Assembly: GCF_002954405.1 (NCBI RefSeq)
Contig: NZ_MQWC01000004.1
Location: forward strand, 3,886,613 to 3,950,612
DNA length: 64,000 nucleotides
Reading direction: 5' to 3'
Source of the DNA: Salinibacter sp. 10B
GTDB lineage: Bacteria; Bacteroidota; Rhodothermia; Rhodothermales; Salinibacteraceae
The notes under the pieces are model-generated. The model searched no databases. It saw only the letters and a list, made by a program, of their open reading frames with translations, and was not told the DNA's origin. This document shows positions 1-64,000 of the stretch, in pieces. A program made the translations under genes and the position numbers. The number at the start of each line of letters is the position of its first letter. Positions within the stretch are counted from its first letter, which is position 1.

Positions 1-384
1 TTGGAGGGAAGCAATACACACGATCCGTACTGGAACGCCGCGATGAAGGAGATGCGAGAGACCGGTTACATGCATAACTACATGCGCATGTACTGGGGCA
101 AGAAAATTCTGGAATGGTCTCCTGATCCCCAAACGGCCTTTGAATGGACGCTGGCGCTCAATAACCGATATTTTCTGGATGGACGGGATCCAAACTCTTA
201 CGCAAATGTGGCCTGGGTCTTCGGGCTACACGACCGCGGCTGGAAGGAGCGTCCAGTGTACGGGAAGGTGCGGTACATGAGTAAGGGGGGGCTTGAGCGG
301 AAGGCCGACCCCGACGCTTACGTGGAAAAAGTAGATCGCCTGTCGGCTGAGGCACAGGCTCCCTCCGAACGGAATCGTGGATGA
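1..384 (+). CDS. phr: Class II CPD deoxyribodipyrimidine photolyase, C-terminal part (partial)
   Basis: The frame is open at the window start, so only the last 127 or so residues are present and the true start lies upstream. The visible part matches the FAD-binding C-terminal domain of class II photolyases. HDPYWNAAMKEM, then YMRMYWGKKILEW, LNNRYFLDGRDPNSYANVAW and GLHDRGWKERPVYGKVRYM are family hallmarks in the family's order. The enzyme repairs cyclobutane pyrimidine dimers in DNA with blue light and FADH-. The leading TTG is simply the first codon in the window, not a start. The stop overlaps the next start (ATGA), which suggests translational coupling to the small membrane protein downstream. 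Confidence 0.93.
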   Translation: MEGSNTHDPYWNAAMKEMRETGYMHNYMRMYWGKKILEWSPDPQTAFEWTLALNNRYFLDGRDPNSYANVAWVFGLHDRGWKERPVYGKVRYMSKGGLERKADPDAYVEKVDRLSAEAQAPSERNRG

Positions 385-608
385 TCAACGCCATGGATAA
401 CACCCGAAAAGGTCAACTATTTCACCTCACGTTTTGGGGCGCTGCCCTCTTGTACGTATGGGTGATTGCAATGCTCTGGCTTGGTCCGGAGTGGGGAATG
501 TCGGGACGTACCTACTTCTTTGTCGCCATTTTGCCCGCTGTTGTGGGGGTTGTGTCGATGGCGGCCGCAGTAGGGCTCTACATGGATCTGTATCAAGACG
601 ACTCCTGA
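381..608 (+). CDS. Small two-helix membrane protein, unknown function
   Basis: A 75-residue protein with two hydrophobic segments, roughly residues 16-36 (LTFWGAALLYVWVIAMLWLG) and 47-68, and a short acidic tail (YQDDS). Its ATG overlaps the photolyase stop by four bases; an alternative ATG lies 12 bases further in (393). I do not recognise a family. The overlap with phr implies co-transcription, but nothing in the sequence links it to DNA repair. Confidence 0.6.
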   Translation: MINAMDNTRKGQLFHLTFWGAALLYVWVIAMLWLGPEWGMSGRTYFFVAILPAVVGVVSMAAAVGLYMDLYQDDS

Positions 609-825
609 AGCGTCCCGAGTACACGTCTATGCGACGATCTCCTTTGGTACCAGTGTCCCAAGCGTCGTTGGGGCACGGAAGTGTGGACGTATGGATGTGG
701 ACGTCACGTTCATCCGCGCCTCCAGACTTCCATACCCACGCGAGGCCGAAGGTCCGCTGACGCAGTACCCCTTGCAGCCGGAGGCGATATGCCGTCGAGG
801 CGAATCAGAAGGCGTGCGCAGAGGG

Positions 826-1311
826 CTATACTGTCGCCTGCTCGGTCGTCTTGGTATTGATCCAGGCTGGATTGATGCCCCCGATGATGCTCCCGTAGAT
901 GAGATGCAGCACGAGGGTTGCCACGACGTACTTCGCCGCAGAGCCGAGGTAGAGGGGATGATCGGGAGCGAGTGTGTGCCCAATTCCGCCAGCGCCGAAG
1001 ATGCCCCATCCGATAAGCGGAGAGTAGACCAGCATCATGAAAAGCCAGAGGCCTACTGCGAGAGTGAGGCCGGCCTTCACGTCGATGTCAGCGCCGGCAT
1101 AGGCCACGAGGACAACGGACCAGGTGGCGCCGTAGCCGAAGTGGGCGAGAAGGGGGAGGGGGCCGATGTTCAGGCCGAACTGCTCAAGGAAGGCGGCCGA
1201 GGGAGGAAGATTAAACGGGGCGATGCCCGTCCCGTGAATTCCAAGGGTGAGGAAGGCAAACATTACAAGGCTGCCGAAAGCCCCGACGACTGCTGCTTTA
1301 AACCACTTCAT
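826..1311 (-). CDS. Four-helix integral membrane protein, unknown function
   Basis: A 161-residue hydrophobic protein. I chose the ATG at 1311 (MKWFKAAVVGAFGSL) because the frame upstream of it lacks hydrophobic or coding character, whereas a membrane helix begins right after this start. Hydrophobic stretches lie near residues 5-25, 48-66, 73-98 and 120-145. The second helix region contains HFGYGATWSVVLVAYAG and the last one HLIYGSIIGG. The arrangement recalls small DUF6789-like membrane proteins, but I cannot confirm that by eye. It stands alone on the minus strand. Confidence 0.6.
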   Translation of the reverse strand: MKWFKAAVVGAFGSLVMFAFLTLGIHGTGIAPFNLPPSAAFLEQFGLNIGPLPLLAHFGYGATWSVVLVAYAGADIDVKAGLTLAVGLWLFMMLVYSPLIGWGIFGAGGIGHTLAPDHPLYLGSAAKYVVATLVLHLIYGSIIGGINPAWINTKTTEQATV

Positions 1312-1436
1312 GATCACTGTGCTGGGTTGGTGAGCGGAGCCAGAAGAACGCGCACCGAATCCTGATGAATGCGCGTCCTTTTTGTCGGTCTCACGCCAGA
1401 ACGTTACGTACGACCAGCACATTCAGCGCTCCCGGA

Positions 1437-1589
1437 TCAGTTCACCGTTGTTTGTTGCTCGAATTCGATCCAAACGTCGAGGCCGCGACCAGAGCCAAAT
1501 GGAGATCCGGCAGCGGCGTAGGCATGTCGTCGAGCTTTCCATTCGAGGTCGACGAAGACACGGAGGGCGGTGCGCTCTGAGTCAGTCAT
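1437..1589 (-). CDS. Possible 50-residue protein, unknown function
   Basis: ATG at 1589 to TGA at 1437-1439 gives 50 residues starting MTDSERTALRVFVDLEWKAR and ending with a segment containing GRGLDVWIEFEQQ. The mix of acidic and aromatic residues resembles the real proteins of this window, unlike the Arg/Pro/Ser-rich shadow frames here. No clear Shine-Dalgarno sequence is visible and I recognise no family. It could also be the remnant of a longer decayed gene. It lies just upstream of, and on the same strand as, the membrane protein ending at 826. Confidence 0.35.
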   Translation of the reverse strand: MTDSERTALRVFVDLEWKARRHAYAAAGSPFGSGRGLDVWIEFEQQTTVN

Positions 1590-1920
1590 GGCACGGGGAG
1601 GGGATTTTGCAAAACAGCGTCATGGGACAGACACACAGAAGCCCAGAGTCTAACGTTGCTATGAACGCAGGAGGCTTCACGAGCGAAGACGGACGACGCG
1701 ACGAGAAGGGAAAAGGTTGTGGTTGGATCCGCGAGGCAGAAGCAGAGCAGTTCGACGGCGCGAAGACCTAGAGCGCCGATTCGAATAGCGGGAGGCGCCA
1801 AGGAGGCTCGAAGGGGCCGGCCGAGCCCCGGTCTCAAAGCGCTACGGGAGACAGAAGGAGCCCGTCCCCACTCAGATCTTGTTGGGCTGTCGAGGGGCCA
1901 TTCCCCTCCTCCTGGGGGAA
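1590..1920. other. Intergenic stretch, nothing recognised
   Basis: About 330 bases between two minus-strand genes. Open frames exist on both strands, but their translations are Arg/Pro/Ser-rich and match no family. I see no convincing repeat, RNA gene or terminator. Confidence 0.5.
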
Positions 1921-2277
1921 TCACACAACGTCCACTTCCCCCTCAATGCCATTTTCCTCCAGCGTGTCTCGGATGGAAGGGGCAATGCTATACTCAATAG
2001 AGCTGGGCATGACCTTCGCCACGAGCCACGCGATAACCCCCTGCTCCCAGGCTGCCTTCGCCGGGTTGTCGATAGTGATTTCCATGCCCTGAGAGCCTTT
2101 CTTCTTGACGGTCACGTCGATGCCCCGGCCGGCGAGGCCCTTTTGCAGGCGATCGGCCATCTGGTTGCGCACGGCCGATTCGATGTTTGCCCCGGCCATG
2201 GCGCCGGACCGCATGGCCTGGGATCCCATCTGGCGTTGGGCAAGTTGCTGAGCGTCGAGAATCAAAACCTCAATCAT
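1921..2277 (-). CDS. Conserved-looking hypothetical protein, 118 aa
   Basis: The frame opens upstream, but coding character starts at the ATG at 2277 (MIEVLILDAQQLAQRQMGSQ), which I use as the start. The N-terminal half is Gln/Met/Ala-rich and probably helical (about residues 8-45). The centre has RGIDVTVKKKGSQGMEITIDNP, likely beta strands. The acidic C-terminus ends EENGIEGEVDVV. There is no signal peptide or membrane helix, so it is probably cytoplasmic. I do not recognise the family. Confidence 0.6.
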   Translation of the reverse strand: MIEVLILDAQQLAQRQMGSQAMRSGAMAGANIESAVRNQMADRLQKGLAGRGIDVTVKKKGSQGMEITIDNPAKAAWEQGVIAWLVAKVMPSSIEYSIAPSIRDTLEENGIEGEVDVV

Positions 2278-2659
2278 GGGGACAACCGGGCTGCGACGAA
2301 AACACGAAGGAGAGACGTACCAATCCGAAGCAAAACCGCAACTGCCTGTGGGGCGCACAAGGACGACGCGCCACGTTTCTGAAACAGGAGAAGGCGTGTT
2401 TGCGGGGAATGGTACATGCCAACATCAAATGGATCGCTCGTATTGACGAGTTGGGCTCCGAGTTTCCGACTGCGAATAATTTTCGACTTGGCGGTGCGCA
2501 CTGAACGGGGAAGCCTTTCAAGAAATCCATACCCGTCAATCCGACAGAGGGACATCAAGGGGGATCCACTTGTGGTTGATTCTTGACGGGAGGAGGGTGA
2601 ATTCGTACAATACCAAAATGACACCTCCTATTTCCCTTCTCATCGATTCTGTCTCTCTT
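2278..2659. other. Intergenic region upstream of the PSP-like cluster
   Basis: About 380 bases between divergent genes. It should hold the promoters for the minus-strand gene at 1921-2277 and the plus-strand cluster starting at 2660. The frames here have no coding character, and no operator or hairpin stands out. Confidence 0.45.
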
Positions 2660-3091
2660 ATGGAAACGACTCAAGCTGAGCGCGATGCTGAGGTTTTTCA
2701 GACCATTTGTAACTGGGTGGGCGACATCGGGCTGGTCATCTCAAGAAAAAATACTGACGAGTATCTTCTCGTCGTCGAGGATGAGGAGCGTGGCATCTCC
2801 AACATGGTAATCGACTGTGAAGACCCGATTGTCGAGATTCAACAGTCCATCATGGCAGTGCCGGGCGAGGCCGACACTGCTCATTTGTTCGAACGGCTGC
2901 TTCAAATGAACGGCACGCTCGTGCACGGCGCGTTCATGTTGAGTGACGATGGGACACAGATTCGTTTTCGCGACACCCTGCGGCTCGGCACGCTCGATTT
3001 GGAGGAGCTGCGTGGGACGATCAATGCCCTCCACTTCGCTCTGGAGGAGTATGGCGACGAGCTCATCGATCTGCGCCGTAGCCTCGACTAG
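2660..3091 (+). CDS. YbjN/CesT-like fold protein of the PSP-like cluster
   Basis: 143 residues from the ATG at 2660 (METTQAERDAEVFQTICNWV); the longer upstream frame lacks coding character. The layout is that of YbjN/type III-chaperone-like proteins: an N-terminal helix, strands around LVISRKNTDEYLLVVEDEE, a helix with HLFERLLQMNGTLVHGAF, strands around GTQIRFRDTLRLGTLDLEEL and a final helix. Proteins of this type bind partner proteins rather than catalyse reactions. Its place directly ahead of pspA suggests a chaperone or adaptor role in envelope stress. That role is inferred from context, and YjfI (DUF2170) is an alternative family. Confidence 0.72.
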   Translation: METTQAERDAEVFQTICNWVGDIGLVISRKNTDEYLLVVEDEERGISNMVIDCEDPIVEIQQSIMAVPGEADTAHLFERLLQMNGTLVHGAFMLSDDGTQIRFRDTLRLGTLDLEELRGTINALHFALEEYGDELIDLRRSLD

Positions 3092-3242
3092 TGTGCGACG
3101 GGGGAGCGTTGAGCATCCGGCGCTTGAGGCGTCGGATGACCGACAGCTCTGATTTTCGACTCAGCGTTGCCTCCTGTGATTTCCATTCTCGGAGCAGAAT
3201 TGTCCGAATTCCTCTCGGTTCTTCACCAACCCCTGATCAGTC

Positions 3243-3950
3243 ATGAGTCTATTCAAGCGCGCTATCAACATGTTCAAGTCCGAAGCCAACGCCGCCCTCG
3301 ATGAGGCGGAGGACCCCGAGAAGATGCTTAAACAGGGCATCCGCGACCTCAAGAGTGACCTGCGCGATGCCAAGGAGGCGCTCGCCGAGACGAAGTCGGT
3401 GGTCAACAAGCTGGAGCGAGATTTGAACGAGGCCCGCAAGCGAGCCGACAAGTATCAGAGCGACGCCAAGAAGCTATTACAGAGAGGCAAGGAGGGAGAT
3501 ATGGATGAGCAGAAGGCCGACCAGCTGGCCCGGAAGGCCCTCAACGAAAAGAAGCAGGCCGAAAGCAAGGTCGAACAGCTCCAGTCCAGCTACGAGTCGC
3601 AGAAGAAACAGGCCGACCAGCTACAGCAGCAGGTGAGCAAACTGCAACAGAAGATCAGCCAGTATGAGAGTGAGCTAACCACCCTACGTGCCCGCTCAAA
3701 GGCCGCGACCGCTACGCGCAAGGTGAATGAGGAGCTCGCCCAGAGCGATAGTGACGGGACCATCGCCATGATGGAGCGAATGAAGGAGAAGGTGGAGAAG
3801 GAGGAAGACATGGCGGAGGCCTATGGGGAAATGGCGGAAGAAAACAAGAGCGTGGACCAGGAAATCGAAGATGCACTCGGGGAAGCGAGCAGTTCCGACA
3901 CCGACGACGAACTCGCAGCGTTGAAAGCGGAGCTCGATAGCGAGAAGTAA
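3243..3950 (+). CDS. pspA: PspA/IM30 family membrane-stress protein
   Basis: 235 residues, the usual PspA/Vipp1 length, and almost entirely coiled coil. The N-terminus MSLFKRAINMFKSEANAALDEAEDP is the family signature: an amphipathic helix followed by the DEAEDPEKML segment. Long heptads continue through about residue 160 (EQLQSSYESQKKQADQLQQQ). The acidic tail ends DDELAALKAELDSEK. PspA-type proteins assemble on the inner face of damaged membranes and keep them sealed. It sits about 150 bases after the YbjN-like gene and about 95 bases before the PspC-domain gene, consistent with one operon. Confidence 0.95.
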   Translation: MSLFKRAINMFKSEANAALDEAEDPEKMLKQGIRDLKSDLRDAKEALAETKSVVNKLERDLNEARKRADKYQSDAKKLLQRGKEGDMDEQKADQLARKALNEKKQAESKVEQLQSSYESQKKQADQLQQQVSKLQQKISQYESELTTLRARSKAATATRKVNEELAQSDSDGTIAMMERMKEKVEKEEDMAEAYGEMAEENKSVDQEIEDALGEASSSDTDDELAALKAELDSEK

Positions 3951-4046
3951 CGAGCGGCCTCAGCGTTTGGGGAGGCTCCCCTGCCGTCACTCTGAGCTTC
4001 CTTCGAGAACGCTCGTCGCGTCTACTCCACAGCTTCACCTCGACTG

Positions 4047-4751
4047 ATGGGTACTTCAGGCTCGCTCGACCAGCTGCGCGAGGGCTTCATGCTCGACTAT
4101 GATATGCGCACCTGGGAGGTGAGGGGACACAAAACATACGAGCAGGAGGGATGGCCGGCCGATGAATGGAGGCTTACATGCGGAGGAGACGTGCTTTTTC
4201 TGGAGCATGAGTACGTGCAGGGCGATCTCTTTCGGCTGCTGCGTCCGGCTGACATTACCGACGTCACGGTTGAGGGGGAGCCCTTTCTGGCGGCGGTGCG
4301 TGAAGAGGATCCTCCCAATACCGTTACCTACCAGGGCGAGGAGTACGTTCTGGCCGAGGAGGACGCACGGATTCAGGATTCGTCGAGTCGGGTCGTTCGT
4401 TCCCGTAGCGATGCCTGGCTGATGGGGGTATGTGGAGGAATTGCTGAGCATCTGGACATCCCGCCGACCTACGCTCGGATTGGGTTTATCGCGGCGATTC
4501 TGGTGTCGGGACTCTTTTCCGGTGGAGGATCGGGATGTCTTCTGATTCCAGGGTACTTTATCGTAGGGGCGAGCATGTCGAAAGCGCCTCCGTCGCCTCC
4601 AAGAGACGACCTTTCCCACTACTGGGTGTACCAGGGGGAGGAGGGGTTCGTGGCGTTTCAATGTCTGGGAAGCAACGACTGGCACGTGTACGCCGGACGT
4701 GAAGTAGAGCCGTACGAATTCGACAACATTCTCCCTCGCGCGTCCTCTTAA
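4047..4751 (+). CDS. DUF4178-like protein with an inserted PspC domain
   Basis: 234 residues. Residues 12-105 resemble the first half of DUF4178 (WEVRGHKTYEQEGWPADEW, then a strand pattern ending TYQGEEYVLAEEDARIQD). Residues 117-176 form a PspC domain: SRSDAWLMGVCGGIAEHLDI, then a membrane helix with a Gly-rich GLFSGGGSGC turn. Residues 187-230 resume the DUF4178-like pattern (HYWVYQGEEGFVAFQCLGS, DWHVYAGREVEPYEF). The PspC membrane unit therefore appears nested inside the soluble domain. It lies between pspA and a J-like gene, so it is a likely membrane anchor or sensor for PspA. Domain calls are by eye. Confidence 0.85.
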   Translation: MGTSGSLDQLREGFMLDYDMRTWEVRGHKTYEQEGWPADEWRLTCGGDVLFLEHEYVQGDLFRLLRPADITDVTVEGEPFLAAVREEDPPNTVTYQGEEYVLAEEDARIQDSSSRVVRSRSDAWLMGVCGGIAEHLDIPPTYARIGFIAAILVSGLFSGGGSGCLLIPGYFIVGASMSKAPPSPPRDDLSHYWVYQGEEGFVAFQCLGSNDWHVYAGREVEPYEFDNILPRASS

Positions 4752-4771
4752 ATGCACCTTCTCTGCCTGTC

Positions 4772-5137
4772 ATGTCTCTCTCCCGTCGCTTGAAGCGCAT
4801 TGTTCGGGCCCATCTCGGCGACCTCCGTGCAGATTCGAACGGGCCGGAGACGACGGACGTAGACTGGGACGATCCGCTGTCGTCGGAGCCGCCGTCCGGT
4901 TCGGGGGCGTCGTCCGCCGAGGTGCCGCCCGACGTTGCGAAGGCGTACCGGGCGCTGGAAGTGCCGGTGGGGAGTGACCGCGAAACCGTGAAAACGGGCT
5001 ACCGGCGCGTAATGAAACAGTATCATCAAGACCGCTTCGAACAGGACGAGGAGAAGCGGGAAGTGGCAGGTGAGGTCTCCAAGCGCGTCAATGCGGCCTA
5101 TCAGCGCGTTCTCGAATACCTGGACGAGTCGTCCTGA
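4772..5137 (+). CDS. J-domain-like protein with HQD in place of HPD
   Basis: 121 residues starting 20 bases after the previous gene. Residues 1-52 are a low-complexity acidic/Ser/Pro linker. Residues 54-118 are a J-like domain: VAKAYRALEVPVGSDRETVK, then YRRVMKQYHQDRF and a final helix ERREVAGEVSKRVNAAYQRV-like segment. The loop that normally reads HPD reads H85-Q86-D87. Canonical J proteins need HPD to stimulate Hsp70 ATPase, so this one may act as a scaffold or bind DnaK differently. It is probably the last gene of the PSP-like cluster. Confidence 0.82.
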   Translation: MSLSRRLKRIVRAHLGDLRADSNGPETTDVDWDDPLSSEPPSGSGASSAEVPPDVAKAYRALEVPVGSDRETVKTGYRRVMKQYHQDRFEQDEEKREVAGEVSKRVNAAYQRVLEYLDESS

Positions 5138-5188
5138 GCGTTCTACATCGTCTCCCCATCCGTTTTTGCATATCTACATTCCTGTCCC

Positions 5189-5581
5189 ATGTCGAGTGTA
5201 TCGTCCGCCTCCGATTCGGCCTCTTTCGGTGCCCCCGAATCGTGCTACGGGCGGCACCTGATCTGCGAACTCTACGGGGCCTCTCGTCTTGCCGATGTGG
5301 AGCACGTCACACACGTGTTGGAGCAAGCGGCGGAGGTGTGTGGGGCCACCCTGCTGGAAACGCACCTCCATCCCTTTGAGGAAAATGGGGGCGTGACGGG
5401 GGTCATTCTCCTGGCCGAATCTCACATCACGATCCATACGTGGCCGGAGCACGACTATGCTGCTGTTGATATCTTCCTCTGCGGTGACTGTGCTCCTGAG
5501 GACGGGGTGCCGGTATTAAAGGAGGCCTTTGCGCCCGATACCGTACAGCAGGCTACGTTTGAGCGCGGACGCCCCTCTTGA
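5189..5581 (+). CDS. speD: S-adenosylmethionine decarboxylase proenzyme (class 1B)
   Basis: 130 residues, the normal bacterial SpeD length. The self-processing site is visible at E77-S78 in LLAESHITIHTWPEHDYAAV. S78 becomes the pyruvoyl group, and H83 and C98 (FLCGDC) are the expected catalytic residues. The enzyme makes decarboxylated SAM, the aminopropyl donor for spermidine. The first 18 residues are a Ser-rich extension ahead of the conserved YGRHLICELYG. The small gap to the next gene (24 bases) may mean co-transcription, although the functions look unrelated. Confidence 0.95.
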   Translation: MSSVSSASDSASFGAPESCYGRHLICELYGASRLADVEHVTHVLEQAAEVCGATLLETHLHPFEENGGVTGVILLAESHITIHTWPEHDYAAVDIFLCGDCAPEDGVPVLKEAFAPDTVQQATFERGRPS

Positions 5582-5605
5582 AGGACGGAACGGAGTTAGA
5601 CTGGT

Positions 5606-6109
5606 ATGTACATCAGAAATCGGATCCCCCACCTCGTGAACGCCGGAGTCCTGATCGTTGTGTTGGTGGGGAGTTTGTTGCTGTACCCCACTCTTCCTGA
5701 GCAGATGCCCCATCACTTCAGTGTTTATGGGACGGCCGATGCCTACTGGGGGACAACCCTGGGACGTTGGCTGTTACTCCCGGGCCTGAGCATTCTTAAT
5801 GCGGGAACTCTGTACGGGACGGCCTGGGTCGTGACGAATGTTCCTGCATCCTGGATCAGTGTGCCTGGTCAAGAGGCCGATGAATTGTCGACCGACACCG
5901 AACAGAAACGCGTACGGCGAACCGTGGAGCGGGCCTTGTACTGGATGGCGACGTTCACGCTCTTCCTTTTCGTTGCCCTTCAGGGGGGCATCTACTACGT
6001 AGCTGTGACCCCCGCAACGTCGCTTCCAGCGCTCGTTATGGGCATGCAGGTGCTAGGACTCCTGGGCATTGGGAGCGTCACCGTGAGACTGGTCTGGGAG
6101 TCTTCGTAG
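5606..6109 (+). CDS. DUF1648 family membrane protein
   Basis: 167 residues with four hydrophobic segments (about 10-28, 48-70, 112-132 and 138-160). The DUF1648 signature follows the first helix: LLYPTLPEQMPHHFSVYGTA, with the usual pattern P-x-L-P-x-x-x-P-x-H. Some members of this family are SdpI-like immunity or toxin-resistance proteins, but the domain alone does not specify a role. The loop between helices 2 and 3 is acidic (QEADELSTDTEQKR). Confidence 0.8.
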   Translation: MYIRNRIPHLVNAGVLIVVLVGSLLLYPTLPEQMPHHFSVYGTADAYWGTTLGRWLLLPGLSILNAGTLYGTAWVVTNVPASWISVPGQEADELSTDTEQKRVRRTVERALYWMATFTLFLFVALQGGIYYVAVTPATSLPALVMGMQVLGLLGIGSVTVRLVWESS

Positions 6110-6278
6110 AGGACGGTCGGTCCGACGTGGCGTTTGCATCATCCAAAGACCTGCACACGAAAGAGAGGGGGGAGGACTGGAGCTTCGAAGGATGAGATCC
6201 CGGCACGCGGAAACCGATTCCTGCATATTTTTCCTAGTTGAGATGTTTCCCTGAACGGAACTCCCCCTCCCTCTATAC

Positions 6279-6301
6279 ATCGAATATCGGCGATACTTGA
6301 T
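6279..6301. promoter_or_regulatory. Putative ArsR-family operator
   Basis: An imperfect inverted repeat, ATCGAATATC-ggc-GATACTTGAT, with 8 of 10 positions paired. Its end lies 16 bases before the start codon of the ArsR-type regulator. Size and AT-containing half-sites fit ArsR/SmtB operators, so autoregulation is the natural reading. Confidence 0.55.
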
Positions 6302-6317
6302 GAAATAGGTTTCCGGT

Positions 6318-6650
6318 ATGCAAACAAAAGCAGACCAGTTCGACGCTGAGATGGCGAAAATGGCCGAGCAGGCCAAAGCCCTTTCCCATCCGGCCCGTCT
6401 GGCCATTCTTCGGGTATTGGCCGAGCGCTCCGAGTGCATTTGCGGAGAGATCGTCGAGGACCTGCCCCTTGCCCAGTCCACCGTGTCTCGCCACCTGAAG
6501 GTGCTGAAGGAGACGGGACTCATCCAGGGCACCGTTGATGGTCCCAGCGTGTGCTACTGTCTTGCTCCGGAGGCCATTGCGGCTCTGCGCGACCAGTTCG
6601 GTGCGTTCTTCGACGGCCTCTCGGAGGCTGCTGATTCTATCTCCTGCTAA
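6318..6650 (+). CDS. ArsR/SmtB family winged-helix repressor
   Basis: 110 residues, typical for the family. The wHTH is clear: [20 protein letters not shown], then [20 protein letters not shown] and the wing [20 protein letters not shown]. Cysteines occur in SECICGEIV (two Cys), at VCYCLAPEA and at the C-terminus (SISC), so thiol-reactive metal or metalloid sensing is plausible. No arsenic or metal efflux gene is adjacent, so the regulon is unknown. An inverted repeat just upstream (6279-6301) suggests autoregulation. Confidence 0.9.
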
Positions 6651-6850
6651 TTCTGTCGCTTATCCATGGAGAAGCCCGCGGTTCTCTTCCTTTGGCCCCA
6701 CACCTCTGTGCGCTCGGAGATGATCACATGATTGTTGCGCGACTGCTACGACGTGGGAGACCTCTCGTCCCGCTTAGGTTTCCTGCCAGGGCCGGTTTCT
6801 AAAGTCGATAGGAGGGGGGCTCGCCTCTCGCTGACATTCGTGATCCGCGG

Positions 6851-8311
6851 TTACTGCTTTGCGTACTCCTGGACACCGGCGGACTCGACCATGAGGTCGA
6901 ACAGGTCGGTGTTGCGGGTGAATCCCCCGAGGGCTTCGCTTCCCGGGCCGAGGGCGGCCAGCTCCACGTAGTCACTCGTGTGGTCGGTGCCTAGCCAGTT
7001 TACGGATGTGTAGTTGGCCTGAATGGCGGCGAGCACCGTGTCGGGCTCACTCTCCTTTCGGTAGGCTGCCTCGTAGTGTCCTCGAAGGGACTCCTGCAGG
7101 ATTTCGGCCTCGTCCCGCGTGATGGGGAACTGCCATGCGGTTTCGACCCGATTCTGAATCTCTCGGTACGTGCTGCTTTCGTCGAGTTTGGAAAGGATCC
7201 AGTCGTTTGTGTATTGGAAGTCAGCGATACGGTCAAACATCGCGTTCGAGTCGCTATAGCGGTCGCCCGCGGCGTTGACTCCCGGATTGGCGTTGCCGTG
7301 ATCGGTGGTGATGATGACGAGCGTGTCGTCGCGGTCCTGGGCGAAGTCGAGCACCGTGCCAATCGTGTCGTCGAATTCGATCTGATCGTAGACGAGGGCG
7401 CCGGTGTCAGCGTTGTGGGCGCCGTGGTCTACGCGTCCGCCTTCGACCTGAAGGAGAAACCCGTCGCGGTTGCGGTCGAGCCGCTGGAGCGCGGCCTCGG
7501 TCATGGCCGGCAGCCGCGGCACCTGCTCCTGGTGGGCCGGCGTGTGGCGGTAGTCGAGGAGGTAGGGGAGGTGGGTGTCGTTGAACGTCCCGAGGATCCG
7601 TCCTTTGTGGTTCCATTCTTGAAGGTCGGTCTTTGATTCGGCGACCGTATATCCCTTCTGTCGAAAGTCGTCCAGGAGATTGGAATTGTCTGTCCGGGTG
7701 TTGGGGACGAAGTGTCGCCGACCGCCCCCGAGGAGCACGTCGTACTCCCGTTCCAGGTACTGGGCCGCAATCTTATCCTCACTCCACCGCTCAGGCATGT
7801 TGATCCCGAAGCCCGCCGGGGTGGCGTGCGTGATCCGGGTGGTGGTCACCAGGCCTGTGCTCTTGCCCGCGTCTCGCATGATCTGGAGAATCGTACGGTA
7901 TTCGTCTCCGTCCTCGCTCATGTTGACCGCCTCGTTGTAGACCCGGTGGCCGGAGCCCCAGGCAGAGGCAGCGGCCGCGGAGCCAGTGACGATCGAGTTG
8001 GCTGAGGCCATGTCCATGAGCCCCCGTTGCACACGCCCCTCTTCGTAGAGCCGGATCCAGTTTGAGGCACGGTCCTCGTGACGGCGCAGGTGGAGGTCGG
8101 CCATCGTGAGGGTCCCGGCACTCATGCCGTCAGTCACGAGAAAGATGATGTTTTTGGCCTTGCCCGCTGCGTCGATTGCGTCGAGGGTGGTGGCCGAGCG
8201 GCCCTGTGCGGGTCCGGCTAGGCCGGCGGTGCCGAGACCGAGGGCAGAAAGGGCGCCCGTCTTCAGAAAGTCGCGGCGTGAGGAGGTATGGTCGGAAGAA
8301 GCGTCGGCCAT
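6851..8311 (-). CDS. phoA: Alkaline phosphatase, Tat-exported
   Basis: 486 residues from the ATG at 8311, chosen because it places a Tat signal at the N-terminus (TSSRRDFLKTGALSALGLG). A longer frame upstream starts with a non-Tat hydrophobic stretch. Catalytic features of the PhoA family: metal ligand D61 in FLVTDGMSAG, nucleophile S111 in VTGSAAAASA, LLQVEGGRVDHGAHNAD, IITTDHGN and TDHTSDYVELAALGPGSE. It hydrolyses phosphomonoesters in the periplasm. The nucleophile context is TGS rather than the E. coli TDS. TatA is encoded at 56840-57184. A tandem repeat upstream may be regulatory. Confidence 0.93.
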   Translation of the reverse strand: MADASSDHTSSRRDFLKTGALSALGLGTAGLAGPAQGRSATTLDAIDAAGKAKNIIFLVTDGMSAGTLTMADLHLRRHEDRASNWIRLYEEGRVQRGLMDMASANSIVTGSAAAASAWGSGHRVYNEAVNMSEDGDEYRTILQIMRDAGKSTGLVTTTRITHATPAGFGINMPERWSEDKIAAQYLEREYDVLLGGGRRHFVPNTRTDNSNLLDDFRQKGYTVAESKTDLQEWNHKGRILGTFNDTHLPYLLDYRHTPAHQEQVPRLPAMTEAALQRLDRNRDGFLLQVEGGRVDHGAHNADTGALVYDQIEFDDTIGTVLDFAQDRDDTLVIITTDHGNANPGVNAAGDRYSDSNAMFDRIADFQYTNDWILSKLDESSTYREIQNRVETAWQFPITRDEAEILQESLRGHYEAAYRKESEPDTVLAAIQANYTSVNWLGTDHTSDYVELAALGPGSEALGGFTRNTDLFDLMVESAGVQEYAKQ

Positions 8312-8496
8312 AGGAATAAGCAACAGGGAGAATAATGCGAGTATGCTACTGGAGAACGTGCAGCAGAGGTTCAAGATGGGGCAGTTGCAGAGGACATCCC
8401 CTCTTCGTTGCTCCAGGATATCTCTGTACGATTGCCCGTCAGATGGGAGAGAGGGGCCTTCTGTAGGGGGACGAAAACGACTTCCGTACTTCGTTA

Positions 8497-8556
8497 AGGG
8501 CGCACTCTGAAAGTACTTCTTCCCTCTGGTCAGGGCGCACTCTGAAAGTACTTCTT
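8497..8556. repeat. Tandem 25-bp direct repeat upstream of alkaline phosphatase
   Basis: Two identical 25-base copies (8497-8521 and 8532-8556), each beginning AGGGCGCACTCTG and ending GTACTTCTT, with a 10-base spacer (period 35). They lie about 190 bases upstream of the phosphatase start codon. Tandem activator sites such as Pho boxes are one possibility, although this sequence is not a known Pho box. Confidence 0.7.
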
Positions 8557-9206
8557 TTCTTTAGTCAGTGCACCGTTGGACGCCAAGAGCATGATTCTCG
8601 TCACGCGCATTGCTGCTACGGATAGACTGTAAACATCACAGGGATGTCCAGCAGCGACGATGGAGCATATGTCTCTCGTTTGGAGAGCGATTCCATCGTG
8701 GCAGCCACGATCATTTCAGTAAAAAGATACGGAGATCCCGACCGGGAATCCAGGCAGTTTCTGCCGCGGGCTCAGGGACAAACCCAGAATACAATTGTCT
8801 CGTTTTCCACCGCTGAACCTCCTGGCACAGAGATCTCAGGGGCATACACAGAAGAACCCCCTTTCTGATGAGGGCCAATCCGCATGCATGGACTTCTGAC
8901 TCGCCACTGATGGTTTGAGGACACGCGCCCGTGGGATCGTTATGAGCGGCAGACCGCCGTTCACGGACTGGGCTCGCAGCCTGGGAAAGGATGTCATGCC
9001 CGACAGGGAGCAGAACGTATCGCAAGAGAAATGAGAGGCCCTATCGGGGTCGACACTGTCGAGATACTCCGGTCCGAAGGTGCGACATGAGGCGAGAGGG
9101 GACAACCACGTACCACGACCGGAAGACGAGGACCGCGGGGGACGCCTGTTTAGTCGGGGCGCATCCACGCGATCCCAGCCTTCCGCTCATAGACGCGAGG
9201 TAGGGG
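8557..9206. other. Intergenic region without recognisable genes
   Basis: About 650 bases between two minus-strand genes. Frames on both strands (for example one reading MSSSDDGAYVSRLESD at 8644) lack family matches and have mixed composition. I see no tRNA, transposase remnant or strong hairpin. Confidence 0.45.
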
Positions 9207-9806
9207 CTATCCCTCTACAATCATGGTTCCCTGCATTGTGGCCCAGTGGCCGGGATAGGTACACACGTAGCCGTATTTGCCGGGCTCTGACGGGGTTGTG
9301 AAGGTGATGGAGACCGTTTCGCCGGGCTTCGCGATGGGCGTATGGGCGAGAATCTGGTCCGTTAGCTCTCCCTCTTGGGGAACGTAGTCGTTTGTAGATC
9401 CAGCCTGTGTGCCGGCCTGCCCAATCTTCTTGAGAACCCCCTCAGATCCGGACGTAGCGATAACAACATTGTGCTGCATCGAGGGGCTCGTTGCGGTATT
9501 GTCGAATACGAGCTTGATCGTTTCTCCGGCAGGGACGGTGAACTCGGTCTCTTTGTATTTCATCTGGTTGCCTTTCGGGTGAATGGTCACCGTCTTGGCA
9601 ACGTCACCGCTGCCGGCCGACGATTTGCTTCCGGCCGCCGCGGAGGACTGATTGGAGGATCCGCCGCTGTTCTCGCTCGATCCGCCTCCGCATCCGACGA
9701 GGAGCGACGGGGCCCCTACGCCGACAGCGCCAAAGAGACCGAGTCGCTGGAGGAAGTTACGGCGAGAAACGTTCTGGTGGGGTTGAGAGGCGTTCTCTTC
9801 GTCCAT
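9207..9806 (-). CDS. Azurin/cupredoxin-like Tat lipoprotein
   Basis: 199 residues. The N-terminus carries a Tat motif, SRRNFLQRLGLFGAVGVG, followed by a lipobox (LLVGCGGG) and a Ser/Gly-rich linker to about residue 70. The rest is a single cupredoxin domain. It carries type 1 copper ligands in the azurin arrangement: His in MQHNVVIA, then Cys, His and Met in YVCTYPGHWATMQGTM. It is therefore a membrane-tethered periplasmic one-electron carrier. Divergent to ric and beside NO-related genes, it could donate electrons to a copper nitrite or NO reductase encoded elsewhere; that is inferred. An AT-rich site shared with other genes of the island lies upstream. Confidence 0.92.
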   Translation of the reverse strand: MDEENASQPHQNVSRRNFLQRLGLFGAVGVGAPSLLVGCGGGSSENSGGSSNQSSAAAGSKSSAGSGDVAKTVTIHPKGNQMKYKETEFTVPAGETIKLVFDNTATSPSMQHNVVIATSGSEGVLKKIGQAGTQAGSTNDYVPQEGELTDQILAHTPIAKPGETVSITFTTPSEPGKYGYVCTYPGHWATMQGTMIVEG

Positions 9807-9929
9807 GATGTTGAGGAGAGTCGTTGGAGAGTCCAGTGTTACCGTCTGCTTGAAGACAGCAGTCGACGGAGTTCGTGTCGGTGTCCAAGTTGAAGGAGTA
9901 GATCAGTCAAACGGTCCGGCGTTGGATAA

Positions 9930-9957
9930 TTAATTAGGTGAATAGCTTTTTAATTGG
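9930..9957. promoter_or_regulatory. AT-rich island motif, site A (upstream of the azurin-like gene)
   Basis: The core TTAATTAGG at 9930-9938 pairs with TTAATTGG at the other end to make an imperfect inverted repeat. It lies about 125 bases upstream of the azurin-like start, in a GC-rich genome. It shares the core TTARTTRG(C/G) with four other sites in this island. The binding protein is unknown. Confidence 0.45.
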
Positions 9958-10067
9958 AGGGAGTCGTCCAGGAGTGGGACCGTAGCACCGCTCTCAGCGT
10001 GTTCAGACCTGGCCGTCGAACGAGAAAAGTGAAACACCCGTCAGGAGGACGCGTCCAACCACATGAA

Positions 10068-10090
10068 TTAATTAGCTACTAGACGTTTTT
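10068..10090. promoter_or_regulatory. AT-rich island motif, site B (upstream of ric)
   Basis: The core TTAATTAGC at 10068-10076 is followed by an AT-rich stretch with GACGTTTTT. It is 66-74 bases upstream of the ric start codon, where an activator or repressor site would be expected. It also resembles site D in reverse orientation (ACGT, TAGT and AGC in order). Confidence 0.45.
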
Positions 10091-10141
10091 ATTTGCGGCG
10101 GGTCGAATTCATCTCGTTCCATCCAACCCCTGGTATCATCT

Positions 10142-10855
10142 ATGACGACATTCAATTCCGAAACCCCCATCGGTCACCTTGTTGCAAAGTATCCATCGTC
10201 GGCTCGTCTCTTCGATCGACTCGGGGTAGACTACTGCTGTGGGGGCGACCGATCGCTGCGCACCGCCTGTGCGGAGGAAGGCCTCGACGCCGATACGGTG
10301 ATCCGAATGCTGGAATCGGACGTGGATCTCGACGCGGACGACGGGGCCGAGGGGGAGAGCACGAACTGGGCGGCCGCTCCGCTCGATGAGCTCATTGATC
10401 ACATTGAAGAAACGCATCACGCCTACCTCCGACGCGAGTTGCCACGGCTAGAGTCGCTCCTCGAAAAGGTCGCGCACGTTCATGGGACCGATGCTCCATG
10501 GGTTGTCTCGGTAAAAGAGGTCTTCGCGGAGCTGAGGCCGAACATGGAGGCCCACATTGAGAAGGAGGAAGAGGTCGTGTTTCCCTTCATTCGGGCCTGT
10601 GTGGAGGAGGCGTCGCCCCCTTCGCCGGACGTTCTCGGCGGCGATCCCATCGCTCTCATGGAAGAGGAGCACGACGAGACAGGCGCGGCACTGAAGCGGA
10701 TGCGGACGCTCTCGCATGACTTTGCGGTGCCGGAATGGGGATGCAATAGCTTCCGGGCCGTTATGGACGGGCTGGAGTCCCTGGAAACGGACACCCACCG
10801 GCACGTGCACAAGGAAAACAGCATCCTCTTTCCGCGAGCGCGTGCTCTCGTGTAG
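10142..10855 (+). CDS. ric: Iron-sulfur cluster repair di-iron protein Ric/ScdA
   Basis: 237 residues. Residues 1-60 are the ScdA N-terminal DUF542 domain (IGHLVAKYPSSARLFDRLGV then DYCCGGDRSL with its CC pair). The rest is a hemerythrin-like four-helix bundle with iron-ligand histidines and glutamates (HIEETHHAYLRREL, NMEAHIEKEEEVVFPFI, MEEEHDETGAALKRM, HRHVHKENSILFPRA). Ric proteins repair Fe-S clusters damaged by nitric oxide or oxidants. It is divergent from the azurin-like gene and heads the NO-related cluster. An AT-rich motif upstream suggests shared regulation. Confidence 0.95.
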   Translation: MTTFNSETPIGHLVAKYPSSARLFDRLGVDYCCGGDRSLRTACAEEGLDADTVIRMLESDVDLDADDGAEGESTNWAAAPLDELIDHIEETHHAYLRRELPRLESLLEKVAHVHGTDAPWVVSVKEVFAELRPNMEAHIEKEEEVVFPFIRACVEEASPPSPDVLGGDPIALMEEEHDETGAALKRMRTLSHDFAVPEWGCNSFRAVMDGLESLETDTHRHVHKENSILFPRARALV

Positions 10856-10894
10856 ATTGATCGTTCCCTTTCGGCTTTAGGAGTCGTCCTGTTC

Positions 10895-11305
10895 ATGCCA
10901 ACGCCCGCCCGCTGGCTCATCAAGACTGCCCTGCTGCACCTCGTCTTGGCCCTTGGGCTCGCGCTCCTGCGTGCAGGCCAAGCTGCTGGACTCATGCCGG
11001 GCACTGCCGCCGCGCTCTGGCTGCCGCAGCTGCACCTTCTAACGGTCGGCTGGCTTACGCAGCTGATTTTCGGGGTGGCCTTCTGGCTGTTTCCCAGCCC
11101 GGCGCCCGGCACGCAGCCATCGCCTTGGCTCGTGTGGAGTGCCTACGGACTGCTAAATGCGGGTGTGCTTCTGCGTGTGGGAGGAGAACCCGGTTTCGTT
11201 CCCGAATCGGTCCAGACGTGGAGTCTTGCGGGGTCGGCGGCACTGCAGTGGGGTGCGAGCCTTTTGTTGGTGGCGCACTTCTGGGGTCGGATACGCTCGA
11301 AGTAG
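10895..11305 (+). CDS. Four-helix heme-oxidase/NnrS-like membrane protein, copy 1
   Basis: 136 residues with four predicted membrane helices. Helix 1 carries a His (IKTALLHLVLALGLALL). Helix 2 reads LHLLTVGWLTQLIFGVAFWL and ends in FPSPAPG, the same pattern as the neighbouring gene at 11343. The spacing and the H-x(5)-W/Q-FG-x-W-x-FP motif recall one repeat unit of NnrS-like or heme-copper oxidase subunit I-like proteins, so heme binding is possible. It lies 40 bases after ric. The function is not known; an NO-linked redox or sensing role is inferred from context. Confidence 0.75.
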   Translation: MPTPARWLIKTALLHLVLALGLALLRAGQAAGLMPGTAAALWLPQLHLLTVGWLTQLIFGVAFWLFPSPAPGTQPSPWLVWSAYGLLNAGVLLRVGGEPGFVPESVQTWSLAGSAALQWGASLLLVAHFWGRIRSK

Positions 11306-11342
11306 CTCACAGTCTCTGTAATCGGCCCGAGGCCACTGCCGA

Positions 11343-11750
11343 ATGTCCACGATTAGTATCTGGTTCGTGCGGGCGTCTCTGGTGCACTTTGCGATCGGAG
11401 CCACGGTCGGCGCATGGCGTCTGGCGGCCACCGGTGGGGCCTTGCCGACCCTGCCGCTTTCGCTACGCGTCCTCCACGTAGAGGGCATGCTGATGGGATG
11501 GGTGTGCCAGTTGGCCTTTGGAGTGGCCCTGTGGATTCTGCCCTTCTCCAATCAGGTCTCTTCCGACCGTCGGCTTTGGGTGGCATGGGGGCTGCTGAAC
11601 GGCGGAATTGTGAGCGTCATCGGGGCGCAGTGGGGAGCAACGCCGGTGCTTCAGCTTGTGGGGCGGAGCGCAGAGAGTGCCGCGGGACTGCTGGTGCTCT
11701 GGGTGCTGTGGCCGCGTGTGCTGGCCCTTCCGGCGCGAGGACACGAATAG
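11343..11750 (+). CDS. Four-helix heme-oxidase/NnrS-like membrane protein, copy 2
   Basis: 135 residues and clearly a paralogue of the preceding gene. It has His in helix 1 (RASLVHFAIGATVGAW), then LHVEGMLMGWVCQLAFGVAL ending in WILPFS. Both proteins keep a His at the start of helix 2 and a QL-x-FGVA-x-W-x-x-P core. Two tandem copies 37 bases apart suggest a heterodimer that rebuilds an eight-helix unit. Start is the ATG at 11343. Confidence 0.75.
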   Translation: MSTISIWFVRASLVHFAIGATVGAWRLAATGGALPTLPLSLRVLHVEGMLMGWVCQLAFGVALWILPFSNQVSSDRRLWVAWGLLNGGIVSVIGAQWGATPVLQLVGRSAESAAGLLVLWVLWPRVLALPARGHE

Positions 11751-11833
11751 GGGGCTGCATCAAGGAGACGCTCATGAGGAAGGGGGAGACGCGCTTGCTC
11801 ATGCGAAGAAAATGTGCAGATCGTTCTAATAAT

Positions 11834-11854
11834 AACGTTAGTTGGCTATTTTAA
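11834..11854. promoter_or_regulatory. AT-rich island motif, site C (upstream of DUF2249 gene)
   Basis: It begins AACGTTAGTTGGC and continues TATTTTAA. It matches site D at 17 of 21 positions, including the whole AACGTTAGTT. It lies about 105 bases upstream of the first DUF2249 gene. Confidence 0.5.
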
Positions 11855-11959
11855 CTTGAAAAAAGTCGTCACCGACTCTATTTCTGTACACCGACGAAGG
11901 AAAAGAGCCCTCTCGGGCCTCCAACATTGCGTTTGCTCACAAGACACCATTCTCCAACG

Positions 11960-12208
11960 ATGCCAACGACAGACGAAAAGACCCTCGACGTACGCCCGAT
12001 TCCTCCGCGCGAAAAGCACCCGACCATCTTCCAGACGTTCGACGATCTGGCGCCCGGCGACCACTTCGTGCTTGTGAACGACCATGATCCGAAGCCGCTG
12101 TACCACCAGTTTCAGGCTGAGCGGCCCGGACAGATGAAGTGGGAGTATCTGGAACAGGGACCGAAGGAGTGGCGCGTGAAGATCTCGAAGGTCGAGGAGC
12201 AGTCGTAG
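11960..12208 (+). CDS. DUF2249 domain protein, copy 1
   Basis: 82 residues from the ATG at 11960; the frame upstream of it is Arg/His-rich and not coding-like. The DUF2249 pattern is complete: LDVRPIPPREKHPTIFQTFD, LAPGDHFVLVNDHDPKPLYH, then MKWEYLEQGPKEWRVKISK. DUF2249 proteins are small, SirA/TusA-like in fold, and often occur with denitrification and Fe-S repair genes. Three copies lie within 3.2 kb here (also 14174 and 14842). The molecular role is unknown. Confidence 0.9.
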   Translation: MPTTDEKTLDVRPIPPREKHPTIFQTFDDLAPGDHFVLVNDHDPKPLYHQFQAERPGQMKWEYLEQGPKEWRVKISKVEEQS

Positions 12209-12278
12209 GGCGAAAGCGATCTCCGATTCGTCCCGACGATTTTCAAGAGGTCCACCTGAGAACACGAGCGATTGCCCG

Positions 12279-12599
12279 ATGAGCACGCAGACCGACGGTT
12301 CCGACCTCGAGCAGGCCCGTGGGTCTGAGCAGGAGGGGAAGTCGTATCTCGAGGGTCCGCACTCGCTTGTCTCGCGGCTGCTGACGCTGATTCTGGGATC
12401 TCTCGCCTATTCGCTCGTGCGTGGACGAACGGCGCCGATGAATCCCTGGGGCGCGACCACGCCCGATTGGGGCGCGGTGACCACGCCGCCGATTCTGCAC
12501 AACTACCGGTGCACTCCCGTCGTAACATCAGGGCCGTACGCCTTCCACTGCGCGCAACCTTACCGAATAGATTCCAACCGCCATGTCCTCCGCCCTTGA
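12279..12599 (+). pseudogene. C-terminal fragment of cytochrome c oxidase subunit I
   Basis: The 106-residue frame contains only what is normally the very end of heme-copper oxidase subunit I. That is one hydrophobic helix (SLVSRLLTLILGSLAYSLVRG) followed by APMNPWGATTPDWGAVTTPP and HNYRCTPVVTSGPY. The catalytic helices are absent, and the preceding sequence is an acidic, non-membrane stretch. The final residues (YRIDSNRHVLRP) are unlike the family and overlap the next gene by 17 bases. It looks like a relic of a lost oxidase gene. A repurposed small membrane protein is the alternative, since a start and an open frame are kept. Confidence 0.7.
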
Positions 12600-13236
12600 T
12601 CTCGTCTCGTCCGACACGCGACGCGAGCTTTTGCAGATCATCAAGCGACGGGGAAGTCTGTCCGTCGATGAGGCCATGGAGGCGCTCGGCATGGCCCGCA
12701 CGACCGTACGAGAGCACCTTCTGCAACTGAAGGAAAAAGGCCTCCTGGATCGAACTGTCGAGCGGAAAGGACGGGGCCGCCCGAGCCACCGCTACGAAAT
12801 GACCCGGCGGGCCAAGGTGCTCTTTCCGTCCCGAGACGGCGAGCTTATGGGACGGCTCGTTCGGTTCCTGAACGAACGAGGCGCGGAGGATCTGGTGCAG
12901 ACGTTCTTCGAGTCGTACTGGAATGATCGGACGGAGGCGGTGAAGCAGAAGCTGAAAGATGTAGCGTCTGGTGACATCGACGACAAGGTGGAAACCCTCC
13001 GGCAGATTCTGGAGGAGGAAGGCTTTATGCCCCAGATTTCTCGTGAGGACAATCGGGTGACGATTCGGGAGTGCAACTGCCCGTTTCCCGAGTCGGTGAA
13101 GGAGTCGCGCATTCCGTGCCGGTTGGAGGAGGAGTTTTACCAGGAGATCTTCGGAGGAGAGCTCGAACGGGTGTCCCACATCCCCGAGGGGAATTCCTCC
13201 TGCTCGTATGAGGTCGAGACTGAACCCGTCGCCTGA
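12583..13236 (+). CDS. SufR-like winged-helix regulator with C-terminal Cys cluster
   Basis: 217 residues. Residues 6-75 form a DeoR/ArsR-like winged helix (SSDTRRELLQIIKRRGSLSV, MARTTVREHLLQLKEKGLLD) with a wing GRGRPSHRYEMT typical of SufR-like proteins. The C-terminal part has cysteines at 164, 166, 179 and 207 (RECNCPFPESVKESRIPCRL, NSSCSYEV), suited to bind an Fe-S cluster. SufR-type regulators sense cluster state, and relatives respond to NO. It sits inside the NO/Fe-S island and is the best local candidate to bind the shared AT-rich motifs. That link is an inference. Confidence 0.85.
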   Translation: MSSALDLVSSDTRRELLQIIKRRGSLSVDEAMEALGMARTTVREHLLQLKEKGLLDRTVERKGRGRPSHRYEMTRRAKVLFPSRDGELMGRLVRFLNERGAEDLVQTFFESYWNDRTEAVKQKLKDVASGDIDDKVETLRQILEEEGFMPQISREDNRVTIRECNCPFPESVKESRIPCRLEEEFYQEIFGGELERVSHIPEGNSSCSYEVETEPVA

Positions 13237-13298
13237 GCCGTCTCTCCGGATGTGAACACGAGGATCTCCTGAGGAAAGGGGAGTTTTGTCATAAATAA

Positions 13299-13319
13299 AA
13301 CGTTAGTTAGCAAATTTAC
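13299..13319. promoter_or_regulatory. AT-rich island motif, site D (upstream of the 13383 gene)
   Basis: It begins AACGTTAGTTAGC and continues AAATTTA. It lies 64-84 bases before the start codon and is followed by GTTTATAATAG, which resembles a -10 region. It is the closest match to site C. Confidence 0.5.
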
Positions 13320-13382
13320 CGTTTATAATAGTGGGGAGGGGTAGGCGGAATTCGTCCATGCACACCAAGATTTGGAGGCCCC

Positions 13383-14096
13383 ATGCAGCTTGCTCTCAGT
13401 AGTGCCGCGTTGCCCAACGCACCGATCGATACGCTCCGCCGTGCGGCCCAGCGCCGGGACCTCAAGGGGCTGGAGCTTGTGCTCGGAGCGGGACACGCAC
13501 ACGGAATCGGGACGCCTAGCGAATCGGCTCCGTCCGTTGTGGACGAGGGGCGTCCGAAGAAAGGAGGGATCCCGCCCGTACAGTGGCTTTTTGCAGGAAA
13601 GAAGCCGTCAATCACAGACGTTCTGTACTGGGGGCGGCAGGCCGCCCTTCTCGACGCCGGACTGCTACTCAGGAACACGATTCCGGAAACGCCGCTGGGG
13701 GTGCCGCTTGCCCTGGTGCACGGAACGGATCTTCAGGAGGCGCAGCGGGCGGCCGCCTGGGCCCGAGTGCATGACGCGAAGACGTGCTGGAACGTCGAGC
13801 TTGGGCAGCGGAAGCCGGCGCAGTTTGCCGATGTGCTCGACGCGACACTGCCGACCCTTGCTCACGTGCGCCTGCTGGGCGCCGGGCCGGAAACGCAGTC
13901 GGCGGCGCCGGGGACGGCGGGGACGGGTGCGGTTCTCAAGGAGCTGGCCCTGAACGGATATGCCCACACTGTTGCCCTTACCCCGTCCGCCAATGGCTCC
14001 ACGTCCGAGTGGCGCGAGTGGCTGTTCGAAGGGCGGGGATGGGGCTGCGGAACGGCCGCTCAGAAGAAGGCTGCCCGAGCCGAGTCTGCCTCATGA
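13383..14096 (+). CDS. Possible TIM-barrel (sugar isomerase/epimerase-like) protein
   Basis: 237 residues, with a good ribosome binding site (GGAGG) 6-10 bases before the ATG. The opening MQLALSSAALPNAPIDTLRR, then GLELVLGAGHAHGI, resembles the first two beta/alpha units of xylose-isomerase-like TIM barrels. Further strands could be VPLALVHGTD and LAHVRLLGAG. Typical metal ligands are not obvious and the protein is short for the family (about 270-290). A structural relative is therefore suggested, not an assigned enzyme. It lies between the regulator and a DUF2249 gene, downstream of site D. Confidence 0.6.
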   Translation: MQLALSSAALPNAPIDTLRRAAQRRDLKGLELVLGAGHAHGIGTPSESAPSVVDEGRPKKGGIPPVQWLFAGKKPSITDVLYWGRQAALLDAGLLLRNTIPETPLGVPLALVHGTDLQEAQRAAAWARVHDAKTCWNVELGQRKPAQFADVLDATLPTLAHVRLLGAGPETQSAAPGTAGTGAVLKELALNGYAHTVALTPSANGSTSEWREWLFEGRGWGCGTAAQKKAARAESAS

Positions 14097-14173
14097 GCGC
14101 GGCGTACCGAATGACCCTCATCCTGCGACGGACGCGCTCGCATCCATCATAGAATTCACCTTCTTACTCCACC

Positions 14174-14461
14174 ATGACAGATCTCCAAGACACATCCGCC
14201 CAACGACAGCTCGACGTTCGACCCATCGAGCCCAAACACCGCTTCGAGCAGATTATGGACGCCTACCACGGCCTCTCGCCCGGGGACACGCTCGAGCTCG
14301 TCGTGGACCACGATCCCAAGTGCATGTACTACACTCTTGAAGCTGAGCATGGCGCGGAGACCTTCTCCTTTGAGTATCTGGAGGAGGGGCCGAAGGTGTG
14401 GCGGGTGCACGTTGCGAAAGAGGAGGCCCTGGAGCCGGCCGCAGCGTCCGACAAGGAGTGA
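14174..14461 (+). CDS. DUF2249 domain protein, copy 2
   Basis: 95 residues with the same plan as copy 1: LDVRPIEPKHRFEQIMDAYH, LSPGDTLELVVDHDPKCMYY, FSFEYLEEGPKVWRVHVAKE, plus an Ala/Glu-rich tail. One Cys occurs in the HDPKCMYY position where copy 1 has Pro-Leu. The next gene (DUF59) starts 38 bases on, so the two are likely co-translated and co-regulated. Confidence 0.9.
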   Translation: MTDLQDTSAQRQLDVRPIEPKHRFEQIMDAYHGLSPGDTLELVVDHDPKCMYYTLEAEHGAETFSFEYLEEGPKVWRVHVAKEEALEPAAASDKE

Positions 14462-14499
14462 CACCCCCTTTTGCGTTCTGAACCACTTCTCCCAGGCCC

Positions 14500-14832
14500 A
14501 TGCCCAAACCGATCCGCAAGCAAATTGCCGACATCCTCCGTCACGTCGACGATCCGGAGCTGGGCATCAACATCGTCGACCTCGGCCTAATCTACGGCCT
14601 TCAGTTTGACGAGGGCGACCTCACGATCCAGCTCACGATGACGACCCCGGCGTGTCCCTTGAGCGACTACATCAAGCGAAATATCCACAAGGTGACGGGG
14701 CAGGTGAAGGGGCTACAGCGAGTGCAGATTGAGATCGTGTGGGATCCGCCCTGGTCGCCGCAGATGATGGAGCCGGAGGTGCGGAGCCGCGGCTTTCGTC
14801 AGCCCCCGCAGTACGCGTCCCAATACACCTGA
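14500..14832 (+). CDS. DUF59/MIP18-like metal-sulfur cluster assembly factor
   Basis: 110 residues. The DUF59 core is clear: IADILRHVDDPELGINIVDL then GLIYGLQFDEGDLTIQLTMT with TTPACPLSDYIKRNI, where the conserved Cys sits in TPACPL, and IEIVWDPPWSPQMM. Family members (SufT, PaaD, MIP18) help deliver Fe-S clusters to target proteins. Standing among three DUF2249 genes, ric, a ferredoxin and a SufR-like regulator, it fits repair or maturation of Fe-S proteins under nitrosative stress. Confidence 0.92.
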   Translation: MPKPIRKQIADILRHVDDPELGINIVDLGLIYGLQFDEGDLTIQLTMTTPACPLSDYIKRNIHKVTGQVKGLQRVQIEIVWDPPWSPQMMEPEVRSRGFRQPPQYASQYT

Positions 14833-14841
14833 TCCAACCGC

Positions 14842-15129
14842 ATGACAAATTCGACGATGGACCGCCCCGACGTTTTAGAGCCTGTTACCGAGGAGGACCT
14901 CGTCGACCTGGACGTGCGGCCGATTTTGCGGAATGGGGACGAGCCGTTTGGCAAGATTATGAGTGTGCTTCAGGGGATGCGGGAGGGGCAGGTGCTTCGG
15001 CTCCACGCCCCGTTTAAGCCGGCCCCCCTCTTCGGCGTGCTCGGCGCGAAGGGATGGAGTCATTGGATCGAATACGGAGAAGAGGGCAACTGGGTCATCT
15101 GGTTCTACCGAGACGGAGGCGTTCAGTAG
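14842..15129 (+). CDS. DUF2249 domain protein, copy 3
   Basis: 95 residues (a second ATG at 14857 would shorten it by five). It is more divergent than copies 1 and 2: [40 protein letters not shown], then [20 protein letters not shown]. It has LHAPFKP where the other copies have VNDHDPK or VDHDPK, as in the DUF2249 subgroup often placed beside DUF59 proteins. It starts 10 bases after the DUF59 gene, so it is probably translationally coupled to it. Confidence 0.85.
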
Positions 15130-15176
15130 CGCCGGGTCCACTCTCGTATCATGTCGAATCCTCTTGTTTCACGCTC

Positions 15177-15521
15177 ATGCCGTACGTCGTTACTGAACCC
15201 TGCATCAACTGCAAGTACACCGACTGCGTGGAGGTGTGTCCGGTCGACTGCTTCTACGAGGGGCCGAACTTCCTAGCCATCCAGCCCGACGAGTGCATCG
15301 ACTGCAACGCCTGCGTGCCGGTTTGTCCCGTTGAGGCCATCTATCCCGGGGACGAGGTGCCAGAGGAGTGGGCCCACTATGAGCAGTGGAATGAGTATCT
15401 GGCCAATCAGTGGCGGGATCTAGGCTATAACATCACCGAAAACGATGGCCCTCTCGATGAGGCCGAAGAGTGGGAGGAGAAAGAAAAATCCGAGCAGGAC
15501 ATTCTCACCTGGGACGTGTAG
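15177..15521 (+). CDS. fdxA: FdxA-type 7Fe/8Fe ferredoxin
   Basis: 114 residues from the ATG at 15177; the frame extends upstream but the ferredoxin fold starts here ([20 protein letters not shown]). The first motif, [18 protein letters not shown], has the FdxA-like spacing. The second, [20 protein letters not shown], is a canonical CxxCxxCxxxCP. FdxA-like ferredoxins carry one [3Fe-4S] and one [4Fe-4S] cluster. The C-terminal third ([19 protein letters not shown]) is the usual acidic extension. It is a cytoplasmic low-potential electron carrier, plausibly serving cluster repair or NO metabolism in this island. Confidence 0.92.
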
Positions 15522-15568
15522 TCCCATCGTAAACCAATCGCTTGCCAAAAAAACAGACCCGTTGAGAC

Positions 15569-15988
15569 ATGATTGAGCGACAAGGAAAAGCCGTTTGGAC
15601 CGGTGGTCTCGAAGATGGAGGCGGCACGATCGAGTCCGACCAGCTCAGTACCCCCTACTCTTTTGCGAGCCGATTTGAGAATGGGGAAGGCGTGAGCCCC
15701 GAGGAGCTGATCGGCGATGCTCACGCCGGGTGCTACTCGATGGCTCTGGCCCACGAGCTTGAAGAGGCTGGTTACACCCCGGTGTCGGTGCGCAGTACGG
15801 CTGAGGTACACTTCGACCCAGACGCACTTTCGATAACAAAGATTGAGTTGCGGACGGAGGCGACCGTCGAGGGCATTGACGAGCAGACCTTTCAGGAGAT
15901 CGCCGAGGCCGCAACGGACGGCTGTCCGGTGTCGAAGGCACTTGCCGGCACAGACGTGAGGCTGGTGTCCGCTCGCCTTCAGACGTGA
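15569..15988 (+). CDS. osmC: OsmC family peroxiredoxin
   Basis: 139 residues. Both catalytic cysteines are in place: HAGCYSMALAHELEEAGYTP and TDGCPVSKAL. The N-terminal WTGGLEDGGGTIESDQL and TPYSFASRFE match OsmC organisation. These dimers reduce organic hydroperoxides in the cytoplasm. Its stop overlaps the next gene's GTG start (GTGA), which argues for coupling. Confidence 0.93.
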   Translation: MIERQGKAVWTGGLEDGGGTIESDQLSTPYSFASRFENGEGVSPEELIGDAHAGCYSMALAHELEEAGYTPVSVRSTAEVHFDPDALSITKIELRTEATVEGIDEQTFQEIAEAATDGCPVSKALAGTDVRLVSARLQT

Positions 15989-16569
15989 ACGTTGGACTCA
16001 GCGTCGTCTCGGATGGATATGCGAACGTGCGTATGTTACCGATGCTGGTTGCGCTTGGACTCTGGACGCCCCCTGTTCATTTTGCCGTCACGGCCCTCCA
16101 CGTCTTTTGTGGCGTATTTTGGCTCGGGTGGATGGTGTTCATGTTTGGGATCCTGCGTCCCGTCGTCATGCGCCTGATCCCAGACCGGGCCACGGAGTTG
16201 CAGGGGCAGATCCAGCAAAGAATCCGTCGGATCGTCTTCTGGCTGATTCCGACGATCCTGCTGACAGGCCTCTACAATATGGCCTACCTGGGCCTACTCG
16301 ACGTCAGCACGCTTCTCCATACGAGCCGCGGCCACCGCATGCTCGCAAAACTGGGGGCGGCCGGGGTGCTCTTCGGCGTGTACTACGCCGCGCCCTTCCT
16401 CCTTCACGCCTCGCACGCCCGTCACGGTGATCCCGATTCGCCGCACGACCCTGTGGACTGTCACGGTAATCCCGAACCGCTCATCAAGAAGGTGTCGGTC
16501 GTTCTGCACATTCTTGCGTTTGCGTCGGGCGTAACGGCCGCGTACCTGGGCGTGTCCCTCGGAGCGTGA
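15985..16569 (+). CDS. CopD-like membrane protein
   Basis: 194 residues if the GTG at 15985 is used, which overlaps the osmC stop. An internal ATG at 16033 (MLPMLVALGL) is a fair alternative. It has four or five hydrophobic helices with a His in the first (FAVTALHVFCGVFWLGWMVF). IVFWLIPTILLTGLYNM follows, and a His-rich loop HASHARHGDPDSPHDPVDCH lies before the last helix (VVLHILAFASGVTAAY). The pattern resembles CopD/YnfA-like proteins that may bind heme or copper. The substrate is unknown; the His loop hints at metal binding. Confidence 0.7.
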   Translation: MNVGLSVVSDGYANVRMLPMLVALGLWTPPVHFAVTALHVFCGVFWLGWMVFMFGILRPVVMRLIPDRATELQGQIQQRIRRIVFWLIPTILLTGLYNMAYLGLLDVSTLLHTSRGHRMLAKLGAAGVLFGVYYAAPFLLHASHARHGDPDSPHDPVDCHGNPEPLIKKVSVVLHILAFASGVTAAYLGVSLGA

Positions 16570-16615
16570 AGGCTCCGCCTTACAATGGCTCTTTTCGATC
16601 CAGCACCCGACCGAA

Positions 16616-16870
16616 ATGAAACGCGAGATTACCGGCTACCATCAAGACGAGGAGGGCGACTGGGTAGCGCACCTGGCCTGTGGGCATCAGCGGCACGTGC
16701 GCCATGATCCGCCCTGGATGAACCGCCCCTGGGTCACGACGCCAGAGGGCCGCGAGCGCTTTCTCGGTCGTCAGATCCATTGCGGGACCTGCGAGACAAA
16801 GGGCCCGCCGGAACGCCCAGTGCACGACGATCCCGTGTGCGAGAAACTGGTCACCAGACGGGACCCGTGA
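16616..16870 (+). CDS. DUF3565 family protein
   Basis: 84 residues. The family pattern is complete: ITGYHQDEEGDWVAHLACGH then QRHVRHDPPWMNRPWV and a C-terminal CGTC. The CGH, H-x-R-H and CxxC residues could make a small zinc or iron site. DUF3565 genes are frequent near denitrification and NO-response genes in proteobacteria, which fits the neighbours here. The molecular function is unknown. Confidence 0.88.
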   Translation: MKREITGYHQDEEGDWVAHLACGHQRHVRHDPPWMNRPWVTTPEGRERFLGRQIHCGTCETKGPPERPVHDDPVCEKLVTRRDP

Positions 16871-16927
16871 CCTTTCGTGCGCAAAGACATCGTCAGAATT
16901 TCTTGTTCACAATACGTGAGGCTGAAC

Positions 16928-18139
16928 ATGAGTACCTCCGCCCAGCAACACAAGATATGGAGTGGCGTCCGGTTCGGCTTCATGGCGATGGGCATGCTTG
17001 CCCTTCTCGGGGGGCTGTGGGCGGGGCTGCTCCGTCTCGGCTGGGCGGGGCCGCTCCTGCAGGCGGAGCTTCCGGCTGCCCATGGTCCGCTGATGGTGTG
17101 TGGCTTTCTTGGAACGGTCATTAGTCTAGAGCGGGCCGTGGCTCTTGACCGGGCGTGGACGTTTCTTGCGCCTGCATGTACTGGAATCGGGGGACTGTTG
17201 ACGCTTGCGGGAGTGGGCGGGGCACTTGGTCCTCTGCTGATTACGGCCGGGAGCCTGGGGCTCGTAGCGATCTTTGGCGTTGTGCTGTCGATTCAGGTCG
17301 TACCCTTCGCTATTGTCATGACGGGTGGGGCTGTGGCCTGGGTGACAGGAAATGTCCTGTGGCTCAGTGGATGGCCGATCCATGCGCTGGTGCCGTGGTG
17401 GATTGGCTTTCTGGTGCTCACGATCGCTGGGGAGCGCCTGGAGTTGAGCCGGATGCTCTTCCACGCCGCCTGGACGAAGCGGCTTTTTCTGGGCATTGTC
17501 GGATTGCTGGGGGCAGGACTGCTGCTTTCCGTCGAAGGGCCGGACCTCGGATTCCGCGTAATGGGGGCGGGCCTCGCTGCCGTAGCGCTCTGGCTTTCGG
17601 TGTACGACATGGCCCGTCGGACCGTGCAGGCCGAGGGACTCACACGCTTTATTGCCGTGTGTCTGCTCGCTGGATACGTGTGGCTCTTCCTAGGGGGTGG
17701 GCTCGCGCTCTATTTCGGGAATACGGGCGCAGGCTTTCTTTATGACGCCACCCTCCATGCGATTTTCGTGGGCTTCGTGTTCAGCATGATCTTCGGCCAC
17801 GCCCCGGTCATTTTTCCGTCGGTTTTGGGCATCTCCATTCCATACCGTCCGGTGTTCTATGTTCACGTGAGCCTGCTTCACGTATCGCTCGCGCTCCGTG
17901 GGATTGGGGATTTGCTCTTGATTGAGTCGCTTCGCCGATGGGGAGCGTGGGGCAATGCAATCGCGATTGGTCTCTTCCTCGTCGCGACGGTCGTTAGCGT
18001 GCTTCGGAACGGGAGTGAAGCAGCGAATAAGCCCCCCTCTATGGCTTCGAGCCTGGATTTGGGGACCTCCACCGACGCCCACTTGGATTCGGATGTATCT
18101 GAGGAGGTCCCTCAACTTGATTTCCCGTCTACCGAGTAG
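16928..18139 (+). CDS. NnrS-like multi-heme membrane protein
   Basis: 403 residues from the ATG at 16928; an upstream GTG at 16877 would add 17 poorly coding residues. About twelve hydrophobic helices. His and aromatic positions resemble NnrS: AAHGPLMVCGFLGTVISLER, LHAIFVGFVFSMIFGHAPVI ending FPSVLG, and VFYVHVSLLHVSLALRGIGD. The GFVFSMIFGHAP segment echoes the QLIFGVAFW core of the small proteins at 10895 and 11343. NnrS proteins protect against NO stress, though the mechanism is not settled. The C-terminal 45 residues are an acidic cytoplasmic tail. It probably ends the NO-linked gene group. Confidence 0.8.
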   Translation: MSTSAQQHKIWSGVRFGFMAMGMLALLGGLWAGLLRLGWAGPLLQAELPAAHGPLMVCGFLGTVISLERAVALDRAWTFLAPACTGIGGLLTLAGVGGALGPLLITAGSLGLVAIFGVVLSIQVVPFAIVMTGGAVAWVTGNVLWLSGWPIHALVPWWIGFLVLTIAGERLELSRMLFHAAWTKRLFLGIVGLLGAGLLLSVEGPDLGFRVMGAGLAAVALWLSVYDMARRTVQAEGLTRFIAVCLLAGYVWLFLGGGLALYFGNTGAGFLYDATLHAIFVGFVFSMIFGHAPVIFPSVLGISIPYRPVFYVHVSLLHVSLALRGIGDLLLIESLRRWGAWGNAIAIGLFLVATVVSVLRNGSEAANKPPSMASSLDLGTSTDAHLDSDVSEEVPQLDFPSTE

Positions 18140-18215
18140 TTTCGATTCTCCAGAATGGGGCCTCCGGTGGGAGGGAATGTAGGGATGATCAAGAATAGGC
18201 AAATCTATTTATTCA

Positions 18216-18241
18216 TTTAATTAGCCAGGAAACTAATTTAA
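18216..18241. promoter_or_regulatory. AT-rich island motif, site E (upstream of MmgE/PrpD)
   Basis: Inverted repeat TTTAATTAG-8 nt-CTAATTTAA with one mismatch, containing the core TTAATTAGC at 18217-18225. It lies about 70 bases before the MmgE/PrpD start. It is the most symmetric of the five related sites, which suggests a dimeric regulator. Confidence 0.5.
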
Positions 18242-18312
18242 CAGACAGGCCATAATATTCTCCCTATGACGATGGCATTCCGTCCTCATTGCTATCAGTG
18301 GAGGAAGCCCTC

Positions 18313-19683
18313 ATGACCCGTGTTCAGCAACTTGCGCAATTCGTTGCCGGAGCCTCATTCGAGGATCTCTCCGGCGAGGCCGAACGGCAACTCAAGGTTC
18401 GCATCCTCGACTCCCTAGGGTGTGCCATCGGCGCCCTGAACGGAGAGCCTCTCCATGCCCTTCGAGCACATCTTGATGACTTCGGCGGGGCCGGCCAGGC
18501 CACCCTTATCGGCGGCGGGCGCACCGCTCCGGATCGCGCGGCCCTCTATAACAGCGCGCTCGTCCGTTATCTCGACTACAACGACAGTTATCTTGCCGAG
18601 GGGGAAACGGGTCACCCGTCGGACAACCTGGGCTCGGTGATGGCAGCGACCGAGTACGCGGGAGGGGCGGGGAAAGACCTTCTCACGGCCCTTGCGGTCG
18701 CTTATCAGGTACAGTGCCGTCTCAGCGACGAGGCGCCGGTGCGGGACAAGGGCTTCGACCACACGGTACAGGGGCAGTACGCCGCGGCCGCCGGAGCGGC
18801 CAAGGCCCTCGGGCTGGATCCGGATGCTACGGCCAACGCCATCGCGATTAGCGGCACGGCCCACAATGCCCTCCGCGTCACCCGCACCGGTGAGATTTCG
18901 CACTGGAAGGGACTGGCGTATCCGGAGACCGGGTTTACAGCGACGCACTCGGCCTTCCTTGCAGGGCGCGGCATTACCGGTCCACCGGAGGTCTTTGAGG
19001 GCAATAAGGGTTTCATGCACTCGATCGCGGGGGACTTTGCGCTCGACTGGAGCAGTGAAGACCTAGAGCGGGTCACCGATACAATCATCAAGAAATACAA
19101 CGCCGAGATCCACTCGCAGGCCACGCTCGAAGGGGCGCTGGAGTTGAAACGGGAGCACGACATCGATCCGGCGGCCATCGAGAACATTGAGATCGACACG
19201 TTCGACGTCGCCTTCCACATCATTGGCGGCGGGGAGGAGGGGGACAAGACCGTTGTGCGTCGGAAGGAAGAAGCCGACCACAGTCTGCACTACATGACGG
19301 CAGTAGCGCTGCTGGACGATCAGGTGATGCCCTCTCAGTACGAGCAAGCCCGCATTCAGGCCGACGACGTGCAGTCGCTCCTGCAGAAGGTCACAGTAAG
19401 GGACAATCCGGACTACAGCGCACGCTTCCCCGGTCACATGGTGTGCGACGTTCGCATCCACACAAAAGGGGAGACCTACGAGATCCACAAAGAGGACTAC
19501 GAGGGCTTCCACACTCGCCCGATGAGCTGGGACACCGTCTCGGAGAAATTCCTGCGGCTGGCCGAGCCGTACACCGACGCTGCGCTCCGAGACGACCTCA
19601 TCGACGCCGTTCAGGACTTGGAGAAGATTCCGGCTTCTGACCTCTTCGACCTTCTGGCGAAGGTCGAGACGCCCGATGCATAG
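18313..19683 (+). CDS. MmgE/PrpD family protein (2-methylcitrate dehydratase-like)
   Basis: 456 residues; the ATG at 18313 follows a GGAGGAAG ribosome binding site. Family features are DSLGCAIGALNGEPLHALRA, ALYNSALVRYLDYNDSYLAE, GHPSDNLGSVMAATEYAGG, QLSDEAPVRDKGFDHTVQGQ-like residues, and KGLAYPETGFTATHSAFLAG. Members dehydrate 2-methylcitrate, cis-aconitate-like acids or related substrates. No methylcitrate synthase or lyase gene is adjacent, so the substrate is open. It is followed 72 bases later by a ComA-like gene, possibly in one pathway. An AT-rich inverted repeat upstream may tie it to the NO island's regulator. Confidence 0.9.
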   Translation: MTRVQQLAQFVAGASFEDLSGEAERQLKVRILDSLGCAIGALNGEPLHALRAHLDDFGGAGQATLIGGGRTAPDRAALYNSALVRYLDYNDSYLAEGETGHPSDNLGSVMAATEYAGGAGKDLLTALAVAYQVQCRLSDEAPVRDKGFDHTVQGQYAAAAGAAKALGLDPDATANAIAISGTAHNALRVTRTGEISHWKGLAYPETGFTATHSAFLAGRGITGPPEVFEGNKGFMHSIAGDFALDWSSEDLERVTDTIIKKYNAEIHSQATLEGALELKREHDIDPAAIENIEIDTFDVAFHIIGGGEEGDKTVVRRKEEADHSLHYMTAVALLDDQVMPSQYEQARIQADDVQSLLQKVTVRDNPDYSARFPGHMVCDVRIHTKGETYEIHKEDYEGFHTRPMSWDTVSEKFLRLAEPYTDAALRDDLIDAVQDLEKIPASDLFDLLAKVETPDA

Positions 19684-19755
19684 TCTCCGAAAAAACAACG
19701 ATCGTAAAGACGCGGCGGCGACGCGTCTCAACCCAAATCAAACCCCAACGTGATT

Positions 19756-20604
19756 ATGGCTAGCGAAACCGTCACTGGCGATCCTCGACGCGCCTTTCAA
19801 TTTCTTGCCCTCAATGATCGCGGTGAGAAGCCCCGTACCACGGGCGTCACCGAGATTCGCGGTCCCTACTACAGCGTGATGGGCCCGAACTACCTGGACG
19901 ACGTGTTGTCCACGATGGGGCACTACGTCGACAGCCTTAAGTTTGCGGGCGGGTCTTTCAGCCTCATGCCCGAGGAAGAGGTTCGAGCACTGCTCGACCT
20001 CGCCCATGACCACGACGTGCTGGTGTCTACCGGCGGCTTCATGGAGTACGTGCTCACGCAAGGCGAAGACGCGGTGGACCAGTACATCGACGAGTGCGCT
20101 CGTCTTGGGTTCGACATCATCGAGATCTCGGCCGGCTTCATCACGCTGCCGACCGACGACTGGCTGCGCCTTCTCGAGGTGGTACAAGAGGCCGGGCTCA
20201 AGGCCAAGCCGGAGGTGGGCATTCAGCATGGGGCGGGTGGCGGAGCCACGACGACCGAAGAGCTGGAGCAGATCGGCCAGCAGGATCCGTCGCAGGCCAT
20301 CGCGCAGGCCAAGAAATTTCTCGACGCTGGGGCCTACCAGATCATGATGGAGAGCGAGGGCATCACCGAGAACGTGCCGGAGATGCGGACGGAGGTGCCC
20401 GCCCGTTTCATCGACGAGCTGGGGCTAGAGAACATCATGTTCGAGGCAGCCGATCCGCACGTCTTCCCCTGGTACGTGCAAAACTATGGCCCGGAGGTCA
20501 ATCTCTTCGTCGATCACAGCCAGATTGTGCAGCTCGAATGCTTGCGCAGTGGCATCTGGGGCCCGCACGACCTCTTCGGGCGCGTTCAAACATACAACCG
20601 ATAA
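19756..20604 (+). CDS. Phosphosulfolactate synthase-like (ComA family) protein
   Basis: 282 residues from the ATG at 19756 (a GTG two codons earlier is possible). It is a TIM barrel of the ComA/HSA32 family: KPRTTGVTEIRGPYYSVMGP, LKFAGGSFSLMPEEEVRALL, GFDIIEISAGFITLPTDDWL, KPEVGIQHGAGG, AYQIMMESEGITENVPEMR, and EAADPHVFPWYVQNYGPEVN. ComA adds sulfite to phosphoenolpyruvate to give phosphosulfolactate. Bacterial relatives are mostly uncharacterised. Salinibacter-type organisms make sulfonolipids, so sulfonate metabolism is conceivable, but this rests on inference. Confidence 0.85.
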   Translation: MASETVTGDPRRAFQFLALNDRGEKPRTTGVTEIRGPYYSVMGPNYLDDVLSTMGHYVDSLKFAGGSFSLMPEEEVRALLDLAHDHDVLVSTGGFMEYVLTQGEDAVDQYIDECARLGFDIIEISAGFITLPTDDWLRLLEVVQEAGLKAKPEVGIQHGAGGGATTTEELEQIGQQDPSQAIAQAKKFLDAGAYQIMMESEGITENVPEMRTEVPARFIDELGLENIMFEAADPHVFPWYVQNYGPEVNLFVDHSQIVQLECLRSGIWGPHDLFGRVQTYNR

Positions 20605-20609
20605 AACCA

Positions 20610-21056
20610 ATGGGACAGGTGATTGAGCAAGAGGTGGCCTTACGACTTTTGCAGGCATTATGCTTTGTCTGGATGGGACTGGTCGCGGGCATTTCATTTC
20701 TGGAGGCTCCGGTCAAGTTTACCGCACCCAGCGTCACCCGCGCGATTGGGCTCGACGTGGGACGACACGTATTTTTTGTGCTCACCCGCGTAGAGCTGGG
20801 GCTGGCCACGGGGGGGCTGGGCCTGTACCTGCTGGGGCGACCCGGAACGGCGCTGTGCTGGACGGCAGGGGGCGTTGGCGTGATCCTGCTCGTGCAGACG
20901 ACCTGGCTCTTACCGGTGCTGCGGACCCAGGCGGCGGCCATTATCTCCGGTGAACTCGAACACGCGTCTGAGTACGTGCACGTAGGCTACATCTCGCTTG
21001 AGATATTGAAGCTGGTTGGACTGGGGGTCATTGGATGGAAGGCCTTCCCGGCGTAG
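20610..21056 (+). CDS. Four-helix membrane protein, unknown function
   Basis: 148 residues starting six bases after the ComA-like stop, so almost certainly co-translated with it. The start is the ATG at 20610 (MGQVIEQEVALRLLQALCFV); the frame upstream is the shadow of the ComA-like gene. Helices lie at about 9-28, 52-70, 77-95 and 127-145. FVWMGLVAGISFLEAPVKFT and GRHVFFVLTRVELGLA recall small DUF4149-type membrane proteins. The coupling with ComA-like and MmgE/PrpD genes is the only clue to function. Confidence 0.72.
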   Translation: MGQVIEQEVALRLLQALCFVWMGLVAGISFLEAPVKFTAPSVTRAIGLDVGRHVFFVLTRVELGLATGGLGLYLLGRPGTALCWTAGGVGVILLVQTTWLLPVLRTQAAAIISGELEHASEYVHVGYISLEILKLVGLGVIGWKAFPA

Positions 21057-21357
21057 CTTGAAAAGGCCGGAGGGACGATGTAAGGGGCGACCCATTAGGG
21101 GAAGAATGAAGCGAGTTGGGGAAATAGGACGAAGGGCAGGAGCCGATCGAAGCCAGGCGTAAAAGGCCACTGTTTTCCGGAAGACCTGCTGTCTCTTTGC
21201 CAGCGTGATCGGCATCGAGTCGCCCCTCATCGAGGAATCGCATTATCCGCCCTGATTGCACTCAGCATTTGTTTACCAGTCGCCCGCTGCCTGTGAAGAA
21301 TACCTACGACATGTCGCAGTATAAACGCCGTTGACTGCTCACTTTTTTCGGGGAGGT
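21057..21357. other. Intergenic, convergent genes
   Basis: About 300 bases between a plus-strand gene end and a minus-strand gene end. Bidirectional termination is expected, but I see no clear hairpin followed by a T-run. Confidence 0.4.
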
Positions 21358-24162
21358 CTATTTCTCTTGCCGTTGGGGAACGAACGTGCGATACTCTTCC
21401 GCTTTGGCGGGTTTGTCCCACGTCTCGTAGAGCTCCACAAGATGATGCGCGGTCTCCGCAATCTCTGGGGAGGCGTCCTGCATTTCGGCCTGCTGAATGT
21501 TAAGAGCGTGTTGGAGGAGGGCCTCGGCGTCTTTGTATTGCTCTAAGGCCTGACGGACATCCGCTAGCTCGGTCTGAGATTCGGCTACCTTGGGGTGCTC
21601 TTTTCCCAACGCTTGTTGCCGAATCCTGAGAGCTTTTCGAAGGACGGAATCAGCGGCGACGTATTCTCCCCGCTGTCGATACAAGGAACCCACATTCATT
21701 AAAGTGGAGGCCGTGCGAGGGTGCTTTGAACCATAATGCGCCTTTCGAATGGTCAGTGCCTTGTCATACAGGGAGTCAGCAGCGGTGTAATCTCCGGTCT
21801 TTTCCCGAACAACTCCCCAGTTGTTATAGGTCGTGGACAAGGTGGGGTGGTCCAGATCGTAGTGCGTTCGCTCAATTGCGAATAGCTTTCGGTAAATCGA
21901 ATCGGCCGCCGCATACTCGCCTTTTTTCTCAAGGGTGACCGCCAAGTTATTCAGCGTTGAGGCTGTTCGGATGTGATTTGGGCCCAGGACGTTTCTTTTG
22001 ATGGTCAGTGCCTTCCGGTAGGCTGACACGGCAGCGTCGTATTTTCGGAGGTTCCTCCACACCATTCCCAGATTATTGAGGGTAATTGCAACTGAGGGGT
22101 GGTGGGGACCAAGATGGTTTCGTTCGATTGCGAGGGTCTTTTGCAGGAGCGAGTCAGCCGTACGATATTTGCCTTGCTGCTCACGGAGCAAGGCAAGGTT
22201 GTGCAGGGTTTCTGCGACGTCGGGGTGGTCGGGGCCGAGCTTCGTTTGTCGGATGCGTAGGGCTTCTTGATAGAAAGAGTCAGCGGCTGCGTACTGGGCC
22301 CGTTCTGCGAGGACGATCCCGAGGTTATTCATCGTCGTTGCCGTGCGTGGGTGTTGCGGTCCCCATTCTTGCTTCTGGATAGACAAGGCCTTGCGATATA
22401 GAGAGTCGGCAGCTTCTGGTTTTCCCTGTTTTCGCAGAGTGACTCCCAAGTTGTTCAATGTTTCGGCCGTTTTCGGATCGCTGACTCCCAACCGATGGGT
22501 TCGGAGGGAGAGGGCCGCCCGATGCACCGATTCGGCAGCTGTGTAGCGTCCCTGTTTTTCATATACGAGCCCCAGCTCGTCCAAGTATTCAGCTCTTTCG
22601 GCGGCAGGGGGGACGGGAGGCGCCTGAGATAAAGACAGAGCTTCGCGGAGTAGTGATGCCGCTCGCTCATAGTTCCCGAGCTCACGATACGACGCGGCCA
22701 TCTCGCGAAGCATTCGGGCCTGCACAACGGGCTGCTTTTTCAGGGCCTCCGCTCGCGTGACCCCTCGTTCAAGGAGTTCCGGGGCCGTGAGGGGCTCCCC
22801 CTGCCCCGCACCCGGCCGGCTGTCCTCAAATAGGCTCACGAGGAATGCGGACACCTGCTCAGCCGTTTCAGCCTCCTGTTGGGCACGGTTCCGTTCGGCG
22901 GCCGTAATCCGCTGCTGGCGAACGAGGAGACCGATAAAGACGACCAGCGTGAGGAGGAAGGCGATAGACACACTGACGCTCCCCCAGTTTCGGCTTACGA
23001 ATTTTCGGATCCGGTAGCTCAGCGTGGCCGGTTGGGCGTCGATGGGCTTGCCCTCCCGATAGCGATTGACATCCGCCGCCAGTGCCTCGACCGAAGCGTA
23101 GCGCCGATCGGGCTCCTTGCGGAGGGCCGTTTTCACAATTTGATCGAGGTCGCCTCGAAGCCGAGAGGCGCGTGGGGGAGGAGCAGCCTCCGACGGATCG
23201 GCTGGGGAGTGCGTTCGGATGATCGTTTCGATTTCCGAAGACCGCTTCTCTGTAAGATCGAAGGGACGGGCCTCTGCTAACAACTCGTACGCCAAGACGC
23301 CGATCTGGTATACGTCGGTCACGGTGGAAATATCCTGTTCGCTCACCTGCTCAGGGGCGGCGTAGGAGGGCGTCAGGAGGCGGTGGCCCGTGCGGGTTTT
23401 GGGGAGAGGGGTCGGAAGGGAATGGTCGAGCAGCTTCGCAATGCCAAAGTCGACCAGAGTCACCTGGGGACCGCTCACCGTGTCGGCCACCAGGACGTTT
23501 GAGGGTTTCAGGTCGCGGTGCACTACGAGTTGACGGTGAGCGGCCTGCACAGCGTCAAACACCTGCTCCAGCAGGTCGAGTCGGGTCTCGAGGTCCAGGT
23601 GATGGGTGTCGGCATAGTCAGTAATGGGCTGCCCGTCCACGTACTCCATCACGAGGTAGGGGCTTCCCCGGTCGGTGACGCCCCCATCGATGAATTGTGC
23701 AATGTTGGGATGGGTGAGGCTTGCCAGAACCTGTCGTTCGGCCTGAAAGCGTTTCTCGGCCTCATACTCGGAAAGGCGACGCCGCATGATCTTGACCGCC
23801 ACGGTTTGCTCCACAGAGTCGCCATCGCGCACGGCCCGGTAGACCACGCTCATGCCCCCGACACCGATTTCTTCGACCAGACGATAGGCCCCGATCTGAG
23901 AACCAGGTTCGGGACGCACGGCCCCGTCTGTAGGAACGGATGGGGAGGAAGGGGCGTCGATGCGCTGGCTTCGAGGTGTCCTTTCGACTTCAGTGAACAG
24001 CGGATCGGTGGGGTCGTAGGCCGCAAGCATGGACCTGACCTCGGCATGGATCTTCGGGGCGTCAGAACAAACGGTGTCCAGCCACTCCATTTGCTCCTCA
24101 GGTGGACGGTCGAGTGCCCGATCGAGTAGGTCCCAAATGCGGGTCCACTGTTCAGTCGTCAT
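21358..24162 (-). CDS. Membrane Ser/Thr protein kinase with TPR repeats
   Basis: 934 residues. The Hanks-type kinase domain spans about residues 90-365: Gly loop EEIGVGGMSVVYRA, K124 in VAVKIMRR, H215-R216-D217 in VVHRDLKPSNVL, and D238-F239-G240. One membrane helix near residues 400-420 (SVSIAFLLTLVVFIGLLV) follows. About ten tetratricopeptide repeats fill the external part, many with TLNNLGV and a 42-residue period. The N-terminal 60 residues match the short leader of sigma-associated kinases. The ECF sigma gene at 24588 is on the same strand upstream; this kinase/sigma pairing is common in Rhodothermota and Planctomycetes. The target is unknown. Confidence 0.93.
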   Translation of the reverse strand: MTTEQWTRIWDLLDRALDRPPEEQMEWLDTVCSDAPKIHAEVRSMLAAYDPTDPLFTEVERTPRSQRIDAPSSPSVPTDGAVRPEPGSQIGAYRLVEEIGVGGMSVVYRAVRDGDSVEQTVAVKIMRRRLSEYEAEKRFQAERQVLASLTHPNIAQFIDGGVTDRGSPYLVMEYVDGQPITDYADTHHLDLETRLDLLEQVFDAVQAAHRQLVVHRDLKPSNVLVADTVSGPQVTLVDFGIAKLLDHSLPTPLPKTRTGHRLLTPSYAAPEQVSEQDISTVTDVYQIGVLAYELLAEARPFDLTEKRSSEIETIIRTHSPADPSEAAPPPRASRLRGDLDQIVKTALRKEPDRRYASVEALAADVNRYREGKPIDAQPATLSYRIRKFVSRNWGSVSVSIAFLLTLVVFIGLLVRQQRITAAERNRAQQEAETAEQVSAFLVSLFEDSRPGAGQGEPLTAPELLERGVTRAEALKKQPVVQARMLREMAASYRELGNYERAASLLREALSLSQAPPVPPAAERAEYLDELGLVYEKQGRYTAAESVHRAALSLRTHRLGVSDPKTAETLNNLGVTLRKQGKPEAADSLYRKALSIQKQEWGPQHPRTATTMNNLGIVLAERAQYAAADSFYQEALRIRQTKLGPDHPDVAETLHNLALLREQQGKYRTADSLLQKTLAIERNHLGPHHPSVAITLNNLGMVWRNLRKYDAAVSAYRKALTIKRNVLGPNHIRTASTLNNLAVTLEKKGEYAAADSIYRKLFAIERTHYDLDHPTLSTTYNNWGVVREKTGDYTAADSLYDKALTIRKAHYGSKHPRTASTLMNVGSLYRQRGEYVAADSVLRKALRIRQQALGKEHPKVAESQTELADVRQALEQYKDAEALLQHALNIQQAEMQDASPEIAETAHHLVELYETWDKPAKAEEYRTFVPQRQEK

Positions 24163-24587
24163 GGGGACTGTGAGCTAGTGCGTCATGTTTTCCAAGTCGG
24201 GTAGAACGCTGACTTGTGGACTGTACCTGCGCTGCTGAATGCTGTATACAACACGGCGTGTTCAATTCAACGCCCGATCCCCTCAGCTTGACTGACCACT
24301 AAGCGACGTCGTCCATCTGGCCTTTGCTCTGCTCAAAATTGGTTCTGGCAGCCGTTACGAGCTTCTTTTCTAGACGCCAATTCCTTAGTTCTAAATTGAA
24401 GGTTCTTAGAGACTGTTTTAATTTCACACGATCGCATTTCAGGCTGAGCGTAACGACCGCAGGTCGTCGAAATCTCTCTGTGTTAGGGCTTCCGAACTAT
24501 GAACGGTCCCCTCAGGTCGGCGAAACACCTCTGCGATTTTCAATCCGGCCAAAAATCAAAACAGTCACTTAGGCGAACGAGTGTCGA
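24163..24587. other. Intergenic between ECF sigma and kinase genes
   Basis: About 425 bases, AT-richer than the flanks (for example around TTCCTTAGTTCTAAATTGAA). It includes one copy of a dispersed 21-base repeat at 24281-24301. No coding frame is convincing. The kinase promoter should lie here. Confidence 0.4.
24281..24301. repeat. Dispersed 21-base repeat, copy 1
   Basis: The sequence begins CCTCAGCTTGACTGACCACT. It matches the reverse complement of 47126-47146 at 20 of 21 positions, with weaker similarity continuing leftward (CCCGA in both). A 12-base core, AGCTTGACTGAG, recurs at 44715. It could be the end of an insertion sequence or an intergenic repeat family. Confidence 0.5.
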
Positions 24588-25154
24588 TTAGCCTTGGAGT
24601 TCGCGCTGAAGCCAGGCCTTTGCGGTCCGCCAGTCTCGTTCAATAGTGCTGGTCGAGACATCGAGTACGACGGCAGTTTCTGCAATGGTGTACCCACCAA
24701 AAAAACGACACTCGACGACCCGGCTCCGGCGCTCGTCGATCTCGGCGAGGCGATCTAGGGCCTGGTCGACCGCAAGCACGGCCGTAGGGGGACGAGGAGT
24801 CTTTGGGGTCACGTCGTCGAGGGGCTGATCTGGAAGAGCGCCTCCTCGCTTGTCGGCCGTGCGGTGCCGAGCGTGGTCCACGAGCACCTGACGCATGGCC
24901 CGGGCCGCGACAGAAAAGAAGTGCCGTCGGTTTTCCCAGTCAACCTCGTTATGCTCCGCGAGCTTCATGTATGCCTCGTGCACGAGCGCCGTTGTGCGCA
25001 GGGTCAGGTCGGTTGGCTCAGACTGGAGATGACGGCGGGCGAGGCGTCGCAACTCATCGTACACGACGGGCAGAATTTCCTCAAGTACCTCCTCCTCACT
25101 CGTTCCCTTGAGAAGGGCGGTCACGTTCGGATCAGAGTGATCAGCGTCTGGCAT
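24588..25154 (-). CDS. ECF RNA polymerase sigma factor (kinase-associated type)
   Basis: 188 residues from the ATG at 25154 (MPDADHSDPNVTALLKG); the longer frame upstream lacks coding character. Region 2: LPVVYDELRRLARRHLQSEP, ALVHEAYMKLAEHNEVDWEN, HFFSVAARAMRQVLVDHARH. Region 4: LAEIDERRSRVVECRFFGGY then TIAETAVVLDVSTSTIERDW. The layout is that of the TIGR02999-like ECF group, which characteristically sits beside Ser/Thr kinases with TPRs, as here (21358-24162). Phosphorylation by that kinase is a known mode of control for relatives and is plausible here. Confidence 0.93.
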   Translation of the reverse strand: MPDADHSDPNVTALLKGTSEEEVLEEILPVVYDELRRLARRHLQSEPTDLTLRTTALVHEAYMKLAEHNEVDWENRRHFFSVAARAMRQVLVDHARHRTADKRGGALPDQPLDDVTPKTPRPPTAVLAVDQALDRLAEIDERRSRVVECRFFGGYTIAETAVVLDVSTSTIERDWRTAKAWLQRELQG

Positions 25155-25619
25155 GGACACGAAAGCGACTTGTAGGGAGGAGGAGAAGACGATCCGAGGG
25201 AGGTCCAAAGAGCAGTTTACTCCCTAGAGAAGCAGAAATCGGATCCGTCCGACAAGCCGTCGGGCACTGTCATGTTCTCGGTTCGCAAGGATAGGGGATG
25301 AGAGTGTGGGTAGTGAATTGATTCATGTTTTCTTCACTAAATTTATGAGGGAGTCGAGCCTCGCTTCACGCACCTGTCAATGAGCATCATACTGAAGGTA
25401 TGGGCTTTTTCCCCATGCTCTTTTTGAAGCCATTGCCTCTTCGTCCTCAGGTGTATCTCCCCGTTCGCTGCCGGTGGCGGATGGGGGGGAAGGGAGAGAC
25501 GCTTCTCCAAAGAATGGAATCCGGGGACCGACGGCTCGAAAGATGTTGATCCCTATTTCTCTTCATTCTGCTAGGGATTCTGGGGTCATTCAGACTTTTG
25601 CACACGACCGCTCCCGTTT
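25155..25619. other. Divergent intergenic region
   Basis: About 465 bases between the minus-strand sigma gene and the plus-strand surface protein gene, so promoters for both are expected. A small ATGGG...CCCAT hairpin with a T-rich loop occurs near 25400-25420. Nothing else stands out. Confidence 0.4.
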
Positions 25620-27581
25620 ATGGATGTGCTTTCAGCTCCGCACTCGATTTTTTCGTCTCTTTCGACCGTTGGAGGAGTTGTTGGACTCTTGCTCATTTCG
25701 TTCCTGGGCCCCGACGCGACCCAGGCGCAGGACCAGACCTTCATGGTGAACTCGACCGCCGACGCCAGCGACGCCAATCCCGGCGATGGCACCTGCGCTA
25801 CCTCCGGCGGCGCCTGCACACTCCGCGCTGCCATCGAGGAAGCCAACAGCGACGACACTCGCGACAAGATCGACTTTTCGAACATCCCGACGACCAGCGG
25901 CTTCGCGACGATTTCTTTAAATAGCCAGTTGCAGGTGGTTCGGGAAATTAACATCGCCGGCGAGACGGCGCCGGGATACCCGAGCTCGGTGGTCGACGGT
26001 CCTATCGTAAAGCTGGACGGGTCCAACATGTCGTCGAGCACCGAAAACGGCATCGAGTTTTCCAACGACGCCGGAGGAACATCCGCCGAAAGCGTGCTTG
26101 AGGGGCTCGCGATCACGAATATGCCCAGTAGTGGGATATTTGTGGGTGGGCCTGCGTCCAAAATTACGATCCGGAACTGCTTTCTCGGCGTGGATGTGGA
26201 TGGAAAAACGGTGCAGGGCAATGACCTCTGGGGAGTCATTCTGGCCGGCGGTGGGGCTGTCTTCTTCGGAAACCTCGTCTCTGGGAACGGGAATGACGGA
26301 ATCACCGTCTCCAGCGCCAACAATCAAGTGATCAACAACATCGTGGGCCTCGACCACGACGGCGACGCAGCGAAGGGAAACGCCGGAAACGGCATCGCCG
26401 TCTTCGGAGACGGCAATCAGATCGGATATGCGACTGTTAATCCCATCCGTTCTGGTATCGTCGACAACGGAAACGTCATTTCTGCCAACGGTGAGAGCGG
26501 CATCGACATCCGCGGCGACGAAAACGCAGTGGCCGCAAATAATATCGGCACGAACGCGGACGGTAGCACTGTCACAGGTACGGGAAGCAACCCGCTCGGC
26601 AACGACGGCTCGGGCGTTACGATCGCGGGCACCGGCTCGGGAAGCCATCCCGCCCAGCGGAACGTGATTGGCGACGACGATGTGCCCGAGGACCGGAATC
26701 TCGTGTCCGGAAACGACGGAAACGGCATCACGCTCGGCGACGACCAGAACGACTACGCCGCGGTCGATGACACCTTGCGCAACAATGTGATCGGCCTGAA
26801 CGCGAGCCGGGATGCTGCTCTTCCCAACGGCGACGGTTCTAGCACCATAGGCGGCATCGTGGGGAGCTACGTGACGGGGGCCGTGATCGATAGCAACCGC
26901 GTGTCCGGCAACGACGGACAGGGCATCATCATCTTCTCGGCCGGGGGCTACAATGAGGACCTGCACATTGTCGACAACCTCGTCGGCACCAATCACAGCT
27001 TTGCGACGGGCCTCGGCAACGCCTACGACGGCATTCAAGTGAAGCCGAACCCGAGTGGCAACCTCGCCGAAATTGAGGTGACCGAAAATATCATTGGCAA
27101 CAACAGCAACGACGGCGTCGACATTCGGGGAGGCTACCACGATGTCGCCAACAACTTCATCGGCGTCGCGCCGGACGGCAGCGACATTGGAAACGGCTCG
27201 CAGGGCGTCATCGCCGACAACGGGGGATCGAGGATGGAGGACGTGTTCATCGGATCCGGTGCGTCGGTGCCGGGAAATGGCCGCGCCGCCGGCAACTTTA
27301 CCCCCACCGGGGTCGGGAATGTGATCGGCTACAACGGGGCCGACGGCATTCTCTTCAGGGGCCAGGCATCGGGCGTTGAAATCGGCCAGAACTTCGTCGG
27401 CACCAATCCGAGCGGTACCGACATCGGCAACGGCTCCGGCGGGGGCGATGGCATTCGCATTGTCGGATCCGGCAATGCCGTAAGCGACATCACCCTCGGC
27501 TACAATGAAGGAGAGGCGTTCTCCGACCCGTTTCCGGCCGACGGCCAGTCGACGACGCGCAAGGTGACGGTGGCGCGGTAA
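25620..27581 (+). CDS. Secreted CSLREA-like right-handed beta-helix protein
   Basis: 653 residues with an N-terminal hydrophobic signal (STVGGVVGLLLISFLGPDATQA). The mature start FMVNSTADASDANPGDGTCA, then GACTLRAAIEEANS, is the CSLREA-type opening of surface proteins. Many short parallel beta-helix turns follow, with NVISANGESGIDIRGDENAV, NVIGDDDVPEDRNLVSGNDG and IIGNNSNDGVDIRG-like repeats. No T9SS tail is present; the protein stops abruptly at STTRKVTVAR, unlike the gene at 30839. The start at 25620 is a guess among several. A 972-residue reverse frame over this gene is a composition artefact. Confidence 0.85.
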   Translation: MDVLSAPHSIFSSLSTVGGVVGLLLISFLGPDATQAQDQTFMVNSTADASDANPGDGTCATSGGACTLRAAIEEANSDDTRDKIDFSNIPTTSGFATISLNSQLQVVREINIAGETAPGYPSSVVDGPIVKLDGSNMSSSTENGIEFSNDAGGTSAESVLEGLAITNMPSSGIFVGGPASKITIRNCFLGVDVDGKTVQGNDLWGVILAGGGAVFFGNLVSGNGNDGITVSSANNQVINNIVGLDHDGDAAKGNAGNGIAVFGDGNQIGYATVNPIRSGIVDNGNVISANGESGIDIRGDENAVAANNIGTNADGSTVTGTGSNPLGNDGSGVTIAGTGSGSHPAQRNVIGDDDVPEDRNLVSGNDGNGITLGDDQNDYAAVDDTLRNNVIGLNASRDAALPNGDGSSTIGGIVGSYVTGAVIDSNRVSGNDGQGIIIFSAGGYNEDLHIVDNLVGTNHSFATGLGNAYDGIQVKPNPSGNLAEIEVTENIIGNNSNDGVDIRGGYHDVANNFIGVAPDGSDIGNGSQGVIADNGGSRMEDVFIGSGASVPGNGRAAGNFTPTGVGNVIGYNGADGILFRGQASGVEIGQNFVGTNPSGTDIGNGSGGGDGIRIVGSGNAVSDITLGYNEGEAFSDPFPADGQSTTRKVTVAR

Positions 27582-27713
27582 GTGCAGGGTCGGGCGCGTG
27601 ACGAGACGCGACGGCAGAAAAGCCGCGCCGATCGTCGCGCCCCGGCACGCCCCCTTCTTCTTTCCGTCACCGCCCTCCTCTGCCCAGACGAACTCACAGC
27701 AGCACCCCTCCCT

Positions 27714-28583
27714 ATGTGGTTTCTCTCCCCTTTGTCCCGATCGGTTGTCCGCTCGGCGCTCGTCGTCTTTCTGGTGCTGCCGCTGTGCTCCGGCTGTGGG
27801 GTCTTTCGGACACTCCTGAAAGTGAACCCCGACGGCAGCGGCACGATCGTGCAGACAATCCGCCTCAACGCGATGGCGACCCAGTTTATGAGTTCGATGG
27901 CAACGACGGACGACTCGGCGCGCCAGGACGCCGACAACCCCCCCACACTGTTCACGAAAAAGAAAATTCGCGCCCGCGCCGCGCAGTTCGGCGACGGCGT
28001 TCATTTCGTGCGCATGGAGCGCCTCGACGAACGCGGCGGCAAGGGCTACCGCGCCGTCTACGCCTTCGACGACGTGCGGACGGTGCACCTCTTGCCCGGC
28101 GAACAAATGGACATCGGCGACGACGCCCCCGGCGCAAGCGCGGATGACGCCAAGACGAAAACCCCCATCACGTTCGACTTCAGCGCCGGCGTGCCCGCCA
28201 CGCTGACGATGCACCTCGGCGGCCTGGCCGCCCCGGACGCCTCCGTCAACATGGGCAGGGGCCCCCCGGACGCGCCCGACACGTCCAACACCGCTCGACA
28301 GAAGCGCATGGCGCGCATGATGCTGCGGGACGCGGAGATGCGTATCGACATAGAGCCACAGGGCACACTCGTCGGGACTGACGCCAAACACCGCACCGCA
28401 GCCGGCCGCATCACGCTCATGGCCTTGAACTTCAACGAATTGATGGCCGACCCGCAGGCGTTCGACCGGTTCCTGACGGCGAAGAATCAGGGCCGCACCG
28501 ATGCGGACACGGAACGGATGATCCGTGCACTTCCCGGCATCCGCCTGGAGACGAAAGAGGCGGTGACGATGCGCTTTGAATAA
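27714..28583 (+). CDS. LppM-like lipoprotein, unknown function
   Basis: 289 residues from the ATG at 27714, chosen because it gives a signal peptide and lipobox (VVFLVLPLCSGCGVFRTLLK). LKVNPDGSGTIVQTIRLNAM follows directly, a strand pattern seen in LppM-like lipoproteins. The remaining body is rich in Asp, Ala and Arg. KARDTV-type enzymatic motifs are absent. It is the first of three lipoproteins in a row and probably sits in the outer-membrane or periplasmic face. The role is unknown. Confidence 0.75.
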   Translation: MWFLSPLSRSVVRSALVVFLVLPLCSGCGVFRTLLKVNPDGSGTIVQTIRLNAMATQFMSSMATTDDSARQDADNPPTLFTKKKIRARAAQFGDGVHFVRMERLDERGGKGYRAVYAFDDVRTVHLLPGEQMDIGDDAPGASADDAKTKTPITFDFSAGVPATLTMHLGGLAAPDASVNMGRGPPDAPDTSNTARQKRMARMMLRDAEMRIDIEPQGTLVGTDAKHRTAAGRITLMALNFNELMADPQAFDRFLTAKNQGRTDADTERMIRALPGIRLETKEAVTMRFE

Positions 28584-28662
28584 CGGCGGTCGCTCCTGAC
28601 CGCAGCGGTCTCGCGGCAGGAGCATCCTCACGCACATCCTTCCAACGAACGAGTCTTCTCTC

Positions 28663-30045
28663 ATGATCATTCGTCGCCTCCTCTCCCTCTTCGGATTCGT
28701 GCTCGCCCTCGGGGTGCTGGCAAGCTGTGGACTCTTCTCCGACCCGACCGGGACGCTGCACGTCGCTACGACCACCACTGGCGACACGCTGGACCCGAAC
28801 GGATACACCGTCACGATGGCCGAGATCGATACCACCTCGGAAGCGGCCGGCGTTCAGGACACCGTCACGGTCGCGTCCACGGGAACGGTCGCGTTCGGGA
28901 ACCTCCCCGTAGCCGAGTACGAGATTGCCCTCTCCGGCATCCAGACCAACTGCACCCCGCGAGACGGCACCCCGCAGCGGGTGTCCGTGTCCGCCGACGA
29001 CACGACCGAAGCGACGTTCGCCGTGACCTGCGCACCGGCCTTGCTCGACCGCATCGTGTTCACCTCCGAGCGCGAGGGGGAGGCACCCGACCGAAATCCA
29101 GAAATCTACGCGATTCGCCCGGACGGCACCGGGCTGCGCCGCCTCACCCACAACGCCGACGGATGGACGACCGACCGCGATGGAAAGCCGGTCGTGTCCC
29201 CCCGTGGGCGGCGGGTTGCCTTCATCTCCCACCGCGACAACGACCGGGAGATCTACACGGTGACCCCGAACGGGAAAACGACTGCCCGAATCACGCACAA
29301 CGACTGGGGCGGAGCCACGCGGGCTTGGGACCACAATCCGGCGTTCGTCCCGACGGGCTCGACGATGGTGTACGACTCCCACCGCCGACGCGCGGACGGG
29401 CTGGGGAGCACCAGTGCTCTCTATAAGATCTCCCTGTACGGAGGCGAGCCAACGGCTCTCACCAGTAGCCCGCCGGCGGCCCAAAACCCCGCCGTCTCGC
29501 CCGACGGCGACATGATCGCCTACGAGACCTACCGGAGCGGGAACCACGACCTTTCCGTGATGAACGCCGACGGGTCGCAGTCCCGACGACTGACCAAGCA
29601 CGAGGCGAACGATCGGGCCCCCGTGTGGTCGCCGGACGGGCGCGAGATCGTCTTCGTCTCGGAGCGGAACGGTAATTCGGACCTCTACGCGGTGACCCCG
29701 GACGGAAGCGGGCTAACACCGCTCACGACGCACGACGCGGCTGATTCCGAACCGACCTACTGCCCCGGTGGAGGGCCCGTCGTGTTTACCTCGCGGCGGG
29801 ACGGCAACACCAACCTTTATGCCTTGAACCCGGACGACAGAGATCAGGCCCCGACCCCGCTCACCGACCACGAAGCCGCCGACGGATCGCCGATCTGCTC
29901 GCCGGACGGGGAGCGGGTCGCCTTCGTGTCCCGGCGAGACGGCAACGCCGAGATCTATACCGTCGCGACGGACGGAACCGGCCGGACCCGCGTCACCGAG
30001 CACCCCGCCACCGACGAGGATCCCCACTGGAGCCCGGTCCGCTGA
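28663..30045 (+). CDS. TolB-like PD40 beta-propeller lipoprotein
   Basis: 460 residues. Lipobox in VLALGVLASCGLFSD. Residues 25-125 form an Ig-like domain. From about residue 130, six or more PD40/WD40-like repeats carry the pattern SPDG-x-x-I/V-x-F-x-S and N-x-D/E-I/L-Y-x-V (NPEIYAIRPDGTGLRRLTHN, WSPDGREIVFVSERNGNSDL, CSPDGERVAFVSRRDGNAEI). Together these would form a six-bladed propeller like TolB's C-terminal domain. It is probably a periplasmic scaffold or binding protein. The TolB N-terminal domain is missing, so it is not TolB itself. Confidence 0.88.
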   Translation: MIIRRLLSLFGFVLALGVLASCGLFSDPTGTLHVATTTTGDTLDPNGYTVTMAEIDTTSEAAGVQDTVTVASTGTVAFGNLPVAEYEIALSGIQTNCTPRDGTPQRVSVSADDTTEATFAVTCAPALLDRIVFTSEREGEAPDRNPEIYAIRPDGTGLRRLTHNADGWTTDRDGKPVVSPRGRRVAFISHRDNDREIYTVTPNGKTTARITHNDWGGATRAWDHNPAFVPTGSTMVYDSHRRRADGLGSTSALYKISLYGGEPTALTSSPPAAQNPAVSPDGDMIAYETYRSGNHDLSVMNADGSQSRRLTKHEANDRAPVWSPDGREIVFVSERNGNSDLYAVTPDGSGLTPLTTHDAADSEPTYCPGGGPVVFTSRRDGNTNLYALNPDDRDQAPTPLTDHEAADGSPICSPDGERVAFVSRRDGNAEIYTVATDGTGRTRVTEHPATDEDPHWSPVR

Positions 30046-30112
30046 CGCCCCCGTTTGGGCGAGGATTTACGCTTCAGCCGCTCGTTCGCTCCACCACTTC
30101 AGGAACACAATC

Positions 30113-30772
30113 ATGATCTCCATTCCCCGACCCCTCCCCTATGCCGCCGCTCTCTTCCTGCTGGCGTTCCCCGCCTGCACGCAGGTAGAACAGGCCGCCC
30201 GCGAGGCGGCGGAAGACGTCACGCAGGCCACCGATGAGCCTGCTCCTGCTCAGGATGTGGACGCCACCGCCGTGGGCGAGATTGGCCTGATCGAGGCTCC
30301 CGTTTCGGTGGTGCCCAACAGTTCGCTGGAGAGCGACGAGCAGATCTACGTCTTTCGCGAGCACCCACGAATCACACTCGATGCCCCGCTGGAGGTAGAC
30401 GGCTATCTGCCCAACTCCTACGACGGCTCTGGCGACCTGGTGCAGCGCCGGCTGCCCGCCGGTACCGAGGTGCGCAGCTACTTTTTGCACTTCGACCCCG
30501 CAAGTGGCTCTTCCGGGAGCGCCGTTCAGAAGACGGGCCGCCTAATCTTTCCGGAGACGATCGTGGCCGTCATTGCAGAGAGCGAGTACCTTGACGCCAG
30601 CGATGGCCCCCTGGGGCACGCCGACGTCCGATACCCCAACCCCGGCACAAAGCGCGCTCCTGAGGGCAGCGCCGATCATTTCAGCATCGGCGCCGACCGG
30701 CGCACGCTTCGGATCGACTTCAAAACCTGGAGTGTGGCCGACCAGATGCGCATTCTCACGGAGGCGCCATAG
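30113..30772 (+). CDS. Putative lipoprotein, unknown function
   Basis: 219 residues with a signal peptide and lipobox (AALFLLAFPACTQVEQAARE). The mature part opens with an acidic Ala-rich stretch, then a folded domain (IYVFREHPRITLDAPLEVDG, RRLPAGTEVRSYFLHFDPAS, RLIFPETIVAVIAESEYLDA). It ends FKTWSVADQMRILTEAP. I recognise no family. The strand-rich pattern suggests a small beta fold. Confidence 0.72.
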   Translation: MISIPRPLPYAAALFLLAFPACTQVEQAAREAAEDVTQATDEPAPAQDVDATAVGEIGLIEAPVSVVPNSSLESDEQIYVFREHPRITLDAPLEVDGYLPNSYDGSGDLVQRRLPAGTEVRSYFLHFDPASGSSGSAVQKTGRLIFPETIVAVIAESEYLDASDGPLGHADVRYPNPGTKRAPEGSADHFSIGADRRTLRIDFKTWSVADQMRILTEAP

Positions 30773-30838
30773 CTCTTCCCTCGTGGATTGTTCACCCGCC
30801 ATATCGCACTTCTATTTGCCATTTCTCTCGACCGTGTC

Positions 30839-33115
30839 ATGACCTACGTCCGCTACGCTCTTTGCTTCGTCGTTTTCATCCTCGTGGCTCATCCGAGTTC
30901 TGCGCAAGTGCCGCAGGAGAGACTCAGTACGTCCCTTGACATGAACGCCGGACTGGGCTGGTCCGTCGCTCTCAACGGCGACGGCTCGCTAGCCCTGCTT
31001 GGCGCGGCCGGCGAAACGGAGGCCTACGTCTTCACCAAGACGGCCTCAGGAACGTGGACCCGAGAAGCCACCCTGTATCGTCCCGGTTCGTCGAGTTTTA
31101 CCTTTTTCGGAAACGATGTGGCCCTTAATGCCGACGGCACTGTCGCTCTCATTGCCGATTACTACACCGAGGTCGACGGCAACAGCCAGGAGGGGAAGGT
31201 CTTTGTCTTCGCTAAAAGCGGGGGGACCTGGAGCTACACGACCACTCTTACCGCCTCTGTCGGCGAGCGCCTCGACCAGTTCGGCCGGTCGGTCGCGCTC
31301 AGTGCCGACGGGTCGACCGCTCTCATCGGCGCCTCGCGCGACGATTTCGACGGCACCGACAACCAGGGGACTGCACGGGTCTTTACCCGAGATGCGGTCG
31401 GCTCCTGGTCCCAACAGGAGATCCTCCTTGCTTCCGACGGCACCGATGGCGACTACTTCGGCAGTGCCGTCGCCCTTGGCGACGATGGCAAAACGGCCCT
31501 TGTCGGGGCCAAGGGCCATGACGTCAACACCAATTATGGACAAGGAAGCGCATACGTCTTTGGCACGGACGGTACGGGCACTTGGAGCCAGAAGGACAAA
31601 CTCCTCACCGCCGATGGAGAAGGGGGCGACGTCTTTGGGGGCAGCGTCGCCCTAAATGCGGACGCCACGACGGCGCTCGTCGGAGCAATGGGCGATGACG
31701 TGGACAACGACCCTCAGGGAAGCGCCTACGTCTTTGCCCGGAACGGGCCGGCCTCCTGGTCCCAGCAGGACAAGCTTGTTGCTACGGACGGCAACGAAGA
31801 CGACGAGTTCGGGGAATCCGTTGCGCTCGATGCCTCCGGCACAACGGCGCTCGTCGGGGCCCGGAAGCACGATGTCACCGGCGGTTCAGACGAGCAGGGG
31901 AGTGCTTATACGTTTGCCGGGAACGGAGCCGGCAGCTGGACCCAGCAACGTCAGCTTACGGCCTTCGACGGTGCTGACGACGACGAGTTTGGGAATGACG
32001 TTGCCCTCAGCAACGACGGAACCGCAGCACTCGTCGGGGCGGACGGAAACAATCTCAAAAACGACAATCAAGGAAGCGCCTACGTCATCAATTGGCCGAC
32101 CGCACAGGCCTGTACTCAGAAGTCGATCTCGACTGATAAACGCGTGGACTTCGATCCGACCGGCGCGGCGATTGTCTTCTCCGGCGTGAATAAATCGGGC
32201 GCCGTTACCGTGTGCGACATTGAGAATTCCCCGAACGGGACAGACAACATCTCACAGAGCAATGTCAGTTCCTACCGGTTCGTCGTCGACGCCGCGAACA
32301 GCCTCGATTTTACCTCCGCCGAGGTTCGATTCGCAGTCAACGACCTCGACGGAATCTCGACGCCGAGCGAGGTGACCATCTACAAGCGCTCCCCCGCAGG
32401 CGTTGGGGACTTCTCGCCGCTTCTCCCCACAGAGGTCGACGCGAACGGCACGTCCTCCATTGCGGACGACGAGATTTACGCCTCAACGTCGGACTTCAGC
32501 GAGTTTGTCTTTGCCAGCAATAGCCAGTCACTGCCGGTTGAACTCGTCGGCTTCCGTGCCCACCAAGTTGGGGAGGGAACGGTCACACTCTCCTGGCAGA
32601 CTGCCTCTGAAACCAACAATGCAGGCTTTCGAATCCAGCACCAAGGTGGGTCGTCGGAGGATCGGGGAGGCAACACGTGGGAAACTGTGGCCCGCCGAGA
32701 CGGAGCTGGCACCACCGTACAGCCCCAATCTTACCAGTTTACGGCAAAAGACCTTTCGGTCGGCACCCATCAGTTTCGCCTCAAACAGGTTGACTACGAC
32801 GGCACAACGCACGTTCACCGGCCGACAACCGTGCGGGTCGGGACGGAGAAGACTCTTCAGCTCAGCACACCCGCCCCGAACCCAGCCCAAAAGCATACCA
32901 TCCTGTCGTTGGCAGGAACGGTGAACGCAAAGGCAACCCTAACGGTCTATAACACGATCGGACAACGCGTGAAAACAGTCTTTGAAGGACGGCTGACTGG
33001 GGGAGGTCGGGAGCGAGTGCGCTTCGACACCACTGACCTCTCAGCCGGGCTGTATCTGCTACGACTTACCGCGGGTGGACACACCCAAACGGAGCGCCTC
33101 ACGGTCGTACGGTAA
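30839..33115 (+). CDS. FG-GAP-like propeller surface protein with T9SS tail
   Basis: 758 residues from the ATG at 30839, which gives a signal peptide (YALCFVVFILVAHPSSAQ). Residues 40-415 hold about seven repeats with a period near 55 and the pattern FG-x-S/D-VAL-x-x-DG-x-x-ALVGA then GSAYVF (LVGAKGHDVNTNYGQGSAYV). A linker domain follows (residues 430-570) and then a segment beginning LPVELVGFRAHQVGEGTVTL. The last 85 residues are a type A T9SS sorting domain (LSTPAPNPAQ, TVYNTIGQRV, DLSAGLYLLRLTAG). It should be exported through type IX secretion and attached to the cell surface. Confidence 0.92.
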   Translation: MTYVRYALCFVVFILVAHPSSAQVPQERLSTSLDMNAGLGWSVALNGDGSLALLGAAGETEAYVFTKTASGTWTREATLYRPGSSSFTFFGNDVALNADGTVALIADYYTEVDGNSQEGKVFVFAKSGGTWSYTTTLTASVGERLDQFGRSVALSADGSTALIGASRDDFDGTDNQGTARVFTRDAVGSWSQQEILLASDGTDGDYFGSAVALGDDGKTALVGAKGHDVNTNYGQGSAYVFGTDGTGTWSQKDKLLTADGEGGDVFGGSVALNADATTALVGAMGDDVDNDPQGSAYVFARNGPASWSQQDKLVATDGNEDDEFGESVALDASGTTALVGARKHDVTGGSDEQGSAYTFAGNGAGSWTQQRQLTAFDGADDDEFGNDVALSNDGTAALVGADGNNLKNDNQGSAYVINWPTAQACTQKSISTDKRVDFDPTGAAIVFSGVNKSGAVTVCDIENSPNGTDNISQSNVSSYRFVVDAANSLDFTSAEVRFAVNDLDGISTPSEVTIYKRSPAGVGDFSPLLPTEVDANGTSSIADDEIYASTSDFSEFVFASNSQSLPVELVGFRAHQVGEGTVTLSWQTASETNNAGFRIQHQGGSSEDRGGNTWETVARRDGAGTTVQPQSYQFTAKDLSVGTHQFRLKQVDYDGTTHVHRPTTVRVGTEKTLQLSTPAPNPAQKHTILSLAGTVNAKATLTVYNTIGQRVKTVFEGRLTGGGRERVRFDTTDLSAGLYLLRLTAGGHTQTERLTVVR

Positions 33116-33240
33116 CGATTTCTCCGCGTTACCGGGCCCGCTCCACAATACGTCGCGGTATGACCGTCCACTGTGTAATACCGTCAGGCAGGAGGTAAAC
33201 CCCTCTCATATCGTCGGCACCGTTAAGGAGGGCACCAGAA

Positions 33241-33263
33241 GCGCCGTGGGATTCCAACGGCGC
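33241..33263. other. Hairpin between convergent genes
   Basis: GCGCCGT and ACGGCGC form a perfect 7-bp stem with a 9-base loop, in the gap between the T9SS protein (plus) and the RCK gene (minus). No T-run follows on either strand, so it is not a classical Rho-independent terminator. It may still influence transcript ends. Confidence 0.4.
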
Positions 33264-33397
33264 TACGGACGCCTGCTTCTTACCGGAATAGAGCTCCCGG
33301 AGTTGGTATAAGGGGAAGTCCAGTGGGGGGGCGGCTGAATGGAGGAAAGGACCCATTCCAGTCCGGAAAATCGCCCTGCTGTTTCTCTTTGAGAGGC

Positions 33398-34162
33398 TCA
33401 TCGCCCGACGCCTTCGTCGGTCCCGAAAAAGGCTTCCAACTCCGCTTCTTTTGTCCCCGCTGTGATGAGGATGATGTGATCGCCTGCGCGAAGCGGTCGG
33501 TCGTCGTCCGGGAGTTTCGTGAGATCGCGGCCGGGGGCATTCGGCGTGGCGCGGCCGATCCCGATCGGCACGCAGTTGAGTTGTGCCTTCAGGTCCCAGA
33601 ACAAGTCTCCCCAGGTTTGCCCCACGTACTCGTTGGAGTTGAGGAGTTCATACTGCTGGATATCGTGCTCCTCGTCGTTTCCGTTGGCGGCGGAGAGCAG
33701 ATCGGACGTGTATCGGGCAACCTCGGGCTCAAACAGGTGGCCAGCCGTGAGTTTGGACGCAAGGTTGCGGGTGGAGACCGCATACGTGACCCCCGCTGCG
33801 TAAAAGGTGTCTTCGAGCTCCGGATTGTTGAGGACGACGTCGAACTCGAGATCGTCGTAGAGGCCTTTCAGATTGAGGATGGCCACCAGGCTGTCTTCCT
33901 CACTATCGAGGTTCACGAACACCTTGAACGACTTTTCGATGTTGACCGTGTCGAAGGTTGACCAGTCGTTCAAGTCGGAAAGGTGGACCTGCACGTTTGC
34001 CGGGGCAAAGGTTTCCTGAATAACCTCCCGCGCGTCGGTTTGCTGGGTGATGATGGCCACCTTTTTATCGGCGAGGACCAGTTGCCGCGTGATCCGGTGG
34101 GCAAGGGCGTCCCATCCCAGAATGACGACGTGGTTTTCGAAATTGGTGGACGAGTCGGACAT
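33398..34162 (-). CDS. Soluble RCK (TrkA-N/TrkA-C) regulator without a pore
   Basis: 254 residues from the ATG at 34162. TrkA-N/Rossmann domain: NHVVILGWDALAHRITRQLV, then KKVAIITQQ and VQVHLSDLNDWSTFDTVNIE. The C-terminal part, around IGIGRATPNAPGRDLTKLPD then RPLRAGDHIILITAG, is TrkA-C-like. No membrane helix is present, unlike the channel gene next to it. RCK domains bind nucleotides or ions and gate K+ channels. The two proteins resemble each other over the RCK part, so this one probably joins the gating ring of the channel at 34265. It follows that gene by 102 bases on the same strand. Confidence 0.88.
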   Translation of the reverse strand: MSDSSTNFENHVVILGWDALAHRITRQLVLADKKVAIITQQTDAREVIQETFAPANVQVHLSDLNDWSTFDTVNIEKSFKVFVNLDSEEDSLVAILNLKGLYDDLEFDVVLNNPELEDTFYAAGVTYAVSTRNLASKLTAGHLFEPEVARYTSDLLSAANGNDEEHDIQQYELLNSNEYVGQTWGDLFWDLKAQLNCVPIGIGRATPNAPGRDLTKLPDDDRPLRAGDHIILITAGTKEAELEAFFGTDEGVGR

Positions 34163-34264
34163 GGCAGAATCGGGTCCAGTGAAGAGAGGCCTGCAGAAGC
34201 GAGAAGGGCCGGAGGGAGGCGGGGCGGAATTGACATTCCGAATTCCACGCACCCATACCCACAT

Positions 34265-35317
34265 TCATCCGGTGCCACCCAGCGACAAATTCCACTCGTT
34301 CTGCAGGGGAGTGATGTCAGCCCCGCTGGCGATCAGTACCAGAATGTCCCCCGCATTCAGCGGCACATCATCCGCCGGCAGTTTCAGTAGGGTGCGTTCC
34401 TCGCCGTCGGCCTTGCTGACCCCAATCGGCACGACACTGCGGGTCTCGTAGAGGGTGCGGAAGAGCTCGCCGTAGTTCATTTGCTCAATTGGACTTCCGG
34501 GCTGAACGGTGTACTGTTGAATGTCGTGATCGCTATTGTCTCGGGCCGTCGTGATGAGGTCCTGTGCGAACGCCGCGACGTCAGGCTCAAAGATGACGCT
34601 AGCGATGAGGTGGGCGGCATTGGCGTCGGACGACACGGCCTTGGCGACCCCGGCATTCTGAAAGGTTTCGCGGAGCTCTTCGTTTTGGGCCGCCACGACG
34701 AATTCCACGTCGGGGAACGACTTGCGGAGATTGAGCAGGTGGATGAGCGTGTCGGTATCCGACTCGATGTTGAGGAGCGCCCGGTCGGCCTGCCGCAGGT
34801 TGATTCGGTTGAGGAGCGTCTGATCCTCGAAGTCGGCGTGGAGAGGGAAGACGGCGTCCGAGAACCGGTCGTGGATGGTGTCGATGTGGTCGCGGTTCGG
34901 CGTGACAATCACAATCTGGCGTCCCAACACTCGCACCTGCTCCGCAATGCGCTCGGTAGAGGGATTCCAGCCGAAAATGACGATGTGTCCCGTCGCGTCG
35001 GTTCCGTGGTGCCCAAGGCGACGGTGTTCGCGGTAGCTCGTAAAGAGGTCGGCGATCTTTCCGATGAGCACGCCCAGTACGCCCAGGCTACTGAGGACGA
35101 AAATCGCCCCGACGATCTGCCCGGGGGCCGAGACGGGATAGTAGTCGCCGTACCCGACGGTCGTGAGGGTGACGAGGGCATACCAGAGCGTGTCGCCCAC
35201 ATTCTGAATGTTAGCGGCTTCTGGCGCGTACGCCTGCTCGATCGAAGGCAGCGCAAACACACCGACCAGAAGAAGGGTGCCGAGGACAGCACCGAGCCAC
35301 TTTGTGACGTTTCGCAT
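34265..35317 (-). CDS. Two-helix K+ channel with RCK domain
   Basis: 350 residues. Pore module: helix near 8-24, the selectivity filter TTVGYGDYYP (T52-P61) and an inner helix about 66-90 (IVGAIFVLSSLGVLGVLIG). A TrkA-N Rossmann domain begins at GHIVIFGWNPSTERIAEQVR and includes ALLNIESDTDTLIHLLNLRK. A TrkA-C domain follows (IGVSKADGEERTLLKLPADD). The plan is MthK-like. It should pass K+ in response to a cytoplasmic ligand, relevant to osmotic adaptation in a halophile. The neighbouring soluble RCK gene is likely its partner. Confidence 0.93.
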   Translation of the reverse strand: MRNVTKWLGAVLGTLLLVGVFALPSIEQAYAPEAANIQNVGDTLWYALVTLTTVGYGDYYPVSAPGQIVGAIFVLSSLGVLGVLIGKIADLFTSYREHRRLGHHGTDATGHIVIFGWNPSTERIAEQVRVLGRQIVIVTPNRDHIDTIHDRFSDAVFPLHADFEDQTLLNRINLRQADRALLNIESDTDTLIHLLNLRKSFPDVEFVVAAQNEELRETFQNAGVAKAVSSDANAAHLIASVIFEPDVAAFAQDLITTARDNSDHDIQQYTVQPGSPIEQMNYGELFRTLYETRSVVPIGVSKADGEERTLLKLPADDVPLNAGDILVLIASGADITPLQNEWNLSLGGTG

Positions 35318-35417
35318 GGCGGGGACCCAATGGGAGAGGCGTCAGAGGGGAAGGGACGAAGGAGGGCACGGTGGGACCGAGACGGCCGAATGCGAGCTCG
35401 GACGGAGGCGCCCCCGG

Positions 35418-36443
35418 CTACGTGGAGCCGTACGCCGAGCGGAGGACGGTCGAAGCTTCGTTCACCTCCGCCATCGACACGTCCCGGTGCGTGGTCGCAC
35501 GGATGGTTGTAGGGCCGAACGGGGTTAGGTGCACGCCGTGGTCTTCCATCGTGTCGACGACCGAGGCGGCCGTTCCATCCACCACCTCAAAAATAACAAT
35601 GTTGGTCTCCACACGATCAAGGTCGATCTCAAAAGAGGGGAGATCGGCAATCGTCTCTGCGAGGTGTTGGGCTTTTGCGTGGTCGTCGGACAGGTGGGGG
35701 CGGTGGTGGTCCAAGGCATAGAGCCCGGCGGCGGCCAGGATGCCGGCCTGCCGCATGCCGCCGCCGAATCGTTTTCGGGTTTGGCGGGCCTCGTCGATCA
35801 ATGGCTGTGGACCGGCGACGACCGATCCGGCGGGGGCCCCGAGCCCTTTCGACAGCGCGACCCACGTGAGGTCGAAAGGAGCGGCATAGGCTCGCTCCGG
35901 TACGTCATGGGCAGCGGACGCGTTCCAGAGGCGGGCCCCGTCGAGGTGGAGGTGCAGATCGTTCTCTCGGGCCGTTTGTGCAATGGCCTCGATGCGATCG
36001 AGCGGGTACACCACGCCCCCGGCTTGGTTGGCCGTGTTCTCGACCGAGACGACGCGCGTCGGGGGAAAGACCTCTCCGGCAGGGCGAATGGCGGCCGTAA
36101 TCTGCTCTGGTTCAAGGAGCCCCTCGTTGCCCTCGACGGGGTGGAGTTGAATGCCGGAGAGCAGCCCGGCAGCCCCGCTTTCGTAGTTGAAAATGTGCGC
36201 CCCACGCTCCAGAAGAATTTCGTCGCCGGGATCCGTGAGCACGTGTAGGCAGATTTGATTCGCCATCGTGCCGGACGGGACGAAGAGAGCCGCCTCTGTC
36301 CCCAGCCGGTCGGCAATGCGTTCCTGAAGACGGTTTACGGTTGGGTCCTCACCGTACACATCATCCCCCACCTCGGCCTCATACATGGCCGTACGCATGC
36401 CTTCGGAGGGGGTCGTAACAGTGTCGCTGCGAAGATCGATCAT
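35418..36443 (-). CDS. ltaE: Low-specificity L-threonine aldolase
   Basis: 341 residues from the ATG at 36443 (a TTG two codons upstream is less likely). Aminotransferase class V/beta-eliminating lyase fold: [95 protein letters not shown]. The PLP lysine lies in [18 protein letters not shown]. It cleaves threonine or allo-threonine to glycine and acetaldehyde. The next gene downstream on this strand is the K+ channel, 100 bases away, and nothing suggests a shared function. Confidence 0.93.
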
Positions 36444-36491
36444 GAGCAAAGAAGAAGGGGAGGGACGAGCATCAGTGAGGGGGACGGGGAA

Positions 36492-37244
36492 TCACAGCGG
36501 CAGGGGCGGTAGGTTTTCCAGGCGGCCCAGGATGATCCGTTGGTACCATCCCACCGTTTCGGGACGGCGGACGCGCGGATTTGGAATGCAGGCGGCGAGC
36601 GCGGCCGCCTGATACCGGTTCAGGTGCCGGGCAGAGATGCCGTAGTGATATTGGGCAGCAGCCTCGGCTCCATACACTCCCGGTCCCCACTCAATCACGT
36701 TCAGGTAGAGCTCCAGGATGCGCCGCTTCGAGAGCAGGAGCTCCGCCGCATACGTTAGCGGTACCTCCAACGCTTTGCGAACGTAGGTGCTGTGAGTGGT
36801 GAGGAAGAGGTTTTTCACGAGCTGCTGCGTGATGGTAGAGGCGCCCCGAAGGTCTTCTCCCTCTCGGTATTCCTCCACGGCCTCGCCGACCGCTTCCCAG
36901 TCAATGCCGTTGTGCTCAAAGAACCGGCTGTCCTCGCCTGCTACGGCGGAGCGCAGAAGGGACCGGTCCACGGCCGTGAGCGGGACCGGCGTGTACGTGC
37001 GAGAGGATTCGGTTCCCGAAAGGGTCGCTTCGAGACTCCGTTGCAGTTGCACGCCCGTGATGGGAGGAAATACAGCCGCGTATACCGCAAGGGCCAACAC
37101 ACATCCCCCGAGATAGGTGGCCAACAGGGAGATGGCCATCGTCACGCCGACCCGGCCCGCTCGGCCGAGCCGGGTGCTCCACACGGAGAGGGAATGCCCC
37201 GCGAGGCGGTAGTCACCGAAATCGGAGAACGAGGGCAGCGGCAT
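36492..37244 (-). CDS. mtgA: Monofunctional peptidoglycan glycosyltransferase
   Basis: 250 residues from the ATG at 37244 (a GTG three codons upstream is possible). One membrane helix near residues 33-55 anchors the enzyme. GT51 motifs: the catalytic Glu in VAGEDSRFFEHNGIDWEAVG, then RGASTITQQLVKNLFL, RKALEVPLTYAAELLLSKRR and ILELYLNVIEWGPGVYGAEA. It polymerises lipid II into glycan strands without a transpeptidase domain. It lies 29 bases beyond the greA stop, on the same strand. Confidence 0.93.
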   Translation of the reverse strand: MPLPSFSDFGDYRLAGHSLSVWSTRLGRAGRVGVTMAISLLATYLGGCVLALAVYAAVFPPITGVQLQRSLEATLSGTESSRTYTPVPLTAVDRSLLRSAVAGEDSRFFEHNGIDWEAVGEAVEEYREGEDLRGASTITQQLVKNLFLTTHSTYVRKALEVPLTYAAELLLSKRRILELYLNVIEWGPGVYGAEAAAQYHYGISARHLNRYQAAALAACIPNPRVRRPETVGWYQRIILGRLENLPPLPL

Positions 37245-37273
37245 GGAGCGCACCCATGGTCAAGACGGACCGG

Positions 37274-37753
37274 CTACCGGGAAATGTCGGTAATTTTGAA
37301 GTGCACGGTGCCGGCCGGGACGTCAATTTCCACCTCATCTCCTTCTTCCTGGCCCAGGAGTCCCTGGCCGATGGGGCTTTCGATTGAAATTTTGCCCTCC
37401 GACACGTCGGCTTCTTGCTCCGAGACGAGCGTGAACATCTGCTCGTCCCCAGTGTCGACATTCTCAACGGTTACCTTTGACAGGATGTAGGCCTTGCTGT
37501 CGTCGACCGTAGATTCATCGACGATCCGGGCCCGAGCGATGGTGTCTTCGATTTCAGCGATGCGGGCCTCCAGCTTTCCCTGTTCTTCCTTTGCGGCATC
37601 GTACTCTGCATTCTCGGAGAGATCGCCTTTCGCCCGTGCCTCGGCAATCTCGTCGGCGATGCGCGAGCGTTCTTCGGTGCGGAGGCGGTGGAGCTCTTCT
37701 TTGAGTTCTTCGAGCCCCTCTTCAGTCATGTAAACGGTCTTGTCGTCAGCCAT
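37274..37753 (-). CDS. greA: Transcription elongation factor GreA
   Basis: 159 residues, the normal length. An N-terminal coiled coil (YMTEEGLEELKEELHRLRTE, then RIADEIAEARAKGDLSENAE) carries the acidic tip that enters the RNA polymerase secondary channel. A C-terminal FKBP-like domain (FTLVSEQEADVSEGKISIES, PIGQGLLGQEEGDEVEIDVP) binds the polymerase. It rescues backtracked complexes by stimulating transcript cleavage. It heads a minus-strand run with mtgA. Confidence 0.97.
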   Translation of the reverse strand: MADDKTVYMTEEGLEELKEELHRLRTEERSRIADEIAEARAKGDLSENAEYDAAKEEQGKLEARIAEIEDTIARARIVDESTVDDSKAYILSKVTVENVDTGDEQMFTLVSEQEADVSEGKISIESPIGQGLLGQEEGDEVEIDVPAGTVHFKITDISR

Positions 37754-38019
37754 ACTGCTAGGGTCCGGTGAAACGTCATAGCGACATTGGATTGGCGCCC
37801 GAGTGGTTGTGCACGGCAGTGCACTCTGTCCCTACGGATGTGCAGGACCACTCGTACCAAAAAAAGGAACGCCACAGCCTGTCGGCGGCGGCGTTGAGTA
37901 GAGAAGTCTCCAAAAGCGGTCTCACATATTCGGGTAGCAGAGAAAAAGGTTCCGATTCTCCCGTTACTCGTTCGGAATAGGGGGTGGGGCGGAGAAGGAG
38001 GCGACCGGTATGGGGCTCA

Positions 38020-38604
38020 TTACCAGCCGACCGGCGCAGTGTCGGACGAAGAGCGGGAGGCATTCGGAGAAGACGAAGCGTCCGATCCCGAGAAGCGAAG
38101 CAGGCGACGAGCGTGCCACCAGTGCTCAGACCAGTACGACCGGTCCAGCGGGGAGACCCGAACGCCGTCGCTCGAGGAGGCGTGCAGGAAATCGCCGTCG
38201 GAGAGATAGATCCCAACGTGCCGTTTTTTTGGGGCCGTACGAAAGAACAGCAAATCGCCGGGCTTTAGGGCCGAACGGGAGACGACGCGCCCTACGCGGG
38301 CCTGCTCTTTCGTGGTGCGGGGCACCGACAACTGGAATTTGTCGGCAAAGACCGACTGGACGAGGCCTGAGCAGTCGACCCCCTTTGTGGAGGCACCGCC
38401 CCATTCATGGGTCGTTCCTTGCCACTCCGCAGCGGCGGATCGAAGACGATCTTCTGCAGTCGAGGGAGACCAGGTCTGCGTCGTTTGTCCCTGTTGCGTC
38501 GAGGGGGGGCGGGACGAAGTGCATCCCACGAGTAGCAGACCGGCCCCCAGAACGAGAGGGACAAGGAAGAAAAGCGGTGCAGTTCGGTCCAAAGCACGAG
38601 TCAT
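38020..38604 (-). CDS. NlpC/P60 peptidoglycan hydrolase lipoprotein
   Basis: 194 residues from the ATG at 38604, which gives a signal with lipobox (LVLGAGLLLVGCTSSRPP, C28). The NlpC/P60 domain runs from about 52 to 165. It has catalytic C78 in STKGVDCSGLVQSVF, a His in KKRHVGIYLSDG and a following LHASSSDGVRVSPLD. It also shows the DYLLFF-like strand (LKPGDLLFFRTAP). It cleaves gamma-D-Glu-diaminopimelate bonds in peptidoglycan. The Ser-rich tail after residue 175 is unstructured. Divergent from the bacilliredoxin gene. Confidence 0.93.
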   Translation of the reverse strand: MTRALDRTAPLFFLVPLVLGAGLLLVGCTSSRPPSTQQGQTTQTWSPSTAEDRLRSAAAEWQGTTHEWGGASTKGVDCSGLVQSVFADKFQLSVPRTTKEQARVGRVVSRSALKPGDLLFFRTAPKKRHVGIYLSDGDFLHASSSDGVRVSPLDRSYWSEHWWHARRLLRFSGSDASSSPNASRSSSDTAPVGW

Positions 38605-38785
38605 TGCGAGGAGCCGTCTCGGAGGAGAAGACGCAAACGATAACGTATGGAAGGACGCCCTTGATTGCCACTTTGGCACATGCGCAGAGAGGAAGCGGAG
38701 GATCACCGATCCCGTTCTGTCGTTGGACACATACTCAAAACGAAGTCAATCGTTTGTCCTTCTGAAAGCCGCTTTGCCCCCTGTT

Positions 38786-39301
38786 ATGCCGTACCCGAAA
38801 GCGATGGTCGACCCGATGCGTGAAGAACTGACCCGACTCGGGGTCGAGGAGTTGCGAACCGCCGAAGAGGTAGACGATGCGTTTGAGGACGCCGACGACA
38901 CGATGCTCCTCGTCATCAACTCCGTTTGTGGCTGTGCCGCCGGCAATGCGCGGCCGGCCGTGGCCATGGCCCGTGAGGCCGACGTGCAGCCTGACCGCTA
39001 CGTGACGGTCTTTGCGGGACAGGACGAAGAAGCGACCGCGCAGGTTCGCGACCAGTATCTGGCGGGCATTCCGCCGTCGTCGCCCTTTCTTGCGCTTTTC
39101 CGTGACGGACAGCCCGTCTATGTCGTGGAGCGCAAGCACATTGAGGGCCGAAGTGCTAACGCCATCGCGGCGGATCTCGTGGAGGCCTTTGAGGCCTACT
39201 GCACCGACGAAGAGCCGCCGTCGGATGCTCCCACGCGTCCCGATACGGGCTCGGCCGATTCGGGCAACGGGCTTCCTTCAACCTTTCAGTCTATCAACTG
39301 A
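38786..39301 (+). CDS. BrxA/BrxB family bacilliredoxin
   Basis: 171 residues; the ATG at 38786 begins the conserved MPYPKAMVDPMREELTRLGV. The active-site motif is C48-G-C50 in VINSVCGCAAGNARPA, the CxC of the bacilliredoxin family. RYVTVFAGQDEEATAQVRD, then PPSSPFLALFRDGQPVYVVE and HIEGRSANAIAADL follow. These thioredoxin-fold proteins remove bacillithiol from S-thiolated proteins. That implies bacillithiol in this organism, which fits the lineage. The last 35 residues are an acidic, disordered tail. Confidence 0.92.
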   Translation: MPYPKAMVDPMREELTRLGVEELRTAEEVDDAFEDADDTMLLVINSVCGCAAGNARPAVAMAREADVQPDRYVTVFAGQDEEATAQVRDQYLAGIPPSSPFLALFRDGQPVYVVERKHIEGRSANAIAADLVEAFEAYCTDEEPPSDAPTRPDTGSADSGNGLPSTFQSIN

Positions 39302-39403
39302 CAACTGCTTGAGGTTCTGACGTCCTGTCGGGCGAGTCTGGTCATCGCAGCCGGACTCGCCCGATTTGTGTTTGAGGTCGACTCAATTCTCAGTTCCCCC
39401 GCC

Positions 39404-40189
39404 ATGTCCCGTTCTTCGTTGTTCTCACAAAAGCACTCGAATTGGGCCAGGGGGACATCACGGGGAGTGGGGAGGAAGGAGCGGGGGCAGGTGCCCGGGT
39501 CGCCCGAGTCAGGCTCGGGCAAAAGAACGGGCGTCTCCGTTCTGATGTGGGGGCTTCGTCGGATCGTGTGGCCGCTTTTCAAGTGGGGGACCATCGTTTT
39601 CTTCCCGTTTCTGGTTCTGATGCGGGTGTCCCTCTATGGGTATCAGCACGCGTGGCCCGTCCCGCTTGCGCTCGGAATGGGATTTCTGGCCGCGTTCTGC
39701 GTGCTCTTCTTGTATGTGACCTGGGCCTACTTCTGGGTGGCAGGGGGGCACGCGCCGTATCACGCTCGCACGGCTTGGACGAAAGCCCTTGTGGTGTTGG
39801 TTGGGCTGGGGCTTTTCCAGGGGTACGTGCTATTATCGCCGGATCCCGCGCACGTCAAATCCGACGCGGTCCACGCCGAGTACCGCCGGCTCCACCCCCT
39901 GCTCCGGACGAGCCTCGCCACGATGATCCTCGTGGATGAACACCTGCTCATCACCGACCTGTCGCGGCACCCGAGCGACTATGAGGCGATGGGGCTCCCC
40001 ACCAATCCGCGCTCCCTGCACTACCCGCAGGCAGACGGCTATGTGCACGCGGTAGACCTGCGCACGAAGGGGCACTACGAGATTCGCAACCTCCTGATGC
40101 GAGGCTATTTTGCGGCATTGGGGTTCCGCACCCTCCGCCACGTGGGCACGGCCGACCACCTGCACGTGGCGCTTCCGTCCCCGGATTAG
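39404..40189 (+). CDS. Membrane protein with DUF5715/M15-like C-terminal domain
   Basis: 261 residues from the ATG at 39404; a GTG at 39368 would add 12. Three hydrophobic segments lie in the first 150 residues. The C-terminal part has the His/Asp spacing of M15-like (DUF5715) metallopeptidases: HYPQADGYVHAVDLRTKGHY, where YVHAVD would supply His and Asp, and VGTADHLHVALP, where HLH would supply the final ligand. If active, it may be a periplasmic D,D-peptidase-type hydrolase. The assignment is by motif only. N-terminal residues 1-45 are basic and low-complexity. Confidence 0.6.
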   Translation: MSRSSLFSQKHSNWARGTSRGVGRKERGQVPGSPESGSGKRTGVSVLMWGLRRIVWPLFKWGTIVFFPFLVLMRVSLYGYQHAWPVPLALGMGFLAAFCVLFLYVTWAYFWVAGGHAPYHARTAWTKALVVLVGLGLFQGYVLLSPDPAHVKSDAVHAEYRRLHPLLRTSLATMILVDEHLLITDLSRHPSDYEAMGLPTNPRSLHYPQADGYVHAVDLRTKGHYEIRNLLMRGYFAALGFRTLRHVGTADHLHVALPSPD

Positions 40190-40314
40190 GCTATTCGTTC
40201 CGAAGGCAACATGTCCGGTTTGGAGATCCGGAACCGCTTCCAGATGAAAAGGCGATGGGACGTCGGTATTCTGGGCCTCACTACAACGGATTTCTTTCTG
40301 GCCAGTACATTATC

Positions 40315-41460
40315 ATGGACCGATTTCTTCGTCTCTCGCTCGCCTCTGTTCTTGTATTGATCATTGCTGGGGGCGGAGCGGCGATGGCCCAGAACGCTCC
40401 GGCCGCCGATTCTCCGTACCGCATCATCGGGTACGTGACTGGTGGGGCGGACATCTGGGACGTGGATGCGGAGAAGCTCACCCACATCAACTACGCCTTT
40501 GCGCAGGTGAGCGAAGCGGACACAATCGGATTTCAAAACGAAAAGGCCCCGCAGCACCTGGCTCAGCTTCAGGCCTTGAAGGCGCGCAACCCGGACCTCA
40601 AGCTGCTCGTGTCGGTCGGCGGCTGGGGGGCGAAGAACTTCTCCGATGCTGCCCTCACCGAGGCGTCGCGCGCCCGGTTCGCCCACAGTGCGGTACGAAT
40701 GGTGAAGCAGTACGGGCTCGACGGCATCGACATTGACTGGGAGTTTCCGGGCCAGGCGGCCGGCGGCATCAAGGCACGACCCGAGGACGAGCGCAACTTT
40801 ACCCTGCTGCTGAAGACGTTGCGCACGCACCTCGACTCCCTCAGCGCTGTGCGGGAACGGGTGGGGGAGGATCGATACCTGCTCACGATCGCCAGCAACG
40901 ATGACGAGGCCTACTTCGAGCACACCGAGATGGAGAAGGTGCACCGGCACCTCGACTTCATCAACATCATGACGTACGATTTTTTCTCCAGTGGCTCGGA
41001 GATGACCGGACATCACACCGGCCTCTACCAGTCTGCGCATGCCGGGGCGCCAACGCGCACGTCGGCTGCGGCGGTGGAGCGGCACCTGGACGCGGGCATT
41101 CCGCCGAAGAAACTGACCCTTGGGGTCGCCTTCTATGGACGGTCGTGGACGGGGGTGAGCCCGAAGCGAAACGGGCTCAACCAGCCATTCGAGGAATTTG
41201 CGGGCTACCGGGCTTACGAGACGCTCGTCCGAGAGTACATCAATCAGCGGGGCTTTACGCGGCACTGGGACGAGAGCGCCAAGGCGCCGTACCTATGGGC
41301 GCCCGACTCTACTACCTTCGTCTCATACGAAGATCCAGAATCCCTTCGGCACAAGGCGAAATTCGTGCGGGAGAAAGACCTCGGCGGCATTATGTACTGG
41401 GAGCACAGCCTGGACTACCACGAGGTGCTGCTCGACGTGCTGTATGAGCAGTTGCGGTAG
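40315..41460 (+). CDS. GH18 family chitinase
   Basis: 381 residues from the ATG at 40315, which gives a signal peptide (LSLASVLVLIIAGGGAAMAQ). The GH18 barrel is complete: IIGYVTGGADIWDVDAEKLT, LLVSVGGWGAKNFSDAA, then the catalytic DxxDxDxE at D136-E143 (GLDGIDIDWEFPG). FINIMTYDFFSSGSEMTGHH, LTLGVAFYGRSWTGV and GGIMYWEHSLDY follow. It hydrolyses beta-1,4-linked N-acetylglucosamine (chitin or related). No carbohydrate-binding module is visible. It is exported, and no other chitin-degradation gene is nearby. Confidence 0.95.
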   Translation: MDRFLRLSLASVLVLIIAGGGAAMAQNAPAADSPYRIIGYVTGGADIWDVDAEKLTHINYAFAQVSEADTIGFQNEKAPQHLAQLQALKARNPDLKLLVSVGGWGAKNFSDAALTEASRARFAHSAVRMVKQYGLDGIDIDWEFPGQAAGGIKARPEDERNFTLLLKTLRTHLDSLSAVRERVGEDRYLLTIASNDDEAYFEHTEMEKVHRHLDFINIMTYDFFSSGSEMTGHHTGLYQSAHAGAPTRTSAAAVERHLDAGIPPKKLTLGVAFYGRSWTGVSPKRNGLNQPFEEFAGYRAYETLVREYINQRGFTRHWDESAKAPYLWAPDSTTFVSYEDPESLRHKAKFVREKDLGGIMYWEHSLDYHEVLLDVLYEQLR

Positions 41461-41490
41461 AGATCTCGTCGGAGTTGCGGGGCGGTAGGC

Positions 41491-44037
41491 CTATTCGTCC
41501 CTCAGGGCCGTGGCGGGGCTCGCCTGCGCCATGCTCCACGCCGGATACAGGCCGGCCAGAAGGGCCGCCCCCACGGCCAGAAGGAGGGCCTGCAAGAGAA
41601 TGTCCGGCGAGACGGAGAGTTGCATCGTCCACCCGAATGAGCGCTTGTTGATGACGAAGACGAGGACGTACGCCAGCGCGTAGCCGAGCGGGAGGGACAA
41701 AAGGCCGGCGATGGTGCCCATGAGGCCCGTCTCGATCGTCACGAACCCGCCCAGCTGCGGCGGCGTCATGCCCGTAGCGCGCAGCACCCCCATTTCGCGC
41801 CGGCGCTCCAGCTCCAGCGCCATCAGCGCACTGAGCACCCCGATGAACGCGACCACAATCGCGAGAATACGGAGGACGGTCGTGATCGTAAACGTGCGGT
41901 CGAAGACTTGGAGCGACGTTTCGCGCAGCGCCTTGTTCGAGCGAATGATGACGTCCTGGAGGCCCTGCACCTCGGCCCGCATGTCGGCAATGAGATCGTC
42001 GACGCTCGTGCCCTCAGCCGCGTAGAACGCCAGTCCCGAGACGCCGTCATCGTCGTAGAAACGCTCGTAGGTGCCGCGGCTCATCATCACGACGCCGCGA
42101 TCCGACCCGTAGTCGTAGTAGATGCCCTCGATGGGGAAGGATGCTCGTCCGCGATCCGTCTGGAGCCGTACCGTATCGCCCACGGCGAGGTCGTGGCGGT
42201 AGGCGTAGGGTTCGGAAATGAAGACCGTCGCGCTGGTGCGAAATTGCGGCCAGATCTTATCTGGTTCGCCCACCTTGAACCGGTACACGTCCGGCGTCTC
42301 GGGGCCGGGCTCGATCGCCACGAGCTCCGTCGGGCCCACATTCGCCTGTACGGAGACGCGCCGGACGGAGTAGGCGCCCGCAACGTTCTCCATACTGCGC
42401 AGGCGGGCCGTGACGGTCGAGTCGATCGTGGCGTTGGAGCGGCGGAAGACGAGGCTCGGCGGCTGCACGTACACGTCGGCCTGGAGCGACTGCGTGAGCC
42501 AGTCCTCCACCGTGCCGCGAAAGCTGTCGATCATGAGGCCGACGCCGATGGTCGCGGCCACGGCTACCATGAGTGCCGCGATGGCCACGCCGGTGCGGCT
42601 GAGGCTCGTGACCACGCCCCGCGCCGCCATCCGTCCCAGCACACCGAAGAGACGGTCCAGCAGGGGGCGAAAGGCCTTCGCAAGTCCCATCACGGCCAGG
42701 GGGGTGACGAGCGCCGCCGCAATCAGCAGGCACAAGAGTGCGGCGTAACTCACGACGATGCTCTGCTCCGTCACGGTCAACATCACGACCCCGAGTGTGC
42801 CGACCAGTACCCCACCGCCTGCCAGCCAGGGGGCGAGGGCCTGTACGTTTGTCTCCTGCGTGGAGCGCCGCAGCACGGTGCTGACCGGTGCGTTCGTGGC
42901 TTCTCGGGCGGGCGGAAGTGCGGCCAGGATGGTCGTACCGATGCCCAACAGGCTTCCCTTCACTAAAATCCACGGCGTGATGGACAGCTCGCTCACCTGC
43001 ACCACGAAGTAGAGGTCGTTGATTGTCTGCGCCAGGAGCTGCACGAGGCCCGACGCCAGCACGATGCCCAGCAGCAGTCCGATGCCGGTGCCCACGACCC
43101 CGAGAATCGCGGCTTCGCCCAACACGAGCCCGAAGATCTGCCGCTGCGTAACGCCGAGCGCCCGCAGCCGCCCAATCAGGCTGCGCCGCTGCACGATGGA
43201 AAACGTCATCGTGTTGTAGATGAGGAACGCGCCCACCACGAGCGCGAGCAGGCTGAGGGCCGTTAGGTTCAGCTCGAAGGCCCGCGTCATCTGCTCTACG
43301 GTCTGCGTGCGAGTCTCGGAGCGCTGCACGCGGGCACCGTCCGGCAGCGTGGCGCGGATGCGGTCCAGGGCTGTGGTCTGTTCTGCGTCGTCGGACGGCA
43401 GGATGAGGTCGATGCGGCTGAGGGTCCCGCGCATATCGAAGAGCCCTTGCGCCGTCGACACGTCCACGACCAGCAGATTGGCCACGGCGCGGCGGGTGCG
43501 CTCGTCCTCCGGCTCCACGACCCCAGCAAGGAGTACCGGCCGCATCGTCCCCTCAATTTGGACGGCAAGCGTATCGCCAGGATTCAGCCCGAGCGTCTCT
43601 GCCGTAGGGGCGGACATCAGCGCCGCATCCTGCGTCATGAACGTGCCGAGATCGAGGTCGCCCCCGGCCCCGGTGCCGAGGTAGGGGCGGAAGGGGGCGT
43701 CGGTGAACGGGTCGATGCCCACGACCTGGAACGTCCGGTCGCCTCGTTCGAGAGAGGCGTATCCTTCCACGATGGGGGCAGAGGGCCGCACACCTGCCTC
43801 GGTCCGCAGTTGTCGGTAGACGTCATCGTCCAGCGTCTCGCCCGCGCCCACGACTTGGTGCGTCGCCTTGCCTGTCACCGTCTCCGCCGAGAGCTGGAAG
43901 GCGCGCTCCGCGCTCGTGTTGGCGAGGTCGATCGACACCACCACGGCCACGCCGATCGCCACGCCCAGCACCGAGAGGCCCATGAGCCACGGGTGGCGGG
44001 TGAGGTAGCGACGGCTGGATCGTTGCAGGAGAGACAT
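41491..44037 (-). CDS. FtsX-like ABC transporter permease
   Basis: 848 residues with two FtsX/MacB-type blocks and about eight helices. The first helix (GLSVLGVAIGVAVVVSIDL) is followed by a large periplasmic domain (about 60-240). LTALSLLALVVGAFLIYNTM and FGLVLGEAAILGVVGTGIGL form the first FtsX core. A second periplasmic domain (about 520-715) and core (LRILAIVVAFIGVLSALMAL, GGFVTIETGLMGTIAGLLSL) follow. Such permeases work with a LolD/MacB-type ATPase. The matching ATPase (46238-46963) lies 2.2 kb upstream on the same strand, across an IS110 and a decayed toxin-antitoxin pair. Confidence 0.93.
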   Translation of the reverse strand: MSLLQRSSRRYLTRHPWLMGLSVLGVAIGVAVVVSIDLANTSAERAFQLSAETVTGKATHQVVGAGETLDDDVYRQLRTEAGVRPSAPIVEGYASLERGDRTFQVVGIDPFTDAPFRPYLGTGAGGDLDLGTFMTQDAALMSAPTAETLGLNPGDTLAVQIEGTMRPVLLAGVVEPEDERTRRAVANLLVVDVSTAQGLFDMRGTLSRIDLILPSDDAEQTTALDRIRATLPDGARVQRSETRTQTVEQMTRAFELNLTALSLLALVVGAFLIYNTMTFSIVQRRSLIGRLRALGVTQRQIFGLVLGEAAILGVVGTGIGLLLGIVLASGLVQLLAQTINDLYFVVQVSELSITPWILVKGSLLGIGTTILAALPPAREATNAPVSTVLRRSTQETNVQALAPWLAGGGVLVGTLGVVMLTVTEQSIVVSYAALLCLLIAAALVTPLAVMGLAKAFRPLLDRLFGVLGRMAARGVVTSLSRTGVAIAALMVAVAATIGVGLMIDSFRGTVEDWLTQSLQADVYVQPPSLVFRRSNATIDSTVTARLRSMENVAGAYSVRRVSVQANVGPTELVAIEPGPETPDVYRFKVGEPDKIWPQFRTSATVFISEPYAYRHDLAVGDTVRLQTDRGRASFPIEGIYYDYGSDRGVVMMSRGTYERFYDDDGVSGLAFYAAEGTSVDDLIADMRAEVQGLQDVIIRSNKALRETSLQVFDRTFTITTVLRILAIVVAFIGVLSALMALELERRREMGVLRATGMTPPQLGGFVTIETGLMGTIAGLLSLPLGYALAYVLVFVINKRSFGWTMQLSVSPDILLQALLLAVGAALLAGLYPAWSMAQASPATALRDE

Positions 44038-44151
44038 TCTGATTTCGGGGATGGGCGTTTGGGAGTGCGTGCGTGTGGGACTTAAGGAATGAATCGTTCC
44101 GCATCCCGAGGTGTATTCAAGAAGCCGTTCTTCACCAGCCTCTTTATGGCC

Positions 44152-44386
44152 ATGAAATTCGACGGGATCGTCTCCAGTCCCGACACCTTGAGCGGTGCCC
44201 CTCGAATTCAGGGCACTCGGATCAGCATCTCAATGGTGCTCGAATGGGTCGCAAATGGGGCCGGACCGCAAGCAGATCCTTGAGGACTACCCGCACCTGG
44301 AAGCGGAAGACATCGAGCAGGCTCTTCTGTATGCCGCCCGCTTTCTCGAGAATGAGGTCGTTGAGACGGGCACCGTTCCCGAATGA
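44152..44386 (+). pseudogene. DUF433 antitoxin, frameshifted
   Basis: The DUF433 protein is spread over two frames. Frame one reads MKFDGIVSSPDTLSGAPRIQ then GTRISISMVLEWVANGAGP and stops at 44283. Frame two continues KQILEDYPHLEAEDIEQALL, YAARFLENEVVETG, to 44386. Together they cover the whole family pattern, with a single base-number change near 44270 (around GGACCGCAAGCAG). The stop overlaps the DUF5615 toxin-like gene by an ATGA. It is a broken antitoxin gene unless frameshifting is programmed. Confidence 0.85.
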
Positions 44387-44577
44387 TCGACTTTGAGGCG
44401 CGCCTTCTAACTGATGAGAATGTTCATCCTCAGGTGGTTTCATTTCTTCGTGGCCGGGGATGTAACGTTCTCGACGTAAAAGAGCTTGGGCAGATGGGGA
44501 CATCCGATCCAGAAATCGTTCGCCGGGCCGCCAATAAAGGTCGCATGATTATCACCCATGACCGGGATGTTGATTGA
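44383..44577 (+). pseudogene. DUF5615 PIN-like toxin, truncated
   Basis: 64 residues, only about half of a normal DUF5615 toxin (about 110-120). The N-terminal half is intact: LLTDENVHPQVVSFLRGRGC, NVLDVKELGQMGTSDPEIVR, RMIITHDRDVD with the acidic residues DE and D-x-D in place. A TGA ends it there; downstream codons remain coding-like for a short while. Partner of the frameshifted DUF433 gene. Loss of the C-terminal half makes it almost certainly inactive. Confidence 0.8.
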
Positions 44578-44696
44578 TTGCTGATGGCACAGGGGCAGTT
44601 GTCGGTTAGATTGATCAACCGATTCGTGAGGAAGTCGTCGAAAGTGCTGCTCGTATCCGATTTTTCAATCTTGAAAGCATTCCCTTCGTCGCTCTA

Positions 44697-44713
44697 GGAC
44701 ATCTGAGATGTCC
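44697..44713. repeat. Perfect 17-base palindrome
   Basis: GGACATC-TGA-GATGTCC forms a 7-bp stem with a 3-base loop. It sits between the decayed toxin and the IS110 transposase, next to a short AGCTTGACTGAG repeat (44715). It could be part of an element end. Confidence 0.45.
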
Positions 44714-44786
44714 AAGCTTGACTGAGAGCCTATCTGCTGGACGGAAGAGGCTTCCTCATTCTGCTGAATAGCAACGGTGTTGATTG

Positions 44787-46237
<1,451 letters not shown>

Positions 46238-46963
46238 TCATGCACTCGTCGTGAGAAAGTCGGGCTCCCCCTCGTGAAGAACGCCGCCGCGCAGGTGAAG
46301 GAGGCGGTCCGCTCGGTCAAGGGCCTCGCGGTCGTGTGTGGCGATGAGCAGGGTGGTGTCGGTCTCGCGCACGAGCTCATCCAGCAGGGCGAGGACCTGC
46401 TGTCCCGTCTCATAGTCGAGGTTGCCCGTCGGTTCATCGGCCAGCACGAACAACGGATTGTGGGCGAGGGCGCGGGCCACGGCCACACGCTGCTGCTCGC
46501 CTCCCGACAGTCGGTCGGGAAAGCTGTCGGTGCGGTCGGCCAATCCCACGCGACCCAGAATCTCCTCCGCGCGTTGGCGGGCGTCGTCAGACGTTTCCCC
46601 GGCCAGTTCGAGGGGCAGCAGCACGTTCTCGACCACCGTGAGCGTCGAGATCAGGTTGAACGACTGGAAGACGAAGCCGATATTCGACCGCCGGAACAGC
46701 GTGCGGTCGGTTTCGGACAGTTCCGTCAGCTCCGTGCCGTCGATCGAAATTCGCCCCGAGGTGGGTAGGTCGATGCCGCTGATGAGGTTAAGGAGCGTAC
46801 TCTTTCCAGCGCCGCTCCGCCCCATGAGAACCGCAGTCTTGCCGCGGGCGAGCGACAGCGACAGGTCGCGGAGCACGGCCCGTTCGGCATCGCCCTCGCG
46901 GTACGTCTTGGTCACGTTGGTCAGCTGGAGAAGCGGAGACTGGGCCGGAGACTCAGAAGCCAT
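46238..46963 (-). CDS. LolD/MacB-type ABC transporter ATP-binding protein
   Basis: 241 residues. Walker A LMGRSGAGKSTLLNLISGID, Q-loop FRRSNIGFVFQSFNLISTLT, signature DRLSGGEQQRVAVARALAHN, Walker B LFVLADEPTGNLD, H-loop LLIATHDREAL. LolD/MacB/FtsE proteins drive FtsX-type permeases that move lipoproteins or drugs, or do mechanical work. The presumed partner is the permease at 41491-44037, now 2.2 kb away on the same strand. Nothing between them could supply that function. The two could still be transcribed separately. Confidence 0.94.
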   Translation of the reverse strand: MASESPAQSPLLQLTNVTKTYREGDAERAVLRDLSLSLARGKTAVLMGRSGAGKSTLLNLISGIDLPTSGRISIDGTELTELSETDRTLFRRSNIGFVFQSFNLISTLTVVENVLLPLELAGETSDDARQRAEEILGRVGLADRTDSFPDRLSGGEQQRVAVARALAHNPLFVLADEPTGNLDYETGQQVLALLDELVRETDTTLLIATHDREALDRADRLLHLRGGVLHEGEPDFLTTSA

Positions 46964-47387
46964 AAACAGCAGGATCGATCAGGAAAAATAGTGTCTGTTG
47001 CACCTCTCCGGTCTGAGAAGGTTCTTGGGGGAGAGTGGACTGAGAATGATCGTGCACGCATTTTTACAGCGTTGGTGCACACGGCGAACGTGTAACGGTT
47101 CGACGGCCGTGTACGTACCCCAATCTAGTGCTCAGTCAAGCTGAGGATGTCGGGTACCGAATTGTGCTCTGCGTCCAAAGGTTGCTGTCTGCTACGAAAT
47201 TATGATTCGATGAGCAACGTTCAACCCGACACGGAGAACATGACGCAGCACTAGCATCGGCGGGCGCTCATCGAATCCCGTCGACGAGCGAGCGTGTTGC
47301 TCGCATCTTCTGCCGTGGACGACGATACTCCCTCGTGTCTGAACATCGACAATCCTCACTGCTTCTCTGGTACAGTCCCGATCGTTC
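46964..47387. other. Divergent intergenic region
   Basis: About 425 bases holding the promoters for the minus-strand ATPase and the plus-strand ABC/M1 cluster. A dispersed repeat copy lies at 47126-47146. No coding frame is convincing. Confidence 0.4.
47126..47146. repeat. Dispersed 21-base repeat, copy 2 (inverted)
   Basis: The reverse complement begins CCTCAGCTTGACTGAGCACT and matches 24281-24301 at 20 of 21 positions. It lies in the divergent promoter region upstream of the ABC/M1 cluster. Confidence 0.5.
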
Positions 47388-48287
47388 ATGCAGCTCTCCA
47401 TTGAGAACGTCTCGAAGACCTATCCGAACGGTACGCAGGCCCTAAAGGACGTGTCGCTTACCATTCCGCCCGGGATGTTTGGACTCCTCGGTCCGAACGG
47501 TGCCGGCAAATCGACACTCATGCGCACGGTTGCCACCCTTCAGGAGCCCGACACCGGCTCGATCCACCTCGGCGACATTGACGTGCTAGATGACGAGCAC
47601 GCCCTCCGCAAGCGTCTCGGGTATCTGCCGCAGGAGGTGGGGGTATACGACAATGTGACGGCAGAGTCGCTGCTCGACCACTTCGCCACGCTCAAAGGCA
47701 TCGACGGGCGGACGAAGCGCCGCGAGGTGGTCGATGCCCTGCTGGACCGCGTGAACCTAGCGGATGCCCGCGACCAAGAGCTCGGGGGCTACTCGGGCGG
47801 CATGAAGCGGCGCTTTGGGATTGCGGTGGCGCTCATCGGCAACCCGGAGCTTATTATCGTTGATGAGCCGACCGCCGGCTTGGATCCCGCCGAGCGGGTG
47901 CGCTTCCTCAATCTGCTGAGCGAGATTGGAGAGGACAGCGTCGTCATCCTCTCCACTCACATCGTGGCTGACGTGCGAGAGCTGTGCACGCAGATGGCCA
48001 TCATCCGTGCCGGGGAGATCATCTTTGAGGGCGAGCCGCAATCCGCTATTGCCGACCTCGACGGGCAGATCTGGCGCAAAACGGTCACAAAGGACACACT
48101 GCCCGATCACGAGGCGGAGTTCGACGTCATTTCGACGAAGCTCGTGGCCGGTCGTCCCGTCATCCACGTCCACAGCGCCGAGCAGCCGCACGACTCCTTT
48201 GAGCCGGTCGAGCCCGATTTGGAGGACGTGTACTTTACCCGGATGAAGGATGGGGCGCAGTCCGAGCCTGCTCCCGCTGTCAGCTGA
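47388..48287 (+). CDS. ABC transporter ATP-binding protein (partner of the M1 fusion)
   Basis: 299 residues. Walker A LGPNGAGKSTLMRTVATLQE, Q-loop GYLPQEVGVYDNV, signature GGYSGGMKRRFGIAVALIG, Walker B LIIVDEPTAGLDPAERVRFL, H-loop ILSTHIVADVRE. The C-terminal 80 residues are an accessory domain (ISTKLVAGRPVIHVHSAEQP) with an acidic tail. It is the ATPase of an ABC-2 system whose permease is fused to an M1 peptidase in the next gene (48404). The two are 116 bases apart with an inverted repeat between them. Confidence 0.94.
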   Translation: MQLSIENVSKTYPNGTQALKDVSLTIPPGMFGLLGPNGAGKSTLMRTVATLQEPDTGSIHLGDIDVLDDEHALRKRLGYLPQEVGVYDNVTAESLLDHFATLKGIDGRTKRREVVDALLDRVNLADARDQELGGYSGGMKRRFGIAVALIGNPELIIVDEPTAGLDPAERVRFLNLLSEIGEDSVVILSTHIVADVRELCTQMAIIRAGEIIFEGEPQSAIADLDGQIWRKTVTKDTLPDHEAEFDVISTKLVAGRPVIHVHSAEQPHDSFEPVEPDLEDVYFTRMKDGAQSEPAPAVS

Positions 48288-48296
48288 TTTCTGTTG

Positions 48297-48358
48297 CGTA
48301 TTTCGTATTGTGTATTCCGTTCACTTGGGCTGATCCGCAATACGCACTACGCAATACG
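48297..48358. repeat. Imperfect inverted repeat between ABC ATPase and permease genes
   Basis: Arms CGTATTTCGTATTGTGTATT (48297-) and the reverse complement of 48335-48358 agree at about 20 of 23 positions, with a 15-base loop. Each arm contains repeated CGTATTG-like units. It could fold as a long hairpin in the mRNA and modulate the ATPase:permease ratio. It could also be an intergenic repeat element. Confidence 0.65.
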
Positions 48359-48403
48359 TTATGGTTTCCACTGCTCTTTCAACGTTGACTCAGTTCCCTC
48401 TCC

Positions 48404-51400
48404 ATGTTCTTCACCCTCGTCGGCCAGGAGGTCTCGTACCGCCTCCGGCAGATGTCCACGCACGTCTACTTCCTCATCTTCTTCAGCATCAGTTTCCTGC
48501 TGATGAATGCGCTGGGGGGCGCGTTCACGGACACCACGGTCGTGATTTTCGGCATGGGGCCGAATACGCACGCCAACAGTCCCTTCGCGATCAACGTGTG
48601 CACCCTGTTCTTGAGCCTGCTGGGCCTCATCCTCACGGCGCCGTTCATGGGGCAATCGGTGTATCGCGACTATGAAAGCGGCATCTACCCGCTCATCTTC
48701 ACGACACCGATCTCGAAAGCGCAGTACCTCGGCAGTCGGTTCGTGGGGGCCGTGCTCGTGCACCTGTACATCTACGCGGGCCTCACGGGCGGCCTCATGC
48801 TGGGGGAGGTGGTGCCGTGGGTCGATGCGAGCCAATTCGGGCCGTTCAGTCTGGCGGCCTACCTCAAGCCCTATCTCCTGTACGTCCTGCCCAACCTGCT
48901 GTGGGTCGGCGGACTCTTTGTGGCCATTCCGGCGCTCACACGGAAGATGCTGCCGAACTACATCGGCGGCGTGCTGCTCTTCATGGGTTACAACATCGCT
49001 GCGGTTCTGATGGGGGCCGATGCCATGCGCAACAGCACGGTCGCGTCCATCGCCGACCCGTTCGGCCTCATCCCCACGCAGCAGCTGACGCGCTACTGGA
49101 CCGTGGCGGAGCAGAACGCTCAACTGGTGCCGTTTGAGGGCATGGTGCTCATGAACCGTCTCGTCTGGATCAGCGTGGGCGTGGTGTTGATTGCGGGGCT
49201 CTATGCCGCGTTTCAGTTCTCATATCTTTCAGGCGGGAGCACGAGCAGTGGCGAGGAGACGGACGACGGGCCGCAGTCGCTCGCGGAGGTGGCCCCGACC
49301 TCGCTCATCCATGCGGTGGACCTGCCGACGATAGCGCTGTCAGAGAGCTGGGGCGCGCGGTGGCGCCAGTTTTGGTCGATCGTGCGGCAGTCCTTCACGT
49401 ACGTCGTGCGCGACGTCTACTTCTACGCCATCGTGGGGGCGAGCGTCATCTTTCTGGTCATTGCGGCCTCGCAGGCCGGGCAGATGTACGGCACGGCGGT
49501 GCAGCCCGTCACCTACCACGTGCTCGACCAGCTGAGCGGCCAGTTCACGCTCTTCATGATCATTCTCATCACCTTCTACGCCGGGCAGCTCGTGTGGCGG
49601 GAACGCGACGCCCACATTCAGCAGATCCAGGACGCCCTGCCGCTCCCGAGCAGCCTCGTGATGATGGCAAAAGGGCTGGGCCTTGGGCTCGTCTGCGCCA
49701 TGCTAATGCTGGTGATTCTCGTGACGGGGATCGGGACTCAGCTCAGCTATGGATTTACGGACATCGACCTTGGACTCTATCTCACCGACCTCTACGCGGT
49801 GCAGCTCGTCGACTACCTGCTGCTGGTCGTGCTGGCGTTCACGATTCACGCCGTAATCAACCACAAGTACTTCGGCCACTTCGTGATGGTGGCCTTTTTC
49901 ATCGGTCTGCTCTTTAGCAGTCAGCTTGGCATTGAGCACTCGCTCTGGCAGTACGGCTCGGATCCCGGCCTGCCGTACTCCGCCATGAACGGCTACGGCC
50001 ACTTTGCGACGGCCTTCGCGTGGTACAAGCTGCTCTGGGCGGCGGTGGCCGTCCTGATGGCGGTCCTGGCGCGGCTCGCGTGGGTCCGGGGCGAGGACGT
50101 GACGATTCCGATGCGGCTGCGGAAGGCCCGGCAGCGGCTCTCGCCTGCGTTGATGAGTACGGCGGGTGGGGCGCTCGTCGTGGCGCTTGCGGTCGGAGGC
50201 TTCATCTACATGAATACCACGGTGTGGAATACCTTCCGCACCAGCGAGGAGCAGACGGCCCTTCAGGTGGAGTACGAGACCACGTACGAGCGGTATGCGC
50301 AGATTCCCCAGCCGCGCATCGATGCCGTGGACCTGGACGTGGATCTCTATCCCGATCGGCGCGACGCCCGAATGGCGGGGGAGTACGTCCTTGTGAACGA
50401 CACGAAGGCGGCCGTCGACACGATCTTCGTCGAAACGCCCGCCGACCTGGAGGTGAATCGAATGGAATTCGGTCGGGAGGCGGAGGTGGCCCGTCACGAT
50501 GAGACGCACGGCGTGCGGCTCGTGCACCTTGCGTCGGCACTGGCGCCGGGCGACACGACGACACTCGACTTCGACGTGTGGAACCGCAACGACGGCTTCA
50601 CGGACAGCGGCAGTCAGACCTCCGTCGTTCACAACGGCACGTTCATCAACAGCGCCGTCCTGCCGCATATCGGCTACAACGAGAATGCTGAGCTCAGCTC
50701 CCGGTCCCAGCGCGAGGAGCAGGGGCTCGACGAGGAGCCGCGGATGCAGCCCCGCAGCGACACGACGGCCCGGATGCGACCCTACGTCTCCCGCGACGCG
50801 ACGTGGCTCGACTACGAGGCCACCGTCAGCACCAGCGCCGAGCAGATTCCGCTGGCGCCGGGCACGCGCGACTCCTCGTGGACGGCGGAGGGGCGCCGGC
50901 ACGTCCGCTTCCGGACGACGGCCCCGACGCTCGGCTTCTTCTCGTTCTTGTCCGCCCGCTACGAGGCGGTGCGTGAGACCTGGACGCCTGCCGACTCGTC
51001 CCAGAACCGCGGGCAGCCGGTCGACATTGAGATTTTCCATCACCCGTCGCACGACTACAACGTGGACCGGATGGTGGAGGCGACCAAGAAGTCGCTGGAC
51101 TACTATACCGAGCACTTTGGGCCGTATCAGAGCAAAGAGGTGCGCATTGCGGAGTTCCCGCGGTACGCGACGTTCGCGCAGTCCTTCCTCGGCACCATTC
51201 CGTACTCGGAGAGCATCGGCTTCATTGCCCGCGTCGATCCGGAGACGGACATCGACTATCCGTACTACGTGACGGCGCACGAGATGGGGCACCAGTGGTG
51301 GGCGCACCAGGTGGTGAGCGGGCCGGTGTGGGGGGCGACGATGCTCGTGGAAACGCTGGCCCAGTACAGCGCGCTCATGGTGATGGAGGACACGTACGGG

Positions 51401-52078
51401 CGCGACAAGATGAAACGGTTCCTGGAGTACGAGCTCGACGATTATCTGAGTGGGCGGAGCACGGAGCCGCGCGAGGAACGACCGCTGATGGACGTGGCCG
51501 CGAGTCAACAGTACATCCACTACCGGAAAGGCTCCGTGGTCATGTACGCGATGAAGGAGTACCTGGGCGAGGAGACCGTGAACCGCGTGCTGCGGGAGTT
51601 TCTGCGCGAGCATCGGTATGAGACGCCGCCATTTACGACCTCGGAGGCACTGGTGGAGCGCTTCGAGGCCGCCGCACCCGACTCGCTGGAGGGCTTCGTG
51701 CGGGATCGCTTCCGCAAGATCACGTTTTACGACAACCGGGCTGTGGAGGCGACCTACACCGAGACCGACGACGGCCGCTACCGTGTCGAGCTTACGGTGC
51801 AGGCTGGTAAACAACAGGTCGATAGTCTTGGTGGGTCTCCGAAGCCCGTGCCGGTGGACGACGTGGTCGAGATCGGCGTGTTTGCGACGGCGGCCGACGT
51901 GGATGCAGACGACCAGCACACCCTCTATCGGGAGAAACATCGGCTCACGGATGGGGAGCAGACGATCACCGTTACGGTCGACGAAGAGCCCGCACGGGCC
52001 GGCGTCGATCCGTTTACGCTGCTCATCGACCGCGAGACCAACGACAATCTGACAGCGGTGACGGCGGCGGACTCGTGA
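48404..52078 (+). CDS. ABC-2 permease fused to M1-family metallopeptidase
   Basis: 1224 residues. Residues 1-605 hold an ABC-2-type permease with about 12 helices in two blocks (FLIFFSISFLLMNALGGAFT, GLILTAPFMGQSVYRDYESG, then YFYAIVGASVIFLVIAASQA). Residues 640-1224 form an M1 peptidase: zinc site H959-E960-M-G-H963 in YYVTAHEMGHQWWAHQVVSG, with E983 in LVETLAQYSALMVME as the next ligand. The spacing from H963 to E983 is 19 residues, one more than in classical M1 enzymes. This permease/peptidase fusion is known in Bacteroidota. It needs the ATPase at 47388. The substrate is unknown. Confidence 0.93.
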   Translation: MFFTLVGQEVSYRLRQMSTHVYFLIFFSISFLLMNALGGAFTDTTVVIFGMGPNTHANSPFAINVCTLFLSLLGLILTAPFMGQSVYRDYESGIYPLIFTTPISKAQYLGSRFVGAVLVHLYIYAGLTGGLMLGEVVPWVDASQFGPFSLAAYLKPYLLYVLPNLLWVGGLFVAIPALTRKMLPNYIGGVLLFMGYNIAAVLMGADAMRNSTVASIADPFGLIPTQQLTRYWTVAEQNAQLVPFEGMVLMNRLVWISVGVVLIAGLYAAFQFSYLSGGSTSSGEETDDGPQSLAEVAPTSLIHAVDLPTIALSESWGARWRQFWSIVRQSFTYVVRDVYFYAIVGASVIFLVIAASQAGQMYGTAVQPVTYHVLDQLSGQFTLFMIILITFYAGQLVWRERDAHIQQIQDALPLPSSLVMMAKGLGLGLVCAMLMLVILVTGIGTQLSYGFTDIDLGLYLTDLYAVQLVDYLLLVVLAFTIHAVINHKYFGHFVMVAFFIGLLFSSQLGIEHSLWQYGSDPGLPYSAMNGYGHFATAFAWYKLLWAAVAVLMAVLARLAWVRGEDVTIPMRLRKARQRLSPALMSTAGGALVVALAVGGFIYMNTTVWNTFRTSEEQTALQVEYETTYERYAQIPQPRIDAVDLDVDLYPDRRDARMAGEYVLVNDTKAAVDTIFVETPADLEVNRMEFGREAEVARHDETHGVRLVHLASALAPGDTTTLDFDVWNRNDGFTDSGSQTSVVHNGTFINSAVLPHIGYNENAELSSRSQREEQGLDEEPRMQPRSDTTARMRPYVSRDATWLDYEATVSTSAEQIPLAPGTRDSSWTAEGRRHVRFRTTAPTLGFFSFLSARYEAVRETWTPADSSQNRGQPVDIEIFHHPSHDYNVDRMVEATKKSLDYYTEHFGPYQSKEVRIAEFPRYATFAQSFLGTIPYSESIGFIARVDPETDIDYPYYVTAHEMGHQWWAHQVVSGPVWGATMLVETLAQYSALMVMEDTYGRDKMKRFLEYELDDYLSGRSTEPREERPLMDVAASQQYIHYRKGSVVMYAMKEYLGEETVNRVLREFLREHRYETPPFTTSEALVERFEAAAPDSLEGFVRDRFRKITFYDNRAVEATYTETDDGRYRVELTVQAGKQQVDSLGGSPKPVPVDDVVEIGVFATAADVDADDQHTLYREKHRLTDGEQTITVTVDEEPARAGVDPFTLLIDRETNDNLTAVTAADS

Positions 52079-52129
52079 GAAGAACATCCGGCCGAATTCA
52101 TTTCTCAGACCAAACGCTCGTGACGACCC

Positions 52130-53875
52130 ATGATTCAGCGTGTTGCCATTTTGCTCCTGTTCGCACTTGGGGGCACCGTCCCGGGATTTGCTCAAGGAGA
52201 CGTTCCGGTCCAGCGCATCGATTCGCTCGTGTCGGCCTACCATGATGCCCGTCTCTTCAACGGCGCTGTACTCGTGGGGACGGGCGATTCGGTGGCGTAT
52301 GCCACGGCGGTGGGAGACGCCAACATGGAGTGGGATGTGCCCAATACGACCTCCACACGTTTCCACATTGGATCGGTGACGAAGCAGTTTACCGCGGCCC
52401 TCATTCTGACGCTCGTCGCCGAGAATACGGTTGCGCTGGATAGCACAATTTCCACCTATCTTTCCGGGTATCCCGGACCTGGGGCAGATCGGATCACCAT
52501 TCACCATTTGCTTGCCCACCGGTCTGGGATTCCGAGTTTTACCGCCTTCGAGGACTACGAGTCGCGCACCATGCGGCTGGAGTGGGAGCCGGACTCGCTC
52601 GTTACGACGTTTGCAAGGCGGGGACTCCAGTTTGAGCCCGGGCGTCAGTGGAGCTACTCAAACTCCGGCTATTTTCTTCTCGGCGTGATCGCGCAGGAGG
52701 TGACGGGTCAACACTACGCCGCGGCCCTGCGCGAAAAGGTGTTGGCCCCGCTCGGGCTCGACGGCCCGATCGGCTACGCGTTCAGCGAAGAGGTCATTGA
52801 GCGAGAGGCCAGCGGCTACACCCAGACTGTGTGGGGCTATCAGCGAGCCGAGCCGATTGAGGCCTCCGTTCCCTTTTCCGCCGGGATGCTCTACGCGACA
52901 CCGACGGGACTGTACCGGTGGACGCGGGCGCTGCACACGGGACAGGTTCTGCCGGATTCGCTTTACGAGGCGATGACGACGCCCCACTCGGAGAATGGGT
53001 ACGGATATGGCCTCGTGATGCAGAGTGATACCATTGGGGGCACACTGGTCTCAATTACGGGGCACGGGGGTGGCATCAATGGGTTTACGACGTCGCTCAA
53101 CTACACCACCCCGGGCGACTACACGGTCCTGGCGCTCGACAACACCACGAGCGAGAGCACGAGCCGCCTTACCGAGGGCATTCGTCAGGTGTTGCACGGG
53201 GGGACACCCCCGTCGCCCCAGCCGTCGGTGGCTCGGGCGCTCTGGCCGGTCGTGCAGAAGCAGACGGTGGCCGACGCAACGGCGCGCTATCGGACGCTCA
53301 AGCAGGAGCGGCCCAACGCCTACGTGTACGATCCTACTGAGCTTGTTCGCCTCGGCGATGCGCTTCGGGAGAAGGAGCGGCCCGCCCGAGCGATTGGCAT
53401 CTACGAGTTTGCCCTCTCGATGGACTCGACGCTCGCAGACGCGTATGCCGGGCTCGGCCTTGCGGAACGGGCGCTAGGAAATGACGCAGCTGCCGAACCC
53501 CACCTCCAAACGGCACTGGATCGGAATCCGGCCCTGGAGCAGGCACAGCGGGCCTTGCGAGAAATGGGAGTAGAAGAGGGCACGTCTACGGTGACGCTTT
53601 CCCCGGAACTGTTGGAGCGATACACGGGAGTATATGCCGCCCAACAGCGTCCCAGCTTTAAGCTCACGATTACGCGAGAGGGGAAGCAACTGTACGGGCA
53701 GGCCACCGGGCAGGCCCGATACCGACTTTATCCCTCCTCCGAGACGCGATTTTTCCTGAAGGTGGTGGACGCGCAGGTTGAGTTCACCGTAAAGGAGGCG
53801 AGCGTTCCTCAGCTCACCCTTTATCAGCGGGGCCAGGAAATCCTCTTTACGCGAACGGAGGAGTCCCCCGAGTAA
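52130..53875 (+). CDS. Secreted serine hydrolase (class C beta-lactamase/DD-peptidase fold) with TPRs
   Basis: 581 residues with a signal peptide (ILLLFALGGTVPGFAQGD). Catalytic motifs of the class C fold: S82-V-T-K85 in STRFHIGSVTKQFTAALILT, Y176-S-N178 in RQWSYSNSGYFLLGV, and an HGG-type motif in ISITGHGGGINGFTTSLNYT-like sequence. Residues 390-470 contain two TPR-like repeats. The C-terminal 90 residues are a DUF3471-like beta domain (ERYTGVYAAQQRPSFKLTIT). Such proteins act on peptides or esters in the periplasm. It starts 50 bases after the M1 fusion and its own stop abuts the next gene. Confidence 0.9.
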   Translation: MIQRVAILLLFALGGTVPGFAQGDVPVQRIDSLVSAYHDARLFNGAVLVGTGDSVAYATAVGDANMEWDVPNTTSTRFHIGSVTKQFTAALILTLVAENTVALDSTISTYLSGYPGPGADRITIHHLLAHRSGIPSFTAFEDYESRTMRLEWEPDSLVTTFARRGLQFEPGRQWSYSNSGYFLLGVIAQEVTGQHYAAALREKVLAPLGLDGPIGYAFSEEVIEREASGYTQTVWGYQRAEPIEASVPFSAGMLYATPTGLYRWTRALHTGQVLPDSLYEAMTTPHSENGYGYGLVMQSDTIGGTLVSITGHGGGINGFTTSLNYTTPGDYTVLALDNTTSESTSRLTEGIRQVLHGGTPPSPQPSVARALWPVVQKQTVADATARYRTLKQERPNAYVYDPTELVRLGDALREKERPARAIGIYEFALSMDSTLADAYAGLGLAERALGNDAAAEPHLQTALDRNPALEQAQRALREMGVEEGTSTVTLSPELLERYTGVYAAQQRPSFKLTITREGKQLYGQATGQARYRLYPSSETRFFLKVVDAQVEFTVKEASVPQLTLYQRGQEILFTRTEESPE

Positions 53876-53922
53876 TGCCGCATCCCTGTCATCAGTTTTT
53901 TCCTTCGGACCCACGCACAGTT

Positions 53923-54807
53923 ATGGATTTCCGGACTCTCCTCGTTCTCGTCAGCATTCTGTTTGGCAGTGGGCTTGGAGGCGCCTTGCATGCCCAACCG
54001 TACGAGCGCACCCGGAGCGACACCCTTTCGGACGCGCCGGCGGCCCTGGCGATTGACAATCGAGAGGGCAGCATTACCGTTTCGTCCTGGTCCCGCGATG
54101 GGGTCGTGTATACGGCCCGCATCGTATCGGGGCAGGCCCAGGAGATTGTTGAGGAAACCATGATCGAAGTAGACCGCTTCGATCAACGGCTCTCACTGAC
54201 GAGCAACATGGATGAGATTGACCCCCAGTGGGCGTTTGGGCCCGAACTGTATGGCTACGGCGTTACGTACCCTGAGGTGCACTATACGGTCCGGGTGCCG
54301 CCATCGGTCGCTGTGACAATTGAGGACCAGGAGTCGACTGTTGACGTCGCCGGGCTTGCAGCGCGGCTACGGGTCGACACCCAGGAGGGAGCGATCACCG
54401 TGCGCAACCATCGGGGCCCGGTTCGGCTCGATACCCATGAGGGGACGTTGACACTGACGGATATCGTCGGCGACGCAATGATCGATACCCACGAGGGATC
54501 GGTTGAGGCGCAGGGGCTTCGGGGGCGGTTGCGACTCGATACCCATGAGGGGCAAGCGGCGGTAGCAGTCGACTCGCTCGGAACCACCACCGTTGATACG
54601 CACGAGGGAGAGGTGACCCTCACCGTCCCGTCCCGCAGCGGGTTTGACCTGTCGACAGACCTTGGGGAAGAGGGGATCCTGCGGAGTGATTTTGCGATCG
54701 ATGCGCTTCGGACGGAGGACGGACAGTACGAGGGGCGTGTCCACGGCGGGGGGCCGCTGCTTCGGGTGTCTTCGGTAGAGGGAGTTGTGCAAGTGCTACG
54801 CCCGTGA
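53923..54807 (+). CDS. DUF4097-like beta-helix protein with DTHEG repeats
   Basis: 294 residues from the ATG at 53923, which gives a signal peptide (LLVLVSILFGSGLGGALHAQ). After an N-terminal beta domain (DNREGSITVSSWSRDGVVYT), residues 160-245 hold five turns of about 19-20 residues, each with DTQEG or DTHEG (VRLDTHEGTLTLTDIVGDAM, RLRLDTHEGQAAVAVDSL). The repeat is also visible in DNA. DUF4097 proteins form such beta-helical ladders and are often bound to membranes or extracellular. The function is unknown. Confidence 0.83.
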   Translation: MDFRTLLVLVSILFGSGLGGALHAQPYERTRSDTLSDAPAALAIDNREGSITVSSWSRDGVVYTARIVSGQAQEIVEETMIEVDRFDQRLSLTSNMDEIDPQWAFGPELYGYGVTYPEVHYTVRVPPSVAVTIEDQESTVDVAGLAARLRVDTQEGAITVRNHRGPVRLDTHEGTLTLTDIVGDAMIDTHEGSVEAQGLRGRLRLDTHEGQAAVAVDSLGTTTVDTHEGEVTLTVPSRSGFDLSTDLGEEGILRSDFAIDALRTEDGQYEGRVHGGGPLLRVSSVEGVVQVLRP

Positions 54808-54989
54808 GGACGGGACAGCCTTGGCTTGCCTTTTTGCCGTGAGAATTGCACAACCGCATTCAGGACAAAGAGACTGCGGCGGCGGGAGGCAACCCCGTCT
54901 GTTGCAGGTTTCTCCAGGAGGGCCAGCACTAGTACTGGAAGATTCCTCCAGGGGCACGGCACCTGGGGAAAGACGCGCCGTAGAAACAC

Positions 54990-55023
54990 AAAAATCCCCT
55001 CCCAGCGCCGCTGATAGGGGATT
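54990..55023 (-). terminator. Rho-independent terminator of tRNA-Met
   Basis: On the minus strand, AATCCCCT and AGGGGATT form an 8-bp stem with a 15-base loop, followed by a T-run (ATTTTTG). It starts 8 bases after the CCA end of the tRNA, so it almost certainly terminates that transcript. Confidence 0.85.
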
Positions 55024-55030
55024 GTGTGAT

Positions 55031-55107
55031 TGGTAGCGTGGGGGGGATTTGAACCCCCGACCTCCGGGTTATGAATCCGACGCTCTAACCAACTGAGCTA
55101 CCACGCC
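55031..55107 (-). tRNA. tRNA-Met (CAT anticodon)
   Basis: 77 bases including an encoded CCA. The acceptor stem is GGCGTGG/CCACGCT with a G-U first pair, the D-arm is AGCTCAGTTGGTTAGAGC, the anticodon loop is TTCATAA and the T-arm is GGGGGTTCGAATCCCCC. The CAT anticodon and elongator-like D-loop fit tRNA-Met. An Ile tRNA with a modified CAT (lysidine) cannot be excluded by sequence alone. Confidence 0.93.
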
Positions 55108-55198
55108 AGAAAGTCGACCTGTTATATCGAATCGGGCGCGCAGAGTGTTTCCGAGTCGCCGTGAAGAAGCAGTGGACGAGTCGTTCTTTAGGGACGGC

Positions 55199-56746
55199 CT
55201 ATTCGCTCGTGAGCACGTCGCCGACCTGAAGGAGCACCGACTCGTCAAAGTGCGGCCCGAGGAGCTGCAGGCCCACGGGCAGGTTGTCGGTCTCCGGATG
55301 CGAGCCGATGGGCACCGTAAGGCCCGGGATGCCGGCCAGGTTGGCGGTGACCGTGTAGATGTCGTTCAGGTACATCTCCAGCGGGTCGTCGGTCTTCTCG
55401 CCGAGCTGAAACGGCGGGGTGGGCGTGGTGGGCGTCACGAGTACGTCGACGTCCTCGAAAGCCCGGTCAAAGTCGTGGCGGATGAGGGTGCGCACCCGCT
55501 GGGCCTTCTCGTAGTACTTGTCGTAGTAGCCAGCCGAAAGGGCATAGGTGCCCAGCATGATGCGGCGTTTTACCTCGTCGCCGAAGCCTTCGGTGCGGGT
55601 GCGGGTGTAAAGGGCGTCGAGGGCGCTTTGCTCGTCGTCCAACTCCGCTTCGAGTTCCGTCACGCGATCGTCGTCGCCCTTCGTTCGAGCGGCAGAGAGC
55701 TCGCGTTGCAATTCTTTGCGTCGTTCCCGGAGCTCGTGCTTCGTTTCCTGCAGGTCGGCGCGGAAGCCGTACCGGATGCCGTCGTAACGGGCCAGATTGC
55801 TGGAGGCCTCGGCGGTGGCGAGGAGGTAGTATGTAGCCACGCCGTACTCGGTATGCGGAAGGGAGACCCGCTCGATCTCGGCGCCCTGATCCTCCAGGGT
55901 CGCCACCTGGTCGCGCACCATATGCCGGATGGTGGGATCGAGGCCCTCGGTAAAGTACTCGTCCGGCAACCCCACCTTCAGCCCCTCCACCTCGCCCGTG
56001 AGGGCCTGCGTGTAGTCCGGCACGTCGACGGGCGCGCTGGACGAATCGTTCGGGTCTTCGCCCGCCATCACGTTCAGGAGCGTTGCCACGTCTTCCACGC
56101 TGTTGGCAAGGGGCCCGATCACGTCGAGCGACGAGGCGAAAGCCACGAGGCCCGACCGGCTCACGCGGCCGTAGGTCGGCTTCAGGCCCACGACCCCGCA
56201 GAACGCCGACGGCTGCCGCACCGATCCGCCGGTGTCGCTGCCAAGGGCGGCATGGCACATGCCCGCGGCCACCGCGGCGGCCGATCCGCCCGACGAGCCG
56301 CCCGGCACGTAGTCCGGATCGTGCGGGTTGCGCACCGGACCAAAGTGGGAGGTCTCGTTCGACGAGCCCATGGCGAACTCGTCGCAGTTCGTCTTGCCGA
56401 TGAAGATGGCCCCGGCGTCGCGAAGACGCTCAATCACCGTCGCGTCGTACAGCGACGAGAAGTCTTTGAGCATCTTCGACCCGCAACTGACTGGGTAGCC
56501 GCGAATGCAAATATTGTCCTTTACAGCGAGCACGAGCCCCGAGAGGGGACGTGCATTCCCACGCTCTCGCTGGCTGTCGAGGTACCGGGCGTGGTTAAGG
56601 GCGCCGTCGCGATCGACGGTCGTGAAGGCATTGAGTTCGTCGTTTCGGTCGTCGATGCGATCCAAAAACGACGAGACCAGCGCTTCACACGTGGTCTCGC
56701 CGGCGTCGAGGGCCCGATGGGCCTCGGCAAACGTCGGTTGATCCAT
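55199..56746 (-). CDS. gatA: Asp-tRNA(Asn)/Glu-tRNA(Gln) amidotransferase subunit A
   Basis: 515 residues from the ATG at 56746 (MDQPTFAEAHRALDAGETTC); 13 more upstream codons are open but not conserved. The Ser-cisSer-Lys triad is in place: K76 in LVLAVKDNICIRG, S151 in VPGGSSGGSAAAVA, S175 in LGSDTGGSVRQP. GVVGLKPTYGRVSRSGLVAF and ETSHFGPVRNPHDPDYVPGG support GatA. It releases ammonia from glutamine for transamidation of mischarged tRNAs, with GatB and GatC encoded elsewhere. It lies next to tRNA-Met on the same strand but with its own promoter region. Confidence 0.96.
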   Translation of the reverse strand: MDQPTFAEAHRALDAGETTCEALVSSFLDRIDDRNDELNAFTTVDRDGALNHARYLDSQRERGNARPLSGLVLAVKDNICIRGYPVSCGSKMLKDFSSLYDATVIERLRDAGAIFIGKTNCDEFAMGSSNETSHFGPVRNPHDPDYVPGGSSGGSAAAVAAGMCHAALGSDTGGSVRQPSAFCGVVGLKPTYGRVSRSGLVAFASSLDVIGPLANSVEDVATLLNVMAGEDPNDSSSAPVDVPDYTQALTGEVEGLKVGLPDEYFTEGLDPTIRHMVRDQVATLEDQGAEIERVSLPHTEYGVATYYLLATAEASSNLARYDGIRYGFRADLQETKHELRERRKELQRELSAARTKGDDDRVTELEAELDDEQSALDALYTRTRTEGFGDEVKRRIMLGTYALSAGYYDKYYEKAQRVRTLIRHDFDRAFEDVDVLVTPTTPTPPFQLGEKTDDPLEMYLNDIYTVTANLAGIPGLTVPIGSHPETDNLPVGLQLLGPHFDESVLLQVGDVLTSE

Positions 56747-56839
56747 ACTGAAGGGCGATTCTGCGCAGAACGGAGGCGAGAGCAAGAGAGCGGAGATGCC
56801 CGACGGGGCACGACTCGGAATGCTACTTCCGACGACAGA

Positions 56840-57184
56840 TTAGGAGGCTTCCTTCTTGGGGTTCGCAGATTCGGCATCGGCGGCCTCGGAGTCGGACGAG
56901 CCGTCGCCGGAGGAGTCGGACGCGTCCGCGGCCGATCGCTCCTGTTGCGGTTGCTGCTGGGACTGGCGCGCCTGCGGCTGCCCCTGTTGGGGCGACTGCG
57001 GCCGATTGATTTGCCGGTTCTGAGCCTCGGATTCCAGCTCCTGTGAGATCTCGCTCGTCGCGTCCTTGAATTCGCGGATGCCTTTGCCGATGCCGCGGGC
57101 GATCTCGGGGATACGCTTGGCCCCGAAGATCAGGAGCACAACCAGGAAGATGAGAATAATTTCGAGGGGGCCGAAGCTGCCCAT
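56840..57184 (-). CDS. tatA: Sec-independent translocase component TatA
   Basis: 114 residues. The N-terminal helix EIILIFLVVLLIFGAKRIPE is followed by an amphipathic helix (IARGIGKGIREFKDATSEIS), the TatA/B pattern with the FGAKRIPE hinge. The rest is a Gln/Ser/acidic tail (QSPQQGQPQARQSQQQPQQE). It forms the pore for folded Tat substrates; the window itself encodes two (alkaline phosphatase at 6851 and the azurin-like protein at 9207). Upstream of gatA on the same strand with a 93-base gap. Confidence 0.9.
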   Translation of the reverse strand: MGSFGPLEIILIFLVVLLIFGAKRIPEIARGIGKGIREFKDATSEISQELESEAQNRQINRPQSPQQGQPQARQSQQQPQQERSAADASDSSGDGSSDSEAADAESANPKKEAS

Positions 57185-57638
57185 GACCGAAAACGGGATG
57201 GGTGAGAAAGTACGGTGGGACGCGTCCGCTCGGAGAGAGCGAACCGAACGACGAAAGCCTCCCGGTACGGGACCGAAGAGAACGTTGTGTCGCTCGTTCT
57301 ACAGGACCCAAACAACCAACAGCAAAGGGTGGGGGTTCCGTCCGCAGAGATTGGGGGGCGTGTCGTCGGAATTGAGCATGGAGACGGCCGCGCGAATTGC
57401 ATATGAACGGGGGCAAGCAGGGAAAGACGCAAGGGAACTGGCTGGGCCGGGGGAACGGGGCGCTCCGCTCAATCGGGGCGAAAAAAATCGCTGACGGCAT
57501 TCGGAAGAGCGAATTCCTCAAGATGATTCCTTCCGGGATCCGGAAACAGCCCCCGACGCGCCATGTTGGCAAAAATCACTTTCGCGCGCCCTTCGACGGG
57601 CCCGTCCCCTCTGTCTGTTGCATTGATGGCTTCCAGCT
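57185..57638. other. Divergent intergenic region
   Basis: About 450 bases between tatA (minus) and add (plus). Several frames span it but show no coding character. The promoters of both genes should lie here. I see no notable repeat. Confidence 0.4.
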
Positions 57639-58724
57639 ATGGCTTCTCCAACGACGTCCGATCCGGCTCCGCTTACCCGCGACGACATTCAGGCCTGGCC
57701 CAAGGCCGAGCTTCACTGCCACCTCGACGGCTCGATGCGGCTCGAGACGATGCTCGAGCTGGCGAAGACACAGGGCAAGCGGGACGTGCTTCCGTCCGAC
57801 AGCGTGGAGGGGCTTCGGGACGAACTGCGGGCCGTGGAGGCGTCCGAGTCGCTGGAGGCGTACCTGAGTTGGTTCGGGTATGCGCTTCCGCTCCTGCAAA
57901 CGACGGAGGCCCTTCGACGGGCCGCCTATGAGCTGGCGGAGGACAATGCCGAGGAAAATGTGCGGTACCTGGAGGTGCGCTACTCCCCGATTTTGCACGT
58001 CGAGGAGGGCCTGAGTTTGGAGGCCGTGAACGATGCAGTCTTGGACGGACTGGCTCAAGCGGAGCGCGACTTCGACATCACGACCTCACTCATCATCTGT
58101 GGGCTGCGGGACCGGTTTGAAAGTGCGTCGATGCGACTCGCTGAGATGGCGGTCGAGTACAAGCACGAGGGCATCGTGGCGTTCGACCTGGCGGGCGGCG
58201 AGGCCGGCAATCCCCCCAAAGGGCACCTTCACGCCTTCTACCACGCCCGCAACAATCTCCTCAACCTCACCATCCACGCCGGCGAGGCCTGGGGACCGGA
58301 TTCCATCCGGCAGGCCCTCTTCTACTGCGGCGCTCACCGCATTGGGCACGGCATCTCGCTGCGCAAGGATCCGGAGCTGATGCAGTACTTTGCCGATCAC
58401 CGCATTCCCCTTGAGGTGTGCCCGTCGAGCAACGTGCACACGCAGGCGGTGCCGAGCCTGGAGGCTCATCCCATCGAGACCTTCGTCCACTCCAACATTC
58501 CGGTGACGGTGAACACCGACAACCGTCTCTTCAGCCGCACGTCGGTAACGGAGGAACTGTGGCGCGTGTATCAGCACTGTAACCTGGACGCCTCGGACCT
58601 GCGCGAGATTGCGCTCAACGGATTCCGCTACGCCTTCCTGCCGTACGAGCAGAAGCAGAGTCTTCTCCGGTCCACCATCGACGATTTTCCGCTGAAGGCC
58701 GGTCCGGAGACGCCTCTCTGGTAG
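57639..58724 (+). CDS. add: Adenosine deaminase
   Basis: 361 residues. Zinc and catalytic motifs of the amidohydrolase fold: KAELHCHLDGSMRLETMLEL, LTIHAGEAWGPDSIRQALFY, HRIGHGISLRKDPELM, LEVCPSSNVHTQAVPSL and IPVTVNTDNRLFSRTSVTEE. It converts adenosine (or a related purine) to inosine in purine salvage. One difference is NTDN where the common form is NTDD/NTDDP. The usual Asp/His ligands are otherwise present. The final DFPLKAGPETPLW is lineage-specific. Confidence 0.92.
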   Translation: MASPTTSDPAPLTRDDIQAWPKAELHCHLDGSMRLETMLELAKTQGKRDVLPSDSVEGLRDELRAVEASESLEAYLSWFGYALPLLQTTEALRRAAYELAEDNAEENVRYLEVRYSPILHVEEGLSLEAVNDAVLDGLAQAERDFDITTSLIICGLRDRFESASMRLAEMAVEYKHEGIVAFDLAGGEAGNPPKGHLHAFYHARNNLLNLTIHAGEAWGPDSIRQALFYCGAHRIGHGISLRKDPELMQYFADHRIPLEVCPSSNVHTQAVPSLEAHPIETFVHSNIPVTVNTDNRLFSRTSVTEELWRVYQHCNLDASDLREIALNGFRYAFLPYEQKQSLLRSTIDDFPLKAGPETPLW

Positions 58725-59096
58725 GATACGCTGGCGCCAGTGATTCGAAGCGCCTGGGCAACGGGGCACTCCTCGTTTGGTTGAGGCATCAGGTGGGGGA
58801 CGGGACGCCCCCCACCATCGTCATCCCGTGCGTCTTCTGCGACGGAGTCGGGAATGGACGGCTCGCCGTCGTAGGGGGACGAGGCTGTATCGAGGTCGGC
58901 CCAGACGGTATGGGGGGCGAGCAGGAGAGCGGAAAACTGGGCACGAGCTGTCCATGCTGTGCTATCCACCCCACATGGAAAAATCCGAGGTGCACTGGGC
59001 CAAGAAGACCCGAGTCCGTGAATCTCCTGAAGGCGCTTGCAGTTTACCCCCTCGTAGCCACGGCCATCCCGCTCGTCTCATTGACTCGTTTCCGCT
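58725..59096. other. Intergenic region between add and a class V aminotransferase
   Basis: About 370 bases. A long plus-strand frame crosses it, but it is a shadow of the next gene, Arg/Gly-rich and with no family match. No hairpin or repeat is obvious. Confidence 0.4.
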
Positions 59097-60608
59097 ATGA
59101 TCGACTCCACACTCCCGACCCAGATCGACCCGCTCGGGGCCCGCACCGAGCGACAGCAGCGGCTGGAGGCGCTACGGTCGCAGTTCACCGGCCTCGATAC
59201 GGAGTATCCGCTGGCCGACGACACGACGGCCCGCCGCATCTATCTCGACAGTGCGGCCTCCAATCTGCGTCTCACGGTGGCCGACGACGTGGTGCGCCGT
59301 GCGCTCCGACACTACGCCAACACCCATTCGCAGCTGCACTTCGGGGCGCGGGTGATGACGCACCTCTACCACCGGGCGCACGAGATTGTGGGCGACTTTG
59401 TGGATGCCTCCGACGACTACACCGTTATTTTCAACGGGAGCGGCGTCACCGGCGGCCTCAACCGCACTGCGCGCGTGCTGGCCGAGCGGCGGCCCGAGCG
59501 GGACCTCGTCATCACCACGATGATGGAGCACCACGCCAACGACCTGCCTCATCGCAAGCACGTGGGCGAGGTCGTGCACGTCCCGCTGGAGAAGGACCCG
59601 GACGGGGAGGCGGGACGCGTGGACATGGCGGCGCTCCGGGCAGCCATTCAGGAGCACGCCGATCGGCTCAACTACGTGGCTGTGACGGCCGCCTCCAACG
59701 TGACGGGTGTCATCAATCCGGTGCACAAGATTGCGAGCATGGCACACGAGGTGGGGGCGCTGTGCGTCGTGGACGCCGCGCAGTCGGCCGCCCACCTGCC
59801 GTTCAGCGTACAGGGCGGAGCCGAGGACGAAGCGATCGACGTTCTGTGCATGAGCGGGCACAAAATCTACGCGCCGGGCAGCCCGGGCGCCATTGTGGCC
59901 CGGAAGGCACTTTTCGAGGGACTGGAGCCGCAAGAGGTGGGTGGCGGCATCGTGAATCGGGTCGAGACGGATCGGTATGAGATCATGGAGGAGCTGCCGG
60001 AGCGGGAGGAGGCCGGCACGCCCAACTTGCCGGGCGCCCTGCGGCTGGCCGCCACGCTCTACCTGCTCGGGCGGATCGGGATGGACGTGATTGAGGAGGA
60101 CGAGCGCACGCTCACGCAGTACGCGCTGGAACGATTCGAAGCCATCGACGGGCTCCAAATCTACGGCTCGCATCGCCTGGAGGTGGCCGATCGGATCGGC
60201 GTGATCACGTTCAATCTCGACGACCTTCCCCATGGACTCGTGACCGCTGCGCTCAACGACTACTTCGGCATTGCCGTGCGGAACGAGTGCTTCTGCGCGC
60301 AGCCGTTTGTGCGGGAGCTGCTGGGCCGAACGGGCGGAGAAGGGGCCTCCTCCACCGAAGGGGAATGCGCGCCTGACTCGCAGCCGGGCATGGTCCGCGT
60401 CTCGTTTGGGCTCTACAACACGAAGGAGGATGTGGACGCCGCTGCCGACGCCCTGGCCGACATTGCGGCCCGGCCCGACGAGTATCGGGCCCAGTACCGC
60501 CCGCTTCTCAACGGCAGTGGCGATTGGACGCACCGCACGTTCGAGTATCCGCCGGAAGAGGCCTTTTCGATGGAGGACGAGATCGACGATTGGCTCCGCT
60601 CTGCGTAA
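59097..60608 (+). CDS. Class V aminotransferase / cysteine desulfurase-like protein
   Basis: 503 residues, longer than SufS (about 400). Fold-type I PLP features: RRIYLDSAASNLRLTVADDV, SQLHFGARVMTHLYHRAHEI, VIFNGSGVTGGLNRTARVLA, MMEHHANDLPHRK, CVVDAAQSAAHLPFSVQG, and the PLP lysine in DVLCMSGHKIYAPGSPGAIV. A Cys-containing loop, AVRNECFCAQPFVRELLG, sits where desulfurases keep their catalytic Cys. The substrate may be cysteine or another amino acid. No suf genes are adjacent. The 25-residue C-terminal acidic tail is specific to this protein. Confidence 0.88.
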   Translation: MIDSTLPTQIDPLGARTERQQRLEALRSQFTGLDTEYPLADDTTARRIYLDSAASNLRLTVADDVVRRALRHYANTHSQLHFGARVMTHLYHRAHEIVGDFVDASDDYTVIFNGSGVTGGLNRTARVLAERRPERDLVITTMMEHHANDLPHRKHVGEVVHVPLEKDPDGEAGRVDMAALRAAIQEHADRLNYVAVTAASNVTGVINPVHKIASMAHEVGALCVVDAAQSAAHLPFSVQGGAEDEAIDVLCMSGHKIYAPGSPGAIVARKALFEGLEPQEVGGGIVNRVETDRYEIMEELPEREEAGTPNLPGALRLAATLYLLGRIGMDVIEEDERTLTQYALERFEAIDGLQIYGSHRLEVADRIGVITFNLDDLPHGLVTAALNDYFGIAVRNECFCAQPFVRELLGRTGGEGASSTEGECAPDSQPGMVRVSFGLYNTKEDVDAAADALADIAARPDEYRAQYRPLLNGSGDWTHRTFEYPPEEAFSMEDEIDDWLRSA

Positions 60609-61038
60609 TTTCTTGGAGCTGGAGTATCGAGGAATTCAGGGCTGATGTTTTCGGGTTAGGAAGAAGAAGCGTCAGTGATCGGTTTCTGCTCCCCGGCCTG
60701 AAAACTCAGGCGCCCGGTCGGCGGCGACGGCAAGATGTCTCTGCTGCGCGTTCTTGTTTGAGCGGAAGCGAGATTACCGGTCTGAGATCGGTTGACGCGC
60801 AGAGTCTTGCCGGAGCAGGGAATCTGGGATTCCCAGCGTCAGCCTGAGTTTTCACAGCCTTGATCTTTTTGGCTCATTTTTCCATCAAGGCAAAAATGAA
60901 CATCAAATCATTAGTGATGGGTCCAACCGTTGCCGAACGCTTATCTGATTTCTAAAAGAACGTGGGAGACGCACATCTTTGAAAAAGGGCACGAAGACGC
61001 ATAATCGAACATTGGCATTAGGAGATAATACTGACCGA
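60609..61038. other. Intergenic region with a palindromic element
   Basis: About 430 bases without a gene. The main content is the 156-base nested inverted-repeat element at 60699-60854. The rest is AT-rich towards the next gene, where its promoter is expected. Confidence 0.45.
60699..60854. repeat. MITE-like palindromic element, 156 bp
   Basis: Outer arms are perfect: TGAAAACTCAGGC (60699-60711) and its reverse complement (60842-60854). Inside are CGGCAAGA (60728-60735) with TCTTGCCG (60805-60812), extended by CTCTG and CGCG blocks. A perfect hairpin GGGAATC-TGG-GATTCCC sits at 60818-60834. The element lacks a coding frame and looks like a small non-autonomous transposon or a structured intergenic repeat. 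Confidence 0.65.
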
Positions 61039-64000
61039 ATGACGCCCAGCATTCTCGTCGAGCAGTTGAATCGGCTGCGGGACACCCATCCGCGCGCCCC
61101 GCTCGTCGTCTTCGTTCCTCGTACACAGCTGGGACATGCCCTCGAAACAGCCCTCGCCCGACACCGCGGCGGATGGGAGGGGCTGCAGTTTCAGATCCCC
61201 CGGCACTACGCCGAAGCGGTTGCCCAGATCGATGTTTTGACGTCCGGGCGACACGAGGCACCAGTGGAAGCACACCTGTTTCGCACGGCCCGCATTCTCC
61301 AGGAGCGCCCCCAACAGAAGACGGACAGCCTGCCGGGCTGGCACCTGCTTGCCTCCACGGTCGCACGCGCGATCGACACGCTTCGAGAGGGTGATGTGTC
61401 TGTCGAGGCCATTCGGCAACGGGCCACAGCGCCCGACGCGTCGGAGACGCTCGGCATCGTGGCCGATTGCTATGAGCAGTACAGGGAAGAGTTGGAGGCA
61501 CGCGATCTCTATGATGACGCGACCGTCTACCAGTGGGCCACGGAGCGCGTGCAGGCCGGAGACGCGCCGGGCGTGGAGGACACGGTGTACGCCGTTGCGG
61601 GCGCCGCTGAACTTTCGGAGCACGCGGCGCAGTTTCTGAAGGCCCTTCAGGCACACGCGAAGGACGTTCTGCGCCTTGGGGTCGACGGTTCAGGCCCCGC
61701 GGCGATGGCGCCCCCGGAGACGGCCGCGGCACGGTTCGGCAATGTAGACGTGGTGCCCGTCTCGACTGCGGAGGATGAAGCGGAGACGGTCGACGATCGC
61801 TTCGTACGGGCCGTGGGCGCCACGAACGAGGTGAAGGCCGTCATTCGGGATCTTCTGGAGGACGGGGTTGCCTTCGACGACGCGACGATTGCCTATGCGA
61901 GCTCACAGCCGTACGCGAGCCTGATTGCGGATGAGGCTGAGCGGGCCGGCATCCCCATCACGATGGGCACCGGCCTTCCGGCGGAGCAGACCCGCACGGG
62001 GCGGGCGCTGCGCGGGCTCTACGAGTGGGTGCGTGAGAACTACGATCCGGCGATTCTCATCCGGATGCTGCGCGAGCGGCTCCTGCGGACGGATCGCTGG
62101 CTCGATCGCGAAATTGACGACTCTGATGAGGGCAATCTGCCGAGCCTACGTCCGCACGAGGCGGCGACGCTTCTGGCCGGCCGATCCTACGAATCCGGTC
62201 GGGACGGGCTGCTCGGCGGCCTTCAATCGGCGATTTCCTCTGTGAAGAAGAAATCGGAGGAACGGGCCGATTGCACCCTAACGGATCGGGAAGAGCGGCG
62301 CCTGGAGCGACGTCGGTTGCTGGCCGGATACCTGAAGGCGCTCGTGGAATTGGTGCCGCGCGAGGGCGACGTGCGGATGCTAGCAGAGAACAGTTGCACG
62401 TTTCTTCAGACGTTCGGTCCGTTGGATCCTGTAGAAGATGTGGCGGAGGAGGAGCGCACGCTCGACGAGGCGGCCCGCCAGCTCCTCTACGATCGCCTCA
62501 CCCGACTCAGCGAGATGGAGGTTTCGTGCGAGGCGTCGGATCGTCAATTGGCCGCGATGATGGGGCGGTGGCTCGACGAGCAGGCCGTGCAGGCGCAGCG
62601 CCCTCGCCCCGGCCACGTGCACGTCCTGCCGCTCGAAAGCGCCGGCTACAGCGACCGGTCGCACTTGTCCGTCGTGGGGCTCGATGGCACCACCTTCGCC
62701 GCGCCCATGGTGGACAACGGCATGCTGCAGGACGCCGACCGGCGCGCCCTGGTGGAGTCGCTTACGACTGTTGCGGAGGAGACCCGTCCCACCACGCCCG
62801 CCGACGATGCCCTGTGGCGGGCCGCCTGTGCTCTGGAACGACACCGTGGGCCCACGGCCTACTACACGCGCATCTTCGATGTCGAGGCCGGGGAGGAGCG
62901 GGATCCGTCGTCGCTCTTTCTGCAGAAAGAAAGTGAGGCGCTTGCGGGCCAATCGGATGACGACAAACAGGAAGCGTCCCGCACGGTTGGCCTCATCCCG
63001 GCCGCTGACGGCATCGCGATTGCTGATCGCGACCGGTGGCTGTCGTCGTATCGTCGGGGACGTCAGCGCACAGAGGCGTTGGCCGACGAGGAGACCTCGG
63101 CCCGCGATCGGCTGGAGGCAGAGCATCCGTGGATTGTAGACGGTGAGGCGGCCCGGCAGGCGCGGCAGTCCGACCGCTATACCGTCCATGACGGACTCTT
63201 GCCCGCAGCCGACTATCCGGAGCTTGATTTCTTTGGGGACGATGAGCGACCCGTGTCGGCCTCGCGGCTCGAAACCCTCGCCGAGGCGCCGTACGTCTAC
63301 TTCCTGAAATACGTTCTCGGCGTGCGATCCCTCGATGAACCCGCGATCAACGACGATCCGTGGTTCAACCCGCTGCGGAAGGGCACGCTCCTCCACGCGA
63401 TCTACGAGCAGTTCATGGAGGACTTAAAGGGAGAGCCCCCTTCTGCTGAAGATCTCGGAGATCTGATGGAAATCGTCGAAGAGAAGTTGGAGAAAGAGAT
63501 GGAAGAATCTGCGGCTCCATCCGAGGTTGCAAAGCAATCGGCGCTGCGAGCGCTCCGTCGCAACGCGAAGCTCTTCCTCCGCGCCGAGATCGAGCACGGA
63601 GAGAACTACGCCCCTGATGGGTTCGAATGGGGCTTCGGCTTTCCGCCGCATCGTCGCGAGGATCAGGACCACGACACTCCCGCTCGTCTGACGGTCGACG
63701 ATCGATCGCTGCAGCTTCGTGGCCGCATTGATCGGGTGGATCGCAATCGCGAGACTGGGAATCTTGTGGCCTGGGACTACAAGACCGGCGGCACGTCGTC
63801 CTACGACGAAAGCGACCCGCTGCAGGACGGCAAAACGCTCCAGTGGGCGCTCTATGCCTACGCGCTGGAGGCCCTGTGGGGCGAGACCGTGGAGGCCTCG
63901 GGGTACTTCTTTGCGACGGCGGCGGAGGTGGGCCGTCGGATGACCGCGTCTCCCGATGCACACCGGACGGCGGTGAATCGTCTTCTGTCGCGGCTGGGGG
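61039..64000 (+). CDS. AddB-like PD-(D/E)XK nuclease/helicase-like protein (partial)
   Basis: The frame runs open from the ATG at 61039 to the window end (at least 987 residues), so the C-terminus is missing. The N-terminal two thirds resemble an inactivated UvrD/REP-like helicase as in AddB/RexB. It starts MTPSILVEQLNRLRDTHPRA and later reads FDDATIAYASSQPYASLIAD. The C-terminal nuclease domain shows LLHAIYEQFMEDL, LQLRGRIDRVDRNRETGNLV, AWDYKTGGTSSYDESDPLQD and LQWALYAYALEAL, with the metal-binding Asp, Asp and Lys. It probably pairs with an AddA-like helicase for double-strand break end processing. The AddA partner is not in this window. Confidence 0.9.
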   Translation, partial: MTPSILVEQLNRLRDTHPRAPLVVFVPRTQLGHALETALARHRGGWEGLQFQIPRHYAEAVAQIDVLTSGRHEAPVEAHLFRTARILQERPQQKTDSLPGWHLLASTVARAIDTLREGDVSVEAIRQRATAPDASETLGIVADCYEQYREELEARDLYDDATVYQWATERVQAGDAPGVEDTVYAVAGAAELSEHAAQFLKALQAHAKDVLRLGVDGSGPAAMAPPETAAARFGNVDVVPVSTAEDEAETVDDRFVRAVGATNEVKAVIRDLLEDGVAFDDATIAYASSQPYASLIADEAERAGIPITMGTGLPAEQTRTGRALRGLYEWVRENYDPAILIRMLRERLLRTDRWLDREIDDSDEGNLPSLRPHEAATLLAGRSYESGRDGLLGGLQSAISSVKKKSEERADCTLTDREERRLERRRLLAGYLKALVELVPREGDVRMLAENSCTFLQTFGPLDPVEDVAEEERTLDEAARQLLYDRLTRLSEMEVSCEASDRQLAAMMGRWLDEQAVQAQRPRPGHVHVLPLESAGYSDRSHLSVVGLDGTTFAAPMVDNGMLQDADRRALVESLTTVAEETRPTTPADDALWRAACALERHRGPTAYYTRIFDVEAGEERDPSSLFLQKESEALAGQSDDDKQEASRTVGLIPAADGIAIADRDRWLSSYRRGRQRTEALADEETSARDRLEAEHPWIVDGEAARQARQSDRYTVHDGLLPAADYPELDFFGDDERPVSASRLETLAEAPYVYFLKYVLGVRSLDEPAINDDPWFNPLRKGTLLHAIYEQFMEDLKGEPPSAEDLGDLMEIVEEKLEKEMEESAAPSEVAKQSALRALRRNAKLFLRAEIEHGENYAPDGFEWGFGFPPHRREDQDHDTPARLTVDDRSLQLRGRIDRVDRNRETGNLVAWDYKTGGTSSYDESDPLQDGKTLQWALYAYALEALWGETVEASGYFFATAAEVGRRMTASPDAHRTAVNRLLSRLG

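What the first reader, a model, noticed from the sequence alone, without database searches (positions are those of the whole stretch)
4047..4751. PspC domain nested inside a DUF4178-like protein
The PspC segment (residues 117-176, GVCGGIAEHL with a helix after it) interrupts a DUF4178-like pattern that starts at residue 12 and resumes at about 187. An inserted membrane unit in a soluble domain would tether the DUF4178 fold to the membrane beside PspA.
Basis: partly seen in the sequence, partly recalled or inferred. Interest (0 to 1): 0.6.

Follow-up and report, generated by a model that had tools for sequence, protein, structure and literature searches.

The report
Membrane PspC domain nested in DUF4178
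A bacterial protein made next to the membrane-repair protein PspA has a membrane-embedded PspC stress-sensor domain spliced into a loop of an otherwise soluble domain; the same genome keeps an uninterrupted copy of that soluble domain, so the insertion is real and not a misreading, and it is a natural test of how PspC sits in the membrane.

Summary
Confirmed. The 234-aa protein at 4047-4751(+) is a DUF4178 domain interrupted by a PspC domain. Pfam finds DUF4178 at 13-109 (profile 3-90 of 136) and PspC at 115-173; with the insert removed, the match runs to profile position 136. The decisive evidence is an intact paralogue in the same genome (L037:9657-10208, 183 aa) that aligns to residues 6-122 (59%) and 191-234 (80%), with 14 residues where this protein has 85. 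Two related genomes have the same uninterrupted protein. An HMM of uninterrupted relatives matches both flanks in order; 500 shuffled tails never approach the real one. AlphaFold places the site at a beta-hairpin tip of the DUF4178 fold. Among 36 DUF4178 genes in sampled Bacteroidota genomes, only this one is interrupted. The gene is a fast-evolving duplicate that lost the N-terminal MGFFDSLF segment; it lies in a CesT/Tir-PspA-DUF4178-DnaJ-AdoMet decarboxylase run. Most likely it is a membrane-anchored form of the operon's DUF4178 protein. Because both halves of a cytoplasmic fold flank it, PspC must enter and leave on the cytoplasmic side. Membrane anchoring, expression and PspA contact are inferred, not shown. 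It is a new architecture of known domains.

The parts
4047..4751 (+). DUF4178 protein with nested PspC domain, 234 aa
   Evidence: ORF; Pfam DUF4178 + PspC
4062..4361 (+). First part of the DUF4178 domain, residues 6-105
   Evidence: Pfam 13-109; 59% identity to the paralogue over 6-122
4362..4616 (+). Insert with linkers, residues 106-190, in place of the paralogue's 14-residue hairpin tip GPATRTVDDRTNEL
   Evidence: alignments A1/A6
4389..4565 (+). PspC domain, residues 115-173
   Evidence: Pfam PF04024 52.1 bits; TIGR02978 115-189, below its cut-off; invariant G, V, G, R, Y of order PspCs kept
4416..4451 (+). WLMGVCGGIAEH, the PspC signature helix (cryptic or amphipathic segment)
   Evidence: sequence; helix 124-135 in a low-confidence part of the model
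4473..4580 (+). Two short hydrophobic stretches (143-158 and 164-178) around an uncharged SGGGSG turn, a candidate membrane hairpin
   Evidence: Kyte-Doolittle scan; sequence
4617..4748 (+). Second part of the DUF4178 domain, residues 191-234
   Evidence: 80% identity to paralogue residues 140-183; HMM test
2570..3091 (+). CesT/Tir-like (YbjN superfamily) chaperone gene upstream; the true start may be downstream of 2570
   Evidence: Pfam PF22550 131 bits
3243..3950 (+). pspA, the only PspA match found in this genome with this query
   Evidence: Pfam PF04012 172.6 bits
4772..5137 (+). Small DnaJ-domain protein gene
   Evidence: Pfam PF00226 28.2 bits, just over cut-off; 64% identical to the G009 operon gene
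5189..5581 (+). S-adenosylmethionine decarboxylase gene
   Evidence: Pfam PF02675; TIGR03330 127.6 bits, over cut-off

Best explanation
The gene is a duplicated copy of the DUF4178 gene that belongs to the PspA-CesT/Tir-polyamine operon. After duplication within this genus lineage, a PspC domain, most like the PspC proteins of the same genus, replaced the 14-residue tip of one beta-hairpin of the DUF4178 fold, and the N-terminal MGFFDSLF segment was lost. Shown: the insertion, its in-frame junctions, the uninterrupted paralogue and orthologues, and the gene order. Inferred: the DUF4178 halves still fold together in the cytoplasm. The PspC unit then dips into the inner membrane and returns (hairpin or re-entrant), so both of its ends are cytoplasmic. 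The protein is therefore a membrane-fixed form of a normally soluble or peripheral DUF4178 adaptor, holding it where PspA acts and possibly passing PspC's response to membrane stress into the DUF4178 fold.
For: Uninterrupted paralogue at G000:C4:4119656-4120207 and orthologues in G009 and G018. The flanks belong to one family and appear in order. The insert keeps the PspC invariant residues. The best matches to the insert are PspC proteins of the same genus. Only two PspC domains exist in the genome and they are about 42% identical, so this is not an assembly chimera of the other copy. The site is a beta-hairpin tip in the uninterrupted model, pLDDT about 85-95 around it. Both models match the same EF-P domain-I barrel (1ueb) with N- and C-terminal residues together (range 22..174 uninterrupted, 4..229 here, rmsd 2.5, Z 5.5 and 6.4), as expected if the halves pack. 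Positive residues flank both sides of the hydrophobic region and none lie in the turn between its two stretches. The neighbours are CesT/Tir, PspA, DnaJ and AdoMet decarboxylase. Published PspC work describes a two-TM protein with a cryptic first TM (PMC11237479) and a C-terminal cytoplasmic domain that binds PspA (PMC5596341).
Against: No experiment shows membrane location, expression or PspA binding. The PspC part of the model is low confidence (pLDDT under 50 at 106-187) because that alignment held no PspC relatives there. The barrel matches have Z under 8, a common-arrangement level. No second genome carries the interrupted form; the nearest relative with this locus (G008) has a contig end just after pspA. 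The copy evolves fast: 36 unique changes against 7 in the paralogue. So decay or relaxed constraint is possible, although the reading frame is intact and a rough dN/dS against the paralogue is about 0.22, with dS near saturation.
Confidence: 0.62

Rival explanations
1. The insert is real but the duplicate is a decaying copy: PspC disrupts DUF4178 function, and the intact paralogue does the work.
For: Long branch and excess of unique changes; lower third-position GC in the insert (0.56 against about 0.7); loss of the N-terminal MGFFDSLF segment.
Against: Intact frame over 234 codons; all 11 columns invariant in the 9-sequence alignment are kept; PspC invariants kept; rough dN/dS about 0.22; gene retained inside the pspA run with short spacers.
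Confidence: 0.2
2. PspC and DUF4178 are not one packed unit: the protein is a DUF4178 N-half, a PspC membrane segment and a C-terminal tail on the other side of the membrane or pairing with another DUF4178 molecule.
For: An early topology for E. coli PspC puts its C-terminus in the periplasm, and prediction programs disagree (PMC3068692).
Against: The C-half is 80% identical to the paralogue's C-half; an exported half-domain would be under different constraint; positive charges on both flanks favour both ends inside; models match one barrel with both ends.
Confidence: 0.1
3. Assembly or annotation artefact: two genes joined by misassembly.
For: No second genome with the interrupted form was found; contigs of G008 break in or near these genes.
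Against: Both junctions are in frame at a homologous loop; the PspC sequence occurs nowhere else in the genome; the DUF4178 flanks differ from the paralogue by about a third, so they are not copied from it; the contig is 4.3 Mb.
Confidence: 0.04

Closest known systems
DUF4178 protein of the PspA-CesT/Tir-spermine synthase operon (e.g. AAN56747.1 in PMC11237479)
   Same: Same family, same gene neighbourhood (CesT/Tir, PspA; polyamine genes), predicted intracellular beta-rich protein
   Different: The window copy has a PspC unit in a hairpin tip and lacks the N-terminal MGFFDSLF segment; no such insertion is described in the passages read
Same-genome paralogue L037:9657-10208 and orthologues L034:5932-6474, L035:101-661
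   Same: 63-67% identity in the genus over shared DUF4178 columns (58% to G018), same C-terminal motif GREVEPYEFDNILP (F for Y in the paralogue)
   Different: 14-residue loop instead of the 85-residue insert; in the same genome the paralogue sits beside the spermine synthase-like gene, not pspA
PspC (PF04024), including genus PspC proteins with N-terminal hydrophobic segments
   Same: GVCGGIAEHL signature, conserved arginine, hydrophobic stretches and a K-x-P-P-type tail
   Different: Nested inside another domain; about 7 extra residues between the two hydrophobic stretches; no N-terminal hydrophobic region like that of the genus PspC proteins
PspC fusions listed in PMC11237479 (ZnR, PspB, LiaI-LiaF-TM, histidine kinase, HAAS, Toastrack)
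   Same: PspC as a membrane-proximal sensor joined to a cytoplasmic partner domain
   Different: Those in the passages read are described as fusions; no DUF4178 fusion and no insertion is mentioned there
452-aa protein with hydrophobic segments and DUF4178 at L037:6303-7661
   Same: DUF4178 in a protein with hydrophobic segments, in the same genome
   Different: DUF4178 sits uninterrupted at the C-terminal end (274-423)

Membership tests
DUF4178 (PF13785) | Match over the curated cut-off | tested here: met
   49.7 bits against cut-off 25
DUF4178 (PF13785) | Match over the whole profile | tested here: met
   Only 3-90/136 as it stands; 3-136/136 with the insert removed; second part confirmed against paralogue and relatives
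DUF4178 (PF13785) | Predicted all-beta fold with the two parts packed together | tested here: inconclusive
PspC (PF04024) | Match over the curated cut-off | tested here: met
   52.1 bits against cut-off 25, residues 115-173; 54.7 bits
PspC (PF04024) | Residues invariant among order relatives (G, V, G, R, Y) | tested here: met
   Alignment A2
PspC (PF04024) | Membrane-embedded | not testable with these tools
   Hydrophobic peaks of 2.1 (15-residue window) and 1.7 (19-residue), below the genome's other PspC at 2.2 and 2.1
Canonical PspC protein (TIGR02978) | Score over the equivalog cut-off | tested here: not met
   36.6 bits against 104: it holds a PspC domain but is not a PspC orthologue
PspA-CesT/Tir-polyamine operon | CesT/Tir-PspA dyad with DUF4178 and polyamine genes | tested here: met
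   CesT/Tir, PspA, AdoMet decarboxylase in the window; DUF350, spermine synthase-like and the intact DUF4178 are about 230 kb away in this genome but in one run in G009

The most novel reading that the evidence does not exclude
PspC works here as an in-line membrane-stress switch: its change of state in the membrane is transmitted straight through the hairpin into the DUF4178 fold, which then binds or releases PspA or an operon partner, so one protein replaces the PspC-partner signalling seen elsewhere. The nesting would also fix PspC's topology with both ends in the cytoplasm.
Probability: 0.22. Interest if true: 0.72.

Novelty: new variant of a known kind. Interest (0 to 1): 0.52.

Why it matters
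Insertion of a membrane-embedded domain into the middle of a soluble domain is an uncommon way to build a membrane protein (general knowledge), and here an uninterrupted twin survives in the same genome as a control. PspC's topology has been argued over: C-terminus out in the early E. coli work, possibly switching, against a cytoplasmic C-terminal domain in Yersinia. A PspC that must leave the membrane on the side it entered, or lose its host fold, gives a clean test. It also ties the uncharacterised DUF4178 family directly to a known stress sensor, which suggests where DUF4178 acts: at the membrane with PspA.

Tried and rejected
Flanks from different families: rejected by the paralogue and HMM tests. 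Chance C-terminal match: rejected by 500 shuffles. A missed upstream start carrying MGFFDSLF: the open frame has 17 more codons upstream but no ATG/GTG/TTG before 4047. Interrupted relatives elsewhere: none among 36 DUF4178 genes over the cut-off in Bacteroidota samples, none in plasmids, none recognised in the genome-contig and viral-contig scans; other phyla could not be sampled for DUF4178. A combined DUF4178 + PspC alignment for AlphaFold was misaligned by MAFFT and dropped, so the PspC part was folded without relatives. Solved-structure searches by sequence gave nothing useful for either domain. Fold search of the uninterrupted model gave only weak barrel matches (best E 0.05; Z under 6). 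Consensus promoter and terminator scans were at chance level. A PspC gene beside DUF4178 in relatives was looked for with an HMM in the fetched DUF4178 loci and not found.

Full report
What is there. The ORF at 4047-4751(+) encodes 234 aa. Pfam gives DUF4178 at 13-109, covering only profile positions 3-90 of 136, and PspC at 115-173; both score about twice their cut-offs. When residues 109-186 are left out, DUF4178 runs to position 136 (47.1 bits), although the last 48 residues alone give no Pfam hit. That alone would be suggestive only, because joining adds little to the Pfam score.

The decisive comparison. The same genome holds an uninterrupted copy 230 kb away (L037:9657-10208, 183 aa). 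It matches residues 6-122 at 59% and 191-234 at 80% identity. At the site, the paralogue has 14 residues (GPATRTVDDRTNEL) where this protein has 85. Orthologues in G009 (L034, record titled Bacteroidetes bacterium SW_9_63_38) and G018 (L035) are also uninterrupted. An HMM from eight uninterrupted relatives scores the whole protein at 141.3 bits in two ordered pieces (profile 21-121 and 133-179). The N-part alone scores 95.3, and the N-part plus a shuffled C-part averages 97.1 (sd 1.6, max 104.6, n 500).

How rare. Across Bacteroidota samples (394 genomes of the phylum, 114 of the order, and further family or class draws that partly overlap), 36 DUF4178 genes pass the cut-off. All but this one cover about 130 or more of 136 positions in one stretch. 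DUF4178 is also found in other phyla (the control genome Corynebacterium glutamicum has it), which the tools did not let me sample, so 'unique' applies to these samples only. Only one paper in the library names DUF4178, PMC11237479, and the passages read from it do not mention a PspC combination.

Structure. AlphaFold of the uninterrupted G009 protein (four-sequence alignment) gives an all-beta domain, mean pLDDT 78.7 overall and about 85-95 in most of the core. The residues replaced in the window protein form the tip of the long hairpin E115-129/E132-143, a place where an insertion need not disturb the core. The window protein's model has both flanks as strands at pLDDT about 70-90 and a poorly determined insert (under 50 at 106-187) with two helices, 124-135 and 140-156. 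Such Z-scores do not establish a fold relationship.

The insert. It keeps the PspC residues that are invariant in the order sample, and its best matches are PspC proteins of the same genus, extending into their K-x-P-P tail. NCBIfam's PspC model reaches residue 189 but below its cut-off. Two hydrophobic stretches (143-158, 164-178) surround an uncharged SGGGSG turn, with arginines or lysine outside on both sides. This fits a hairpin with both ends inside, which is also what an undisturbed cytoplasmic DUF4178 demands. The literature has both views of PspC: C-terminus out or switching in E. coli (PMC3068692); two TM helices with a cryptic first one (PMC11237479); a cytoplasmic C-terminal domain that binds PspA in Yersinia (PMC5596341).

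Genomic context and history. In G009 one run of genes holds spermine synthase-like, DUF4178, DnaJ, CesT/Tir, PspA and AdoMet decarboxylase. In the window's genome this is split. One locus keeps DUF350, a protein with hydrophobic segments plus DUF4178, the spermine synthase-like gene and the intact DUF4178 gene (L037). The window keeps CesT/Tir, PspA, DUF4178 with PspC, DnaJ and AdoMet decarboxylase, all on the + strand. The tree places this copy with the genus (87/86 support, below the star threshold) on a long branch. It has 36 unique changes against 7 in its paralogue, with G009 as third sequence. Rough dN/dS against the paralogue is 0.22, with dS near saturation. It also lacks the MGFFDSLF-like start found in most relatives. 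My inference is that a peripheral N-terminal membrane contact was exchanged for an integral one; that segment's role is not known.

Interpretation. Shown: a true domain insertion at a hairpin tip, in frame, in a retained duplicate next to pspA. Inferred: cytoplasmic DUF4178 anchored by a PspC hairpin, acting with PspA. Speculative: PspC passing membrane stress into DUF4178. The main rival is a decaying duplicate. The wider operon has been proposed to link polyamine or aminopropyl chemistry to PspA-based membrane dynamics (PMC11237479).

Noticed in passing
L037:5386-10208 and window 2570-5581: The PspA-polyamine operon that is one run in G009 is split into two loci about 230 kb apart in this genome, with a DUF4178 gene kept in both.
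   Followed up: yes
L124:1-75, L041:3563-3711, L042:11070-11254 (G008): In same-genus genome G008, contigs end just after pspA and inside the intact-type DUF4178 gene, so whether it carries the PspC insert cannot be seen.
   Followed up: partly
L037:6303-7661: A 452-aa protein with N-terminal hydrophobic segments and a C-terminal DUF4178 domain sits in the same genome, a different way to put DUF4178 at a membrane.
   Followed up: partly
L036:5950-6498, L046, L047 and others: Most stand-alone DUF4178 proteins aligned here begin with MGFFDSLF/MGLFDFF-like residues, a possible short membrane-binding helix; the window copy has lost it.
   Followed up: no
L034 model, residues 30-85 and 109-166: The predicted DUF4178 fold looks like two similar strand sets in tandem, suggesting an internal duplication.
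   Followed up: no
window 11927-12208 and 14174-14461: Two small proteins 45% identical to each other lie about 2 kb apart.
   Followed up: no
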